Shown here: positions 1 through 47,742 of the stretch, piece after piece
How positions within the stretch are numbered: the stretch's first letter is position 1
Layout of the letters: each line of letters opens with the position of its first letter
Source of the DNA: Blastococcus saxobsidens
Lineage (GTDB): Bacteria; Actinomycetota; Actinomycetes; Mycobacteriales; Geodermatophilaceae
Assembly (NCBI RefSeq): GCF_002938435.1
Contig: NZ_POQT01000036.1
Span: forward strand, 1-47,742
Length of the DNA stretch: 47,742 nucleotides
Reading direction: 5' to 3'
Position numbers and translations under genes: made by a program
Notes under the pieces: model-generated
What the model saw: only the letters and a program-made list of their open reading frames with translations
Databases searched by the model: none
What the model was told of the DNA's origin: nothing

Positions 1-416
1 CCGCCCCGGCTGCCGCGCCCGCCGTGGCGGCGCCGGCACCCGTCGCCGGCGGCAGCGCGGCCGCGGCCGCGGCCAAGGCGGTGGAGACGGCGCTGGCCCA
101 GGTGGGTGACCCCTACGTCTGGGCCGCCGCCGGACCGGACGCGTTCGACTGCTCCGGCCTGACCCAGTTCGCGTACGCCGCGGCCGGGATCGACCTGCCG
201 CACTCCAGCCGCATGCAGTCCCAGATGGGCACCCCGGTGTCGCGCTCGGCCCTGCAGCCCGGCGACCTGCTGTTCTTCTACGACCCGGTGAGCCACGTCG
301 GCATGTACGTGGGCAACGGGCAGATGGTGCACGCCTCCACCTCGGGCGTGCCGGTCAAGGTCGCCCCGATCGACTCGATGGGCAGCTTCGCCAGTGCCCG
401 CCGCATCGCCGGCTGA
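1..416 (+). CDS. NlpC/P60 family cell-wall peptidase, C-terminal part (partial)
   Basis: The reading frame is open from base 3 and the true start lies before the window. An Ala/Pro-rich linker leads into an NlpC/P60 domain. The catalytic Cys is in DCSGLTQFAY, the His in SHVGMYVGNG, and a further polar His in MVHAS. The domain ends right at the C-terminus (ARRIAG). Family members cut the D-Glu to meso-diaminopimelate bond in peptidoglycan stems and are usually exported. The signal peptide and any coiled coil would be upstream and are not visible. The last codons and the stop form the start of the 80-bp tandem repeat that follows. Confidence 0.9.
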   Translation, partial: APAAAPAVAAPAPVAGGSAAAAAAKAVETALAQVGDPYVWAAAGPDAFDCSGLTQFAYAAAGIDLPHSSRMQSQMGTPVSRSALQPGDLLFFYDPVSHVGMYVGNGQMVHASTSGVPVKVAPIDSMGSFASARRIAG

Positions 417-658
417 CAGCCGCGGGAGCATCGCAGCGAGGAACGAGCGAGGAGCGGACCGCGGCGCGGAAGCCGGCAAGAGGCATCGCCGGCTGACAGC
501 CGCGGGAGCATCGCAGCGAGGAACGAGCGAGGAGCGGACCGCGGCGCGGAAGCCGGCAAGAGGCATCGCCGGCTGACAGCCTGCGGGAGCATCGCAGCGA
601 GGAACGAGCGAGGAGCGGACCGCGGCGCGGAAGCCGGCAAGAGGCATCGCCGGCTGAC
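403..658. repeat. Three tandem 80/80/81-bp direct repeats plus a partial fourth
   Basis: Copies lie at 403-482, 483-562 and 563-643, followed by a 15-base partial copy at 644-658. The first two are identical; the third has one inserted T. Each begins with gcatcgccggctga, the last codons and stop of the NlpC/P60 gene, so that tail is re-created at every junction. Each junction can fold into a 7-bp hairpin, agccggc pairing with gccggct around a 10-base loop (471-477 with 488-494 in the first). The stretch 417-803 has no convincing gene: it holds these repeats, the hairpin at 693-726 and the upstream region of the MFS gene. Confidence 0.93.
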
Positions 659-692
659 GGCCGCGACGGCGGCAGCCTGAGCCGCACCGCCG

Positions 693-726
693 GACGTACA
701 GCCGCGCCACGGCGCGGCTGTACGTC
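693..726 (+). terminator. Strong hairpin after the NlpC/P60 gene
   Basis: Arms 693-708 and 711-726 are perfectly complementary over 16 bp with a two-base centre, so in RNA about 14-15 pairs with a small loop. No T tract follows (gggtctccc), which is common for terminators of high-GC actinobacteria. It is placed to end transcripts from the NlpC/P60 gene, read through the tandem repeats, before the MFS gene. Confidence 0.65.
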
Positions 727-803
727 GGGTCTCCCGGCTGCACCCCGGCTGCGGTGATGGCCGAGCGGAGAGTCGCCCCTTCCCGACGGCGACCAGGTGC
801 GGC

Positions 804-2039
804 ATGAAACCATCGCGTTCCGTGCGGGTCGTGTCACGGGGGGACCTCCCCCGCGAGGTCAAGGTGCTCGCCGTCATCGCGTTCGTCGTCGCGCTCGGCT
901 TCGGCGTCGTCGCCCCGGCGATCCCGCTGTTCGCCCGCTCCTTCGGGGTCGGCACCACGGCCGTCGGGCTGGCGGTCAGCGCCTTCGCGTTCTTCCGCTT
1001 CGTGTCGGCGTTCAGCGGCGGCACGCTCGTCGAGCGGTTCGGCGAGCGGCTGGTCCTGGCCTCCGGGCTGGTCATCGTGGCGGTCACGACCGGGCTGGCC
1101 GGGCTGGCGGGGTCCTTCCCGCTGTTCCTCGGTCTGCGCGCGGCCGGGGGCATCGGCAGCGCCATGTTCACCGTGGCCGCGCTGTCCCTGCTGCTGCGGG
1201 TGGCCCCGCCGTCGCACCGCGGCCGGGCGGCCGCCACCTGGCAGGGCGGCTTCATCCTCGGCGGCATCGCGGGCCCGGCGGCCGGCGGGCTGCTGGCCGA
1301 GCTCTCACCGCGCCTGCCGTTCTTCCTCTACGCCGGCTTCCTGCTGGTGGCCGGCAGCGTCGGCATGCTGATGCTGCGCACGGCCGAGCCCGAGCCGGGC
1401 GCCCCCGAGGCCTCCGACGTCGCCGGCCCGGATCTCAGCGCCGGACCGGTCGGCCTGGCCACGGCCCTGCGGTCGCGGGCCTACATCGCCGCGCTGGTGG
1501 CCAACTTCGGCGTCGGCTGGGTGCTGTTCGGCGTCCGCAACTCCCTGGTGCCGCTGTACGTGACCGAGGAGCTGGGCCGCACGGTCGCGTGGGCGGGCGC
1601 CGGCCTGCTCGCCGGGTCGGTTGCCCAGGCCCTGGGCCTGCTGCGGTCGGGACGGCTCGTCGACGGCTGGGGACGGCGGCCGTCGCTGGTCCTGGGCGCC
1701 GCGCTGGCCACCGCCGCCATGGCGGTCCTGGTCCTCCCGCCCGCGCTGTGGGCGTTCCTCGTCTCGATGGCCGTCTTCGGGCTGGCCGCCTCCTTGCTCG
1801 CCAGCGCGCCGGCGGCCCTGGTCGGCGACCTGAGCGCGGCCCGCGGCGGGCGCATCGTCGCGGTGTTCCAGATGTCGGCGGACCTGGGGGCGATCGCCGG
1901 CCCGCTGGTCGCCGGCTGGCTCACCGACGTGGCGTCCTTCCAGGTGGCGTTCGGGGTGAGCACCGCCGTGCTGGCCGCCGGGCTGGTCGCCGCCCTCGCC
2001 ATGGGGCGTGGGGCGGCCCGTCCGGCGGCCGGCGGCTGA
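804..2039 (+). CDS. MFS transporter (drug-efflux type)
   Basis: A 411-residue protein with a short basic N-terminus and about twelve hydrophobic segments in two halves. After the second helix comes a motif-A-like loop (GGTLVERFGERLVLASG). The middle of the protein (about residues 193-215) is the hydrophilic inter-domain loop. Size and pattern fit the DHA-type major facilitator superfamily, which exports small molecules by proton antiport; the substrate cannot be read from sequence. The ATG at 804 gives a normal N-terminus but has only a weak Shine-Dalgarno. It converges on the DrrAB-type exporter genes. Confidence 0.88.
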   Translation: MKPSRSVRVVSRGDLPREVKVLAVIAFVVALGFGVVAPAIPLFARSFGVGTTAVGLAVSAFAFFRFVSAFSGGTLVERFGERLVLASGLVIVAVTTGLAGLAGSFPLFLGLRAAGGIGSAMFTVAALSLLLRVAPPSHRGRAAATWQGGFILGGIAGPAAGGLLAELSPRLPFFLYAGFLLVAGSVGMLMLRTAEPEPGAPEASDVAGPDLSAGPVGLATALRSRAYIAALVANFGVGWVLFGVRNSLVPLYVTEELGRTVAWAGAGLLAGSVAQALGLLRSGRLVDGWGRRPSLVLGAALATAAMAVLVLPPALWAFLVSMAVFGLAASLLASAPAALVGDLSAARGGRIVAVFQMSADLGAIAGPLVAGWLTDVASFQVAFGVSTAVLAAGLVAALAMGRGAARPAAGG

Positions 2040-2054
2040 CCACCGCCGGTCAGC
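2035..2054. terminator. Bidirectional hairpin between convergent genes
   Basis: Arms gctgacc (2035-2041) and ggtcagc (2048-2054) pair over 7 bp around a six-base loop. The stem covers the stop codons of both the MFS gene and the converging ABC permease gene. It may serve as a shared terminator. Confidence 0.4.
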
Positions 2055-2886
2055 GGCTGCGGTACAGGCGCGTGGTCAGCGGCAGGAACACCGCGGCCAG
2101 CCCGGCGGCCACCGCGAGCGACACCAGGATCGCGACGGCGTCCGGGGTGCCGTCCATCAACGAGCGGCAGGCCGTGGCCAGGATCGAGATCGGGTTGACC
2201 TCGACGAACGCCTGCAGCGGCCCGGGCAGGGTGGCCGGGTCGACGAACACGTTGGACAGGAACGTCAGCGGGAAGATGCCCATGAAGCCGGCGTTCATGA
2301 CCGCGTTCGGGCTGCGCAGCAGCAGGCCCAGCACGCAGAAGACCCACGAGAGCCCGAACGAGAAGACGACCACCATGGCCAGCGCGGCGAGCGCCCCGGC
2401 CACCCCGGCGTCGGGGCGGTACCCGAGCACGACACCCACCACGATGACCACCGTGCCGGCGATGGCGTACCTGACGCTGTCCCCCAGCAGCGAGCCCAGG
2501 AGCGGGGCCGGCCGCCAGATGGGCAGGGACCGGAACCGGTCGACGACGCCCTTGGTCAGGTCGGTGTTGAGCGAGATCCCGGCGTAGACGGTGGTGAAGA
2601 GCACCGACATGACCAGCAAGCCGGGCAGCGTGTAGTCCAGGTAGGCGCTGGTGGAGCCCGCGATCGCGCCGCCGAACAGGTACGTGAACATCAGCAGGAA
2701 CATCACCGGGGTCACCGTGACGTCGAGCAGCTGCTCAGGGACGTGCTTGACCTTGAGCATCCCGCGCCAGCCGAAGGTCAGGGCAGCCGAGAGGGGGCCG
2801 GGCCGCGGCGGGCGCGCGGTCGAGGCGATCGCCCGGCGGACGGCGGCGGTGTCGGCGGCGTCCGTGCCGGAGGTGGCTGCGCTCAT
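2050..2886 (-). CDS. ABC-2 type transporter permease (DrrB-like)
   Basis: A 278-residue integral membrane protein with about six hydrophobic segments, typical of ABC-2 permeases of the daunorubicin-resistance DrrB type (signature region around [17 protein letters not shown]). The start chosen is the ATG at 2886, which overlaps the stop of the ATPase gene in an ATGA, implying translational coupling; a longer open frame upstream overlaps the ATPase and is a shadow. With its partner it should form a two-component exporter in the cytoplasmic membrane, probably for a hydrophobic drug or lipid-like compound. Substrate unknown. Confidence 0.9.
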
Positions 2887-3866
2887 GACGTCTGCTCCTC
2901 GAGGGTGGCGGTGGGCGGCTCCTCGGCGGCGTGACCGGTCAGGGCCAGGAAGACCTCGTCCAGGCTCGGCTGGTCGAGGGAGAAGTCGGCGATGCCGATC
3001 CCGGCGCGCGCCAGCTCGGCCACGCCGAGGGCGGCCCGCGCCGAGTCGGTGCACTGCGCGGACAGCGCAGCGGGATCCGGCTCCAGGACGGCACTGCCCA
3101 CGGCGCGCTCCAGGAGCGCCGCGGCCTCCGGTCGCCGGTCCGGGTCGAGCAGCCGCACGTGCAGCGCGCCGGTGCCGACCGACGCCTTGAGCTGCCCCGG
3201 GGTGCCCTCGGCGATGACCCTGCCCCGGTCGATGACGGCGATGCCGTCGGCCAGCTGGTCGGCCTCCTCCAGGTACTGGGTGCAGAGCAGGATCGTCGTC
3301 CCCTCGGCCACCAGCGCGCGGGCGATCTCCCAGACGTGGTTGCGCGACCGCGGGTCCAGGCCCGTGGTCGGCTCGTCCAGGAACATCAGCCGCGGGGTGA
3401 CCACGATGCTGGCCGCGATGTCGAGCCGGCGCCGCATGCCCCCGGAGTAGTGCTTGACCAGCTTCCCGGCCGCGGCGGAGATCCCGAAAGCCTCCAGGAG
3501 CTCGTCGGCCCGCTCCCGAGCCGCGACCCGGCGCAGGCCGAGCAGCCGGCCGAGCAGCACGAGGTTCTCCCGGCCGGTCAGCTCCTCGTCGACCGAGGCG
3601 AGCTGGCCGGTGAGGCTCACCTGCTCCCGGACGGCGTCGGCCTCGGTGACCACGTCGTGGCCCAGCACCCGGGCGCTGCCCGAGTCGGGTCGGATCAGGG
3701 TGGCCAGCATCCGGATGGTGGTCGTCTTCCCGGCGCCGTTCGGGCCGAGCACGCCGTAGACGACCCCGGCGGGGACCGCGAGGTCGATGCCGGCCACCGC
3801 GGTGGTCTCCCCGTAGGTCTTGACCAGGCCGGTCGCCTCGATGGCCAGCGGTGCGTGCAGCGTCAT
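2883..3866 (-). CDS. ABC transporter ATP-binding protein (DrrA-like)
   Basis: A 327-residue ATPase. Walker A GPNGAGKT is at residues 41-48, the signature YSGGMRRR at about 140-147, and Walker B LMFLDEP at 160-166. The switch position is a Gln (CTQYLEEAD) as in DrrA proteins. The C-terminal 100 residues match the extra DrrA domain that regulates and docks to DrrB. The ATG at 3866 is preceded by gagg; an in-frame extension upstream lacks family similarity. It is the first gene of a two-gene operon and diverges from the DUF4178 gene cluster. Confidence 0.93.
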
Positions 3867-4022
3867 GGGTACCTCACCCGGAGCGGGAGTCGTCGTCCTT
3901 CCCTCTGTCAGACGAACTGTCGCCGACGAACTCATCGATGGCGAACGACTTTCCTCCCGTCCGCTGCGTCCGCCGGACACGGTGCCGTGCACCGCGCCCG
4001 ACCCGGCCCGGCCCGGCCACGC

Positions 4023-4028
4023 TAGGTT
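4023..4028 (+). promoter_or_regulatory. Possible -10 element (TAGGTT) for the DUF4178 operon
   Basis: TAGGTT fits the actinobacterial TANNNT -10 pattern and lies 40 bases before the start of the DUF4178 gene, giving a leader of about 30 bases that carries the ggaga ribosome site. No good -35 is visible. The 200-base gap 3867-4068 is the only intergenic space between the divergent drrA-like gene and this operon, so a promoter is expected here. Confidence 0.3.
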
Positions 4029-4068
4029 CGGAGACGGCCCGTCCCCCGTCCGCTGGGAGATCCGTTCG

Positions 4069-4686
4069 ATGTCCGATCTGCTGCTGGGCCTGCTGATCGC
4101 GGTGCTGGTCGCGCTCGCGGTCCTCGTCGCCGTGATCCTCGTGCTGCGCCGGCGCAACCTGGCGAAGGCCGCCGGTCCGCGCCGCCGGGTCGACCCGCTG
4201 GCCGACGAGCCCGACGTCTACGACCCGCACAGGATCGGCGTGGGCGACGTGATCACCTACGCCGGCATCGACCACGTCGTCCGCGGCACCATCGTGCTGG
4301 AGGAGGGCGGCATGACCTGGCGCGAGCACCTGCTCGACGGGTCCACCGGCCGCCGCTGGCTCACCGTCGAGGACGACGAGGGCGACCTGGAGATGACCCT
4401 GTGGATGCGGCGTGAGGGCACCGGCCTGACGCCGGACGGCGACGTCGTCCTCGACGACCGCGTGCACCGGCAGATCGAGCGCGGCCGTGCCACCTACACC
4501 GCCGAGGGCACCACCGGGACGCCGCCCAGCGGCACGATGGAGTACGCCGACTACGCGACCGCCGACAAGACCGGTCAGCTCGCCTTCGAGCGGTGGGCGC
4601 CCACGCAGTCGTGGGAGGTCTCCACCGGGCGCAGCGTCAGCCGCGGGGAGCTCACCGTCTACCACCGCACCGCCGAGACGCCGTGA
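4069..4686 (+). CDS. DUF4178 protein with N-terminal membrane anchor
   Basis: A 205-residue protein. Residues about 4-27 form one transmembrane helix followed by RRRN, so the rest is predicted cytoplasmic. The remainder is a DUF4178 domain, a beta-rich domain of unknown function ([21 protein letters not shown] and E/D-rich strands, then FERWAP and [11 protein letters not shown]). The start at 4069 has ggaga seven bases upstream; the longer open frame runs back into the divergent drrA-like gene. It is the first gene of a five-gene operon; its stop overlaps the next start. DUF4178 recurs beside polyamine-synthase-like enzymes and DUF350 proteins; a molecular role has not been shown as far as I know. 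Confidence 0.85.
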
Positions 4687-5192
4687 GCCTGCACCTCCTG
4701 GACGTGGAGCCGCGCGACGTCGTCGCCGCGGCCCTGGGCCTGGTCCTCGACCGGCCTGCCCCGCGCCCCCTGGCGGAGCTGAGGCTGGCCGACGGCGCCG
4801 GCGGCGAGATCGCGCTGGGCGTGCTCGGCGCCTCCCACGTGGTCACCGCCCTCGCCGGCGGGCGGCGGCTCACCGAGGAGGTCTCCTGCGACGCCGTCGG
4901 CGCCGGCGGGGAGCCCCTCCCCCGCCACCACCGCACCGGCGGCTACGAGCTCTCCTCGACCGTCGCCCGCGTCGGCCGCGCCGAGCTGGACGCCACGGCC
5001 GACCGGCTCCGCGCCCGCGCGGCCGGCGAGCCCGGCTGGCTGCTCGGCGCCTTCCCCGGCTCGACCGGCGCGCTGACCGCCCTCACCGCCGAGCCGCTCC
5101 CCGGAGGCGGCTGGACGTGGGAGACCTGGCACCTCTACCCCGACGGCGACGCCGGCGACGTCGTCACGACCCGCAGCAGGTGGAACCCGTGA
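4683..5192 (+). CDS. DUF2617 family protein
   Basis: A 169-residue soluble protein of the DUF2617 family, recognised by its N-terminus (LHLLDVEPRDVVAAALGL), the central ALGVLGASHVVT strand, HRTGGYELSSTV, and the C-terminal WTWETWHLYPD segment. It has no signal peptide or membrane helix. The GTG start at 4683 overlaps the preceding stop (GTGA), and its own stop overlaps the next GTG in the same way, so the three genes are translationally coupled. Function unknown; the fixed place in the cluster suggests a shared pathway with the aminopropyltransferase. Confidence 0.85.
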   Translation: MSLHLLDVEPRDVVAAALGLVLDRPAPRPLAELRLADGAGGEIALGVLGASHVVTALAGGRRLTEEVSCDAVGAGGEPLPRHHRTGGYELSSTVARVGRAELDATADRLRARAAGEPGWLLGAFPGSTGALTALTAEPLPGGGWTWETWHLYPDGDAGDVVTTRSRWNP

Positions 5193-5596
5193 GCGCACCA
5201 CGCCGGCTGGCCGCCCTGGCGCTGACCGCCGTCGTCCTGCTGACCGGGTGCGGCAGCGGTGGGGACGTCCGCGGCTTCCTCGAGGACACCTACCGGCTCA
5301 CCGACTCCGACGGCGACACCTCCGTCTACTCCTCCTCGGACCCGGTCGGCACCACCACCGCGGCCATCGCCGAGGCCGTCCCGCCGGCCGAGCGGCAGGC
5401 CGACGGCGGGAACGAGTACCTCCGCTACTCCGACGACATCGTGATCGTCAGCGCGGCGGCCGCCGGCAGCACCGTGCGGGTCGAGGACCTCGACGGCCGC
5501 TACCGGAGCGGCTTCTTCGCCTTCCTGGGCCCGGGCTTCCGGCCGGGTTCCCCCGTCGGGAGCGGCGGGGGCGGCGGCCCCGGAGACGGCAAGTGA
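5189..5596 (+). CDS. DUF4247 family lipoprotein
   Basis: A 135-residue protein with a lipoprotein signal peptide: basic start (SAPRRLA), hydrophobic run, and lipobox LLTGC with Cys at about residue 21. The mature part is a short DUF4247 domain (LEDTYRLTD, YSSSDPVGTTTAAIA, YLRYSDDIVIV, GSTVRVEDLDGRYRSGFF), then a Gly-rich tail. It should sit on the outer face of the membrane. The GTG start at 5189 overlaps the DUF2617 stop. It is the only exported member of the operon, so it may sense or handle an extracytoplasmic substrate of the system. Function unknown. Confidence 0.85.
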   Translation: MSAPRRLAALALTAVVLLTGCGSGGDVRGFLEDTYRLTDSDGDTSVYSSSDPVGTTTAAIAEAVPPAERQADGGNEYLRYSDDIVIVSAAAAGSTVRVEDLDGRYRSGFFAFLGPGFRPGSPVGSGGGGGPGDGK

Positions 5597-5639
5597 TCCA
5601 GCCCCGCAGCCCCCACCCGATCCCAGGAGGAACCCCGAC

Positions 5640-6104
5640 GTGAGCACGACATGGCAGGCGCTGGAGTTCGGCACCGTCGACGGCGACGCCCTGGGCCAGG
5701 GTGTCGTGGCGACGCTGCTGTTCTTCGTCATCGGCGTGGGCGTGCTGGCCCTCGGCTTCCTGGCGCTGGACCTGCTGACGCCGGGCAACCTGCGCACCCA
5801 GGTCTACCTCGACCACAACCCGAACGCCGCGATCCTGCTGGGCGCCAACCACCTGGCGCTGGCGATCATCGTCGTCACGGCGATCATGACCAGCGGCGAC
5901 AGCCTGGCCCAGGGACTCGTCGACACGGCGGTGTACGGCCTGGTCGGCGTGCTGCTCCAGGCACTGGCCCTGCGGGTGCTGGACGCCGCCATCCCGGCCG
6001 ACCTGCGCGCCCTGGTGAACGAGCCGCGGATGCGCGGCTCGGCCTGGGCCGTGGGCATCAGCCTGGTGGCCATCGGCGCGGTGAACGCCGCCGCCCTGTC
6101 CTGA
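5640..6104 (+). CDS. DUF350 membrane protein (YjfL-like)
   Basis: A 154-residue protein with four predicted transmembrane helices in two similar halves, the usual DUF350 layout (VVATLLFFVIGVGVLALGF, AAILLGANHLALAIIV, a third helix around residues 98-118, AVGISLVAIGAVNAAAL). The GTG at 5640 has a perfect aggagg at 5625-5630. E. coli YjfL belongs to the same family, in an operon with a PspA-like protein and a glutathionylspermidine-synthase-like ligase. The link to polyamine enzymes therefore recurs in unrelated lineages. Role unknown; a small transporter or membrane adaptor is plausible. Confidence 0.88.
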   Translation: MSTTWQALEFGTVDGDALGQGVVATLLFFVIGVGVLALGFLALDLLTPGNLRTQVYLDHNPNAAILLGANHLALAIIVVTAIMTSGDSLAQGLVDTAVYGLVGVLLQALALRVLDAAIPADLRALVNEPRMRGSAWAVGISLVAIGAVNAAALS

Positions 6105-6108
6105 GCCG

Positions 6109-7668
6109 ATGGCTGCGACCGCCACGCAGGCGCCGGTGGCCTCAGGCGTCCGCTCCCGGCCGCTGCTGCTGGCCGCGGTCGCGGTCTGCGCCGCCTGCGG
6201 GCTGGTCTACGAGCTGGTCCTGCTCACCCTGTCGGCCAGCCTGGTCGGCGGTGGCATCACCCAGACCTCGCTGATCGTCGCGGGTTTCGTCGCCGCGCTC
6301 GGTGCCGGTGCCCTGCTGGTCAAGCCGTTCCTGCACCGGCCGGCCAGCACGTTCGTCGCGGTGGAGATCCTGCTGGGCGTCGTCGGCGGGCTGAGCGCGG
6401 TCACCCTCTACGTCTCGTTCTCCTTCTACGGCACCAGCACCGTGGTGCTGCTCGTCGCGACCGCCGTCATCGGCGTGCTGGTGGGCGCCGAGGTGCCCCT
6501 GCTGATGACGCTGCTGCAGACCGGGCGCGCGGGCATCGACGCCGAGGGCTCCGGCAAGCTGCTCGCCGACCTCAACGCCGCCGACTACGCCGGGGCGCTG
6601 CTGGGCGGGTTGCTCTGGCCGTTCGTGCTCCTGCCCCTGGCCGGGCAGGTGCGCGGCGCGGCGCTGACCGGCGTCGTGAACCTGCTGGCCGCCGCCGTGG
6701 TCGCCGCGCTCCTGCTGCGCTCCCAGCTCAGCCCTCGCGCCCGGCGGGCGGCCACCGCCGCGCTGCTGCTGGCGGCCGCCGTGCTGGCCGTCCTGCTGTG
6801 GCGCGCGCAGGACATCGAGACGACGGCCCGCCAGCGCCTGTACGACGACCCGGTGGTGTCCGCCGACCGATCGGCCTACCAGGAGATCGTGCTGACCGAG
6901 CGCGCCGGCGACCTGCGGCTCTACCTCGACGGCGACCTGCAGTTCTCCAGCCGCGACGAGCACCGCTACACCGAGTCGCTGGTGTACCCCGCGCTCGCCC
7001 GGGACCCCGCCCGGGTGCTGATCCTCGGCGGTGGGGACGGGCTGGCCGCCCGCGACGTGCTCCGCCACCCGTCGGTGGCCGAGGTGGTGCAGGTAGAGCT
7101 CGACCCTGCCGTGGTGCAGCTCGCGCGCACCCGGCTGGCCGCGCTGAACGCCGGCGCCCTGGACGACCCCCGCGTGCAGGTCGTCCAGGACGACGCCTTC
7201 CGCTGGCTGCGTTCGCCGGCCGCCGCGGGCTTCGACGCGGTCGTCGTCGACATGCCCGACCCGGACACCCCGGTGCTGGGCCGGCTGTACTCGGAGGAGT
7301 TCTACGGCCTGGTCGCCGCGGCGCTCGCCCCCGACGGCCTGGTCAGCGTGCAGGCAGGCAGCCCGTACTCGACCCCCACCGCCTTCTGGCGCACGGTCTC
7401 CACCATGGAGGCCGCGGGGCTGGCGCCGGTGCCCTACCACGTGCACGTGCCGAGCTTCGGGGACTGGGGCTTCGCCCTGGCGCAGGCGGGGAGCAGCCCG
7501 CCGGGACTCGGGCTGTCCCCGTCCACCCCGCCCACGCGCTTCCTCGACGAGGCCGTCCTCGACGCCGCCGCCGTCTTCCCCACCGACCGGCCGCGGCAGC
7601 GGCTGAGCCCGTCCACGCTGGACCGGCCGCTGATCGTGGAGGACATGCGCGCCGGGTACGTCGGCTGA
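6109..7668 (+). CDS. Membrane-bound polyamine aminopropyltransferase (spermidine synthase-like)
   Basis: A 519-residue protein. About residues 17-230 hold seven or eight transmembrane helices. A spermidine synthase domain follows: YQEI and LYLDGDLQFSSRDEHRYTES for the amine pocket, the nucleotide-binding ILGGGDG at about 305-311, and the catalytic DMPDPD at about 381-386. Soluble SpeE moves an aminopropyl group from decarboxylated AdoMet to putrescine; the membrane-fused type has less certain substrates. No AdoMet decarboxylase gene is in the window. It starts four bases after the DUF350 stop and is the last gene of the operon. Confidence 0.87.
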   Translation: MAATATQAPVASGVRSRPLLLAAVAVCAACGLVYELVLLTLSASLVGGGITQTSLIVAGFVAALGAGALLVKPFLHRPASTFVAVEILLGVVGGLSAVTLYVSFSFYGTSTVVLLVATAVIGVLVGAEVPLLMTLLQTGRAGIDAEGSGKLLADLNAADYAGALLGGLLWPFVLLPLAGQVRGAALTGVVNLLAAAVVAALLLRSQLSPRARRAATAALLLAAAVLAVLLWRAQDIETTARQRLYDDPVVSADRSAYQEIVLTERAGDLRLYLDGDLQFSSRDEHRYTESLVYPALARDPARVLILGGGDGLAARDVLRHPSVAEVVQVELDPAVVQLARTRLAALNAGALDDPRVQVVQDDAFRWLRSPAAAGFDAVVVDMPDPDTPVLGRLYSEEFYGLVAAALAPDGLVSVQAGSPYSTPTAFWRTVSTMEAAGLAPVPYHVHVPSFGDWGFALAQAGSSPPGLGLSPSTPPTRFLDEAVLDAAAVFPTDRPRQRLSPSTLDRPLIVEDMRAGYVG

Positions 7669-7836
7669 CGCCTGTAGCGTTCTCCGATACCGGACACCGA
7701 CGGGCACTGCGCCCGCCCATCCCCGGCGCACCGGTCCGTGCCGGCCGACGCCTGCGGACGCGGTGTCCCCCGCACACCGTGGCGCGCAGCCCGATGCCCT
7801 CCGGCGTCGCGCGCCCCCGCACCGAGGAGAACCCCC

Positions 7837-9444
7837 GTGACCGCCGCCAGCTCCCCCGGCGAGGCCGCCCGCTCCGCGGTCGCGGAGGCCGCGCGCCGCC
7901 GCACCTTCGCCGTGATCAGCCACCCGGACGCCGGCAAGTCCACCCTCACCGAGGCCCTGGCCCTGCACGCCCGCGTCATCGGGCAGGCCGGCGCGGTGCA
8001 CGGCAAAGCGGGCCGCCGCGGCACGGTGTCGGACTGGATGGACATGGAGCGCGACCGCGGCATCTCCATCACGTCGGCCGCGCTGCAGTTCGGCTACCGC
8101 GACGCCGTCATCAACCTGCTGGACACCCCCGGCCACGCCGACTTCTCCGAGGACACCTACCGCGTGCTGACCGCGGTCGACGCCGCGGTGATGCTCGTCG
8201 ACGCCGCCAAGGGCCTCGAGGCGCAGACGATGAAGCTCTTCGCCGTCTGCAAGCACCGGGGCATCCCGATCGTGACCGTCATCAACAAGTGGGACCGCCC
8301 GGGCAAGGACGCCCTGGAGCTCATGGACGAGATCACCGAACGCACCGGGCTCACCCCCACCCCGCTGACCTGGCCGGTGGGCATCGCCGGTGACTTCCGC
8401 GGCGTGCTCGACCGGCGCTCCGGCGACTTCCGCCGCTTCACCCGGACCGCCGGCGGCGCCACGATCGCCCCCGAGGAGCTGCTGAGCGCCGAGGAGGCCA
8501 CCGCCCGGGAGGGCGACGTCTGGCTGCAGGCCCAGGAGGAGGCCGAGCTGCTCACCGAGACCGGCGCCGACCACGACCAGGAGTCATTCCTGGGCGGGGT
8601 CAGCACGCCGGTGCTGTTCGCCTCGGCGGTCTCCAACTTCGGCGTCGGCGCGCTGCTGGACACCCTGGTCGACCTGGCTCCGGCCCCGGCCGGCCGCCCC
8701 GACGCCGAGGGCGCCGTCCGCGGCCTCGCCGCGCCGTTCAGCGCGTTCGTCTTCAAGGTGCAGTCCGGCATGGACGCCGCGCACCGGGACCGGCTGGCCT
8801 ACATCCGGATCTGCTCGGGGGTGTTCGAGCGCGGGATGGTGGTCACCCACGGGAGGACCAGGCGGCCGTTCGCCACCAAGTACGCCCAGCAGGTGTTCGG
8901 CCGGGACCGCGAGGTCGTCGACCTGGCCTACCCCGGCGACGTCGTGGGCCTGGTGAACGCCAACGCGCTGGGCGTGGGCGACAGCCTCTACAGCGAGAAG
9001 CCGGTCACCTATCCCCCGGTCACCACGTTCGCCCCGGAACACTTCGCCGTCGTCCGGAGCAAGGACACCGCGAAGCACAAGCAGTTCCGCAAGGGCATCG
9101 AGCAGCTGGACTCCGAGGGTGTGGTGCAGGTGCTGCGCTCCGACCGCCGGGGCGACGGCTCACCGGTGCTGGCCGTGGTGGGGCCGATGCAGTTCGAGGT
9201 GGCGACGCACCGCATGGAGCACGAGTTCAACGCCGCGGTGCACCTGGACCGGCTGCCCTACAGCCTGGCCATGCGGACCGACGCGGAGTCGGTGCCGCTG
9301 GTGTCGGCCTCCGGGGGCACCGAGGTGGTCCAGCGGTCCAACGGCGAGCTGCTGGCGCTGTTCACCGACAAGTGGGCGTTGCGCATGCTCCAGCAGCGGC
9401 ACTCGACCATCACCCTCGAGCCCCTGGTCGCCGCGCAGCTCTGA
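7837..9444 (+). CDS. prfC: Peptide chain release factor 3
   Basis: A 535-residue translational GTPase that recycles class-I release factors from the ribosome after termination. G1 HPDAGKST is at residues 29-36, switch I RGISITSA at 74-81, G3 DTPGHADF at 96-103 and G4 NKWD at 150-153. The C-terminal two thirds (YAQQVFGRDREVVD, PMQFEVATHRMEHEF) are diagnostic of RF3 rather than EF-G. G4 reads NKWD where NKLD is usual; the key N, K and D are kept. The GTG at 7837 has gaggag seven bases upstream; 168 bases of non-coding leader precede it. It converges on the hydrolase gene with a 9-base gap. Confidence 0.96.
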   Translation: MTAASSPGEAARSAVAEAARRRTFAVISHPDAGKSTLTEALALHARVIGQAGAVHGKAGRRGTVSDWMDMERDRGISITSAALQFGYRDAVINLLDTPGHADFSEDTYRVLTAVDAAVMLVDAAKGLEAQTMKLFAVCKHRGIPIVTVINKWDRPGKDALELMDEITERTGLTPTPLTWPVGIAGDFRGVLDRRSGDFRRFTRTAGGATIAPEELLSAEEATAREGDVWLQAQEEAELLTETGADHDQESFLGGVSTPVLFASAVSNFGVGALLDTLVDLAPAPAGRPDAEGAVRGLAAPFSAFVFKVQSGMDAAHRDRLAYIRICSGVFERGMVVTHGRTRRPFATKYAQQVFGRDREVVDLAYPGDVVGLVNANALGVGDSLYSEKPVTYPPVTTFAPEHFAVVRSKDTAKHKQFRKGIEQLDSEGVVQVLRSDRRGDGSPVLAVVGPMQFEVATHRMEHEFNAAVHLDRLPYSLAMRTDAESVPLVSASGGTEVVQRSNGELLALFTDKWALRMLQQRHSTITLEPLVAAQL

Positions 9445-9453
9445 GGCGGCGGC

Positions 9454-10326
9454 TCAGGCCAGCAGCGTCCGGTAGATCTCCTCGGCGTGGTCGAACACGA
9501 GGAAGTGCCCCTCACCGGCCAGCCAGTGCCCCGCGCTGTCGGGGAGCATCGTGCTGAGCACCTGCCCCAGGACGACGGGCACCTGCCAGTCCTGCGTCCC
9601 GTGCCAGATGTGCACCCGCTGCCCGATCGCCGACAGCGGGAAGCCCCACGGCCGGAACAGCAGGGCCCGGTCCTCGGCCAGCGCGGCCGGACCGTTCCGC
9701 AGCCCCTCGGCGAAGGTGTCGGCCAGGATCCGCCGGACGGCGGGACGGCCGATCACCCGGCGGTCGGCCGCGTTCAGCCGGACCTGCAGGTAGCGCGGGA
9801 TCATCGCCGGGCGCAACGCGATCGGCGCGAACACCGGCCGCAGCACCGACGCCAGCTGCGCGGGCCGGTGCGCCGCCGCCCGGACCCGCTCGGGCACCCA
9901 CCGCGGCCAGGGCCACGGGACGTCGGGTGGCGGCGCCCCGCCGAGGATGCCGACCGCGTGCACCCGCTCGCCGAAGACGTGCGCGCAGGCCAGCGCGTAG
10001 GCCGCCCCGCCGGACAGGCTGAGGGCGGCGAACCGCCCGATCCCGAGGGAGTCCAGCAGCTGCCGGACGTCGTCGGGCCAGTCCATGACCCGGCGACCGG
10101 GCTGCGGGTCCGACCGCCCGAACCCCGGTCGGTCGGGGACGAGCAGGCGCACTCCCCAGCGCCGGTAGTCCTCCGCGTCCTCGACGTGGCGCTCCAGCCG
10201 CGAGCTCGGCGAACCGTGGCAGCCGAGTACCGGTGCCCCGTCCGGGTCCCCGTACTCCGCGTAGGCCAGCATCCGACCGTCGGCCAGCCGGATGCTGCTC
10301 TCCTGGGACGTCGCTCCCGCCTGCAT
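9454..10326 (-). CDS. Alpha/beta hydrolase
   Basis: A 290-residue cytosolic alpha/beta-hydrolase fold protein. The oxyanion segment is GCHGSPSSR, the nucleophile elbow LSLSGG (first Gly replaced by Ser), the acid Asp lies in WHGTQDWQ and the His in GEGHFLVF. A helical cap of about 85 residues (PWPWPRWVPERVRAAA onward) separates the elbow from the Asp. The start at 10326 is the first ATG giving the usual IRLADGRMLAYAEYGD strands; the longer frame upstream is a shadow. It may be transcribed from a stress-type promoter (see 10337-10361), which places it in a divergent pair with the 49-residue gene. Substrate unknown. Confidence 0.9.
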   Translation of the reverse strand: MQAGATSQESSIRLADGRMLAYAEYGDPDGAPVLGCHGSPSSRLERHVEDAEDYRRWGVRLLVPDRPGFGRSDPQPGRRVMDWPDDVRQLLDSLGIGRFAALSLSGGAAYALACAHVFGERVHAVGILGGAPPPDVPWPWPRWVPERVRAAAHRPAQLASVLRPVFAPIALRPAMIPRYLQVRLNAADRRVIGRPAVRRILADTFAEGLRNGPAALAEDRALLFRPWGFPLSAIGQRVHIWHGTQDWQVPVVLGQVLSTMLPDSAGHWLAGEGHFLVFDHAEEIYRTLLA

Positions 10327-10336
10327 GCGGCTTCCC

Positions 10337-10361
10337 CTACCCGGAGGCGTGGGTCTCACCC
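10337..10361 (-). promoter_or_regulatory. Sigma-B/F-type promoter candidate for the hydrolase gene
   Basis: On the minus strand GGGTAG (10342-10337) is preceded after 15 bases by GGGT (10361-10358), which fits the GNNT-N14-16-GGGTA pattern of actinobacterial stress sigma factors. The ATG follows ten bases after GGGTAG, so the transcript would be almost leaderless. The same GGGTAG-N9-10-ATG arrangement occurs at three other places in the window. Confidence 0.4.
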
Positions 10362-10404
10362 GGCGGCCCGGGGGCGCGAGGACCGCCACCCGACACCACC
10401 TCGC

Positions 10405-10429
10405 GTGTCCCCGCGGCCGTGGCGGGTAG
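10405..10429 (+). promoter_or_regulatory. Sigma-B/F-type promoter candidate for the 49-residue gene
   Basis: GTGT (10405-10408), 15 bases, then GGGTAG (10424-10429). It is divergent from the similar element of the hydrolase gene. Transcription would start near 10437, giving a leader of about 25 bases that includes the ggagg of the small gene at 10462. Confidence 0.4.
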
Positions 10430-10461
10430 GAAGCGCGGATGACCGGCACCGGAGGCGATCG

Positions 10462-10611
10462 ATGGCCGGCGTGATCCGGCGCGGGGTGGTCGCCGGGATC
10501 GGCGGGAGGTCGGTGCGAGAGCTCGCCCTCGAGGTGGTGGACGAGTACGTGCAGGCGCAGAGCACCGGAGCGGTCCTCGACCGGCTGCTCGATCCGCCCC
10601 CGACGCACTGA
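10462..10611 (+). CDS. Small hypothetical protein (49 aa)
   Basis: An ATG at 10462 with ggagg six bases upstream opens a 49-residue frame: a basic start (MAGVIRRGV), then an amphipathic, acidic helical part (ELALEVVDEYVQAQ, AVLDRLLDPPP). No family is recognised. The good ribosome site, the promoter-like element before it and the stop well before the next gene argue for a real gene. It lies between the divergent hydrolase and an SDR gene, 79 bases before the SDR start, so the two may be co-transcribed. Confidence 0.5.
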   Translation: MAGVIRRGVVAGIGGRSVRELALEVVDEYVQAQSTGAVLDRLLDPPPTH

Positions 10612-10690
10612 TCGACCGGACTCCCTCTCCACCGCGGGTCCGGCGGGACGACGGCCCGGCTCGCGGGCACGAAACGGATCGGAGGACCCG

Positions 10691-11455
10691 ATGGCCACTC
10701 CCGGCCCGGACACCGAGCGGGTGGCGGTCGTCACCGGCGCCAGCAGCGGGCTCGGCCGAGCGGTGGCGCTCCGGTTGGCACGGGACGGGCTCCGGATCGC
10801 GCTCCTCGCGCGCGACGCCGGCGACCTCTCCGAGGTGCAGCGGGAGATCGAGCGGGGCGGAGGCACAGCGCGGGCCCGACCCGTGGACCTCACCGACGCG
10901 GCAGAGGCGCACGCCGCCGTCGATGAGGTCGTCGACGCCTGGGGACGGGTCGACGTGCTGGTCAACGCGGCCGCCACCGACGTCCCCGGCACTGTCGAGC
11001 AGATGGAGGTGCGGGACTGGGACCGCGTCCTCGCGGTGAACCTGCGAGCCCCTTTCGTGTTGAGCAAGGCAGTGTTCCCGCACATGCGCGCGGCGAGGGG
11101 CGGCACGATCGTCAACGTGTCGTCGGTGGCCGGGCTCCGGGGTTGGGGCGAGGCTGCGGCCTACTGCGCGTCGAAGTTCGCGCTGACCGGCTTCACCCAG
11201 TCGCTGGCAGCCGAGGGCAGACCGCACGGTGTGCGAGCGTCAGTCCTCTATCCCGGCGCGATGGCGACGTCCTGGGGGGTGTGGGATCCGGCAGGCCGTC
11301 ACACGGCCGACCCCGGTGCGGTCGAGAAGCCCGACGACGAGGCGCTGCCGGCCGGTCAGGTCGCCGACCTCGTCGCATGGATCATCGCGGCCCCCGGGCA
11401 CCTGGTCCTCGGCCAGGCCACGGTGACGCCCCTGCACGAGCAGGGCTGGCCGTGA
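10691..11455 (+). CDS. SDR family NAD(P)-dependent oxidoreductase
   Basis: A 254-residue classical short-chain dehydrogenase. The cofactor motif TGASSGLGRA is near the N-terminus, the structural NNAG motif appears as NAAA, the catalytic Ser is in VNVSSVAG and the Tyr/Lys pair in YCASK. The PGAMATSWG segment after the active site is the usual substrate-loop start. Ribosome site ggagga at 10681-10686. It would oxidise or reduce an alcohol/carbonyl pair; the substrate is not predictable. It is followed by a long imperfect hairpin at 11455-11521. Confidence 0.92.
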   Translation: MATPGPDTERVAVVTGASSGLGRAVALRLARDGLRIALLARDAGDLSEVQREIERGGGTARARPVDLTDAAEAHAAVDEVVDAWGRVDVLVNAAATDVPGTVEQMEVRDWDRVLAVNLRAPFVLSKAVFPHMRAARGGTIVNVSSVAGLRGWGEAAAYCASKFALTGFTQSLAAEGRPHGVRASVLYPGAMATSWGVWDPAGRHTADPGAVEKPDDEALPAGQVADLVAWIIAAPGHLVLGQATVTPLHEQGWP

Positions 11456-11521
11456 GCCGACGACCCGGCCGCGTCCGCGCCATGGGCGTGCTTCGCGGAG
11501 GAGGGCACCGGGCCGTCGGCT
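11455..11521 (+). terminator. Long stem after the SDR gene
   Basis: The 14-base arms 11455-11468 and 11508-11521 are complementary with one mismatch. Inside lies a second 6-bp stem (tccgcg 11474-11479 with cgcgga 11494-11499). It follows the SDR stop and ends exactly where the -10 element of the next gene begins, so it could isolate the two transcripts. Confidence 0.45.
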
Positions 11522-11526
11522 AACTT
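11521..11526 (+). promoter_or_regulatory. -10 element (TAACTT) for a leaderless transcript
   Basis: TAACTT matches TANNNT and ends six bases before the ATG of the DUF1330 gene. This spacing puts the transcription start at or next to the A of ATG, the hallmark of leaderless actinobacterial mRNAs. There is no Shine-Dalgarno, in agreement. Confidence 0.5.
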
Positions 11527-11532
11527 GCGGGC

Positions 11533-11895
11533 ATGGCGATCGATCCCCGTGGTGCGGACCTGAAGCGCTACCTGCAGGAGGACCCGGGTGGCCCCGTGGT
11601 CATGCTCAACCTGCTGCGCTACGCCGAGGGCGGACGCGAGCTGTACGCGCAGTACGCCGAGGCGCTGAGCTCCACCTTCCTGCCCCGCTACGGCGGCGAG
11701 GTGCTCTACGCCGGCAACGGGTCGACGTCGCTGGTCGCCGAGTCCGGGCAGGACTGGGACGCCGTCCTGCTGGTCCGCTACCCGTCTCGTGCGGCGTTCA
11801 GCGCGATGGTGGCCGACCCGGAGTACCAGCAGGTGACGGAGCTGCGCACCCGCGCGCTCACCGAGGCGGTCCTGCAGGCGACCACCGCCTGGTAG
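11533..11895 (+). CDS. DUF1330 domain protein
   Basis: A 120-residue soluble protein of the DUF1330 type, a ferredoxin-like dimeric alpha-beta barrel fold: VVMLNLLRY strand, YAEALSSTFLPRYGGEVLYAG, WDAVLLVRYPSRAAFSAMV, and DPEYQQV. The family is related to antibiotic-monooxygenase-like barrels and mostly lacks a proven function. No ribosome site precedes the ATG, consistent with leaderless translation. It converges on the ThDP enzyme gene. Confidence 0.85.
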   Translation: MAIDPRGADLKRYLQEDPGGPVVMLNLLRYAEGGRELYAQYAEALSSTFLPRYGGEVLYAGNGSTSLVAESGQDWDAVLLVRYPSRAAFSAMVADPEYQQVTELRTRALTEAVLQATTAW

Positions 11896-11904
11896 CCGCC
11901 CCGC

Positions 11905-13563
11905 TCAGTGGCCGCGGAAGGCCTCCTCGAGCCACCAGGACGGCTCGCCGCGGGTGACCTTCGCGTCGACCAGCAGGGGCGCCGTCCGGGGGCCGGCCAG
12001 CCACGACGCGACCCCTGCGAGGTCGGTCGGCCCGCGCACGGTCACTGCCTCGAATCCGTGGCCGCGGCCGATGGCGGCGAAGTCGACCTCGGGGAAGCGG
12101 ACGGTGTCCAGCGGGTGCCCGTCCGGCCCGAAGTGGTGCACCTCGGCGCCGTACGCGGCGTCGTCGTAGACCACGACCACCATGGGCAGCCCGAGCCGGA
12201 CGACGGTCTCCAGCTCCGCCGCACCCATCAGCGCGCCGCCGTCACCGAGCGCCGCCACGGGCAGCCGGTCGGGGCGGGCCAGCGCCGCCCCGATACCCGT
12301 GGCCAGGCCCAGCCCCACGGACTGGAAGGCCTGGGTGAAGCAGAACCCGGACTCGTCGGGCACCTCGAGGAACACGCTCGGGTGGCCCATGAAGTTGCCC
12401 GAGTCGACCGCCACCACCCGCTCGGCCGGGAGCAGGTCGTCGAGGGCGATGGTGAGCGTGCGCGGGTCGATCAGCCCCGCTCCTCCGGCGTCGGCGAAGG
12501 GCTCGTCCCGCCAGCGGCCGCGCTCGGCGATCGCGCGGTGCACCTCCGGCGTCCGGTAGCCCACGGGCGCCGGGCCTCCCAGGAGCACCGCTGCACCGGC
12601 GGCCACCTCGGCCACGTCCCCGACCACGCCGAGGTCGACGTCGCGCTGAGCACCGATCGCGTCGGCCTCGAGGTCCACCTGGATGACGACGGCGTCGTCG
12701 GCGATGAGCCGGCCGTGTCGCATGGTCCACATGTTGAGCTGGCAGCCCCAGCCCACGACCAGGTCCGCGCCCGAGATCAGCTCCGCGGCCAGCGGCGTGG
12801 CGAACCCCCCGGAGACGTCGAGGTCCCAGGCGCTGCCCCGGAACAGCCCCCGGGCCACGGCGGAGGTCGCCAGCAGCGCGCCGCAGCGGTCGGCGAGGTC
12901 CTCCAGGGCTGCGCGGGCACCGGCACCGCGGGCCCCGCGGCCGGCCACGAACACCGGGCGGCGGGCCCGGCGCAGGGCCTCGGCCAGCGGTCCGACGTCG
13001 GCCCGGGGGGTGGGGGCGGCCGGCGGGGGCGCCGCGGGTGCGGTGTCCGGCACGAGGAGCTGCTGCACGTCCAGCGGCAGGTTGAGGACGACGACCCGCC
13101 GCTGGTCCCGGGCCGTCGCGACCGCCGCGGCCGCCTGCGCCTGCGCCCCGGCCGCCGAGCCGACCCGCATCGACACCGCGCCCACGGCGGCGGCCAGCGC
13201 CGGCTGGTCGACGAAGAAGTTCGACCGGCGCGACGTCGCCTCCGCGGTGAGCACGACCAGCGGCGTGCGGCTCTTGGCCGCCTCGGTGATGCCGGTGAGC
13301 GCGTTGGTCAGCCCGCAGCCCTGGTGCAGGCTCACCGCGGCCACCCGGCCGCTGGTGCGCGCATAGGCGTCGGCCATCGTGGCCGCCCCGCCCTCGTGCC
13401 GGGCGGCCACGTACCGCGCGCCGGCCGCGACCATCGCGTTGGTCGCCACGAAGTTGCCGGACCCCACGACGCCGAACACCGTGTCGATCCCGCTCCGGAC
13501 GAGCACCTCGCCGACCGCCGTGGCGACGGTGCGCGCCGGAGCGTCCCCGGGCGCCGCCGTCAT
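11905..13563 (-). CDS. Thiamine-diphosphate-dependent enzyme (acetolactate synthase/benzoylformate decarboxylase-like)
   Basis: A 552-residue three-domain ThDP enzyme. The N-terminal Pyr domain has the catalytic Glu in AARHEGGAATMADAYA; the middle domain carries PVFVAGRGARGAG. The C-terminal PP domain has the ThDP/Mg motif GDGGALMGAAELETV ending in YDDAAYG, with DD where NN is usual. The FAD-type features of true acetolactate synthase are not obvious, so a 2-keto-acid decarboxylase or carboligase is more likely. The ATG at 13563 overlaps the stop of the cyclase gene (ATGA), so it acts on the product or substrate of that hydrolase. A longer frame upstream is a shadow of the cyclase. Confidence 0.88.
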   Translation of the reverse strand: MTAAPGDAPARTVATAVGEVLVRSGIDTVFGVVGSGNFVATNAMVAAGARYVAARHEGGAATMADAYARTSGRVAAVSLHQGCGLTNALTGITEAAKSRTPLVVLTAEATSRRSNFFVDQPALAAAVGAVSMRVGSAAGAQAQAAAAVATARDQRRVVVLNLPLDVQQLLVPDTAPAAPPPAAPTPRADVGPLAEALRRARRPVFVAGRGARGAGARAALEDLADRCGALLATSAVARGLFRGSAWDLDVSGGFATPLAAELISGADLVVGWGCQLNMWTMRHGRLIADDAVVIQVDLEADAIGAQRDVDLGVVGDVAEVAAGAAVLLGGPAPVGYRTPEVHRAIAERGRWRDEPFADAGGAGLIDPRTLTIALDDLLPAERVVAVDSGNFMGHPSVFLEVPDESGFCFTQAFQSVGLGLATGIGAALARPDRLPVAALGDGGALMGAAELETVVRLGLPMVVVVYDDAAYGAEVHHFGPDGHPLDTVRFPEVDFAAIGRGHGFEAVTVRGPTDLAGVASWLAGPRTAPLLVDAKVTRGEPSWWLEEAFRGH

Positions 13564-14336
13564 CCCCGCTCGACCAGCGCCAGCACCCGGGTCGGCGAGC
13601 CCGAGCCGCCGACGATCGGCAGCGGCGCCGCGACGAGCAGGGCACCCGTCGGCGGTAGCTGCGCCAGGTTCTGCAGCTGGGTCAGGCCGTACTTGCCACT
13701 CCCCATCAGCGAGGCGTGGCACGGGAACGGCGGGTCGAACGAGTGCGCCGCACCGGCGTCGGTGCCGACCGTCTCCACGCCCAGCCCCAACACCTGCGAC
13801 TCCTCGGCCAGCCACCGCGCGCACTCCACCGACAGCCCTGGTGTGTGCGGGCCGGTGTCGTCGGCGTTCAGGAACTCCTGCTGGGAGTCCGAGCGGGCGT
13901 CCCAGCCGGTGCGGAAGAGCAGCCAGCCGCCCTCGGGCAGCAGGCCGTGGGTGGCCTCCCACTGGCGGATGTGGTCGACCTCCAGCAGGAAGTCGGGGTC
14001 CGTGGCCGCGTGCTCGGAGAAGTCGAGCACCGCGGCCGGGGCGATCAGCCGGCGCGCCGGCACCGAGGCGACGTCCTCGCCGTCGCGGCCGGTGACCCAG
14101 TGGTTGGGCGCGTCGAAGTGGGTGCCGGTGTGCTCGCCGGTCCGAAAGTTGTTCCAGTACCAGGCCGGGCCCCGGTCGTCGTAGCGGCTGACCTCCTCCA
14201 GCTGGAACGTCGCCGTCTGCGCGAACTGCTCCGGCAGCTGGATGACCGGCGTCTCCGACGACAGCGGCGCGGTGAGGTCGACGACCTCGATCCGGGACGT
14301 GGCGAGGGCCTCGGCGAAGCTGGACAGGATCGACAT
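13560..14336 (-). CDS. Cyclase family hydrolase (kynurenine formamidase/isatin hydrolase superfamily)
   Basis: A 258-residue metal-dependent hydrolase. The diagnostic HTGTHFDAPNH motif (metal ligands His, His, Asp) is at about residues 69-79, followed by a WLLFRTGWD strand and a GVETVGTDAGAAHSFD loop. The superfamily includes bacterial kynurenine formamidase, isatin hydrolase and polyketide cyclases; all open or close amide or lactam bonds next to a carbonyl. The ATG at 14336 has gaaggga upstream. It is translationally coupled to the ThDP enzyme. The exact substrate is unknown. Confidence 0.88.
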   Translation of the reverse strand: MSILSSFAEALATSRIEVVDLTAPLSSETPVIQLPEQFAQTATFQLEEVSRYDDRGPAWYWNNFRTGEHTGTHFDAPNHWVTGRDGEDVASVPARRLIAPAAVLDFSEHAATDPDFLLEVDHIRQWEATHGLLPEGGWLLFRTGWDARSDSQQEFLNADDTGPHTPGLSVECARWLAEESQVLGLGVETVGTDAGAAHSFDPPFPCHASLMGSGKYGLTQLQNLAQLPPTGALLVAAPLPIVGGSGSPTRVLALVERG

Positions 14337-14360
14337 CGCGGTCCCTTCGGGGGCGGGCGG

Positions 14361-14391
14361 AACGGCGGACAGTCAAGCACGATCCGCCGTT
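14361..14391. promoter_or_regulatory. 9-bp inverted repeat before the cyclase gene
   Basis: aacggcgga (14361-14369) and tccgccgtt (14383-14391) are perfect inverted repeats 13 bases apart. It lies between the pspC stop and the cyclase start on the minus strand. The spacer contains TTGACT (minus strand), a -35-like hexamer. It is either a terminator for pspC or an operator over the cyclase promoter. Confidence 0.45.
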
Positions 14392-14400
14392 CCCCCCGGC

Positions 14401-14583
14401 TCAGCCCGCCTTGGGGATGATCAGCCAGAGACCGATGTAGACCAGCTCGCCGACACCCACCAGGCCGAAGATCACGAAACCCAGCCGCACGAGCCCCCGG
14501 GAGAGCCCGAACCGGTCGGCCAGGGCGGCGCACACCCCGGCGATCATCTTTCCGGACCGTGGTCTGACCAGCGTCGATGTCAT
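14401..14583 (-). CDS. PspC domain protein
   Basis: A 60-residue protein that is essentially one PspC domain: a basic LVRPRSGKMIAGVCAALADRF start and two adjacent hydrophobic helices (GLVRLGFVIFGLVG, ELVYIGLWLIIPKAG). PspC proteins sit in the membrane and take part in envelope-stress sensing with PspA, but free-standing single-domain forms are common in actinobacteria and poorly studied. The start at 14583 gives the normal N-terminus. It diverges from the 64-residue membrane protein across a symmetric promoter region with stress-type elements. Confidence 0.88.
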   Translation of the reverse strand: MTSTLVRPRSGKMIAGVCAALADRFGLSRGLVRLGFVIFGLVGVGELVYIGLWLIIPKAG

Positions 14584-14589
14584 GGTCAG

Positions 14590-14688
14590 GGCCCTACCCG
14601 CCCACCGTGGTGGGAATCCCTGGCAGGCCTGCCCGCCCATGACGATCCGGCGAAATCCGGACTGGTCCCCGCGCGGGCGGGTAGGGCC
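14590..14688. promoter_or_regulatory. Symmetric divergent stress-type promoters (14-bp inverted repeat)
   Basis: ggccctacccgccc (14590-14603) and its exact reverse complement (14675-14688) face each other across 71 bases. Each arm contains GGGTAG on the strand of the gene it precedes: minus 14599-14594 before pspC, plus 14679-14684 before the 64-residue gene. GNNT boxes lie upstream (GGAT 16 bases away, GACT 15 bases away). The ATGs follow ten and nine bases after GGGTAG. This fits two sigma-B/F-type promoters for an envelope-stress gene pair. Confidence 0.5.
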
Positions 14689-14693
14689 GCAGG

Positions 14694-14888
14694 ATGGATG
14701 CAGTGTCGTTCGGCAAGGCCGGCCTGACGGGCTGGCGCGCGAAGGTGGCGGACACCGTGGCCGGGCCGGTCGCCCGGCGGACCTCGGCCACCGACGACCA
14801 GGTGCGGGCCGCGATCGGGGCGCTGTTCCTCGCCCTGTCGGTCCTGTACGTGGCGAAGGCGGGAAAGGAGCTGGCGAGCAACCGCTGA
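14694..14888 (+). CDS. Small membrane protein (64 aa)
   Basis: A 64-residue protein with an amphipathic N-terminal part ([20 protein letters not shown]) and one C-terminal hydrophobic helix ([21 protein letters not shown]). No family is recognised. The start at 14694 is placed by the GGGTAG element nine bases earlier; there is no good Shine-Dalgarno. Divergent from pspC, so a link to envelope stress is a reasonable inference. It converges on the GH13 gene, with a 7-base gap. Confidence 0.6.
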
Positions 14889-14895
14889 ACGCCGG

Positions 14896-16254
14896 TCAGC
14901 CGGCGAGGACCGCCCACCCGTGCGCGGCCAGCCGGACGCGGGCCCCGTCGGTCCCGGGGGCGAGGACGTCGGCCGCCCCGGCCAGCACCTCACCGGCCCG
15001 CGCCGACGGCAGCTCCACGGGCCGGTCGGACAGCGACAGCGCGACGACGAGCCGCCCGTCGCCGGCCACGGCCTCGTACACCAGCTGCTCGTTGGCCAGG
15101 TGCAGGGTCGCGGTGCGCGCGGTGTGCAGCCACCGGTGCCGGCGGCGGAGCCCGATGAGCTCCTGGTGCAGTCGGTAGGTGGGCAGCCCGAGCTCCGAGA
15201 GCTCCTCCGGCCCGGCCGGGAACGGCGGCCGGACGGCGTCGTCGCCCCCGGCCCGGTCCTCCTTGATCCCGCGGAACGCGTGCTCGTCCCCCGCGTACAC
15301 CGCGGGTGTGCCGCCGGTGGTGAGCAGGACGACGAGGGCGTGCGCGAGGTGCCGCTCGTCGCGCAGCCGGCTGGCGATCCGGGTGACGTCGTGGTTGCCG
15401 ACGAAGGTGTACGGCGTGAAGTGCGCCAGGTGTCCGGCGTGTCGGCCGAGCGCGGCGTCGAGCTCGAAGAAGTTGGCGTCGTTCAGCGAGCTCCAGATCG
15501 CCTTCCACAGCTCGTACTGGGTGACGGCGTCCAGGTGCCCGTCGGCGACCAACCGGGCGTAGTCGCCGTGGATGACCTCGCCCATCAGGTACGCGCCGGG
15601 GTGCCGGGCGCGCACCCGGTCGGCCACCCGCGCCCAGAAGGCGGTCGGGACGGCGTACGCGGCGTCCAGCCGCCACCCGTCGGCACCGCGGTCGAGCCAG
15701 TGGCACATCACCTCCGTCACGTGGTCGACGATCGCGGGCGAGGCGTGGTCCAGGGCCACCAGCTGGGAGTGCCCCTCGAAGTCGTCGTGGTCGGGCTCGG
15801 TCCCGCGCCGCCACGCGTCCGGGCCGCCGGGCCACCGCAGCCGGAACCACGGCGCGGTGGGCGCCGCCGGGCCCTGCTCCAGGACCGCCCGGAACGCCGG
15901 GTACTCCCGGCCGACGTGGTTGAAGACGCCGTCGAGCAGCAGCCGGAGCCCGCGCTCGCGGCAGCCGGCCACGAGTGCGTCGAAGTCGCCGTCGTCCCCG
16001 AGCCGCGGGTCGATGCGCAGGTGGTCGACGGTGTCGTAGCCGTGCGTCGTGGACGCGAACACGGGCCCCAGCGCCAGGCCCGAGGCACCGAGCCGCACGG
16101 CGTGGTCCAGCCAGCCGGCCAGGTGGCCGAGGCGGTGGCGCACCGGCTGCCCCGGCCCGCTCCGCTGCTCCGCACCGACGAACCCCAGCGGGTACACGTG
16201 CCACCAGAGGGCGTCCCGGACCCACTCCGGTCCGTCGGTGCGCGAGGTGGTCAT
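14896..16254 (-). CDS. GH13 alpha-amylase family glycosidase
   Basis: A 452-residue protein with a complete GH13 catalytic barrel. Region I is DGVFNHVG (108-115), region [11 protein letters not shown] (192-200, nucleophile Asp197), region [11 protein letters not shown] (acid Glu226) and region IV FVGNHDV (Asp289). A short beta-sandwich C-domain follows. No signal peptide is seen, so it is a cytoplasmic enzyme acting on alpha-glucosides such as maltodextrins, trehalose or sucrose-type sugars. The ATG at 16254 starts just before the first barrel strand ([14 protein letters not shown]); an in-frame extension to 16335 has no features. Confidence 0.9.
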
Positions 16255-16344
16255 GGCGGCGATGCTGCCCCACCCCACGGCCCCTCCGCAGCGGCGGGGC
16301 CGGGTGCCGGCGACCGCCGCGACACACCCCGGCACGGGGGGCCC

Positions 16345-16373
16345 TGGTCAAGATCGCCAGGTCGGGGTACAGT
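16345..16373 (+). promoter_or_regulatory. Promoter of the cold-shock gene
   Basis: TGGTCA (16345-16350), exactly 17 bases, then TACAGT (16368-16373): a good housekeeping-type promoter and the clearest one in the window. Start of transcription is expected near 16380. Confidence 0.6.
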
Positions 16374-16524
16374 CTTCCTCGGTCGCTGTTGCGCCTCTGC
16401 TTTCGTTCTTGAACGTCCGCAGTCGTCTCTGCCTGACGTTCCTCTCGGTCCTGCCGGTCGGTGCGGCGGCCCCGCACCCGGTACGTACCTGTGCGGACAC
16501 CTCCCAGCACGGAATGAGAACGAC
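16374..16524 (+). promoter_or_regulatory. Long 5' leader of the cold-shock mRNA
   Basis: About 145 bases separate the expected transcription start from the ATG. The first half is strikingly T-rich for this genome (cttcctcggtcgctg, ctttcgttcttgaac). Cold-shock genes commonly carry long structured leaders that change fold with temperature and control translation. No known riboswitch consensus is visible. Confidence 0.45.
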
Positions 16525-16728
16525 ATGGCTCAGGGCACTGTGAAGTGGTTCAACGCGGAGAAGGGCTTCGGGTTCATCGCCCAGGACGGCGGCGGCGCCG
16601 ACGTCTTCTGCCACTACTCCGCCATCGCGAGTGACGGCTACCGTTCGCTCGACGAGGGCCAGCAGGTGGAGTTCGACGTCACGCAGGGCCAGAAGGGCCC
16701 GCAGGCGGAGAACGTCCGCCCGATCTGA
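16525..16728 (+). CDS. cspA: Cold-shock protein (CspA family)
   Basis: A 67-residue single cold-shock domain: [15 protein letters not shown] holds the RNP1 motif KGFGFI, and DVFCHYSAI is RNP2, with Cys where Val is usual. It binds single-stranded RNA/DNA and acts as an RNA chaperone in the cytoplasm. Length is the family standard. It is flanked by its own promoter, a long leader and a strong terminator, so it forms a single-gene transcription unit. Confidence 0.96.
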
Positions 16729-16740
16729 TCGGGTAGCACG

Positions 16741-16774
16741 AAGGGGCCACGGCGCAGCGCGCCGTGGCCCCTTT
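16741..16774 (+). terminator. Rho-independent terminator of the cold-shock gene
   Basis: Arms 16741-16755 and 16759-16773 pair perfectly over 15 bp with a three-base loop (agc), followed by ttcgcctct. It starts 12 bases after the cold-shock stop. Confidence 0.85.
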
Positions 16775-16834
16775 CGCCTCTCCGGCCCCGGATCAGGCGT
16801 AGCGTCGACTCCGACACGAGGGGACCCCATCGCC

Positions 16835-17065
16835 ATGCACGTGGGACGTTGCGCGGAAGCCCATCTGGGTTGCCCCTGCCGGGGCGACGAGGCCATCCAC
16901 GAGGAGCGGTCCCGCGAACTCAGCGAGGCCCGCGCCACCGCCGACCTGTCGGTCGAGTGCCCCGAGTGCGGTTCCCCGACCACCCCGCTGAGCATCGTCT
17001 CGTGGGGCAACTGCCGGGCCTGCCGCACCGCGCACTCCCGCTCCACGCACCCGCTGCGCTGGTGA
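16835..17065 (+). CDS. Small Cys/His-rich protein, putative zinc-binding
   Basis: A 76-residue protein with nine-odd metal-ligand-type residues: an N-terminal cluster (MHVGRC, GCPCRGDE) and a C-terminal zinc-ribbon-like pair (CPECG, NCRACR), then a His-containing basic tail. A charged helix (HEERSRELSEARATADL) links the two. No family is recognised. The ATG at 16835 follows cgagggga. A TAGCGT -10-like hexamer lies at 16800-16805. It stands alone between the cold-shock terminator and the flavodoxin gene. A structural zinc site is inference from the cysteine spacing. Confidence 0.65.
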   Translation: MHVGRCAEAHLGCPCRGDEAIHEERSRELSEARATADLSVECPECGSPTTPLSIVSWGNCRACRTAHSRSTHPLRW

Positions 17066-17244
17066 CCTCGCACTCCCCTTGAGCCGCTGCGTCGCGGGTG
17101 TCCGCCACCTCGCTCTGCAGCGTCCCCGGCCGGACGTCGCCGTCGCCACTGCAGCGGTCGGCGACGGCGTCCTGCCGGGGAACCAACCGTCCGCCCCGGC
17201 CCCGGTCGACCCCCTCGACGGGGACGGCGGCGCCGAGCAGCCGC

Positions 17245-17685
17245 TCAGAGCCCGACGGCGACCGTGGCGGCCAGCTCGCGAACCCCGTCCAGGTCCGCCG
17301 GCGACGGTGCCCCGGTCAGGCTCAGCGGCGCCGCGACCCGCTTCCAGCGCAGCGCACCGGCGATCTGCTCGATGCTCCGCAGCGCGCCCGCCGTGTCGTC
17401 GTTGCCGTGCACGTAGACGCCGTACGGCAGCCCACCCGTCGCGTCGAGGCAGGGGTAGTAGACCGTGTCGAAGAAGTGCTTGAGCGCCCCGGACATGTAG
17501 CCGATGTTGGCCGGCGTGCCCAGGAGCACGCCGTCGGCGGCCAGCAGGTCCGCCGCACCGGCCGAGAGCGCCGGCCGCAGGCACAGCTCGACGTCGTCGA
17601 CCATCGCCGCGCCCTCCTGCACCGCTTCCAGCACCGTCTGGAGAGCGGGCGAGGGCGTGTGGTGGACGACCAGCAGACGGGGCAC
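17245..17685 (-). CDS. Flavodoxin/NAD(P)H-dependent FMN reductase-like protein
   Basis: A 146-residue flavodoxin-fold protein. The first strand and phosphate loop are LLVVHHTPSPALQTV, and the flavin-binding segment GTPANIGYMSGALKHFFD is diagnostic. It probably carries FMN and takes part in quinone or small-molecule reduction. The GTG at 17685 is the only start that leaves a normal first beta strand; a GACAAT hexamer six bases before it suggests a leaderless transcript. No gene is seen in the 179 bases downstream (17066-17244). Confidence 0.8.
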   Translation of the reverse strand: MPRLLVVHHTPSPALQTVLEAVQEGAAMVDDVELCLRPALSAGAADLLAADGVLLGTPANIGYMSGALKHFFDTVYYPCLDATGGLPYGVYVHGNDDTAGALRSIEQIAGALRWKRVAAPLSLTGAPSPADLDGVRELAATVAVGL

Positions 17686-17718
17686 GCGGGCATTGTCGCC
17701 GCCGTGGACGGGTGAGGC

Positions 17719-17988
17719 ATGCACCTGGTGCTCGAGTACGCGCTGACCGAGGACTACCTGGAGCGCCGGGCGGCGCTCCGCGAGGAACACCTGGGCCTGG
17801 CCCGGGCCGCCCACGAGCGGGGCGAGCTCCTGCTGGCCGGCGCGCTGCCCGATCCGTTCGACCGCGCCCTGCTGGTGTGGAGCGCCCCGCGGGAGGTCGT
17901 CGAGCGGTTCGTCGCGGCGGACCCCTACGTCCGCTCCGGTCTGGTGACCGGCTGGACGATCCGCGACTGGAACGTCGTCGTCGGCTGA
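17719..17988 (+). CDS. YciI-like protein
   Basis: An 89-residue YCII-domain protein, a small alpha-beta fold related to muconolactone isomerase: MHLVLEYALTEDYLERR, the REEHLGLARAAHERGELLLAGAL region with the conserved His, and DPYVRSGLVTGWTIRDWNVV. Ribosome site gtgagg. YciI proteins are often catalytic or binding modules of unknown role. Its 3' end overlaps the converging mug gene by 64 bases. Confidence 0.88.
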   Translation: MHLVLEYALTEDYLERRAALREEHLGLARAAHERGELLLAGALPDPFDRALLVWSAPREVVERFVAADPYVRSGLVTGWTIRDWNVVVG

Positions 17989-18500
17989 GCCCGGCCAGCT
18001 GCCCGCGCGCAGTCGGCGTACGCGCGGGCCAGGTCGGGCAGCTGGGCGTGCGCGTTGAGCCCGCTCGGGTTCGGCAGCGCCCACGTCTGCGCGCCACCGA
18101 TCCGCTCGGGCTGCGGTCCGGCGACGGCCTTCGGCCGGCCGAACGCCTCGCGCCAGGCCGTGATGCCCAGGACGGCGAGGACCCGCGGCCGGTACGTGGT
18201 CACCAGCGCGGTGAGTGCCTCGGCGCCGGCTCGCAGCTCGTCGGCGGACAGCTCCGCCGCGGTGCGGGTCGGCCGGTCGACCAGGTTGGTGACGCCCAGC
18301 CCGTAGCGGAGCAGCTCGCGGTCCTCCTCGGGGGCCAGCTGCCGCGGCGTCAGCCCCGCGCGGTGCAGCGCGGGCCAGAACCGGTTGCCCGGCCGGGCGA
18401 AGTGGTGCCCCCGCTCGGCCGACATCAGCGACGGGTTGATGCCGCAGAACAGCACGTCGAGCCCCGGCGCGACGACGTCGGGCAGCGGCTTGTCCGGCAC
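17925..18500 (-). CDS. mug: G/U mismatch-specific DNA glycosylase
   Basis: A 191-residue uracil-DNA glycosylase of the Mug/TDG family. Motif 1 is GINPS (residues about 20-24) with the activating Asn, and motif 2 is NPSGLNAHAQ, which replaces the usual HPS. It removes uracil or ethenocytosine opposite G. GTG start at 18500 with gggagg eight bases upstream. The C-terminus runs past the usual end and overlaps the 3' end of the converging YciI gene. Confidence 0.92.
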   Translation of the reverse strand: MPDKPLPDVVAPGLDVLFCGINPSLMSAERGHHFARPGNRFWPALHRAGLTPRQLAPEEDRELLRYGLGVTNLVDRPTRTAAELSADELRAGAEALTALVTTYRPRVLAVLGITAWREAFGRPKAVAGPQPERIGGAQTWALPNPSGLNAHAQLPDLARAYADCARAAGRAQPTTTFQSRIVQPVTRPERT

Positions 18501-18529
18501 CCGGCCATCCTCCCGCAGGGGCGGCCGGC

Positions 18530-19249
18530 TCAGCGCGGGCGGCCGTTCCCGCCCGGCACCGCGCCGGTGTCGGTGAGCTCGCGCGCCACCTCGAAGAGCT
18601 TCCGGTTCAGCTCCTGGGAGACCCGGGCGAGCACGCCGAACGCCTGGTCCGCCGTGAGCCTGTGCCGCTCCATCAGGATCCCCTTGGCCTGCCCGATCAG
18701 GTCCCGGTGCGCCATGCCGTCGCGCAGGTGGGACTCGTGCTCCGCACCGGCCAGCGCCACGGCGGCGTGCGCGGCGAACAGCTGACCGATCTCCTCGGAC
18801 TCCCCGTCGAAGGCGTTCGGCGTGCGGGCGTACAGGTTGAGGGCACCGAGCTGGTCGCCCTCCACGAAGAGCTGGAAGCACATCATGCTGGCCACCCCTA
18901 GGAGCGGGGCCTCCCGGGCGAAATCGGGCCAGCGCTCGTCGCCGGCGACGTCGTCGACCCGGACGACCTGCTCCTCCCACACCGCATCCATGCAGGGACC
19001 CTGCCCGATCCGGCCCTGCAGCTCGTCGGCCGCACGCGCCTGGTCGCTGGTCGACGCCCGCGGCTCGACCCTCGAACGGCCTACCACGTAGCTGACGCTG
19101 CACTCGTCGGCGTGCGGCACGGCGCCCACCGCGCAGGTCGCGATGGCATCGAGAGTCCCCTCGACGTCGCCGTGCTCCTCCTGCAACTGGCGGGCGACCC
19201 GGCTCATCGTCTCGCCCAGAGGCCGACCGTCGGTGAGTTCCTGTGCCAC
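18530..19249 (-). CDS. GAF and ANTAR domain regulator
   Basis: A 239-residue protein: GAF domain (about residues 20-165; GRIGQGPCMDAVWEE, FQLFVEGDQLGALNLYA), a linker, then a C-terminal ANTAR domain (HRDLIGQAKGILMERHRLT, ADQAFGVLARVSQELNRKL). ANTAR proteins bind paired hexaloop RNA hairpins and prevent transcription termination; the GAF part would sense a ligand, redox state or partner. The start is GTG at 19249, six bases after a TAGGCT -10 element, so the message is probably leaderless. Confidence 0.92.
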   Translation of the reverse strand: MAQELTDGRPLGETMSRVARQLQEEHGDVEGTLDAIATCAVGAVPHADECSVSYVVGRSRVEPRASTSDQARAADELQGRIGQGPCMDAVWEEQVVRVDDVAGDERWPDFAREAPLLGVASMMCFQLFVEGDQLGALNLYARTPNAFDGESEEIGQLFAAHAAVALAGAEHESHLRDGMAHRDLIGQAKGILMERHRLTADQAFGVLARVSQELNRKLFEVARELTDTGAVPGGNGRPR

Positions 19250-19255
19250 GCGTGG

Positions 19256-19284
19256 AGCCTAGCCAGGCAACGGTCCCGCGTCTG
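19256..19284 (-). promoter_or_regulatory. Promoter of the GAF-ANTAR gene (leaderless)
   Basis: On the minus strand CAGACG (19284-19279), 17 bases, TAGGCT (19261-19256), then six bases to the GTG. The spacing places the first transcribed base on the G of the start codon. Confidence 0.55.
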
Positions 19285-19316
19285 CCCGCGCGGACGACCG
19301 GGCGCCGGAATCCAGG

Positions 19317-19976
19317 TCAGCGGTAGGTGAGCAGGTGGCGACGGTCGCCGGTGACGTGCGCGTGGTCGTTGAAGGCCAGCAGCGACAACCCCGAGCCGCC
19401 GGCCGCCAGCGAGGTGACGCCGACGTTGACCGCGGCCCGGTTGAGTGCCACCACGCCGTCGGCCGGGGCGCCGAGCAGCCCGGCCACGACCGCGGCGATG
19501 ACGCCGCCGGAGCTGACCGCCACCGCATCCCGCCCGGACCCGAGGCCGGCCGCGAGGTCGCGCACCGCGGCGAGCGCCCCGGCGGAGAATGCGGGCCAGC
19601 CGTCGGCGTTCCCGGCCGTGATCCACGACCGCAGCGCGCCGTCGAGCAGTCGCTGCACCTGGCGTGACCCGGATCCGCCCGCCGCCTCGTCCCCGGCGTC
19701 GGCCGGAAAGCGCTCGAGGAGGTCCAGGTGGTCGTACTCGTCCAGCCGGGCGTCCGGACCGGCGACCGGCCCGAAGCCGGCGGCCTCCGTCAGCAGCGCG
19801 GCGGTGTCCCGCTGCCGGCGCAGCCTGCCAGAGACGACGAGCGGATCCCGCAGCCCGCGCCGCCGAAGCTCCTCCCCCACGCTCCGGGCCTGCTCCCGCC
19901 CCAGGTCGCTGAGGACGTCGTAGTCGTCGGCGCCGAAGGAGGCCTGCCCGTGGCGGACCAGGCAGATCAGCGGCAT
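19317..19976 (-). CDS. Histidine phosphatase family protein
   Basis: A 219-residue phosphoglycerate-mutase-like phosphatase. The catalytic RHG motif is LVRHGQASFG at the N-terminus, with a SGRLRRQRDTA region for the second Arg. The second His motif, usually SHGG, reads SSGG (AVSSGGVIAAVVAG), so the second histidine is replaced by Ser. The N-terminus overlaps the end of the phosphotransferase gene by 10 bases, so the two form an operon. This phosphatase/phosphotransferase pairing recurs in actinobacteria and proteobacteria near acyl-CoA dehydrogenases; none is adjacent here. Confidence 0.88.
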   Translation of the reverse strand: MPLICLVRHGQASFGADDYDVLSDLGREQARSVGEELRRRGLRDPLVVSGRLRRQRDTAALLTEAAGFGPVAGPDARLDEYDHLDLLERFPADAGDEAAGGSGSRQVQRLLDGALRSWITAGNADGWPAFSAGALAAVRDLAAGLGSGRDAVAVSSGGVIAAVVAGLLGAPADGVVALNRAAVNVGVTSLAAGGSGLSLLAFNDHAHVTGDRRHLLTYR

Positions 19977-21034
19977 CCGGCCAGCCGCTCGGCGCGCTCG
20001 AGCAGGACGGCCGCGGCGAAGCCGAAGTTCGCGAAGCGCGGGTTGGTGGTGTGCCCGGACCGGTAGCGCGCCCAGATCTGCTGGATGATCACGGCCAGCC
20101 GGAACAGGCCGAACACCTCGTAGAACGTCCAGTTCCCCGTCCGCAGGCCGGTCCGCGCCAGGTAGCGCTCGACCAGCTCCTCGCGGGTGGGCATGCCGGG
20201 CAGGATGCTCGGCTGGTCGGAGACCAGCCCGAACTCCTCGTCGTCGTCGGCGGTGACCCAGTAGGCCAGCGAGGCGCCGAGGTCCATCAGCGGGTCGCCG
20301 ACGGTGGCCATCTCCCAGTCCAGGACGCCGGTGATCCGGGGGGTGCCGGAGAGGTCCAGCACCAGGTTGTCGAGCTTCCAGTCGCCGTGCAGCAGGCTGG
20401 CCCGGACCTCCTGCGGCTGGTGCTCGGCCAGCCAGGCCATGAGCTCCCCGGCCGGCGGCACGTCATCGGTCAGCGCGTCCCGGAAACGCCGGGACCAGCC
20501 CTCCACCTGGCGGCGGACGTAGCCGGGACCGCGCCCCAGATCGGCCAGCCCGGCCTGGTCGACGTCGATCGAGTGCAGGTCCGCCAGGGTGTCGTAGGCG
20601 GTCGCGCCGAGGACCCGGGCCTGCTCGGGCGGGAGCTCCACGCCCTCGGGCAGCTTCCGGCCCAGGATCGTGCCGCGCAGCCGCTCCATGACGTAGAACT
20701 CGCTGCCGATCACCGAGGGGTCCTCGCAGAACCCGTGGATCTCGGCGACGACGTCCAGGTGCAGGCGCAGCCGCTGCTGCACCCGCACCTCGCGGCCCAT
20801 GTCGTGCGCCGAGGCGGCCTTGTGGCCGTGCGGCGGACGCCGGAGCACGAGGTCGAGGTCGCCGTAGTCCAGCAGGTAGGTGAGGTTGCTGGCGCCTCCC
20901 GAGAACTGCCGCACCTGCGGCGAGGGGCGCCCGTCGAGCGCGGGGACGCGCGGCGCCAGCCACGCGTGCACCGCCTCGACGTCGAAAGCGTCCTCGGGAC
21001 GGACATCGCGGACTCGGGTCGCGTTCTCGCTCAT
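19967..21034 (-). CDS. Phosphotransferase family protein (ACAD10/11 kinase-domain-like)
   Basis: A 355-residue aminoglycoside-phosphotransferase-fold kinase. A nucleotide-loop region FSGGASNLTYLLDYGD is followed by the catalytic LLHGDWKLDNLVLD and the metal-binding GVLDWEMATVGDPLMDLG. The overall pattern matches the kinase domain of ACAD10/ACAD11 and the 4-hydroxyacyl-CoA kinase LvaA rather than drug-resistance enzymes. Such kinases phosphorylate hydroxyacyl-CoAs before dehydration. It is the first gene of a pair with the histidine phosphatase. Substrate here is inferred by family only. Confidence 0.88.
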   Translation of the reverse strand: MSENATRVRDVRPEDAFDVEAVHAWLAPRVPALDGRPSPQVRQFSGGASNLTYLLDYGDLDLVLRRPPHGHKAASAHDMGREVRVQQRLRLHLDVVAEIHGFCEDPSVIGSEFYVMERLRGTILGRKLPEGVELPPEQARVLGATAYDTLADLHSIDVDQAGLADLGRGPGYVRRQVEGWSRRFRDALTDDVPPAGELMAWLAEHQPQEVRASLLHGDWKLDNLVLDLSGTPRITGVLDWEMATVGDPLMDLGASLAYWVTADDDEEFGLVSDQPSILPGMPTREELVERYLARTGLRTGNWTFYEVFGLFRLAVIIQQIWARYRSGHTTNPRFANFGFAAAVLLERAERLAGCR

Positions 21035-21186
21035 CGCCGCTCATCCCACCACGACGCCGGGACCGCTGGCCGAGCCCCGTCGGGTATAGCGTCGGCCACG
21101 CGGTCGAGAGCCCGGCCCACCTCGCGGGACGACGCGAGGGAGCCGGGTGCTGCGCCTCGAGCCCGGGTGACGACGGGAGGCCGGCC

Positions 21187-21645
21187 ATGGCAGCACCTGC
21201 GAACCCGCCGGACCTGGACCACGACGCGGGCTGGGTCCCGTTCCAGGTCTCGGTGGACGTCGGCACCGCCACCGTGGTGGTCGCCGGCGAACTCGACCGC
21301 GAGCACGCCCCCTACGTGCTCGACGGCCTGTGGTCGCTGACCCGCAGCGAGCGGTCCCGGTGGGTCCTCGACACCGAGCGGGTGACCTTCTGCGATGCGG
21401 CCGGCCTGCGGACCCTCGTCACGGGGCACCACCTGGCCCGGCGGCACGGCTGCCAGATGGTCCTCGAACGCCCCAGCCCGTGCCTGCACCGGCTGGTGGT
21501 CCTGGTCGGGCTCGACGGCCTGCTGGTGCTGCTCCCCGCGGGGCCCGCCGCCGTCGACGAGCACCGGCCGCTCCCCCCGACCGGCCTGCTGCGGGCGGGC
21601 CAGCGCGGCCGGGCGGTCCCGGGCCCGGCGCCGCGCTCGCGCTGA
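21187..21645 (+). CDS. STAS domain protein (anti-sigma factor antagonist-like)
   Basis: A 152-residue protein with one STAS domain over about residues 15-110: VSVDVGTATVVVAGELDREHAPYV, DTERVTFCDAAGLRTLV, then RRHGCQMVLERPSPCLHRLVVL. The phospho-acceptor position sits in the CDAAGL loop where Ser/Thr is usual (DSSGL in SpoIIAA), so phosphorylation control may be lost. A Pro/Arg-rich tail follows. Ribosome site gggagg. A TAGCGT -10-like hexamer is at 21087-21092. Confidence 0.82.
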   Translation: MAAPANPPDLDHDAGWVPFQVSVDVGTATVVVAGELDREHAPYVLDGLWSLTRSERSRWVLDTERVTFCDAAGLRTLVTGHHLARRHGCQMVLERPSPCLHRLVVLVGLDGLLVLLPAGPAAVDEHRPLPPTGLLRAGQRGRAVPGPAPRSR

Positions 21646-21663
21646 GCGGTGCGCCGGGGGGCG

Positions 21664-21897
21664 CTACTGGACCGGCGCCTCCGGCGGCGGCAGCTGGACG
21701 GCGAGCTGCTCGTCGACCGACACGACGCCGTCGACCGCGGTGAGCGCGCCGGCAGCGCCGGGCGGGACGGATCCGGTGATGATGCCGAGGCCGTCGAGCA
21801 CCTGGTCCACCTGCATGCCCCGTGCACGCAACCCCTGGACGACGCCGTCCAGGGCGGCCAGGTGCCCGTCGTCGACGGTGACGCTGACGTGGGTCAT
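21664..21897 (-). CDS. Free-standing protease propeptide/inhibitor I9-like protein
   Basis: A 77-residue protein with a beta-alpha-beta-beta-alpha-beta pattern like the subtilisin propeptide (inhibitor I9): MTHVSVTVDD, helix HLAALDGVVQGLRARGM, VDQVLDGLGIITGSVP, helix AAGALTAVDGVVSVDEQ, and an acidic-proline tail PPPEAPVQ. It follows the subtilase gene by 25 bases on the same strand. A propeptide supplied in trans could fold or inhibit that protease. Proteins like it are sometimes labelled ketohydroxyglutarate aldolase in databases, but it is far too short for an aldolase. Confidence 0.7.
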   Translation of the reverse strand: MTHVSVTVDDGHLAALDGVVQGLRARGMQVDQVLDGLGIITGSVPPGAAGALTAVDGVVSVDEQLAVQLPPPEAPVQ

Positions 21898-21922
21898 GCC
21901 GCGCAGGTTACGCGGCGATGCC

Positions 21923-23239
21923 TCACTGCGGAGCGACGGCGAGGCCGCTGCCCGCGTCGACGGAAGGCTGCAGGAGCCGCTCGCTCTCCTGCAGGAGCGT
22001 CGCCCACAGCTCCAGGCCCCGGCGGCCGGTGGCCTCGGCCCACAGCGCCGCCAGACCCGCGACGTGCGGGGTGGCCATGCTGGTGCCGCTGATCGTGTTG
22101 TACCGGGTGGGCATGGGCCACGCCGAGTAGACCTCCCAGCCCGGGGCCGCGACGTCCACCTGCCCGCCGCGGGCGGGCAGGCTGCGCGCGGAGAAGTACG
22201 CCATCTCCAGCGCCTGGTCCAGCGCGCCGACGGCCATGATCTCCACGCTGTTGGCCGGGGCGCCGACGAACCCCGGGTTCCCCGACCGCCGGTCGGCGTT
22301 GTTGCCCGCCGCCGCGATGATCAACGAGCCCTGCTGCAGCGCCCGGCGGCCGGCCGCGGAGTAGGGCGGGTGCGCCTGCGCCACGTCCGCCCCCAGGGAC
22401 ATGGAGATGACCGGGCAGCGGCTGGTCACCGCCCAGTTGATGCCGGCGAGAATCCCGGCGTCGGTGCCGCTGCCGTCGGTGCCGAGGACCTTGCCGGCGT
22501 AGATCTCGGCCTCGTGCGCGACGCCGTAGCGCGGCCCGGTCGACGGCGTCCGGGGGCCGCAGGCGGTGCCGATGCAGTGGGTGCCGTGCCCGTGCCCGTC
22601 CTGGGCGTCCTCCCCCGCGACGAACGACCGCGCGGCGATCGTGCGACCGGCGAAGTCGGGGTGGGCTGCGTCGAAGCCGGTGTCGAGGACGGCCACCCGG
22701 ATGCCGCGCCCGGTGCGCGCCGAGGCGTCGGCCCGCACCGCCTGGACGCCCCAGGTGGCCTGCGCGGTGTCCTCGAAGCGCGCTGCTGCCGCCGGTGCCC
22801 GCGGGGCCGGCGGCGCCAGGAGGCGGGCGGCGAGGTCCGCGACCCCGTCGCGGTAGCCGGCGGTGTAGCCACCGGCCTCCGGCGGCGCCCCGGGGAGCAC
22901 GTGGTGCACCAGCTCCGGGGAGACCGACAGCACCGGCCGCCCGGCCGCCTCCGCCGTCTGGAGCAGGCCCAGCTGCCCCGGCTCCGCCGTCACGACGGCG
23001 ATGCCGAGGGCGCTGAACACCGTCGCCTCGGCGTCCTGCATCGCCTCGGGCGGGACGTCGCCGTCGGCGAAGTCCCGCGAGTCGGCGACCGAGTGCAGGC
23101 CCACCCTGGCCCAGTCGACCGGGGTGTCCTCGCCGGTGTCGGCGAGGACGACGATCTGCCGGCCGGTCGTGCGGGGCAGCGGCCCCACCGCCCCGTGCCG
23201 CACGATGCCCGGGACCCCGGGTCCGCTCGGTCCGATCAC
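21923..23239 (-). CDS. S8 family serine peptidase (subtilase) without signal peptide
   Basis: A 438-residue subtilase with an intact triad: Asp186 in AVLDTGFD, His221 in GHGTHCIGT, Ser387 in GTSMATPHVAG, and the oxyanion Asn in AAAGNNA. About 160 residues precede the catalytic domain (IVVLADTGEDTPVDWARVGL, EATVFSALGIAVVTAE). The second half of this region resembles a propeptide-like beta-alpha-beta fold, but no secretion signal is seen, so it may act inside the cell. GTG start at 23239 with gagggggaa upstream. It is followed by the I9-like gene, its likely chaperone or inhibitor. Confidence 0.9.
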   Translation of the reverse strand: MIGPSGPGVPGIVRHGAVGPLPRTTGRQIVVLADTGEDTPVDWARVGLHSVADSRDFADGDVPPEAMQDAEATVFSALGIAVVTAEPGQLGLLQTAEAAGRPVLSVSPELVHHVLPGAPPEAGGYTAGYRDGVADLAARLLAPPAPRAPAAAARFEDTAQATWGVQAVRADASARTGRGIRVAVLDTGFDAAHPDFAGRTIAARSFVAGEDAQDGHGHGTHCIGTACGPRTPSTGPRYGVAHEAEIYAGKVLGTDGSGTDAGILAGINWAVTSRCPVISMSLGADVAQAHPPYSAAGRRALQQGSLIIAAAGNNADRRSGNPGFVGAPANSVEIMAVGALDQALEMAYFSARSLPARGGQVDVAAPGWEVYSAWPMPTRYNTISGTSMATPHVAGLAALWAEATGRRGLELWATLLQESERLLQPSVDAGSGLAVAPQ

Positions 23240-23331
23240 TGTTCCCCCTCGGTGACGTGGTGCCGGCCGGTCGCCCGGCCGCCCCCCGAGTCTGGTGGTC
23301 GCCTACGACAACCGCGCGCGCACCGGGAGCC

Positions 23332-23547
23332 TCAGCCCTGGGCGGCCGAGGGGTCCATCCACATGACCTCCCAGACGGTGCCGTCGGGGTCGGCGAAGCT
23401 GGAGCCGTACAGGGAGCCGTGGTCCTGGGCCGGCATCCAGGGCGTGCCACCCGATCCGATGGCCGTCGTCACGAGCTGGTCGACCTCCTCGCGGCTGCCG
23501 GCCGAGAGGGCCATCAGCGCCGACGTGGCCCGGGCCGGGTGGAACTC
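23332..23547 (-). pseudogene. VOC/glyoxalase family gene, C-terminal remnant
   Basis: The frame carries only the second half of a VOC (lactoylglutathione-lyase-like) protein: ATSALMALSAGSREEVDQLV, then DHGSLYGSSFADPDGTVWEV and MWMDPSAAQG. Family members are about 130 residues and start with the VFVNLPV-type strand, absent here. Similarity begins at EFHPARAT, exactly where the HxlR stop codon lies in another frame, so the 5' half appears deleted at that join. A 60-residue frame from the ATG at 23514 lacks a ribosome site. Confidence 0.7.
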
Positions 23548-24037
23548 ATCGCACCGCGGCGGTCCGACCGGTGGTCGCCGAGGCGCGGGGCCGCACGTCG
23601 TGCGGGCCGGTCACCTCGTGCCCTCCGTCGCACACCAGGGAGACGCGCACCGGCGCCCCGCAATCCGCGTGCTCGAGGGCGAGCGGGGGCGGGCCGTCGG
23701 CGAGGTGCCGGTCGCCCCACTGCATCAGCGCGACCAGGGTGGGGTACAGGTCGCGGCCCTTGTCGGTCAGCCGGTACTCGTGCCGCTGGCGTGCGCCGTC
23801 GGCCTGGTACGGCTCCTTGCGCAGGATCCCCTCCTGCACGAGCGTGGCCAGCCGGTCGGTCAGCACCGCCTTCGGAGCGCCGAGGGCCTGCTGGAGGTCG
23901 GCGAACCGCCGCACGCCGAGGAAGGCCTCCCGGAGCACGAGCAGGCTCCACTTCTCCCCGACGACGGCCAGCGTGCCGGCGACGGAGCAGCGGGAACGGT
24001 CGTAGGAGGCGTCGCTCACGCCTGTGATCGTAACCAT
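23546..24037 (-). CDS. HxlR family winged-helix transcriptional regulator
   Basis: A 163-residue regulator. The HxlR domain spans about residues 14-105: RCSVAGTLAVVGEKWSLLVL with the conserved Cys, FADLQQALGAPKAVLTDRLA recognition helix, and RHEYRLTDKGRDLYP wing. The C-terminal part has two Cys and a His (HADCGAPVRVSLVCDGGHEV), a possible metal or redox site. The ATG at 24037 gives the standard N-terminus; the longer open frame upstream runs across its operators. It diverges from a 47-residue gene and probably represses its own promoter through the palindromes at 24042-24090. Confidence 0.92.
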   Translation of the reverse strand: MVTITGVSDASYDRSRCSVAGTLAVVGEKWSLLVLREAFLGVRRFADLQQALGAPKAVLTDRLATLVQEGILRKEPYQADGARQRHEYRLTDKGRDLYPTLVALMQWGDRHLADGPPPLALEHADCGAPVRVSLVCDGGHEVTGPHDVRPRASATTGRTAAVR

Positions 24038-24041
24038 GCTG

Positions 24042-24090
24042 GGTTCGCTTGACGAACCGTGCACGGAGGAGCATGGTTCGAGTTGCGAAC
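24042..24090. promoter_or_regulatory. Double palindromic operator, probably for HxlR
   Basis: Two palindromes of the same core lie between the divergent genes: ggttcg-N5-cgaacc (24042-24058) and gttcg-N5-cgaac (24076-24090). Their centres are 33 bases apart, about three helix turns, so dimers would bind the same face of DNA. The first begins five bases from the HxlR start codon. Confidence 0.65.
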
Positions 24091-24167
24091 TCAGGAGGCG
24101 GACGGTCTCCGGCCGGCCCGCCCGGCCCCCTGCGGCGCTTCCATCCGCTGCACCCGAAGGATCAGCC

Positions 24168-24311
24168 ATGACCCGCATCCGCGCCGCCCTCAGCCGCCGT
24201 TCCGCCCTGCGCGCGCACCTGCGCGAGGAGCGCGCCCTCGCCCGCGCCCAGGCCTTCGCCCCCACGGTCGAGTCCGCGCACGAGATCGCCGTCCTCACCG
24301 CTCGCCGCTGA
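24168..24311 (+). CDS. Small hypothetical protein (47 aa)
   Basis: An ATG at 24168 preceded by gaagga opens a 47-residue basic, helical protein (LSRRSALRAHLREERALARAQ, then an acidic VESAHEIAVL). No family is recognised. It is divergent from HxlR and shares its operator region, so it is a candidate target of that regulator. It ends 19 bases before the converging TetR gene. Confidence 0.5.
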   Translation: MTRIRAALSRRSALRAHLREERALARAQAFAPTVESAHEIAVLTARR

Positions 24312-24330
24312 TCCCGCACCCGGCGGCCGC

Positions 24331-24960
24331 TCACGGCCGCCGGGTCCGCAGCCCGCCGAACGCGGTCGCGACGACCGCGTCGGCGACCGCCTCCGCGGAG
24401 AGCACCCCTCCCGGGCGGTACCACTCCGTCAGCGAGTTCACCGCGCCGAACAGCAGCCGCGCCACCACCTGCGGGTCGACGTCGGGCCGTACGTCCCCCT
24501 CCGCGACCGCCGCGCGCACCAGGCCGGTGACCAGGCGGTCGAAGTCCCGCCGACGCTGGAGCGCGGCCCGCTCGACGTCGGTGTTGCCCCGCACCCGCAG
24601 GAGCAGGGTGACCGCGGGCAGCTCGGCCGCGAGCACGAGCACCGATCCCCGGACGACGTGCTCCAGCCGGTCGATCGCGGGCCCCGCGGTGGCACCCGCC
24701 TCAGCGGTGACGGCGAACAGCGCGTCCATCGCCCGCTCCAGGGCCAGGCGCAGCAACTCCCCCTTGCCCGGCACGTGGTGGTAGATCGCGGCCTTCGTCA
24801 CGCCGAGGCGTCCCGCCAGCTCCTCCATGCTCGCGGCCTCGTACCCGCGCTCGATGAACAGCTCCACGGCGACGGCCAGCAGCGACTCCAGCGAGTGGCC
24901 CGGCCGCCCCCGCCTCCCCGCGGGGGCGGCGGCACCCGCGCGTCCTGCAGCACCGGTCAT
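24331..24960 (-). CDS. paaR: TetR family repressor of phenylacetate catabolism (PaaR-like)
   Basis: A 209-residue TetR protein. An Ala/Gly-rich tail precedes the helix-turn-helix (LLAVAVELFIERGYEAASM, EELAGRLGVTKAAIYHHVPG); the C-terminal ligand domain includes a VVARLLFGAVNSLTEWYRPGG dimer helix. It is divergent from paaA with a TetR-type palindrome between the starts. Actinobacterial PaaR proteins respond to phenylacetyl-CoA. The gene symbol rests on context, not on a sequence match I could run. Ribosome site ggaggg upstream of the ATG at 24960. Confidence 0.82.
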   Translation of the reverse strand: MTGAAGRAGAAAPAGRRGRPGHSLESLLAVAVELFIERGYEAASMEELAGRLGVTKAAIYHHVPGKGELLRLALERAMDALFAVTAEAGATAGPAIDRLEHVVRGSVLVLAAELPAVTLLLRVRGNTDVERAALQRRRDFDRLVTGLVRAAVAEGDVRPDVDPQVVARLLFGAVNSLTEWYRPGGVLSAEAVADAVVATAFGGLRTRRP

Positions 24961-25024
24961 GCGGCCACCCTCCCCCGCCCCTCGGCGCCCGGTCCTTGTG
25001 ACCCGGCGTGCCGTGCGTCACACT

Positions 25025-25048
25025 ATTCCTGACCGATCGGTAAGGAAT
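25025..25048. promoter_or_regulatory. PaaR/TetR operator in front of paaA
   Basis: A 24-bp palindrome centred between 25036 and 25037 with core ACCGATCGGT and outer arms ATTCCT/AGGAAT; only one symmetric pair mismatches. It lies 17 bases before the paaA start, just upstream of its aggagg ribosome site, where it would block transcription start. A TTGTGA hexamer (24996-25001) with CACACT 17 bases later is a possible paaA promoter whose start would fall inside the palindrome. Confidence 0.8.
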
Positions 25049-25064
25049 GGCCTGAGGAGGTGCG

Positions 25065-26033
25065 ATGACCGCCACCGCGCCGGCTGCCCCCGCCGTCTCC
25101 CCGGCGGACGCCGTCGAGCGGCAGCTGCAGGAGCAGTTCGACGCGACGATCGCCGCCCAGCACCGCATCGAGCCGCGCGACTGGATGCCCGAGGGGTACC
25201 GCCGGACGCTGATCCGGCAGATCGCCCAGCACGCGCACTCGGAGATCATCGGCATGCAGCCGGAGGGCGACTGGCTGCTGGCCGCACCCAGCCTCCGCCG
25301 CAAGGCGATCCTGCTGGCCAAGGTCCAGGACGAGGCCGGCCACGGCATGTACCTCTACTCCGCCGCGGAGACGCTCGGCGCCGACCGCGCCGATCTGACC
25401 GACAAGCTGATCGAGGGCCGCCAGAAGTACAGCTCGATCTTCAACTACCCGACGCTGACGTACGCCGACGTCGGGGTCATCGGCTGGCTGGTGGACGGCG
25501 CGGCGATCTGCAACCAGGTGCCGCTGTGCCGCTCCTCCTACGGCCCGTACGCCCGGGCCATGATCCGGGTCTGCAAGGAGGAGTCCTTCCACCAGCGGCA
25601 GGGCTACGAGCTGCTGATGACGATGATGCACGGCACCGGCGAGCAGCGGGCCATGGTCCAGGACGCCGTCGACCGGTGGTGGTGGCCCTCGCTGATGATG
25701 TTCGGTCCGCCCGACACCGACAGCCCCAACTCCGCCCGGTCCATGGCGTGGGGCATCAAGCGGCACAGCAACGACGAGCTGCGGCAGCGGTTCGTCGACA
25801 TGACCGTGCCGCAGGCGGAGTTCCTCGGCGTCACTCTCCCCGACCCCGACCTCTCCCTCGACCCGGCGACCGGCCGCTACCGGTTCGGCCCGATCGACTG
25901 GGAGGAGCTGAAGCGGGTGATCAGCGGGCAGGGTCCCTGCAACGCCGAGCGGATCGCCCGGCGCCGGGCCGCCCGCGACGACAACGCCTGGGTGACCGAG
26001 GCGGCGACGGCCTACGCGGAGAAGAACTCGTGA
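25065..26033 (+). CDS. paaA: Phenylacetyl-CoA 1,2-epoxidase subunit PaaA
   Basis: A 322-residue ferritin-like di-iron protein, the catalytic subunit of the multicomponent oxygenase that forms the ring-1,2-epoxide of phenylacetyl-CoA. Family segments: [22 protein letters not shown], then [17 protein letters not shown] (ligand ExxH), [13 protein letters not shown] (second ExxH) and [13 protein letters not shown]. The start at 25065 has aggagg four bases upstream. First gene of paaABCDE; its stop overlaps the paaB GTG. A PaaR-type operator controls the promoter. Confidence 0.96.
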
Positions 26034-26398
26034 CCGCGGACCTGACGGCCGAGGGCGGCAGAAGCACCCCGTCCCCCCCACCCCTCGCGAGCTCGGGGCG
26101 GGCCTCTGGACGGGGCCGGCGGGACTGGCCGCTGTACGAGGTCTTCGTCCGCGGCAAGCGCGGGCTCAACCACGTGCACGTCGGCTCGCTGCACGCGGCG
26201 GACGACGAGATGGCGGTGCACGCCGCCCGCGACGTCTACACCCGGCGCAACGAGGGCGTGAGCATCTGGGTCGTGAAGGCGGCCGACATCACCGCCTCCA
26301 GCCCCGACGAGAAGGACCCGATGTTCGCGCCCAGCGGGGACAAGGTCTACCGGCACCCGACCTTCTACGAGATCCCCGACGGCGTCCCCCACATGTGA
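26030..26398 (+). CDS. paaB: Phenylacetyl-CoA epoxidase subunit PaaB
   Basis: A 122-residue protein. The PaaB domain runs from [20 protein letters not shown] to the end ([42 protein letters not shown]). PaaB bridges PaaAC heterodimers in the holoenzyme. The GTG at 26030 overlaps the paaA stop and would add a 34-residue Ser/Pro/Gly-rich extension before the domain; family members of about 95 residues lack it. No alternative start nearer the domain has a clear ribosome site. Confidence 0.93.
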
Positions 26399-26440
26399 GG
26401 CGCCGGGCGTCCCGGCAGAGGCACCCCGAAGAGGAGAGGC

Positions 26441-27352
26441 ATGGCGCACGAGGAGACGGTGTACGACGCACTGGACCTCGCCCACGGCGGCGAGGGGCAG
26501 TGGGCGTTCGGCACCGGGTTCGACGACCCGCTCGCCGGCGTCGACACCACCGTGCCCGACGGCGTCGACCCCGCGGACCTGGGCGCCTACTGCCTCATGC
26601 TCGGCGACGACGCGCTCGTGCTCGCCCAGCGCCTCACCGAGTGGATCACCGCCGCCCCCGAGCTCGAGGAGGAGGTGGCCCTGGCCAACATCGCGCTGGA
26701 CCTCCTCGGCCAGGCCCGGCTGCTGCTGGCCCGGGCCGGCGCCGCCGGGGTCCTGGGCCGGTCGCGGGAGCTCGCCGGGCCGACGATCCCCGACGAGGAC
26801 GCGCTGGCCTGCTTCCGCGACCCCGACGAGTTCCGCTGCACCGCGCTGGTGGCGGCGCCGAACGGGGACTTCGGCCGCACCATGGTCCGCCTGCTCGTGG
26901 CGACCACGCTCCGGCTCGCGGTCCTCACCCGGCTGCGCGCGAGCCGCGACCCGGTGCTGGCCGCACTCGCCGCCAAGGGCGCGCACGAGCTCACCTACCA
27001 CCGCGACTACGCCGCCCGCTGGGTGCTCCGGCTGGGCGACGGCACCGCGGAGTCCTCCCGCCGCGCGCAGGCCGGGGTCGACGACGTGTGGCCGCTGCTG
27101 GCCGACGTCTTCTCCCCCACCGACGTCGAGCGCCGGCTGGCCGCTGCCGGCGTGGCCGTCGACCCGTCCGGCACCCGCGCGGAGGTCACCGACGTCCTCA
27201 CCACCGTGCTCCGGCGCGCCACGCTGCGGGTTCCTCCCTGGCCGGCCGACGAGGCCCCCGCGGGCCGGCACGGCCGGCACGGCCCGGAGCTGGTCGACCT
27301 GCTGTCCCGGCTGCAGGGGCTGGCGCGGCAGCACCCGGCGGCGACGTGGTGA
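26441..27352 (+). CDS. paaC: Phenylacetyl-CoA epoxidase structural subunit PaaC
   Basis: A 303-residue ferritin-like protein lacking the full di-iron site, forming a tight heterodimer with PaaA. Family segments: GAYCLMLGDDALVLAQRLTEW, ELEEEVALANIALDLLGQAR, DEFRCTALVAAPNGDF, KGAHELTYHRDYAARWVLRLG. Ribosome site gaggaga upstream of the ATG at 26441. The stop overlaps the paaD GTG. Confidence 0.95.
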   Translation: MAHEETVYDALDLAHGGEGQWAFGTGFDDPLAGVDTTVPDGVDPADLGAYCLMLGDDALVLAQRLTEWITAAPELEEEVALANIALDLLGQARLLLARAGAAGVLGRSRELAGPTIPDEDALACFRDPDEFRCTALVAAPNGDFGRTMVRLLVATTLRLAVLTRLRASRDPVLAALAAKGAHELTYHRDYAARWVLRLGDGTAESSRRAQAGVDDVWPLLADVFSPTDVERRLAAAGVAVDPSGTRAEVTDVLTTVLRRATLRVPPWPADEAPAGRHGRHGPELVDLLSRLQGLARQHPAATW

Positions 27353-27897
27353 GCCGGGTCGCCCGGGCGATCCGGCGCGGCCGCGCGGAGCCGCCCACCC
27401 GGACGGTCGACCCCCGGGCGGTCGCCGGCGCCGTCGTCGACCCGGAGCTGCCGATGCTCACGCTCGCCGACCTGGGGGTGCTGCGCGACGTCCGCACCGG
27501 CGCCGGCGGCACCGTGGTCGTCGAGATCACCCCGACCTACACCGGCTGCCCGGCGCTGGGGGTCATGCGGGCCGACCTGCTGCACGCCCTGCACTCCGCC
27601 GGTTTCCCCGACGTCGAGGTGCGCACCGTGCTGGCGCCTCCGTGGTCCACCGACTGGATCACCGAGGCCGGGCGCCGCGCGCTCGCCGCGGCCGGCATCG
27701 CCCCACCGGGGCCGGCACCGGTCCGTCCCGACGGGCCCGTCCCGCTGGACCTCGGACCGACGCGACGCACCGCCGCCTGCCCGCTGTGCGGGAGTGCCGA
27801 GACCGAGCAGACCAGCGAGTTCGGCGCCACGGCCTGCACCGCGCTGCGCCGCTGCCGGGCGTGCCGCGAGCCCTTCGAGCACCTCAAGGAGCTCTGA
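27349..27897 (+). CDS. paaD: Phenylacetate catabolism protein PaaD
   Basis: A 182-residue protein with a DUF59/MIP18-like domain (VVDPELPMLTLADLGVLRDV, PTYTGCPALGVMRADL) and a C-terminal zinc-ribbon-like end (CPLCG, then CTALRRCRACREPFEHL). PaaD is thought to mature the Fe-S or di-iron centres of the oxygenase. GTG start at 27349 overlaps the paaC stop; a GTG three bases earlier is equally in frame. Confidence 0.93.
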   Translation: MSRVARAIRRGRAEPPTRTVDPRAVAGAVVDPELPMLTLADLGVLRDVRTGAGGTVVVEITPTYTGCPALGVMRADLLHALHSAGFPDVEVRTVLAPPWSTDWITEAGRRALAAAGIAPPGPAPVRPDGPVPLDLGPTRRTAACPLCGSAETEQTSEFGATACTALRRCRACREPFEHLKEL

Positions 27898-27904
27898 GGC
27901 GGCG

Positions 27905-28984
27905 ATGACGGGAACCCCGCACCGGAGGCGCCCACGATTCCACCGCCTGGCCGTGGCCGACGTGCAGCGGCTCACCGACGACGCCGTCGCGGTGACCTTC
28001 GCGGTGCCGCCGGAGCTGGCCGAGGACTACCGGTTCCGCCCCGGCCAGGCGCTCACCCTGCGCCGGGTGGACGGCGACCGCGACGAGCGCCGCTCCTACT
28101 CGATCTGCGCTCCCGCCGGTGCCCCGCCGCGGGTCGGCGTGCGCGAGGTGCCGGGCGGGTTCTTCTCCTCCTGGCTGGTGCACGAGGTCCGGCCGGGCGA
28201 CGAGATCGACGTCCTGCCGCCGTCGGGCACGTTCACCACCGACCTCGACGGCCCGGCCGACCACGTGTTCGTGGTCGCCGGGTCCGGCATCACCCCGGCC
28301 CTCTCGCTCGCCGCCACCGTGCTGGGCGACGGCGAGTCGACGGTGACCGTCTTCTACGGCAACCGGCGCACCAGCACGGTCATGTTCGCCGACGAGCTGG
28401 CCGACCTGAAGGACCGCCACGGTCCCCGCCTCCAGCTGGTGCACGTGCTCTCCCGGGAGCCGCGCGACGCCGAGCTCACCAGCGGCCGGCTGGACGCCGA
28501 CCGGCTGGGTGCCCTGCTCGGCGCACTGGTCGACGTCGAGGGCGTGGACCACTGGTGGCTGTGCGGTCCGCACGGGATGGTGACCGACGCGCGGGCGCTG
28601 CTCGCCGAGCTGGGCGTACCGGCCGACCGGGTGCACCAGGAGCTGTTCTACGTCGACGACGTCCCGCCCGAGCCGGTCCGGGGCGACGACGAGACGGTCG
28701 AGGGGCCGAGCAGCCAGGTCACCGTCGTGCTGGACGGCCGCACGACGACGCTCGCCCTGCCGCGGGGCGTGCCCGTGCTCGACTCCGCCCAGCAGGTCCG
28801 GTCGGACCTGCCCTTCGCCTGCAAGGGCGGCGTCTGCGGCACCTGCCGCGCACGAGTCACCGACGGGCAGGTGGAGATGCGCCGGAACTACGCGCTGGAG
28901 CCCGGCGAGGTGGCCGCCGGCTACGTGCTGACCTGCCAGTCGCTGCCCCTGACGGACCGCGTCACGGTCGACTTCGACGCCTGA
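27905..28984 (+). CDS. paaE: Phenylacetyl-CoA epoxidase reductase PaaE
   Basis: A 359-residue reductase: FAD domain (YRFRPGQALTLRR, ERRSYSICAP), NAD(P) domain (VAGSGITPALSLAATVL, WWLCGPHGMV) and a C-terminal plant-type 2Fe-2S ferredoxin domain with cysteines in CKGGVCGTC and LTC. It passes electrons from NADPH to the PaaAC di-iron site. Last gene of the cluster; paaG, paaZ, paaJ, paaK and paaI are not in the window. Confidence 0.95.
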   Translation: MTGTPHRRRPRFHRLAVADVQRLTDDAVAVTFAVPPELAEDYRFRPGQALTLRRVDGDRDERRSYSICAPAGAPPRVGVREVPGGFFSSWLVHEVRPGDEIDVLPPSGTFTTDLDGPADHVFVVAGSGITPALSLAATVLGDGESTVTVFYGNRRTSTVMFADELADLKDRHGPRLQLVHVLSREPRDAELTSGRLDADRLGALLGALVDVEGVDHWWLCGPHGMVTDARALLAELGVPADRVHQELFYVDDVPPEPVRGDDETVEGPSSQVTVVLDGRTTTLALPRGVPVLDSAQQVRSDLPFACKGGVCGTCRARVTDGQVEMRRNYALEPGEVAAGYVLTCQSLPLTDRVTVDFDA

Positions 28985-29097
28985 GTTCCCGGCGGGCCGT
29001 CGCCCCCTGCATGTCGTTCCCGTGACGAGCCGCATCCTCGCCGGCCCACGGGGCATGCCTCCCGGGTCCAGCGCCCGCACCGATCCGAGGAGGCCGC

Positions 29098-29148
29098 ATG
29101 TCGCGTCGCGGTCCTGCGGCCCCGGGGTCCCCGGAGCGCCCGCGATGA
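29098..29148 (+). CDS. Possible 16-residue leader peptide upstream of the YihY-like gene
   Basis: ATG at 29098 with a strong gaggagg (29087-29093) four bases upstream opens MSRRGPAAPGSPERPR and stops in an ATGA that is also the start of the next gene. The good ribosome site serves this frame rather than the large gene, so the large gene may be translated by coupling. It could be a regulatory leader or only a chance frame. Confidence 0.35.
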   Translation: MSRRGPAAPGSPERPR

Positions 29149-30155
29149 GCTCCGTCGCCCGGGTCCCGGAGGTCTCGGAGGCGACCGGTGGCCCGGTCAC
29201 CGCCCGGGAGGCGTGGGCCGGCGTGCGGTCCGACGGCGCACGCGCGGCCGGCCGCGAGCTGGCGTCGCGGTTCCGCTACGGCGACGGCTTCTCGCACGCC
29301 CGCGCGCTGGCGTTCCAGCTGGCGCTCGCCGCGCTCCCCCTGGTGATCGCCGCCGTCGGGCTGGCCGGGGCCTGGGATGCGGCGTCGGTCCGGCTGGTGC
29401 TCAACCGGACCGTGCTGCAACTGACGCCCGGCGCCTCCGACGACCTGCTCCGCCGCACCCTGCCGTCGGGGGACACGACGCTGGCCACGGCCGCCCTGCT
29501 GCTGGCCGCGGTGTCCGCGCTGGTCGCCCTCACCACGGCCATGGCGCAGGTCGAGCGGGGCGCCAACCGCCTCTACGGCATCCAGCGCGACCGCCCCTCG
29601 GTGGAGAAGTACCGCCGCGCGCTGACGCTCTCGCTGGTGGCCGGCGTCCCCCTCATGGTCGGCTCCCTGCTGATCCTCACCCGCGACGCCTTCGCCGAGG
29701 CCGTGGAGAGCGTGTACGCGGTGGACGACGACCTCGTCGCCGCCTGGACCGGCCCCGCAGGGCTCGTCCTGGTCGTGGCCTCGCTCATGGCCGTGCTGCG
29801 GAGCGCACCCGCGCGGCAGCAGCCGGGGTGGCCGGTCCTGCTGGCCGGCAGCCTCCTGGCCGTCGGTGCGTGGACGGGCCTCACCCTGCTGCTGGCGGGC
29901 TTCCTCCACCTCTCCACCGGCTTCGGGTCGGTGTACGGCCCCGTGACCGGGGTGATCGCCCTGCTGCTGTGGGCGCAGCTGTCGGCCACCGCCCTCTTCT
30001 TCGGCGTCGCCGTCTCCGCCGAGCTGGAGATGGCCGCTGTCCGGACCCGGTGGCGCACGGGCGGCCTGGGGGGCCCGCCGCCCGCCGGCCCCCTGCCGTC
30101 CGTCCCGAGCAGCCGGTCCCCGGGGGACCGACCCCGTCGAGAGGAACCAGCATGA
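29145..30155 (+). CDS. YihY/BrkB family inner membrane protein
   Basis: A 336-residue membrane protein with six predicted helices. Family signatures are an N-terminal amphipathic region ending DGFSHARALAFQLALAALPL, then helices around residues 125-145 and 165-185, and the final FGSVYGPVTGVIALLLWAQLSATALFFG. The start at 29145 overlaps a 16-residue upstream frame; in-frame starts at 29022 or 29055 would give longer forms. The role of the family is unsettled (once called ribonuclease BN in error). Its stop overlaps the start of the lipoprotein gene. Confidence 0.85.
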   Translation: MSSVARVPEVSEATGGPVTAREAWAGVRSDGARAAGRELASRFRYGDGFSHARALAFQLALAALPLVIAAVGLAGAWDAASVRLVLNRTVLQLTPGASDDLLRRTLPSGDTTLATAALLLAAVSALVALTTAMAQVERGANRLYGIQRDRPSVEKYRRALTLSLVAGVPLMVGSLLILTRDAFAEAVESVYAVDDDLVAAWTGPAGLVLVVASLMAVLRSAPARQQPGWPVLLAGSLLAVGAWTGLTLLLAGFLHLSTGFGSVYGPVTGVIALLLWAQLSATALFFGVAVSAELEMAAVRTRWRTGGLGGPPPAGPLPSVPSSRSPGDRPRREEPA

Positions 30156-30658
30156 CCCGCTCGCACACTTCCCTGCGCTGCCGGCCGGCCACCGCCGGTC
30201 TCGTCCTGGCGTCGGTGGCCGCGCTCAGCGGGTGCACCGAGGACGGCACCGCGGCTCCGGGGGCCGGCACGCCGGTCGCCGGGGACCGGCCGGACGCCGG
30301 CACCGCTGCCTACGACGGCCCCTACACCACGCGCTTCGCCGGCGAGGTGCGGTCCTACGACGGGCAGACGGTGGTCCTGTCCGCTGACGTGAACCGGGTG
30401 CTCGGCCCCGCCGCCTTCTCCCTCGCCGGCACGGACGACACCACCATCGAGCCGCTGCTCGTCGTCGCACCCGACGCCTCGGAGGTGCGGGCCGATTCCA
30501 CGGTGGCCGTCACCGGCACGGTGCGCCTGTCCTTCGACCTGGCCGCGGTCGAGGAGGAGACCGGGACCGACCTGGACGACGAGCAGCTCGAGCGGTTCGA
30601 CGGAAGGCCCTACGTCACCGCCGGGCGCGTCGAGACGTCGGCTCCCGCGGACCGATGA
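30152..30658 (+). CDS. Hypothetical lipoprotein
   Basis: A 168-residue protein with a lipoprotein signal: basic start (MTRSHTSLRCR), hydrophobic run LVLASVAALSGC with the lipobox Cys, then a flexible Thr/Ala/Pro stretch. The mature part (YTTRFAGEVRSYDGQTVVLS, PLLVVAPDASEVRADSTVAV, TGTVRLSFDLAAVEEETG) looks like a small beta-barrel of OB type, as in other actinobacterial lipoproteins. No function known. Coupled at both ends: ATGA with the YihY-like gene and with the PAP2 gene. Confidence 0.8.
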   Translation: MTRSHTSLRCRPATAGLVLASVAALSGCTEDGTAAPGAGTPVAGDRPDAGTAAYDGPYTTRFAGEVRSYDGQTVVLSADVNRVLGPAAFSLAGTDDTTIEPLLVVAPDASEVRADSTVAVTGTVRLSFDLAAVEEETGTDLDDEQLERFDGRPYVTAGRVETSAPADR

Positions 30659-32178
30659 CCGCGCACGGGGCCACGGGGGCAGGCGCCGCTCCGGCCCCCC
30701 GCGGCGACGCGGGCAGCAACGCCCGGCGCTTCGGGGTCCGGGCCGTGCTGGGGCTCACGGCCGTCCTCGCCGGCGCGCTGCCCTTCCTCCTGCTGTGGTT
30801 GCTGGTCCAGGGCCGCTGGGGCCCGCTGGCCCGGCTCGACGGGGACGTCGCGGCCGAGCTGAACGCGCGGGTGGCCGGCTCCCCCACCGTGGTCTCCGCG
30901 CTCCGGCTGGTCACCGACGCCGGGGGCACGGGCACGGCGGTCTGGGTGCTCACGCTGACCACCGCCTTCCTGGCGATCCGAGGGCAACGCCGCCTGGCGT
31001 GGTTCGTGGCGGTGACGGGCGCCGGCCTGGCGGTGCTCGTGCCGCTCACCAAGGTGCTCGCCGACCGCGCCCGCCCGCTCGTGGCCGACCCCGTCGTCGA
31101 CACGCCCAGCAACGCCAGCTTCCCCAGCGGTCACGCCATGACGTCGCTGGTCACCTGGGGCGTCCTGGTCCTCCTGGCGATGCCCGCCGTCCGGCGCCGC
31201 TGGCAGCCGTGGCTGGTCGCCGGCGCAGCCCTGCTGGTGCTGGCGGTCGGCTTCACCCGGCTGGCGCTGGGCGTCCACTTCGTGACCGACGTCGTCGCCG
31301 GGTACGCCCTCGGCGCCGCCTGGCTCGCGGCCATGACGGCGGCCTTCCGTGGCTGGCAGCACGACACCCGGTCGGCACCCCTGCCCGCGGACGGCGCCCA
31401 CGATCCGCTGGGGATCGGCCCCGCCGAGGCCCCGCACCTGGCTCCCCGGCACGAGGGACCGGGGCGCGACCGGAGCCGCGCGGCGCTCCGGCTGGCGGTG
31501 GTCGCGGCTGCCCTGGGCGCCGGGCTCGCCGCCGCGGGTCTCCTGGTGACCGCGGTCCTCGGCGGCTCCGCCCTGGTGCGGGTCGACCTCGCCGCCGTCC
31601 GGTGGTTCGCCGGGCACCGGACGGCGACCTGGACCACCGTCGCGGAGCTGGCCGGGGCGCTGGGCGGCACCCGCACGGTGGTGGCCGGCGGCATCGGCCT
31701 CGCCGTGCTCGGGCTGGCGGTCACCCGCCGGTGGCGGCCCGCGGTGTTCGTCGCGGTGGCCCTGGTCGGGGAGGTGCTGCTGTACTTCCTGGTCGCCCAG
31801 GTGGTGGAGCGGGCACGGCCCGACGTCGCCGACCTCACCGACGGCCTGCCGGTGGCGGCCGCCTGGCCGTCCGGCCACGTCGCCGCCGCGACCGTCCTCT
31901 ACGGGGCGCTCGTCGTCCTGGTCCTCCGGCTCGGCCGGTCCCGCCTGCGGTGGCTCGTGCTGGCCGTGCCGCTGCTCGCGGTGCCCGCGGTCGGGCTGTC
32001 GCGCATCTACGTCGCGGCCCACCACCCCACCGACGTCCTCGCCGGGGTGGTCCTCGGGACGGTGTGGTTGCTGGCCTGCCGGCGCGTGCTCCTGGGCGAC
32101 CTCCCCGGTCCGGACGGCCGGCGCCGGGAGGACTCCGGGTCGGGCGCCACGGACGTCCGGGCCGGCACCGGTCCATGA
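30655..32178 (+). CDS. Tandem PAP2 phosphatase membrane protein
   Basis: A 507-residue protein with two complete PAP2 phosphatase units in tandem. Unit one has KVLADRARP, FPSGHAM and TRLALGVHFVTD; unit two has VVERARPD, AWPSGH and SRIYVAAHHPTD. In the second unit the first-motif Lys is Val, while the catalytic His residues are kept in both. About twelve membrane helices are expected, with a hydrophilic link (residues about 235-280) between the units. PAP2 enzymes dephosphorylate lipid phosphates such as phosphatidate or undecaprenyl diphosphate. Usual family length is about 200-250 residues, so this is a fusion or duplication. Confidence 0.9.
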   Translation: MTAHGATGAGAAPAPRGDAGSNARRFGVRAVLGLTAVLAGALPFLLLWLLVQGRWGPLARLDGDVAAELNARVAGSPTVVSALRLVTDAGGTGTAVWVLTLTTAFLAIRGQRRLAWFVAVTGAGLAVLVPLTKVLADRARPLVADPVVDTPSNASFPSGHAMTSLVTWGVLVLLAMPAVRRRWQPWLVAGAALLVLAVGFTRLALGVHFVTDVVAGYALGAAWLAAMTAAFRGWQHDTRSAPLPADGAHDPLGIGPAEAPHLAPRHEGPGRDRSRAALRLAVVAAALGAGLAAAGLLVTAVLGGSALVRVDLAAVRWFAGHRTATWTTVAELAGALGGTRTVVAGGIGLAVLGLAVTRRWRPAVFVAVALVGEVLLYFLVAQVVERARPDVADLTDGLPVAAAWPSGHVAAATVLYGALVVLVLRLGRSRLRWLVLAVPLLAVPAVGLSRIYVAAHHPTDVLAGVVLGTVWLLACRRVLLGDLPGPDGRRREDSGSGATDVRAGTGP

Positions 32179-32293
32179 CATTTCGCTGACGTGTGACGCC
32201 GGAGCGGCCCGGTGGCGTGTGCGCCCCCCGTCGCCGGGCACCACCGGAGCCGGCGGTGGACGGCACCGGCCAGCCACGAGTCGGAGGTTGTGC

Positions 32294-33421
32294 ATGGACG
32301 AACCCAGCGCCGGGACGGTCCCGCCTGCGGGACGGCTCCCCCGCACCGGACCGTTCCGACCGGGCGGTGCCGCCCGGCTGGCGATCGGCTGCGCGGCGGT
32401 CCTCGGGGTGGTGGCCGTGGGCTGGCTGGTGCTGGGGCTGCTGGTGCAGCTGGCCCTGGTCACCTGCTCGCTGCTGGCCGCGCTGCTGCTCACCGCGCTC
32501 GCGGCCCCCTTCACCCGGCTGCTGCGCCGGCTCGGCGCACCGGCGGCCCTCGCCGCCGCGGGGGCGGTGCTCGCCCTGCTGGCCGTGATCGCCGGGATCG
32601 GTGCGCTGGTCTGGCTGCGGACCAGCTCCCGGATCACCGAGCTGGCGCCGGCCATCACCGTCGGCATCGACCGGATCCGGGCCTGGCTCGTCGATGGTCC
32701 GCTGGGGCTGGACCCCGAGCGGGTGGAGGGCATCCGCGACCGGATCGTCACCCAGCTCTTCGAGGTCGTCCCGGGCCCGGTGGAGGGCGCGACCATGGCG
32801 GTCACCGTGGTCAGCGCCCTGCTGCTCGTCCTGTTCATCGTCTTCTTCCTGCTCAAGGACGGCGCGACGATGTGGGCCTGGGTCGTGGAGCGCGTACCCG
32901 CCACCCAGCGGGGGCGCGTGGACGGCGCCGGGGAGCGGGCCTGGGCCACGCTGAGCGCCTACGTGCTGGGCGTGGCGGCCGTCGCGGCGGTCGACGCCGC
33001 GCTCATCGGGCTGGGTCTGCTCGTGGTGGGGGTACCGCTGTGGCTCTCGCTGACCCTGCTCACGTTCTTCGGGGCGTTCGTGCCCTACTTCGGCGCGGTC
33101 CTCAGCGGAGCCGCCGCCGTCCTCGTCACGCTGGTGACCAACGGCGCCGGCGACGCCGTCACGATCCTCGTCGTGGTCCTGGTCGTGCAGCAGATCGAGG
33201 GCAACCTGCTCCAGCCGCTGATCATGCGCCGGGCGGTGCACCTGCACCCCGTCGTCACCCTGGTCGCCGTCACGTCCGGCACGCTGCTGGGCGGCATCCT
33301 CGGGGCCGTGGTCGCGGTGCCGCTGACGGCCGTCACCCACCACGTGGTCGAGTACCTGCGCACCCACCGGCCGGCCGAGGCCCAGCGACCGGATCCGGGC
33401 CCGGCCGCCGTCGCCGCATGA
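32294..33421 (+). CDS. AI-2E family transporter (TqsA/PerM-like)
   Basis: A 375-residue membrane protein of the AI-2E family. Two N-terminal helix pairs are followed by a soluble segment (ITELAPAITVGIDRIRAWL, PERVEGIRDRIVTQLF). Next comes the block VVSALLLVLFIVFFLLKDG, then FGAFVPYFGAVLSGAAAVLV and the conserved VVQQIEGNLLQPLIMRRAVH. Members include autoinducer-2 exporters and Na+/H+ antiporters, so substrate is open. ATG at 32294 with cggagg. It ends the envelope gene run; the Mo-enzyme operon converges on it. Confidence 0.88.
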   Translation: MDEPSAGTVPPAGRLPRTGPFRPGGAARLAIGCAAVLGVVAVGWLVLGLLVQLALVTCSLLAALLLTALAAPFTRLLRRLGAPAALAAAGAVLALLAVIAGIGALVWLRTSSRITELAPAITVGIDRIRAWLVDGPLGLDPERVEGIRDRIVTQLFEVVPGPVEGATMAVTVVSALLLVLFIVFFLLKDGATMWAWVVERVPATQRGRVDGAGERAWATLSAYVLGVAAVAAVDAALIGLGLLVVGVPLWLSLTLLTFFGAFVPYFGAVLSGAAAVLVTLVTNGAGDAVTILVVVLVVQQIEGNLLQPLIMRRAVHLHPVVTLVAVTSGTLLGGILGAVVAVPLTAVTHHVVEYLRTHRPAEAQRPDPGPAAVAA

Positions 33422-33437
33422 GCGACGGCGGCCGGTC

Positions 33438-34109
33438 TCACACCTGCGGCCGGACCCCCGCTTCCCGGAGCAGGTCGGCCGGCCGGAGCGGCCCCTCCCC
33501 CGCCATCGCGGCCCGGCCGGCACCACGCCGGCCGAGGGGCAGCACGGTGCGCTCGCGCGCACCCTCGAGCTCGAGGGCCAGCGCGGCGTAGACCGCGAGC
33601 AGCGCCAGGGCGAGGCCCACCCACCCGGCCGCGGACCGCCAGCCGGCCGAGCCGGTCAACTGGTACCCGGCGGTGACCAGGAACCGCGTGCCGGCCAGCG
33701 CCATCACCGCGGCCGGGACGACCTTGCTGCCCACCGCCGCGACGGCCGGCACCAGCATGGCGACGCCGGACACGAGGAGCAGGACGCCCAGGCCCGCGCT
33801 CACCGCGCCGGGTGGACTGGTCAGCGTGGTGAGCGCGACGACCGCCCACGTCCCGCTGAGGATCCCCATGCCCGTGGCCGCGACCGGGTCCCGGCCGAGG
33901 AACCCGAACACCGACGACAGCAGCTGCAGCGGCACGGTGGCGAACAGCGCGGTGTAGCCGGCGACCCGCCCCTGGTCCGGCGGGATCCAGCCCAGCTGCA
34001 CCGCGCTGAACATCGTCGTCGCCAGGGCCAGGGCCAGGAAGCCGAGCGGGAGGGGGGTGGCCAGCGGCCGGAGGACTATCCGCGTGCCGGCGTCGGGCCC
34101 GTCGCCCAT
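33438..34109 (-). CDS. GPR1/FUN34/YaaH-like membrane protein
   Basis: A 223-residue protein with six hydrophobic segments. The N-terminal PLATPLPLGFLALALATTM is like the first helix of the acetate/succinate uptake family GPR1/FUN34/YaaH; helices are followed by an Arg-rich cytoplasmic tail. Similarity is weak after the first 100 residues, so the transport role is tentative. The start codon ATG at 34109 shares one base with the stop of the helical protein gene (TGATG). Last gene of the Mo-enzyme operon. Confidence 0.65.
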   Translation of the reverse strand: MGDGPDAGTRIVLRPLATPLPLGFLALALATTMFSAVQLGWIPPDQGRVAGYTALFATVPLQLLSSVFGFLGRDPVAATGMGILSGTWAVVALTTLTSPPGAVSAGLGVLLLVSGVAMLVPAVAAVGSKVVPAAVMALAGTRFLVTAGYQLTGSAGWRSAAGWVGLALALLAVYAALALELEGARERTVLPLGRRGAGRAAMAGEGPLRPADLLREAGVRPQV

Positions 34110-34591
34110 CAGCTGGCGAGCACCTGGGGCGAGGTGACCTTGAGGTGGGAGTTGGCCCACCGCGCCACCCGCAGGGTCTGCGGGTGGCACCGTTCGGCGA
34201 CGTCCAGCAGCTCCCGCTCCTTGGCTCCCTGCGCCCCCTGGGCCAGGAGCTCCCAGTCCACGGAGGTGCCGGCCGCCTCGCGGTACAGGTGGCGGAGGTC
34301 GGCCAGCAGCAGCAGCCCGGGCGTCGCCCGGCGACCGGTCAGCTCGGCCGCCCGCTGCTTCACGGCGGCCAGGACCCCGGGGTCCTCCGACGCCTCGGCG
34401 TCCAGGTCGAGGCCGAAGTCGCGGCCCCTCCGCGCCAGCTCGGCGACGTGCGTGCGCGACCAGCCCGCCATGTCGCGGCAGACGTGGAAGACCTCGTGGT
34501 CGGTCTTGTGCTTGTCCGACATGGACGTCAGCACGGTGACCAGGTGGTTCTCCGAGCGGTGCAGCTCCTCGATGGCCATGTCCAGTTTCAC
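34109..34591 (-). CDS. Helical, ferritin-like hypothetical protein
   Basis: A 160-residue all-helical protein (IEELHRSENHLVTVLTSMSD, HEVFHVCRDMAGWSRTHVA, LLLLADLRHLYREAAGTSVD). It has several His/Glu pairs placed as in four-helix bundles and no membrane segment. The GTG at 34591 overlaps the stop of the molybdoenzyme (GTGA); an ATG four codons later is an alternative. Its tight coupling suggests a chaperone or partner subunit of the molybdoenzyme. Function unknown. Confidence 0.7.
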   Translation of the reverse strand: MKLDMAIEELHRSENHLVTVLTSMSDKHKTDHEVFHVCRDMAGWSRTHVAELARRGRDFGLDLDAEASEDPGVLAAVKQRAAELTGRRATPGLLLLADLRHLYREAAGTSVDWELLAQGAQGAKERELLDVAERCHPQTLRVARWANSHLKVTSPQVLAS

Positions 34592-37038
34592 GCGTGTCCT
34601 CCCACGTGCTCGTGCGCGAGGGCGTCGTCTCCACCCGTCGTCGGCGGGACCTGCCCGCTCACCGGGGCGGACCCCGTGGTCGTGGGAGCGGGGGCGGGGC
34701 CGGTGGACGTGGCGATCCGCTGCACCTGCGCCGCCGCGGTCTTGAAGATGGGCTGCTTGGACACCGGGTCCCAGTCGGTGAGGGTCAGCTCGTTGGCCGC
34801 CCGGACGTCGTCGCCCTCCGGCGCGGAGCCGTGGGCGGTGTCCCAGTACCCGTAGTGGAACGGCAGGAAGAGCACGCCGGGGCGGATGCCGCTGATCCGC
34901 ACCTTCGCGCGCACCCGGCCGCGCGGTGTCGTGACCTCCAGCAGGTCACCCTCGACGAACCCGCGGTCTGCGGCGTCGCTCGCCGACATCTCCACCCAGA
35001 CCTCCGGCGCTGCCCTGTGCAGCTGCGGCGCTCGGGCGGTCTTGGTCCGGGTGTGGAAGTGGTAGAGCGTGCGACCGGTGATCAGCTGGAAGGGGAAGTC
35101 CTGGTCGGGCAGCTCGTGCGGCGGCACGTACTCCGCCGCCTTGAGCACGGCCCGGCCGGTCGGGTTCAGCGCCTTGTACTCGGTCTCCTCGACCGGCGCG
35201 CCGGTGACCATGTCCCGCCCGTAGCTCTCGCAGTAGTCCGGCTGCGCCCAGAACCGGCCGTCCACGTAGATCCGCTCGGTGCCGTCGGGGTGCTCGTCGG
35301 TGCAGGGCCACTGGATGCCGCTGCCGCCGCGGAGCTTGTCGTAGCTGAGGCCGGTGTAGTCGCAGGGCCGGCCGCGGCTGCACTCCTTCCAGCCCTCGAA
35401 CGCACCCTCCGGATCGCTCCACTTGACCAGCGGTGCGCCGTCCTTGTCCTCCAATCCGAGCCGGTGCGCGAAGTCGATGAGGATGTCGAGATCCGACCGG
35501 GCCTCCCCCGGCGGCTCCACGGCCTTCTCGGACAGGTGCACCGTGCGGTCGACGTTGGTGAAGGTGCCGGTCTTCTCCCCCCACGTGGCCGCGGGCAGGA
35601 CGACGTCGGCCAGCTGGGCGGTCTCGGACAGGAAGATGTCCTGGACGACGAGGAAGAGCCGGTCCTGGGACAGGAGGGACCGGATCCGCGCGAGTTCGGG
35701 CAGCGAGACCGCCGGGTTGGTGGCGGTCACGTACATGAACCGGATCGAGCCCTCTTCGACGTACCGCAGCTGCTGCATGATGTGGGTCGGCGGCGAGTAG
35801 TGCGGGATCTGCATCGGGTCGACGTTCCAGACCTGCGCGAGGTCGGCGATGTGGCTGTCGTTCGACCAGTTGCGGAACGCCGGCAGGTCGCCGTCGGCCC
35901 CGGCCTCCCGGGTGTTCTGCGCCGTCGGCTGACCGTTCATCTGGAGGATCCCGCAGCCGGGCTTGCCGAGCATGCCGCGCAGGACGTGGATGTTGTTGAT
36001 CTGGACGGCGGCGGCCGTGGCCTGGTGGGACTGGTAGAAGCCCTGCAGGGCGGTGGAGAGCAGCCGTTCGGCGGAGCCGATGATCCGCGCGGCCTCGCGG
36101 ATCCGGTCGGCGGGGACGTCGCAGACCTCGGCGGCCACCTCCGGGGTGTAGGCCCGGGTCTGCTTCTCCAGCTCGTCGAAGCCCACGCTGTGCGCCCCGA
36201 CGTAGTCGCGGTCGATCCACCCGTGGGCGATCAGCTCGTGGACGAGGGCGTTCATCAGCATCACGTTGGTGCCGGGGCGCGGTGCGAGGTGCACGGTGGC
36301 CGCGCGGGCCACCGGCGTCTCCCGTGGATCCACGCAGACGACCTGCGGCGGGTTCGGGCCGGCGAGCCGGTCGAGGACGCGGGTCCACAGGACGGTCTGG
36401 GTCTCGGCCATGTTGTGGCCGTAGAGCGCGATGACGTCGCAGTGGTCGATGTCGGTGTAGGAGCCCGGCTGCCCGTCGCAGGCGAAGGTCTCCTTCAGCG
36501 CCGCGGCCGCCGTGGCGGTGCACAGCCGGGTGTTGCCGTCGACGTGGTTGGTGCCGATCCCGCCGTGGGCGATGAGGCCGAGGGTGTAGTACTCCTCCAG
36601 GAACAGCTGCCCGGTCGTGTAGAAGCTGATCGCGCTGGGGCCCTGCTCGTCGAGCAGCTCCCTGGCCCGGCCGACCACCGCCTCCATCGCGGTGTCCCAG
36701 TCGCACTCGATCAGTTCCCCGTCCCGCCGGATCAGCGGCCGGGTGAGCCGGTCCGGTGAGTTGTTGGCCTGCCAGCCGTAGAGGTCCTTCGGCCCGAGCC
36801 GGCCGTGGTTCACCCGGTCGACCTCCCGGCCGCGGACGCCGACGATCCGGTCGTCCTTCACCGCGATGTCCAGGCCGTCGCCGTTGGAGTGCAGGATCGT
36901 CGCCGACTGCACCCAGCGGTCGACGTCGTCGGCGGTCAGGCCGTCGGCCAGGTAGCTGTCGACCCGGGTGGGCCACTGCTCCCCCGGCCCGTACGGCGTT
37001 CGGGTGCCCCAGGGTTCCGCGATCCGGTCGATGCGCAC
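34588..37038 (-). CDS. Molybdopterin oxidoreductase lacking the N-terminal Fe-S cluster
   Basis: An 816-residue enzyme of the DMSO-reductase superfamily, close to NarB/NasA and formate dehydrogenases. The likely Mo ligand is Cys173 in NTRLCTATA; the bis-MGD pockets are visible (ALYGHNMAETQ, VVCVDPRETP, DVVLPAATWGEKTGTFTN, LITGRTLYHFHTRTKT). The four cysteines that bind 4Fe-4S in the family are replaced in register: Thr47, His50, Asp54 (SATILHSNGDGLD) and Gly82 (GRLGPKD). No Tat signal, so it is cytoplasmic. GTG at 37038 with cggagg six bases upstream. First gene of a three-gene operon; reaction unknown. Confidence 0.88.
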   Translation of the reverse strand: MRIDRIAEPWGTRTPYGPGEQWPTRVDSYLADGLTADDVDRWVQSATILHSNGDGLDIAVKDDRIVGVRGREVDRVNHGRLGPKDLYGWQANNSPDRLTRPLIRRDGELIECDWDTAMEAVVGRARELLDEQGPSAISFYTTGQLFLEEYYTLGLIAHGGIGTNHVDGNTRLCTATAAAALKETFACDGQPGSYTDIDHCDVIALYGHNMAETQTVLWTRVLDRLAGPNPPQVVCVDPRETPVARAATVHLAPRPGTNVMLMNALVHELIAHGWIDRDYVGAHSVGFDELEKQTRAYTPEVAAEVCDVPADRIREAARIIGSAERLLSTALQGFYQSHQATAAAVQINNIHVLRGMLGKPGCGILQMNGQPTAQNTREAGADGDLPAFRNWSNDSHIADLAQVWNVDPMQIPHYSPPTHIMQQLRYVEEGSIRFMYVTATNPAVSLPELARIRSLLSQDRLFLVVQDIFLSETAQLADVVLPAATWGEKTGTFTNVDRTVHLSEKAVEPPGEARSDLDILIDFAHRLGLEDKDGAPLVKWSDPEGAFEGWKECSRGRPCDYTGLSYDKLRGGSGIQWPCTDEHPDGTERIYVDGRFWAQPDYCESYGRDMVTGAPVEETEYKALNPTGRAVLKAAEYVPPHELPDQDFPFQLITGRTLYHFHTRTKTARAPQLHRAAPEVWVEMSASDAADRGFVEGDLLEVTTPRGRVRAKVRISGIRPGVLFLPFHYGYWDTAHGSAPEGDDVRAANELTLTDWDPVSKQPIFKTAAAQVQRIATSTGPAPAPTTTGSAPVSGQVPPTTGGDDALAHEHVGGHA

Positions 37039-37120
37039 GTGCGTCCTCCGGCGAGTCGGTGTCCGTCCGAATGCCGGGGCACTGCCCCCCTGCGTCCTCA
37101 CCGAACCTTCCGCGGGGAGC

Positions 37121-37149
37121 ACACTTTCGCTCCGACACGTTTTCGTCAC
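37121..37149 (-). promoter_or_regulatory. Possible promoter of the molybdoenzyme operon
   Basis: On the minus strand GTGACG (37149-37144), 17 bases, AAGTGT (37126-37121), in the only A/T-richer stretch of a 305-base intergenic region (37039-37343). That region holds no gene: it contains this element, the leader of the molybdoenzyme (about 75 bases), and the hairpins before the STAS gene. Confidence 0.3.
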
Positions 37150-37258
37150 ATGACCGGCCGGCCGACGAACGGGCGCCGTCCGGCCCCGGGCGCGGATGCG
37201 ACGACTGCGTGACGTTCCCCGTGCGGCCCTCCCGGTGCCGCGGACCGGCTGCCACCCT

Positions 37259-37320
37259 GGCTCCGGCACCGCGGACGGGGGCTCGTCGAGCCGCGGTGCC
37301 GGAGCCGTGCGGCAGCACGG
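37259..37320 (+). repeat. 16-bp inverted repeat plus second hairpin before the STAS gene
   Basis: Arms 37259-37274 and 37291-37306 are perfect 16-base inverted repeats with a 16-base loop. Directly after, ccgtgc (37305-37310) and gcacgg (37315-37320) form a second stem with loop ggca, sharing two bases with the first. The two cannot both be complete. They end 13 bases before the STAS ribosome site gaggagga. Confidence 0.75.
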
Positions 37321-37343
37321 GACCACGACGTCGAGGAGGAACC

Positions 37344-37643
37344 GTGAGCTCAGGCCCCCACCCCCGGTCGACGCCGGACCGCGACTCGTTCACCGAGACG
37401 ATCGACGGCCGCCTGGGGGCGATCAGCGCGCAGGGGCACCTGACCACGCGGGCCGCGGACATGGTCCGGGGCACGGTGGAGGTGCTGCGCCGCAGCGGGC
37501 ACGACCGCGTCGTCGTGGACCTGCAGGGGGTGGAGCGGGCCGACGACGACGGCCTGCGGGCCCTCCACGCGCTCGCCGACGGCATCCGTGCCGACGGCGG
37601 GCGGCTGATGCTGCTGCACCCGCCGCGTCCCTGGCAGGGCTGA
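37344..37643 (+). CDS. Small STAS domain protein
   Basis: A 99-residue protein that is one STAS-like domain: FTETIDGRLGAISAQGHLT, helix ADMVRGTVEVLRRSGHD, RVVVDLQGVERADDDGLRAL, then GIRADGGRLMLLHPP. The usual phosphorylated Ser in the DSSGL loop is Asp (ADDDGL), which could mimic the phosphorylated or lock one state. GTG at 37344 with gaggagga. Likely a partner-switch component; no kinase or sigma factor is nearby. Confidence 0.78.
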   Translation: MSSGPHPRSTPDRDSFTETIDGRLGAISAQGHLTTRAADMVRGTVEVLRRSGHDRVVVDLQGVERADDDGLRALHALADGIRADGGRLMLLHPPRPWQG

Positions 37644-37679
37644 CCGGACCCGCCCCCGGTCGACCGGAACCCGTCGCCG

Positions 37680-37751
37680 TCAGCCGAGGCTGCTGAGCAG
37701 CTCACGGCAGGCGGTCTCGCACCGCCGGCAGGCCTCGGCGCAGCGGTGCAG
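37680..37751 (-). pseudogene. Remnant of a DUF326 (Cys-rich four-helix copper-binding) gene
   Basis: The minus-strand frame ends LHRCAEACRRCETACRELL, SSLG and a stop: the typical last helix of DUF326 copper-storage-like proteins, with four Cys in the right spacing. Full proteins are about 110-130 residues with CxxxC repeats; nothing upstream in frame resembles the rest, and no start codon with a ribosome site exists. The missing 5' part coincides with the end of the FNT gene. Confidence 0.55.
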
Positions 37752-37778
37752 CGTTCTTCCTGCCGCAGTCCGACGTGG

Positions 37779-38630
37779 TCAGCCGCGCTCGGCGGGCTCC
37801 GCCGTCGCCTCCGCGGGTGTCGGGGCGGGCGCGTCGCGCAGGAACAGGTACCAGTACGACGTCGCCACGAACACGACCGCGCCCACGAGGTTGCCCACCC
37901 CGGCCAGCAGCCAGTTGAGGGCGACGTCGCCCCAGCCGATGTCCGGGACGCCGGCGAAGATCGCGGCCGGCAGGAAGAACATGTTGGCCACCACGTGGTC
38001 GAAGCCCATCGCGACGAACGCCATGATCGGGAAGAAGATCGCGAGGATCTTGCCCGAGACCGTCGACGCCGAGAGCGACATCCACACCGCCAGGCAGACC
38101 AGCCAGTTGCAGCCCACCGCCCGCAGGAAGGTCTGCCACGGTGTCTCCCCCAGCGCCTTGCCCTCGGCGATGCCGGCCAGCCGCTCGTGCGTCAGCGCGG
38201 CGGTACCGGTCGCGTCGGCGTCGCCGACCACCCCTGTCTGGACGGCGAGGAAGTAGGCCACGACGAGGGCGCCCAGCAGGTTGCCCAGCAGGACCAGCGA
38301 CAGGTTGCGGGCGACGTCGCCCAGGCCGAGCTTGCCCTTCATGGCCCCCAGCGGGACGAGCAGCATGTTGCCGGTGGCCAGGTCGGAGCCGGCGATCAGC
38401 ACCAGCACCAGGCCGAGGGTGAACGCCGCACCGGTGAACAGGGTGGGCAGGGTCCCCCAGGTCTCGGGGTCCAGGCCCGAGGAGATGGTGATGGCCACGA
38501 GCGCCCCGAAGCCGATGTAGGCCCCGGCCAGGAAGGCGCTGACCAGCACCCGGTCCCAGCTGCGGTCGACCTTCTTGGCCCCGGTCGCGGCCGCGACCTG
38601 GGCCATCTCCTGCGGTTCGCGTGCGGCCAC
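37779..38630 (-). CDS. Formate/nitrite transporter (FNT) family channel
   Basis: A 283-residue protein with six helices of the aquaporin-like FNT fold: FLAGAYIGFGALVAITISSG (first half-helix region), AGSDLATGNMLLVPLGAMKG with the conserved GSDLATGN, AVGCNWLVCLAVWMSLSA, and FFPIMAFVAMGFDHVVANMFF containing the central His. Members pass formate, nitrite, hydrosulfide or acetate as neutral acid. GTG at 38630 with gggagg. It lies near the molybdoenzyme operon (possible nitrite or formate link) but is transcribed apart from it. Confidence 0.92.
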   Translation of the reverse strand: MAAREPQEMAQVAAATGAKKVDRSWDRVLVSAFLAGAYIGFGALVAITISSGLDPETWGTLPTLFTGAAFTLGLVLVLIAGSDLATGNMLLVPLGAMKGKLGLGDVARNLSLVLLGNLLGALVVAYFLAVQTGVVGDADATGTAALTHERLAGIAEGKALGETPWQTFLRAVGCNWLVCLAVWMSLSASTVSGKILAIFFPIMAFVAMGFDHVVANMFFLPAAIFAGVPDIGWGDVALNWLLAGVGNLVGAVVFVATSYWYLFLRDAPAPTPAEATAEPAERG

Positions 38631-38779
38631 GGGGCCTCCCCTGCTCAGGGCGGCGGCACCTCGACCGCCCGGCGGTAACGGACGCTGGATAGGTGACCAG
38701 CTCGCCCCTCGCTCAACCGGAGATCGTCATGGCGACGCGACGTGGGAATCCCGTGCGGCTCCCTCCCCGCGGCGTCGGC

Positions 38780-39751
38780 TCAGGGCGTGAGGACCACGCG
38801 TTCCCCGGTGCCGCCGGCGACCTCGCCCGCCCACGCGTCCGCCGCCTCGGCCAGGGGCCGCACCCGGTGGGCGACCGCCAGCCGGCCGGCGGCCGCGTGC
38901 TCCGCGACCGTGCTGATCGCCTCGTTGCGCTGCTGCGGGGTGAGGGCGTTGTTCGTGTAGCCGAGCACGCCGATGGAGCGGCTGCGCACCAGGGCCGAGG
39001 AGAACTCCGCGGTGTCCCCGGCCGAGCCACCGAGGTTCACCAGCCGGCCGTGCTCCGACAGCGCCCGGACGGCGGCCGTCGCCGGCGCCCCGAACACCGG
39101 GTCGACGACGACGTCGAGCCGGCCGCCGCTCGCCTCGGCGAAGCGGGCCGTCAGCTCGTCGACGCCCCCGGTCAGCGGCACGACGGCGTCGGCCCCGGCG
39201 GCGTGCGCGCGCTCCTGCGCGGCCTCCGACCGGCAGACGGCGACCACCCGGCCGGCGCCCAGCAGCCGGGCGGCACCGATCGCCGACTGGCCGACCGCGC
39301 CGCCGGCACCGAGCACGAGCACGTGCTCACCGGCCCGCAGGCCGGCCCGCCAGGTCAGCGCCATCCACGCGGCGACCGCGGACAGCCCGAGCGCGGCCAT
39401 CGCGGAGTCCTCGACGGTGGCGGTCAACGGGACGACGCCGGTGTCGGGGACCGCGCACAGCTCGCCCAGGCTCCCGTCCCCCGGTGCCATGCCGGCCGAG
39501 GTGGCGAACCAGACGCGGGTGCCCGGCTCGAAGCGGTCGGACCGCTCGACGACGCCGACCCCCTGGACCCCCGGGACGTACGGCACGGCGGGCCGCCCGA
39601 AGTAGGAGGTGCCGCTGGCGCACAGCAGGTCCAGCGGGACGATCGGCGCGGCGGTGACCCGCACCAGGCTCTGGCCCGCCGGAGGCGCCGGGTCGGGGTG
39701 GGCGGTGTACGCCGGGGACCGGCCCGGCTCGGTCAGGACGGCGGCGCGCAC
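38780..39751 (-). CDS. Zinc-independent MDR family oxidoreductase (quinone reductase-like)
   Basis: A 323-residue medium-chain dehydrogenase without the structural or catalytic zinc cysteines. Family parts: MRAAVLTEPGRSPAYT, VPGVQGVGVVERSD, and the cofactor fold HVLVLGAGGAVGQSAIGAAR; GRLVNLGGSAGDTAEFSS near the C-terminus. GTG at 39751 follows the LigA stop after one base, so it belongs to the aromatic operon, possibly reducing an enone formed after ring cleavage. Last gene of that operon. Confidence 0.88.
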   Translation of the reverse strand: MRAAVLTEPGRSPAYTAHPDPAPPAGQSLVRVTAAPIVPLDLLCASGTSYFGRPAVPYVPGVQGVGVVERSDRFEPGTRVWFATSAGMAPGDGSLGELCAVPDTGVVPLTATVEDSAMAALGLSAVAAWMALTWRAGLRAGEHVLVLGAGGAVGQSAIGAARLLGAGRVVAVCRSEAAQERAHAAGADAVVPLTGGVDELTARFAEASGGRLDVVVDPVFGAPATAAVRALSEHGRLVNLGGSAGDTAEFSSALVRSRSIGVLGYTNNALTPQQRNEAISTVAEHAAAGRLAVAHRVRPLAEAADAWAGEVAGGTGERVVLTP

Positions 39752-39752
39752 G

Positions 39753-40118
39753 TCAGGTCGCGATGTCGGGGTACGGGAGGGCGATGCCGGCCTCGGCCAT
39801 CGCCCGGCCGTAGGCCTGCTGGTACTCCAGCGGCCCGTGGTCGCGCTCGAACATCGCGATGAACAGCGTGAGCGTCAGGAACGGGTGGGCGCCCATCCGG
39901 AACAGCGTCACGTGGTCGTGCTCGCGCAGCGCGCGCCGCTCCTCGTCGGTGAAGGCCAGCCAGGTGCTGCGCTCGGCGTCGATGCAGTTGAGCAGCTTGT
40001 TGGCCATCTCCCGCTCCCACCACTCCACCGTGCCGGCGGGGTCCTCGCGGTAGCGCTCGACCAGGTCGGGGTCGCGGTCGACGGTGAACAGGAACTTGTC
40101 GAGCAGGTACTTGCTCAT
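39753..40118 (-). CDS. Extradiol ring-cleavage dioxygenase alpha subunit (LigA-like)
   Basis: A 121-residue helical protein of the LigA family (KYLLDKFLFTVDRDPDLVER, ANKLLNCIDAERSTWLAFTDEE, FRMGAHPFLTLTLFIAMFE). It is the small subunit that closes the active site of class III extradiol enzymes such as protocatechuate 4,5-dioxygenase. The ATG at 40118 overlaps the LigB stop in an ATGA. Confidence 0.9.
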   Translation of the reverse strand: MSKYLLDKFLFTVDRDPDLVERYREDPAGTVEWWEREMANKLLNCIDAERSTWLAFTDEERRALREHDHVTLFRMGAHPFLTLTLFIAMFERDHGPLEYQQAYGRAMAEAGIALPYPDIAT

Positions 40119-40978
40119 GCCGGCGCTCCGTTCGGGTACCAGGTGAAGTAGGCCTCCATGGTGTGGAACAGGTCGAGGGTGTCGACGTGGGCCGCCTTCT
40201 GCCCCTCGCCCGCCACGCCCATCATCAGCATGAAGTCCATGAAGCCGTGGGTGGCGTTGCCCGGCGCGTGCAGGCTCTCGAGGCTGACCTCGCGCAGGCA
40301 GCCCTCGATGTCGCCGGAGGCGATCCACTCCACGGCCTTGCGGTCGAACTCCGGGTCGGGCCCGTGCTCGCCGAACTGGCGGGGCCCGCCCAGCTCGAGC
40401 GACAGGTGGCCGGTGCCGATGATCGCCACCCGCTTGTCGCTCTCCCAGGACTCGACCATCTCGCGCAGCGCCCTGCCCAGCTGCACGAAGCGCTTCGGCT
40501 GCGGCAGCGGCGGGGCGAAGATGTTCGTGTAGACCGGCACGATCGGCAGGTCGGCCTCGGGCCGCAGCGCGATGATCGGGCAGGTGATGCTGTGGTCGAT
40601 CCGCAGCTCGTTGCTGAAGGCCAGGTCGAAGTCCCGGTCCAGCCCGTCGCGCAGCAGGTGCGCGGCCAGGTCCTCCTCGCCGCGCAGCGTCATCCGCGGC
40701 AGCCCGAACTCGCGCTCCTCGTTGTACCAGTTGGCGTCGAAGAAGGGCGCCTTGCCGACGAGGAACTGGGGCATGTTGTCCAGCCACAGCTGGTGGAAGT
40801 GGTCACTGCCGACCATCACCAGCACGTCGGGCTCGGTCCGGTTCAGCGTCTCGGCGAAGGCCGCCTGCTTCGCGACCCACTCGTCGGCGAACGGCGGGCG
40901 GTCGGCGCCCGTGGACGTCTTCGCCTTGTAGAAGAACGGGTGGTGGGTGGACGCGACCACCGCGACCAGTTCAGCCAT
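40115..40978 (-). CDS. Class III extradiol dioxygenase beta subunit (LigB-like)
   Basis: A 287-residue catalytic subunit. Iron-ligand His residues are in ASTHHPFF (about residue 12) and MVGSDHFHQLW (about 60); the late GTGHLSLELGGPRQFG and EWIASGDIEG segments match protocatechuate/gallate-type LigB proteins. It opens a catechol ring next to one hydroxyl using Fe(II) and O2. Start overlaps the citryl-CoA-lyase-like gene by 8 bases. The exact catechol (protocatechuate, gallate or another carboxylated one) is not fixed by sequence. Confidence 0.92.
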   Translation of the reverse strand: MAELVAVVASTHHPFFYKAKTSTGADRPPFADEWVAKQAAFAETLNRTEPDVLVMVGSDHFHQLWLDNMPQFLVGKAPFFDANWYNEEREFGLPRMTLRGEEDLAAHLLRDGLDRDFDLAFSNELRIDHSITCPIIALRPEADLPIVPVYTNIFAPPLPQPKRFVQLGRALREMVESWESDKRVAIIGTGHLSLELGGPRQFGEHGPDPEFDRKAVEWIASGDIEGCLREVSLESLHAPGNATHGFMDFMLMMGVAGEGQKAAHVDTLDLFHTMEAYFTWYPNGAPA

Positions 40979-41831
40979 GACGACCTCCAGCGGTGTCGGG
41001 GGCCGGGCGGCTGCCCGGCAGGGGCTCGGGGGTGTACGGGTCCGGCGGGACCGGCCGGTTGTTCAGGTCCACCGACAGGAAGACGTCGTTGGCCACCGGG
41101 TGCCGCAGCTCCTCGGCGAGCTGGCCGATGAGCCCGGCGGTGCGGGCCAGCAACGCGAAACCGCGCAGCAGCTCCAGGGGCAGGCCGAGGTCGGCCAGCG
41201 CCGCGCCGCAGACCCCGGCGCCGTTGAGCGGGAGCTGCTTGCCCAGCACCTGGGGGTGCACTCGGCCGATCGCGGCGAACAGCGAGAGGTGCGGGCCGTG
41301 CAGACCCTCCTCGGTGGCGATCTGGAACAGCCGCGGGGTCCGCGGGTCGCCCTGCTTGTGCACGTGGTGGCCGAGGCCGGGCACGAAGCGGCCGGCCGCG
41401 CGCTGGGCGGTCACCGTCTCCAGGGCGAGGGCGTCCCAGCCCTCGTCGTCGGTGGGCAGCGGGCCCTCCACCCCGGCGAGCACGCCGTGCAGGAAGCGGC
41501 CGGAGTCCTCGGTCACCCCGAGGAAGCGGGAACCGCCGCCGAGGAGACCGGCGGCCAGGGCGCCCTGGACGGAGTCCGGCGCCGACAGGTAGGTCAGCCG
41601 GGTGACGATGGCGGTGGGCGTGAAGCCGTGGTCGGCCAGCGCGGCCAGCACCGCCTCGAACACCCGGGTCTCCCCGGGGCTCGGACGGCGCTGGGTGGCC
41701 AGCCAGAACGCCAGCTCGCCGAAGCCGACCGACCCCATGACGTCCTGCGCCAGGTCCGAGCCCAGCAGCGTGATCTTCTCCAGGCTGGAGGCGCCCAGCG
41801 CCGTCGGGTAGACCGGCCGGTCGTCGGTCAC
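40971..41831 (-). CDS. Citryl-CoA lyase-like protein (citrate synthase superfamily)
   Basis: A 286-residue short member of the citrate synthase fold: VYPTALGASSLEKITLLGSD, LAFWLATQRRPSPGE, and the active-site block FVPGLGHHVHKQGDPRTPRL with His and Asp residues of the family. Length is well below true citrate synthase (about 430), as for citryl-CoA lyase-type proteins that cleave a CoA ester into an acyl-CoA and a keto acid. GTG at 41831 overlaps the CoA-transferase stop. Its place between a CoA-transferase and LigBA suggests cleavage of a CoA-activated ring-fission product. Confidence 0.82.
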   Translation of the reverse strand: MTDDRPVYPTALGASSLEKITLLGSDLAQDVMGSVGFGELAFWLATQRRPSPGETRVFEAVLAALADHGFTPTAIVTRLTYLSAPDSVQGALAAGLLGGGSRFLGVTEDSGRFLHGVLAGVEGPLPTDDEGWDALALETVTAQRAAGRFVPGLGHHVHKQGDPRTPRLFQIATEEGLHGPHLSLFAAIGRVHPQVLGKQLPLNGAGVCGAALADLGLPLELLRGFALLARTAGLIGQLAEELRHPVANDVFLSVDLNNRPVPPDPYTPEPLPGSRPAPDTAGGRHG

Positions 41832-43030
41832 AGCTGCTCCTCCCCCGCGGGCTTCGCCAGCCACCGGCGGATCTCCTCGCCGTGCTGGTCGAGGGCCGGC
41901 GGCGGCAGGCGGTAGGCGGCGGCGGTGTCGGAGAACCGGATCGGGTTGCGCACCGACGGGACGGCGGTGCCGCCCTCCCCCACCGTCACCACCGGGTCCA
42001 GCCCGATCTCCTCGGCGAAGGCCACGCCCTGGTCGATGGTGTTGATCGGTCCGCAGGGCACGCCGGCGCCGATGATGTCGCGGAACCACTCCATCTTGGT
42101 GCGGGTCGCCAACCGCTCCACGAGCAGCGGGCGCAGGGCGTCCCGGTTGGCGGTGCGGTCCTCGTTGCGGCGGAACCGCGGGTCCTCGACCAGCTCGGGC
42201 AGCCCCAGCACCTCGCAGAGCTTGCGGAACTGGCCGTCGTTGCCGGCGGTGACGATCAGGTCGCCGTCCGAGCACGGCAGCGGCTCGTAGGGGAAGAGGC
42301 TCGGGTGGCTGTTGCCCATGCGGAAGGGCACCACCCCGCCGGCCACGTAGGCGCTGGTCTGGTTGACCAGGCCCGAGAGCGCGGAGGAGAGCAGGTTGAC
42401 CTCGACGTGCTGCCCCCTGCCGGTCTCGTGCCGGAGGTTCAGCGCGGAGAGGACGCCGATCGTGGCGTGCAGCCCGGCCATGACGTCGAAGACGGCCACC
42501 CCGGCCCGGTAGGGCTCGCCGTCGGGATCGCCGGTCACGCTCATCAGCCCGGAGATCGCCTGGACGATCAGGTCGTACCCGGGCAGCGAGCGACCCCCCG
42601 GGCCGCTGCCGAAACCGCTGATCGACGCGTAGACGACGGCGGGGTTCGTGGCGGCCACGCTGTCGTAGTCGAGGCCGAAGCGGGCCAGCCCGCCGGGCTT
42701 GAAGTTCTCCACGACCACGTCGGCCCGCCGGGCGAGCTCCTGCGCGGCGGCGAGGTCGTCGCCGTCCTTGAGGTCGAGGGCCACCGAGCGCTTGTTGCGG
42801 TTCACGCCCAGGTAGTAGGTGGAGACGCCCTCGCGCACGGGCGGCTGCCACGTCCGGGTGTCGTCCCCCCCGGGCCCCTCGACCTTGACCACCTCGGCCC
42901 CGAGGTCGGCCAGCAGCATCGTGGCGTACGGACCGGCCAGGATCCGGGAGAAGTCGGCCACCAGCAGCCCCGACAGCGGACCGGGGCGCGGGCTCCCCGA
43001 CGACGGCGGCAGTGCTCCGGGATCGCTCAT
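41828..43030 (-). CDS. CaiB/BaiF family (class III) CoA-transferase
   Basis: A 400-residue protein. Family blocks: GLLVADFSRILAGPYATMLL, ADLGAEVVKVEGPGGDDTR, ADVVVENFKPGGLARFGLDY, and the active Asp153 in GYDLIVQAISGLMSVTG. It moves CoA from a donor such as succinyl-CoA or acetyl-CoA to an organic acid. The ATG at 43030 follows directly from the upstream region with a TTGACA promoter; longer open frame upstream has no similarity. First gene of the five-gene aromatic operon. Confidence 0.93.
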   Translation of the reverse strand: MSDPGALPPSSGSPRPGPLSGLLVADFSRILAGPYATMLLADLGAEVVKVEGPGGDDTRTWQPPVREGVSTYYLGVNRNKRSVALDLKDGDDLAAAQELARRADVVVENFKPGGLARFGLDYDSVAATNPAVVYASISGFGSGPGGRSLPGYDLIVQAISGLMSVTGDPDGEPYRAGVAVFDVMAGLHATIGVLSALNLRHETGRGQHVEVNLLSSALSGLVNQTSAYVAGGVVPFRMGNSHPSLFPYEPLPCSDGDLIVTAGNDGQFRKLCEVLGLPELVEDPRFRRNEDRTANRDALRPLLVERLATRTKMEWFRDIIGAGVPCGPINTIDQGVAFAEEIGLDPVVTVGEGGTAVPSVRNPIRFSDTAAAYRLPPPALDQHGEEIRRWLAKPAGEEQL

Positions 43031-43088
43031 GGGTGGTCGGCCACTCCTCGTCTCGCGTCGCGGACAGCCGTCCGCCGATCTGCGAGCG

Positions 43089-43117
43089 AGTCTCTTGTGC
43101 GCCGGCGGGGCTGTCAA
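43089..43117 (-). promoter_or_regulatory. Promoter of the CoA-transferase/LigBA operon
   Basis: On the minus strand a perfect TTGACA (43117-43112), 17 bases, then GAGACT (43094-43089). It leaves a leader of about 50 bases before the CoA-transferase ATG. Confidence 0.5.
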
Positions 43118-43162
43118 CCGCTGCTCACTGCGTGGACACGGACGCGCACGGTCCGGTTGACA
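43112..43162. promoter_or_regulatory. Inverted TGTCAACCG/CGGTTGACA pair between divergent catabolic genes
   Basis: tgtcaaccg (43112-43120) and cggttgaca (43154-43162) are exact 9-base inverted repeats 33 bases apart. Each supplies a perfect TTGACA -35 to the gene on its side. The plus-strand copy would serve the amidohydrolase; its -10 is not obvious. The arrangement fits a shared regulatory centre, plausibly for the IclR protein encoded downstream. Confidence 0.55.
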
Positions 43163-43260
43163 CGACGCGGCCGGCGAAGGAAGGTGACCTGCGTCGCTTC
43201 CATCGTCCGCTCTACGGACGACGGTCCGCGCACGTGACGACGACGACGAGGAGCAGACGA

Positions 43261-44751
43261 ATGACCCACTCCGAGCCCACCCCGGTGGCCGGTCGCCCGG
43301 TGGTCCTGCGCGGCGGGACGGTGCTGACCATGGACGACGCGGGGACGGTGCTGACCGACGCCGACGTGCTGGTGGTCGACGACCGGATCGCGGCCGTCGG
43401 GCCGGCCCTGGAGGTGCCCGAGGGCACCCAGGAGATCGACGCCCGCGGCGGCATCGTCATGCCCGGCATGATCGACACCCACCGGCACATGTGGCAGACG
43501 GCGATGCGCGGCTACGGCGCCGACTGGACCCTGACCCAGTACTTCGTCTGGTACTACCTCGAGCACGGCCGGAAGTTCCGTCCCCAGGACGTCGCCGCGG
43601 GCAACCGGCTCTCCGCCCTGGAGGCGATCGAGTCCGGCGTCACCACCACCGTCGACTGGTCGCACGGCCTGCAGTCCGTCGACCATGCCGAGGCCGCCGT
43701 CTCCGCACTCCGCTCGGTGCCCGGCCGATTCGTCCTGGCGTACGGCAACATCCAGGCCGCTCCCTGGGAGTGGACCGCCGACCCGGCCGTCCGCTCGTTC
43801 CTCGAGCGCCACCGCGACGCCGCGGACGGCTCCCTCGGCCTGCAGCTGGCCTTCGACGTCACCGGCGACCCCGCCTTCCCGGAGAAGGCGGCCTTCGAGG
43901 TGGCCCGCGAGCTCGGGCTCCCGGTGACCACGCACGCCGGCGTCTGGGGCGCGACGAACGACGACGGCATCCGGCTCATGCACGAGCACGGCTTCATGAC
44001 GCCGGAGACGGTGTACGTGCACGCGGCCAGCCTGAGCCCCGACTCCTACCACCGCATCGCCGCCACGGGCGGCTCCATCTCGGTGTCGACGGAGTCGGAG
44101 CAGAGCGCCGGCCAGGGCTACCCACCCACCTGGCAGGTCCGCTCGCACGGCATCCCGGTGTCGCTGTCGATGGACACCAGCGTGTGGTGGAGCGGCGACC
44201 TGTTCTCCGCCATGCGCACCACCCTCGGCGCCGACCGCTCCCGCGAGCACTTCGAGGCCCACCTCAAGGGCGACACCGTCACCCACCTGGCGCTGCGCTC
44301 GGAGGACGTCGTCCGCTGGGCCACCCGAGGCGGTGCGGCGGCGCTGGGCCGCGACGACCTGGGCAGCCTGGAGCCGGGCAAGAAGGCCGACGTCGTGCTG
44401 ATCAGGAACGACGCCTCCCCGGTGTCCTTCCCGCTGCTCAACCCCTACGGCCACGTGGCCTTCCAGGCCCAGCGGGGCGACGTGCACACCGTGATCGTCG
44501 ACGGCCGCGTCGTGAAGCACGCCCATGCGCTGGTCGGCAGCGACCTCGCCGGCGTGCGGCGCGAGATCGAGGACACCGTGCAGCACCTGCGCAGCGAGCT
44601 GGGCGAGGAGGCGTGGGCCGCGGGGATGTACCCCGACCTGCCCGACGCCGAGGTCCTGGACAACCCGTACCAGTACACCGACTACAAGTCGGAGGGCACG
44701 CACGCCGCCCGCGAGCAGGTCTTCGAGGAGCACCTGCGGAACGAGCGCTGA
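43261..44751 (+). CDS. Amidohydrolase family protein
   Basis: A 496-residue metallo-hydrolase of the ATZ/TRZ-cytosine deaminase group. The metal motif HxH is His74/His76 in DTHRHMWQT; further ligands are in TTHAGVWG and YVHAASLSP, and the Asp in VSLSMDTSVWW. The end has the usual GSLEPGKKADVVLI and composite beta-sandwich. The family removes amines, chlorides or other groups from rings or opens amides. ATG at 43261 with gaggag. It is divergent from the LigBA operon and precedes the IclR gene, so it probably prepares the aromatic substrate. Confidence 0.9.
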   Translation: MTHSEPTPVAGRPVVLRGGTVLTMDDAGTVLTDADVLVVDDRIAAVGPALEVPEGTQEIDARGGIVMPGMIDTHRHMWQTAMRGYGADWTLTQYFVWYYLEHGRKFRPQDVAAGNRLSALEAIESGVTTTVDWSHGLQSVDHAEAAVSALRSVPGRFVLAYGNIQAAPWEWTADPAVRSFLERHRDAADGSLGLQLAFDVTGDPAFPEKAAFEVARELGLPVTTHAGVWGATNDDGIRLMHEHGFMTPETVYVHAASLSPDSYHRIAATGGSISVSTESEQSAGQGYPPTWQVRSHGIPVSLSMDTSVWWSGDLFSAMRTTLGADRSREHFEAHLKGDTVTHLALRSEDVVRWATRGGAAALGRDDLGSLEPGKKADVVLIRNDASPVSFPLLNPYGHVAFQAQRGDVHTVIVDGRVVKHAHALVGSDLAGVRREIEDTVQHLRSELGEEAWAAGMYPDLPDAEVLDNPYQYTDYKSEGTHAAREQVFEEHLRNER

Positions 44752-44781
44752 CCTGCGGGGGGGCCGCCCGGCCTCCCTCCT

Positions 44782-44798
44782 CCGGGGCACCACCCCGG
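44782..44798 (+). terminator. Hairpin after the amidohydrolase gene
   Basis: ccgggg (44782-44787), loop cacca, ccccgg (44793-44798), 30 bases after the stop. No T tract. It could attenuate read-through into the IclR gene. Confidence 0.35.
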
Positions 44799-44894
44799 GC
44801 GACGGAGCCGGCGGTCTCGCACACTTCCGGCATCGCCGAGCGTGCGGGATCGCCGGCCGGCGTCCGGACCTCACCACCGACCGAAGGGACCCAC

Positions 44895-45722
44895 ATGGCG
44901 GGGCGCGGCACCGGACCCGACTTCGTCGAGGCCCTCGCCCGGGGCCTGGACGTGCTGGCCTGCTTCGACGCCGGGCACCGGGCCATGTCGCTCACCGAGG
45001 TGGCGACGGCGGCCGGCCTCGCCCGGCCCACCGCCCGCCGTCTCCTGCTGACCCTCGAGGAGCTGGGCTACGTGCGGTCCGCCGACGGCGCCTTCTCGCT
45101 CACCCCCAAGGTGCTCGGGCTCGGCATGGCCTACGTCGGCTCCCTGGGCCTGTGGGACATCGCCCGGCCGCACATGGCCGCGCTCGTCGCGCGCACCGGT
45201 GAGTCGTCGTCGATGGCGCAGCTGGACGGCTCCGACATCGTCTACGTCGCGCGGGTGGCCGTGCCCAAGCTGATCGCCCTGCGGGTGGACGTCGGCACCC
45301 GCTTCCCGGCGGTGCAGACCTCGCAGGGCAAGGTCCTGCTCGCCGCGCTCGATCCGGAGAACCTGGCCGCGACGCTGGCCGAGCGGACCCGTTCCGGGCT
45401 GCCCGAGCCGATCCGCCGCACGCCGGCCCAGCTCTGCGACGAGCTGACCGAGGTGCGGGCACGTGGCTGGGCGCTCGCGGACGAGGAGCTGGCCCCCGGC
45501 GTGCGGTCGGTGGCCGTGCCCGTCCGGGACGGCGCCGGCGCCGTCCGTGCGGCCATGAACGTGACCGTGCACGCCGCGGAGACGAGCACCGAGCAGCTGC
45601 TGCGCGACCACCTCCCGCAGCTGCTGCGCACCGCCGGCGACATCAGCGCCGAGTGGTCGCAGTGGCAGTCCCGCCCCTACCTCGAGGTGCCGGTGCGCAC
45701 CGAGGGGTCCGCCGCCGGCTGA
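44895..45722 (+). CDS. IclR family transcriptional regulator (PcaR/PcaU type)
   Basis: A 275-residue regulator. N-terminal winged helix: FVEALARGLDVLACFDAGHR, SLTEVATAAGLARPTARRLL, LEELGYVRSADGAFSLTPKV. The effector domain follows: ARPHMAALVARTGESSSMAQ, DIVYVARVAVP, VGTRFPAVQTSQGKVLLAAL, RGWALADEELAPGVRSVAVP. The pattern is that of the PcaR/PcaU/PobR branch, which usually activates aromatic-acid genes. It likely controls the divergent amidohydrolase and LigBA promoters. ATG at 44895; ribosome site gaaggga. Confidence 0.92.
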   Translation: MAGRGTGPDFVEALARGLDVLACFDAGHRAMSLTEVATAAGLARPTARRLLLTLEELGYVRSADGAFSLTPKVLGLGMAYVGSLGLWDIARPHMAALVARTGESSSMAQLDGSDIVYVARVAVPKLIALRVDVGTRFPAVQTSQGKVLLAALDPENLAATLAERTRSGLPEPIRRTPAQLCDELTEVRARGWALADEELAPGVRSVAVPVRDGAGAVRAAMNVTVHAAETSTEQLLRDHLPQLLRTAGDISAEWSQWQSRPYLEVPVRTEGSAAG

Positions 45723-45786
45723 CCGCGGCCGCACCCTGCCGGGCTCGCGGTGGGCCGGCCGCCGGCCGTGTGCCAGGGTTTCCGGC

Positions 45787-46638
<852 letters not shown>

Positions 46639-46645
46639 CCCCCCG

Positions 46646-46671
46646 GCGGGGCGCGCGCCGGCGCACCCCGC
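46646..46671. terminator. Bidirectional hairpin between pdxY and the next gene
   Basis: Arms 46646-46656 and 46661-46671 pair over 11 positions with one C-A mismatch and loop gccg. It sits between the two convergent stop codons, so it can end both transcripts. Confidence 0.6.
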
Positions 46672-46677
46672 GGAGGC

Positions 46678-47514
46678 TCACCAGCCGGCGTCGGCCAGGA
46701 GCGCGGCCACCCGCTCCGCCGTCCCCGGCGCCAGCGGCAGGTCGGCGAGGATGCGGCGGATCTCGTCGGCCTCCAGGCCCTCGGCGCCGAACGCGTCGAG
46801 CAGCTCGTCGGAGGCCTCGGGGGGAACCGGCACCGGCAGCGCCGAGGAGCGCAGCGCCTGCTCGGCCAGGAACCGGGCGCCGATCAGCGAGGGGTCCGGA
46901 CCCGCCGGCGGTTCGGCGGGCGCGGCCTGGCGGGCCAGCGCCTCCGCGGCCCGCACGAGGGACAGCGGCAGCCCCTCGGCCTCCACCTCGATCAGCGGCA
47001 CCGTGCCGAGCGCCGCCAGCACGAGGTGCTCGGCGTCGATGCGCAGCGGGGCCTCCCAGCCCCCGGCCCGCACGACGCCGGCCGGATCGGCGGGGTCCTC
47101 CCCCAGGTCGTCGGCCAGCTCGACCCAGGCCGCGGCACGCGTCGTCCGCGCGCGCTCGGCGGCCAGCCGGCAGGTCTCGCGCACGAACGGGACCAGCACC
47201 TCGTCGTCGAACCGCTCGGCCTGCACCCGTCCGTCGCCGCCCACCATGTTGAGGGCGTCCTGGAAGCTGCCGGGCCGGGCGTCGCCCAGCTCCAGCCGGC
47301 CGTCCTCCTCCCCGGCCAGCGGGCGCCCGTGGGCCGCCCGCTCGCCCACCGTCAGACCGGTGGCCACCAGCCGGCCGGCCCGCCGCTCGTGGTGCGGCGC
47401 GTCGGACATGCCCACGGCCCAGGCGCAGCTCTCCGCGACGAGCGCACCGCCGCGCTCGCGCAGGACCTCGCGGGTCAGCAACCCCATCCAGTCGACGTCG
47501 AACACGCCTTCCAC
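46678..47514 (-). CDS. Hypothetical protein
   Basis: A 278-residue, acidic, soluble protein with no recognised domain. It starts with VFDVDWMGLLTREVLRERGG, has a conserved-looking centre (RPGSFQDALNMVGGDGRVQA, RFDDEVLVPFVRETCRLAAE) and a helical C-terminus (ELLDAFGAEGLEADEIRRIL). GTG at 47514 chosen over the GTG at 47505 because the latter has no room for a ribosome site. It lies 37 bases downstream of the aldehyde dehydrogenase gene on the same strand. Confidence 0.7.
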   Translation of the reverse strand: MEGVFDVDWMGLLTREVLRERGGALVAESCAWAVGMSDAPHHERRAGRLVATGLTVGERAAHGRPLAGEEDGRLELGDARPGSFQDALNMVGGDGRVQAERFDDEVLVPFVRETCRLAAERARTTRAAAWVELADDLGEDPADPAGVVRAGGWEAPLRIDAEHLVLAALGTVPLIEVEAEGLPLSLVRAAEALARQAAPAEPPAGPDPSLIGARFLAEQALRSSALPVPVPPEASDELLDAFGAEGLEADEIRRILADLPLAPGTAERVAALLADAGW

Positions 47515-47551
47515 TGTGCCCCGCCGGCGCCCGCGTGCGCAGGAACGCAGG

Positions 47552-47742
47552 TCACTCGGCGGCGGCGCCGGCGGTGCTGCCCTTGGCCTGGTCGCTGCTG
47601 GGGCCACCGATCCACACGGTCTTGGCGTTCATGAACTCGTACATGCCCACCTCGGTCAGCTCCCGGCCGTAGCCGCTCTGCTTGACGCCGCCGAAGGGCA
47701 GGTCCGGATAGCTGGCCGTCATCCCGTTGATGAACGCCATGC
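47552..47742 (-). CDS. Aldehyde dehydrogenase, C-terminal end (partial)
   Basis: Only the last 62 residues are in the window; the gene continues beyond the right edge. The segment [20 protein letters not shown] and [20 protein letters not shown] is the C-terminal part of an NAD(P)-dependent aldehyde dehydrogenase, most like succinate-semialdehyde dehydrogenases (GabD). The catalytic Cys and Glu lie outside the window. A Ser/Ala-rich tail ends the protein. Confidence 0.88.

Follow-up and report, generated by a model that had tools for sequence, protein, structure and literature searches.

The stretch of DNA analysed (the window, 47,742 nucleotides from Blastococcus saxobsidens) contains five plus-strand genes, designated A to E, whose open reading frames together span positions 4069–7668 exactly. 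The genes, their overlaps and the codons discussed below are as follows.

4069..4686, + strand: gene A, DUF4178 protein, 205 amino acids (PF13785, E = 5.8e-29, residues 58–191)
4683..4686, + strand: GTGA overlap of the A stop and B start, read from the sequence
4683..5192, + strand: gene B, DUF2617 protein, 169 amino acids (PF10936, E = 1.6e-48)
4830..4838, + strand: codons of Ala50-Ser51-His52 of DUF2617, identified by alignment conservation
5189..5192, + strand: GTGA overlap of the B stop and C start, read from the sequence
5189..5596, + strand: gene C, putative DUF4247 lipoprotein, 135 amino acids (PF14042, E = 1.8e-28)
5640..6104, + strand: gene D, DUF350 membrane protein, 154 amino acids (PF03994, E = 2.3e-23)
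6109..7668, + strand: gene E, membrane domain plus spermidine-synthase-like aminopropyltransferase domain, 519 amino acids (Spermine_synth PF01564, E = 5.1e-32; NF002956/PRK03612)
6970..6972, + strand: Thr288 codon of E, corresponding to Gln79 in plant spermidine synthase; His in most relatives
7036..7038, + strand: Asp310 codon of E, in the GGGDG motif, corresponding to Asp103 in plant spermidine synthase
7249..7251, + strand: Asp381 codon of E, corresponding to Asp173 in plant spermidine synthase

The five profile matches and the exact coordinates bear out the initial annotation, which had read the region as a DUF4178-DUF2617-DUF4247-DUF350-membrane aminopropyltransferase operon with its first three genes joined by GTGA. 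The translations revealed a hydrophobic N-terminal segment, likely a membrane anchor, ahead of the DUF4178 domain in A and a lipobox (LLTGC, residues 17–21) in C, with no evident signal or membrane segment in B. None of the five products matched the PspA or CesT/Tir families in the domain search, a promoter scan of 3800–8000 gave no promoter-like site, and plasmid records held no DUF2617 match at E ≤ 0.1.

The relatives examined keep these genes together; scattered genes would have spoken against a shared system. In each of 33 wide actinobacterial loci, one of them the window's, all members that were found lie on a single strand; their order is A-B-C-D-E, some missing, in 32 and D-A-B-E in the other. 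All five genes were found in 13 and B and E alone in three loci of family f5. This conserved order argues that the operon is not a chance arrangement. Co-occurrence across a sample of 197 genomes from the class likewise upheld the proposal of a shared system around the membrane aminopropyltransferase, with all 42 DUF2617 genomes falling among the 45 that carry E.

The association of these genes is already known from print. A 2024 survey (PMC11237479) describes a PspA/band-7 associated operon with an MFS-like spermidine-synthase fusion, DUF350, DUF4178 and a lipoprotein, names a DUF4247/DUF2617 variant (examples CCP45395 and CCP45394), notes an AdoMet decarboxylase in a band-7 variant, treats DUF2617/DUF4247 as replacing PspA-CesT and predicts an enzymatic role for DUF2617. 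The DUF350 and DUF4178 genes that adjoin E in the window belong, like E, to the same families. What is added here is the rule of exclusion between DUF2617 and SpeD; the link of DUF2617 to the absence of SpeD does not appear in the passages of that survey considered here. The initial annotation included neither the published association, nor the lack of the canonical donor enzyme in the host, nor the behaviour of DUF2617 as a SpeD replacement.

Complementary occurrence of DUF2617 and SpeD

The window's own genome, which is 100% complete, gave no match to PF02675 (SpeD) in a search that was positive in eight of 14 named control genomes. The order sample contained full-length E in 85 of 278 genomes; counted without five relatives from the window's own genus (G610, G642, G658, G673 and G697), the remaining 80 comprised 61 with DUF2617 only, 17 with SpeD only, one with both and one with neither (Fisher test, 3e-15). 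The corresponding numbers for the 45 E genomes of the class sample were 40, three, two and zero. The union of the two samples gives 114 actinobacterial genomes with full-length E, divided into 92 with DUF2617 only, 18 with SpeD only, three with both and one, 82% complete, with neither. A search for the class-2 AdoMet decarboxylase (PF01536) gave no match in 80 genomes and none in any control, and is hence uninformative.

SpeD retains Ser63, His68 and Cys83 in all 18 DUF2617-less genomes, while the SpeD-like proteins of the three genomes with both families each lack a catalytic residue, namely Cys83 (G023 and G193) or His68 (G482). Counted in this way, 96 of the 114 E genomes are without a SpeD of intact catalytic residues and 95 of these 96 have DUF2617; 93, with Corynebacterium glutamicum as a named example, have no SpeD match at all. 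The same complement was observed among the 14 controls, where 10 match the aminopropyltransferase profile, eight of these have SpeD, and the remaining two, C. glutamicum and Haloferax volcanii, are exactly those with DUF2617. Within the genomes compared, DUF2617 thus occurs almost only where SpeD is absent, making it a good candidate for the missing job of SpeD.

The DUF2617-less genomes are spread over four families (f2, f8, f103 and f109). On a quick tree of E, which left out second E copies, the interrupted locus L096 and genomes without a suitable E locus, DUF2617 changes four times, with SpeD differing in the opposite way in 3.9 of four pairs on average and never in the same way (sign test, p = 0.125). 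Cluster order was followed in 11 of the 18 DUF2617-less genomes; A-C-D-E was kept in order in 10 of these loci, the eleventh being D-E at a contig end. Where its location was looked at, SpeD in DUF2617-less genomes lies distant from E, in contexts of a decarboxylase-SpeD-SpeE type, a SpeD-SpeE fusion or a BpsA/carrier-protein cassette. A spermidine-synthase-like gene adjoins SpeD in all 12 f109 loci first examined (L213–L224), the G691 locus additionally has an ornithine/arginine-decarboxylase-type gene, and G235 has a decarboxylase with a SpeD-SpeE fusion. The sole SpeD found in G475 and in G311 sits in a BpsA/carrier-protein cassette, and beside that of G050 none of these partners was seen. 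What these SpeD contexts have in common is decarboxylated AdoMet (dcAdoMet).

Outside actinobacteria, SpeD accompanies E, in the locus or elsewhere in the genome, in 74 of 80 cases. It lies inside the examined locus in 45 of the 80, many of which end early at contig ends; in 43 its distance from E is at most 4 kb, and 38 of these 43 have both on the same strand. For 29 of the 35 loci without a local SpeD it is encoded elsewhere in the genome. DUF2617 was found in none of the 80 loci and in none of the 47 named genomes searched in full for both families (35 without SpeD in the locus and 12 with it). Li et al. 2019 reportedly described an MFS-SpdSyn fusion with a functional AdoMet decarboxylase, linked to DUF350, and are said to have suggested that the aminopropyl acceptor is not putrescine. 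The fusion protein and the DUF350 association of that system are like those of the window; SpeD is present there, whereas the window's genome has DUF2617 without SpeD.

The transferase and the DUF2617 protein

The NCBIfam model PRK03612 (polyamine aminopropyltransferase) covers residues 7–517 of the 519 in gene E (E = 1.7e-190), and the NF002956 score of 633.8 bits, against a cut-off of 472, identifies a full-length membrane-plus-transferase protein. The PF01564 match comprises residues 284–457, and the best solved aminopropyltransferase aligns to residues 249–465. E shares with the spermidine synthase SpeE a transferase domain with the dcAdoMet aspartates, and E alone is fused to a membrane domain. 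Asp310, Asp381 and Asp384 occupy the GGGDG and catalytic Asp positions. All 85 non-actinobacterial rows and all 11 DUF2617-less actinobacterial copies have Asp at each of these positions; of the 53 DUF2617-containing copies, 52, 52 and 50 have it at 310, 381 and 384, respectively, the actinobacterial groups being counted as one row per copy. Judged from these residues, E keeps its dcAdoMet site, although the window's genome has no SpeD. Because of this, the polyamine-like group proposed in the initial annotation is plausible.

Of 56 rows in the DUF2617 alignment, 53 have a letter at the positions of Ser51 and His52, and both residues are invariant among these. The AlphaFold2 model has a pLDDT of 93.6, and fold comparison identified the C-terminal half as helix-grip-like. 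DUF2617 and SpeD are alike in having a Ser-His motif followed by a Cys 17–19 residues further on, placed in a similar way around a strand pair. In contrast, DUF2617 did not match the PF02675 domain, profile comparison with SpeD gave no significant relation, SpeD was absent from the fold matches listed for the whole model and for its C-terminal half, and an alignment of the N-terminal half to SpeD scored no better than shuffles. A relationship of DUF2617 to DUF4178 was rejected (hhalign E = 0.39). A PLP enzyme is unlikely as well: Lys is the commonest residue in two alignment columns, at which the window has Glu42 and His83, so DUF2617 has no conserved Lys.

Possible roles of DUF2617

Given the observed gene content, gene order, exclusion pattern and catalytic residues, we lean towards reading the operon as the version, in actinobacteria, of a membrane aminopropyltransferase system that is known but still unsolved, with DUF2617 as the donor supplier. 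E would move the aminopropyl group from dcAdoMet onto an acceptor at the membrane. Outside this form, the donor would be made by SpeD, often encoded next to E, and the function exchanged between DUF2617 and SpeD would be donor supply. DUF2617 could provide the aminopropyl donor most simply via decarboxylation of AdoMet, the same role as that of the class 1 AdoMet decarboxylase SpeD (PF02675), and genomes in which a working SpeD exists for other reasons would seemingly have dropped it, if this is the direction of change. The anchored DUF4178, membrane DUF350 and outward-facing DUF4247 lipoprotein may be accessory components for handling or sensing the product. More tentatively, DUF2617 may perform the decarboxylation chemistry itself, with Ser51 (perhaps a pyruvoyl precursor), His52, Glu65, Cys69 and His150 as a candidate active site. 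It is possible, if a little short of probable, that DUF2617 constitutes a novel class of AdoMet decarboxylases without homology to SpeD, perhaps self-processing at Ser51, and that it feeds the membrane aminopropyltransferase of actinobacteria and, perhaps, one in haloarchaea.

The complementary pattern could also arise if DUF2617 served the acceptor side or regulation and were needed only in the absence of aminopropylated polyamines, the polyamines of SpeD genomes doing its job. The f109 loci L213–L224, G691 and G235, where SpeD is paired with polyamine-synthesis-type genes so that product and donor are inseparable, agree with this, and the modelled helix-grip-like half would fit a binder of small molecules or lipids. 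However, the BpsA-cassette SpeD of G475 and G311 makes dcAdoMet the more likely common compound and SpeD frequently adjoins E itself outside actinobacteria; we regard such a role as unlikely. It is distinctly improbable that E in DUF2617 genomes uses AdoMet directly, in methyl or 3-amino-3-carboxypropyl transfer, with DUF2617 finishing the product, for example by later removal of the carboxylate. The lack of SpeD in the window's genome would suit direct use, as would Thr288, which corresponds to the Q79T exchange and is observed solely among DUF2617-containing copies (nine of 53). According to PMC3725402, Q79T helped to make an AdoMet methyltransferase out of a plant spermidine synthase and D103I was also required, but Asp310 is kept at the D103 position in the window, as in nearly all DUF2617-containing copies, and residue 288 is His in 43 of the 53.

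PMC11237479 names DUF4247 and DUF2617 as a substitute for the PspA-CesT/Tir pair, and the two could accordingly form a membrane-stress module, with the SpeD pattern secondary. Such a module is very unlikely: DUF4247 persists in 10 complete clusters without DUF2617, which argues that the two are not one unit, and DUF2617 tracks SpeD across the E genomes. Finally, the exclusion would reflect shared ancestry if a few clades had by chance lost DUF2617 and held SpeD. Although only about four switches stand behind the sign test, the four families involved, the loss of a catalytic residue in the SpeD-like protein of each of the three exceptions and the agreement of the control genomes leave chance inheritance with hardly any credibility.

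A gene named for polyamine synthesis stands without a known donor enzyme in 93 of the 114 E genomes. If donor supply by DUF2617 is correct, it closes this gap in organisms annotated with spermidine synthase but without SpeD. DUF2617 as the donor enzyme would give an uncharacterised family a function and provide a donor with which the target of the membrane transferase may be found.

The DUF2617 operon of the window

The five-gene operon proposed by the initial annotation was recovered on the + strand at 4069–7668, with GTGA overlaps at the first two junctions, and Pfam agrees with the families it had assigned: DUF4178, DUF2617, DUF4247 (a lipoprotein), DUF350 and Spermine_synth, in that order. 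The last protein, a 519-residue membrane/spermidine-synthase fusion (here E), is hit by NCBIfam PRK03612 ("polyamine aminopropyltransferase") from residue 7 to residue 517, and polyamine aminopropyltransferases of solved structure match its transferase half. Among the best 120 of 307 matches, the closest named relatives of the DUF2617 protein are from Blastococcus. Only DUF2617 and E were detected by profile searches in three loci of genome family f5, which suggests that these two form the core of the system. The cluster of genome G121 contains extra predicted genes of 90 aa, between DUF4178 and DUF2617, and 237 aa, between DUF4247 and DUF350. Other features of the window are as follows.

403–665: tandem repeat (80-bp unit, 3.3 copies, 98% match) at and just past the point where a predicted gene (24–416) ends
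2050–3866, − strand: two predicted genes, an ABC-type permease and an ATPase by look, diverging from the DUF4178 gene with ∼200 bp between the divergent starts
25065–28984, + strand: gene run that we take to resemble a phenylacetate-degradation (paaA–E) cluster

In the portions of PMC11237479 consulted, the fusion protein is described in operons that also encode DUF350, DUF4178 and a lipoprotein, DUF4247 and DUF2617 occurring in a variant form; there, DUF2617 is predicted to be an enzyme, the DUF4247/DUF2617 pair is read as replacing PspA and CesT/Tir, an AdoMet decarboxylase is mentioned in a band-7 variant, and Li et al. 2019 is cited. Neither these portions nor those of PMC13118837 propose DUF2617 as a substitute for SpeD, the class 1 AdoMet decarboxylase (PF02675).

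Near-complete mutual exclusion of DUF2617 and SpeD

PF02675 was not found in the B. saxobsidens assembly (4.5 Mb, 100% complete) by a search that detects SpeD in eight of 14 named control genomes. The aminopropyltransferase profile matches 10 of these controls, including all eight with SpeD; DUF2617 matches exactly the remaining pair, Corynebacterium glutamicum and Haloferax volcanii (the transferase match of the latter lying below the family cut-off). In a class-level sample of 197 actinobacterial genomes, full-length E was present in 45, DUF2617 in 42, all among the 45, and SpeD in seven, five of them with E. All three E genomes lacking DUF2617 (G050, G235 and G311) contained SpeD, and the pattern was therefore tested on a second, order-level sample, where E occurred in 85 of 278 genomes. 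Of 80 tested, 62 had DUF2617 and 18 SpeD: 61 DUF2617 only, 17 SpeD only, one both and one, an 82% complete genome, neither. With G121 and G162, from other groups of the phylum and both with DUF2617 and no SpeD match, the union comprises 114 E genomes (92 DUF2617 only, 18 SpeD only, three both, one neither; Fisher 6e-17, a value that overstates the evidence because the genomes are related). A quick tree of E (50 actinobacterial and two outgroup rows) requires at least four changes of DUF2617 state, gain and loss not being distinguished by it; over random pairings, SpeD changed opposite to DUF2617 in 3.9 of four pairs and never the same way, the smallest p attainable with four pairs being 0.125.

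SpeD from all 18 DUF2617-less E genomes retains three catalytic residues, namely the pyruvoyl Ser, the HTWPE (or HTYPE, HSYPE) His and the TCG/SCG Cys, with Gln replacing the Glu before the pyruvoyl Ser in G311. In the SpeD-like proteins of the three genomes with both genes, the Cys is replaced by Tyr in G023 and G193 and the His by Tyr in G482; these residues were inspected once the exceptions had been noticed. Two diverged SpeD-like proteins, of 122 (G344) and 134 aa (G482), have Tyr at the His of HTWPE.

Genomic contexts of SpeD

Outside actinobacteria, the scan covered E loci on plasmids and from 80 named genomes. Of these 80, 45 have SpeD in the fetched E locus; the distance to E is within 4 kb for 43 of them, 38 of which have both genes on one strand. 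The Novosphingobium operon runs SPFH, two DUF4178 genes, a small protein, DUF350, E, an FAD oxidoreductase and speD. Li et al. (2019) reportedly described an MFS-SpdSyn fusion with an active SpeD, the fusion being no substitute for spermidine synthase in E. coli. Another 29 of the remaining 35 genomes carry SpeD elsewhere (74/80 overall), and DUF2617 was found in none of the 80 E loci or 47 genomes searched. SpeD was not found at locus or genome level in three drafts (L162, L168, L170) and three Elusimicrobia (L176, L179, L180); the Elusimicrobia E clusters appear whole without it, and neither SpeD nor DUF2617 was found in their genomes. Besides E, these clusters encode DUF4178-like proteins, a DUF350-like one and a protein resembling an oxidoreductase. 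In the Tritonibacter plasmid locus L126, a locus-level search found no SpeD within 7 kb of E.

In DUF2617-less actinobacteria, SpeD is distant from E or on a separate contig. A spermidine-synthase-like gene adjoins it throughout one set of 12 f109 loci (L213–L224), with an ornithine/arginine-decarboxylase-type gene also beside it in the one scanned (G691); G235 has a decarboxylase and a SpeD-SpeE fusion; and in G311 and G475 SpeD belongs to a BpsA-type cassette that also encodes a HAD-like and a carrier protein (the carrier Pfam scan covering G193's copy). None of these partners was found among the predicted genes adjoining SpeD in G050. The common denominator of these contexts is decarboxylated AdoMet (dcAdoMet), the aminopropyl donor. 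The E clusters of 11 of the 18 DUF2617-less genomes were examined; 10 keep the order DUF4178, DUF4247, DUF350, E, and the eleventh (G475) meets a contig end beyond DUF350.

The cassette recurs in L108, L109, L110 and L248, where a SpeD-like gene is accompanied by genes for a BpsA_C protein (in L108 and L109 it also carries GNAT), a HAD-like protein, presumably FkbH-type, and a small protein resembling a carrier (confirmed by Pfam in L109). It looks like a small pathway to a natural product that uses aminopropyl groups. SpeD lacks its Cys in the G023 and G193 cassettes.

Donor site of E and the proposed role of DUF2617

In a plant spermidine synthase model described in PMC3725402, Gln79, Asp103 and Asp173 hold the dcAdoMet amino group, and the combined changes D103I and Q79T confer AdoMet methyltransferase activity. 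Asp310 and Asp381 of E in the window occupy the two Asp positions, which are retained in 85 of 85 non-actinobacterial rows and 11 of 11 DUF2617-less copies, with single departures among 53 DUF2617-containing copies (G261 at 310, G171 at 381). Because both positions are nearly invariant, donor use by E is probably unchanged; nine DUF2617-containing copies, that of the window included, have Thr where the plant enzyme has Gln79, and no DUF2617-less copy does, which calls for caution here.

In DUF2617 itself, Asp12, Ser51, His52, Glu65, Thr132, Trp146, His150 and Tyr152 are unsubstituted among 56 distinct rows (52 to 55 with a letter), and Cys69 is conserved in 52 of 54 rows, with Tyr in L241 (G529) and L096 (G353), the same change as that of the catalytic Cys in the G023 and G193 SpeD-like proteins. 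The structure model (pLDDT 93.6; 95.9 for the C-terminal half alone) has a β-rich N-terminal half and a β-α-β4 C-terminal half. Ser51 directly precedes strand 52–58 and Cys69 directly follows strand 61–68, a modeled placement that recalls the positions of the pyruvoyl Ser and Cys around the strands of SpeD. Profile comparison found no significant relation between DUF2617 and SpeD, and no SpeD stood among the fold-search matches listed for the whole model or for the C-terminal half; the claim made here is of exchanged function, not descent.

Spermine synthesis in Streptomyces and Mycobacterium, and expression of speE (Rv2601) by M. tuberculosis, are reported in the portions of PMC11841054 consulted, which name no donor enzyme. 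Beyond the cluster, gene order, exclusion and residue conservation observed directly, the exclusion pattern points to a shared role: DUF2617 and SpeD would both provide E with the same compound, dcAdoMet, and DUF2617 might do so by decarboxylating AdoMet itself.
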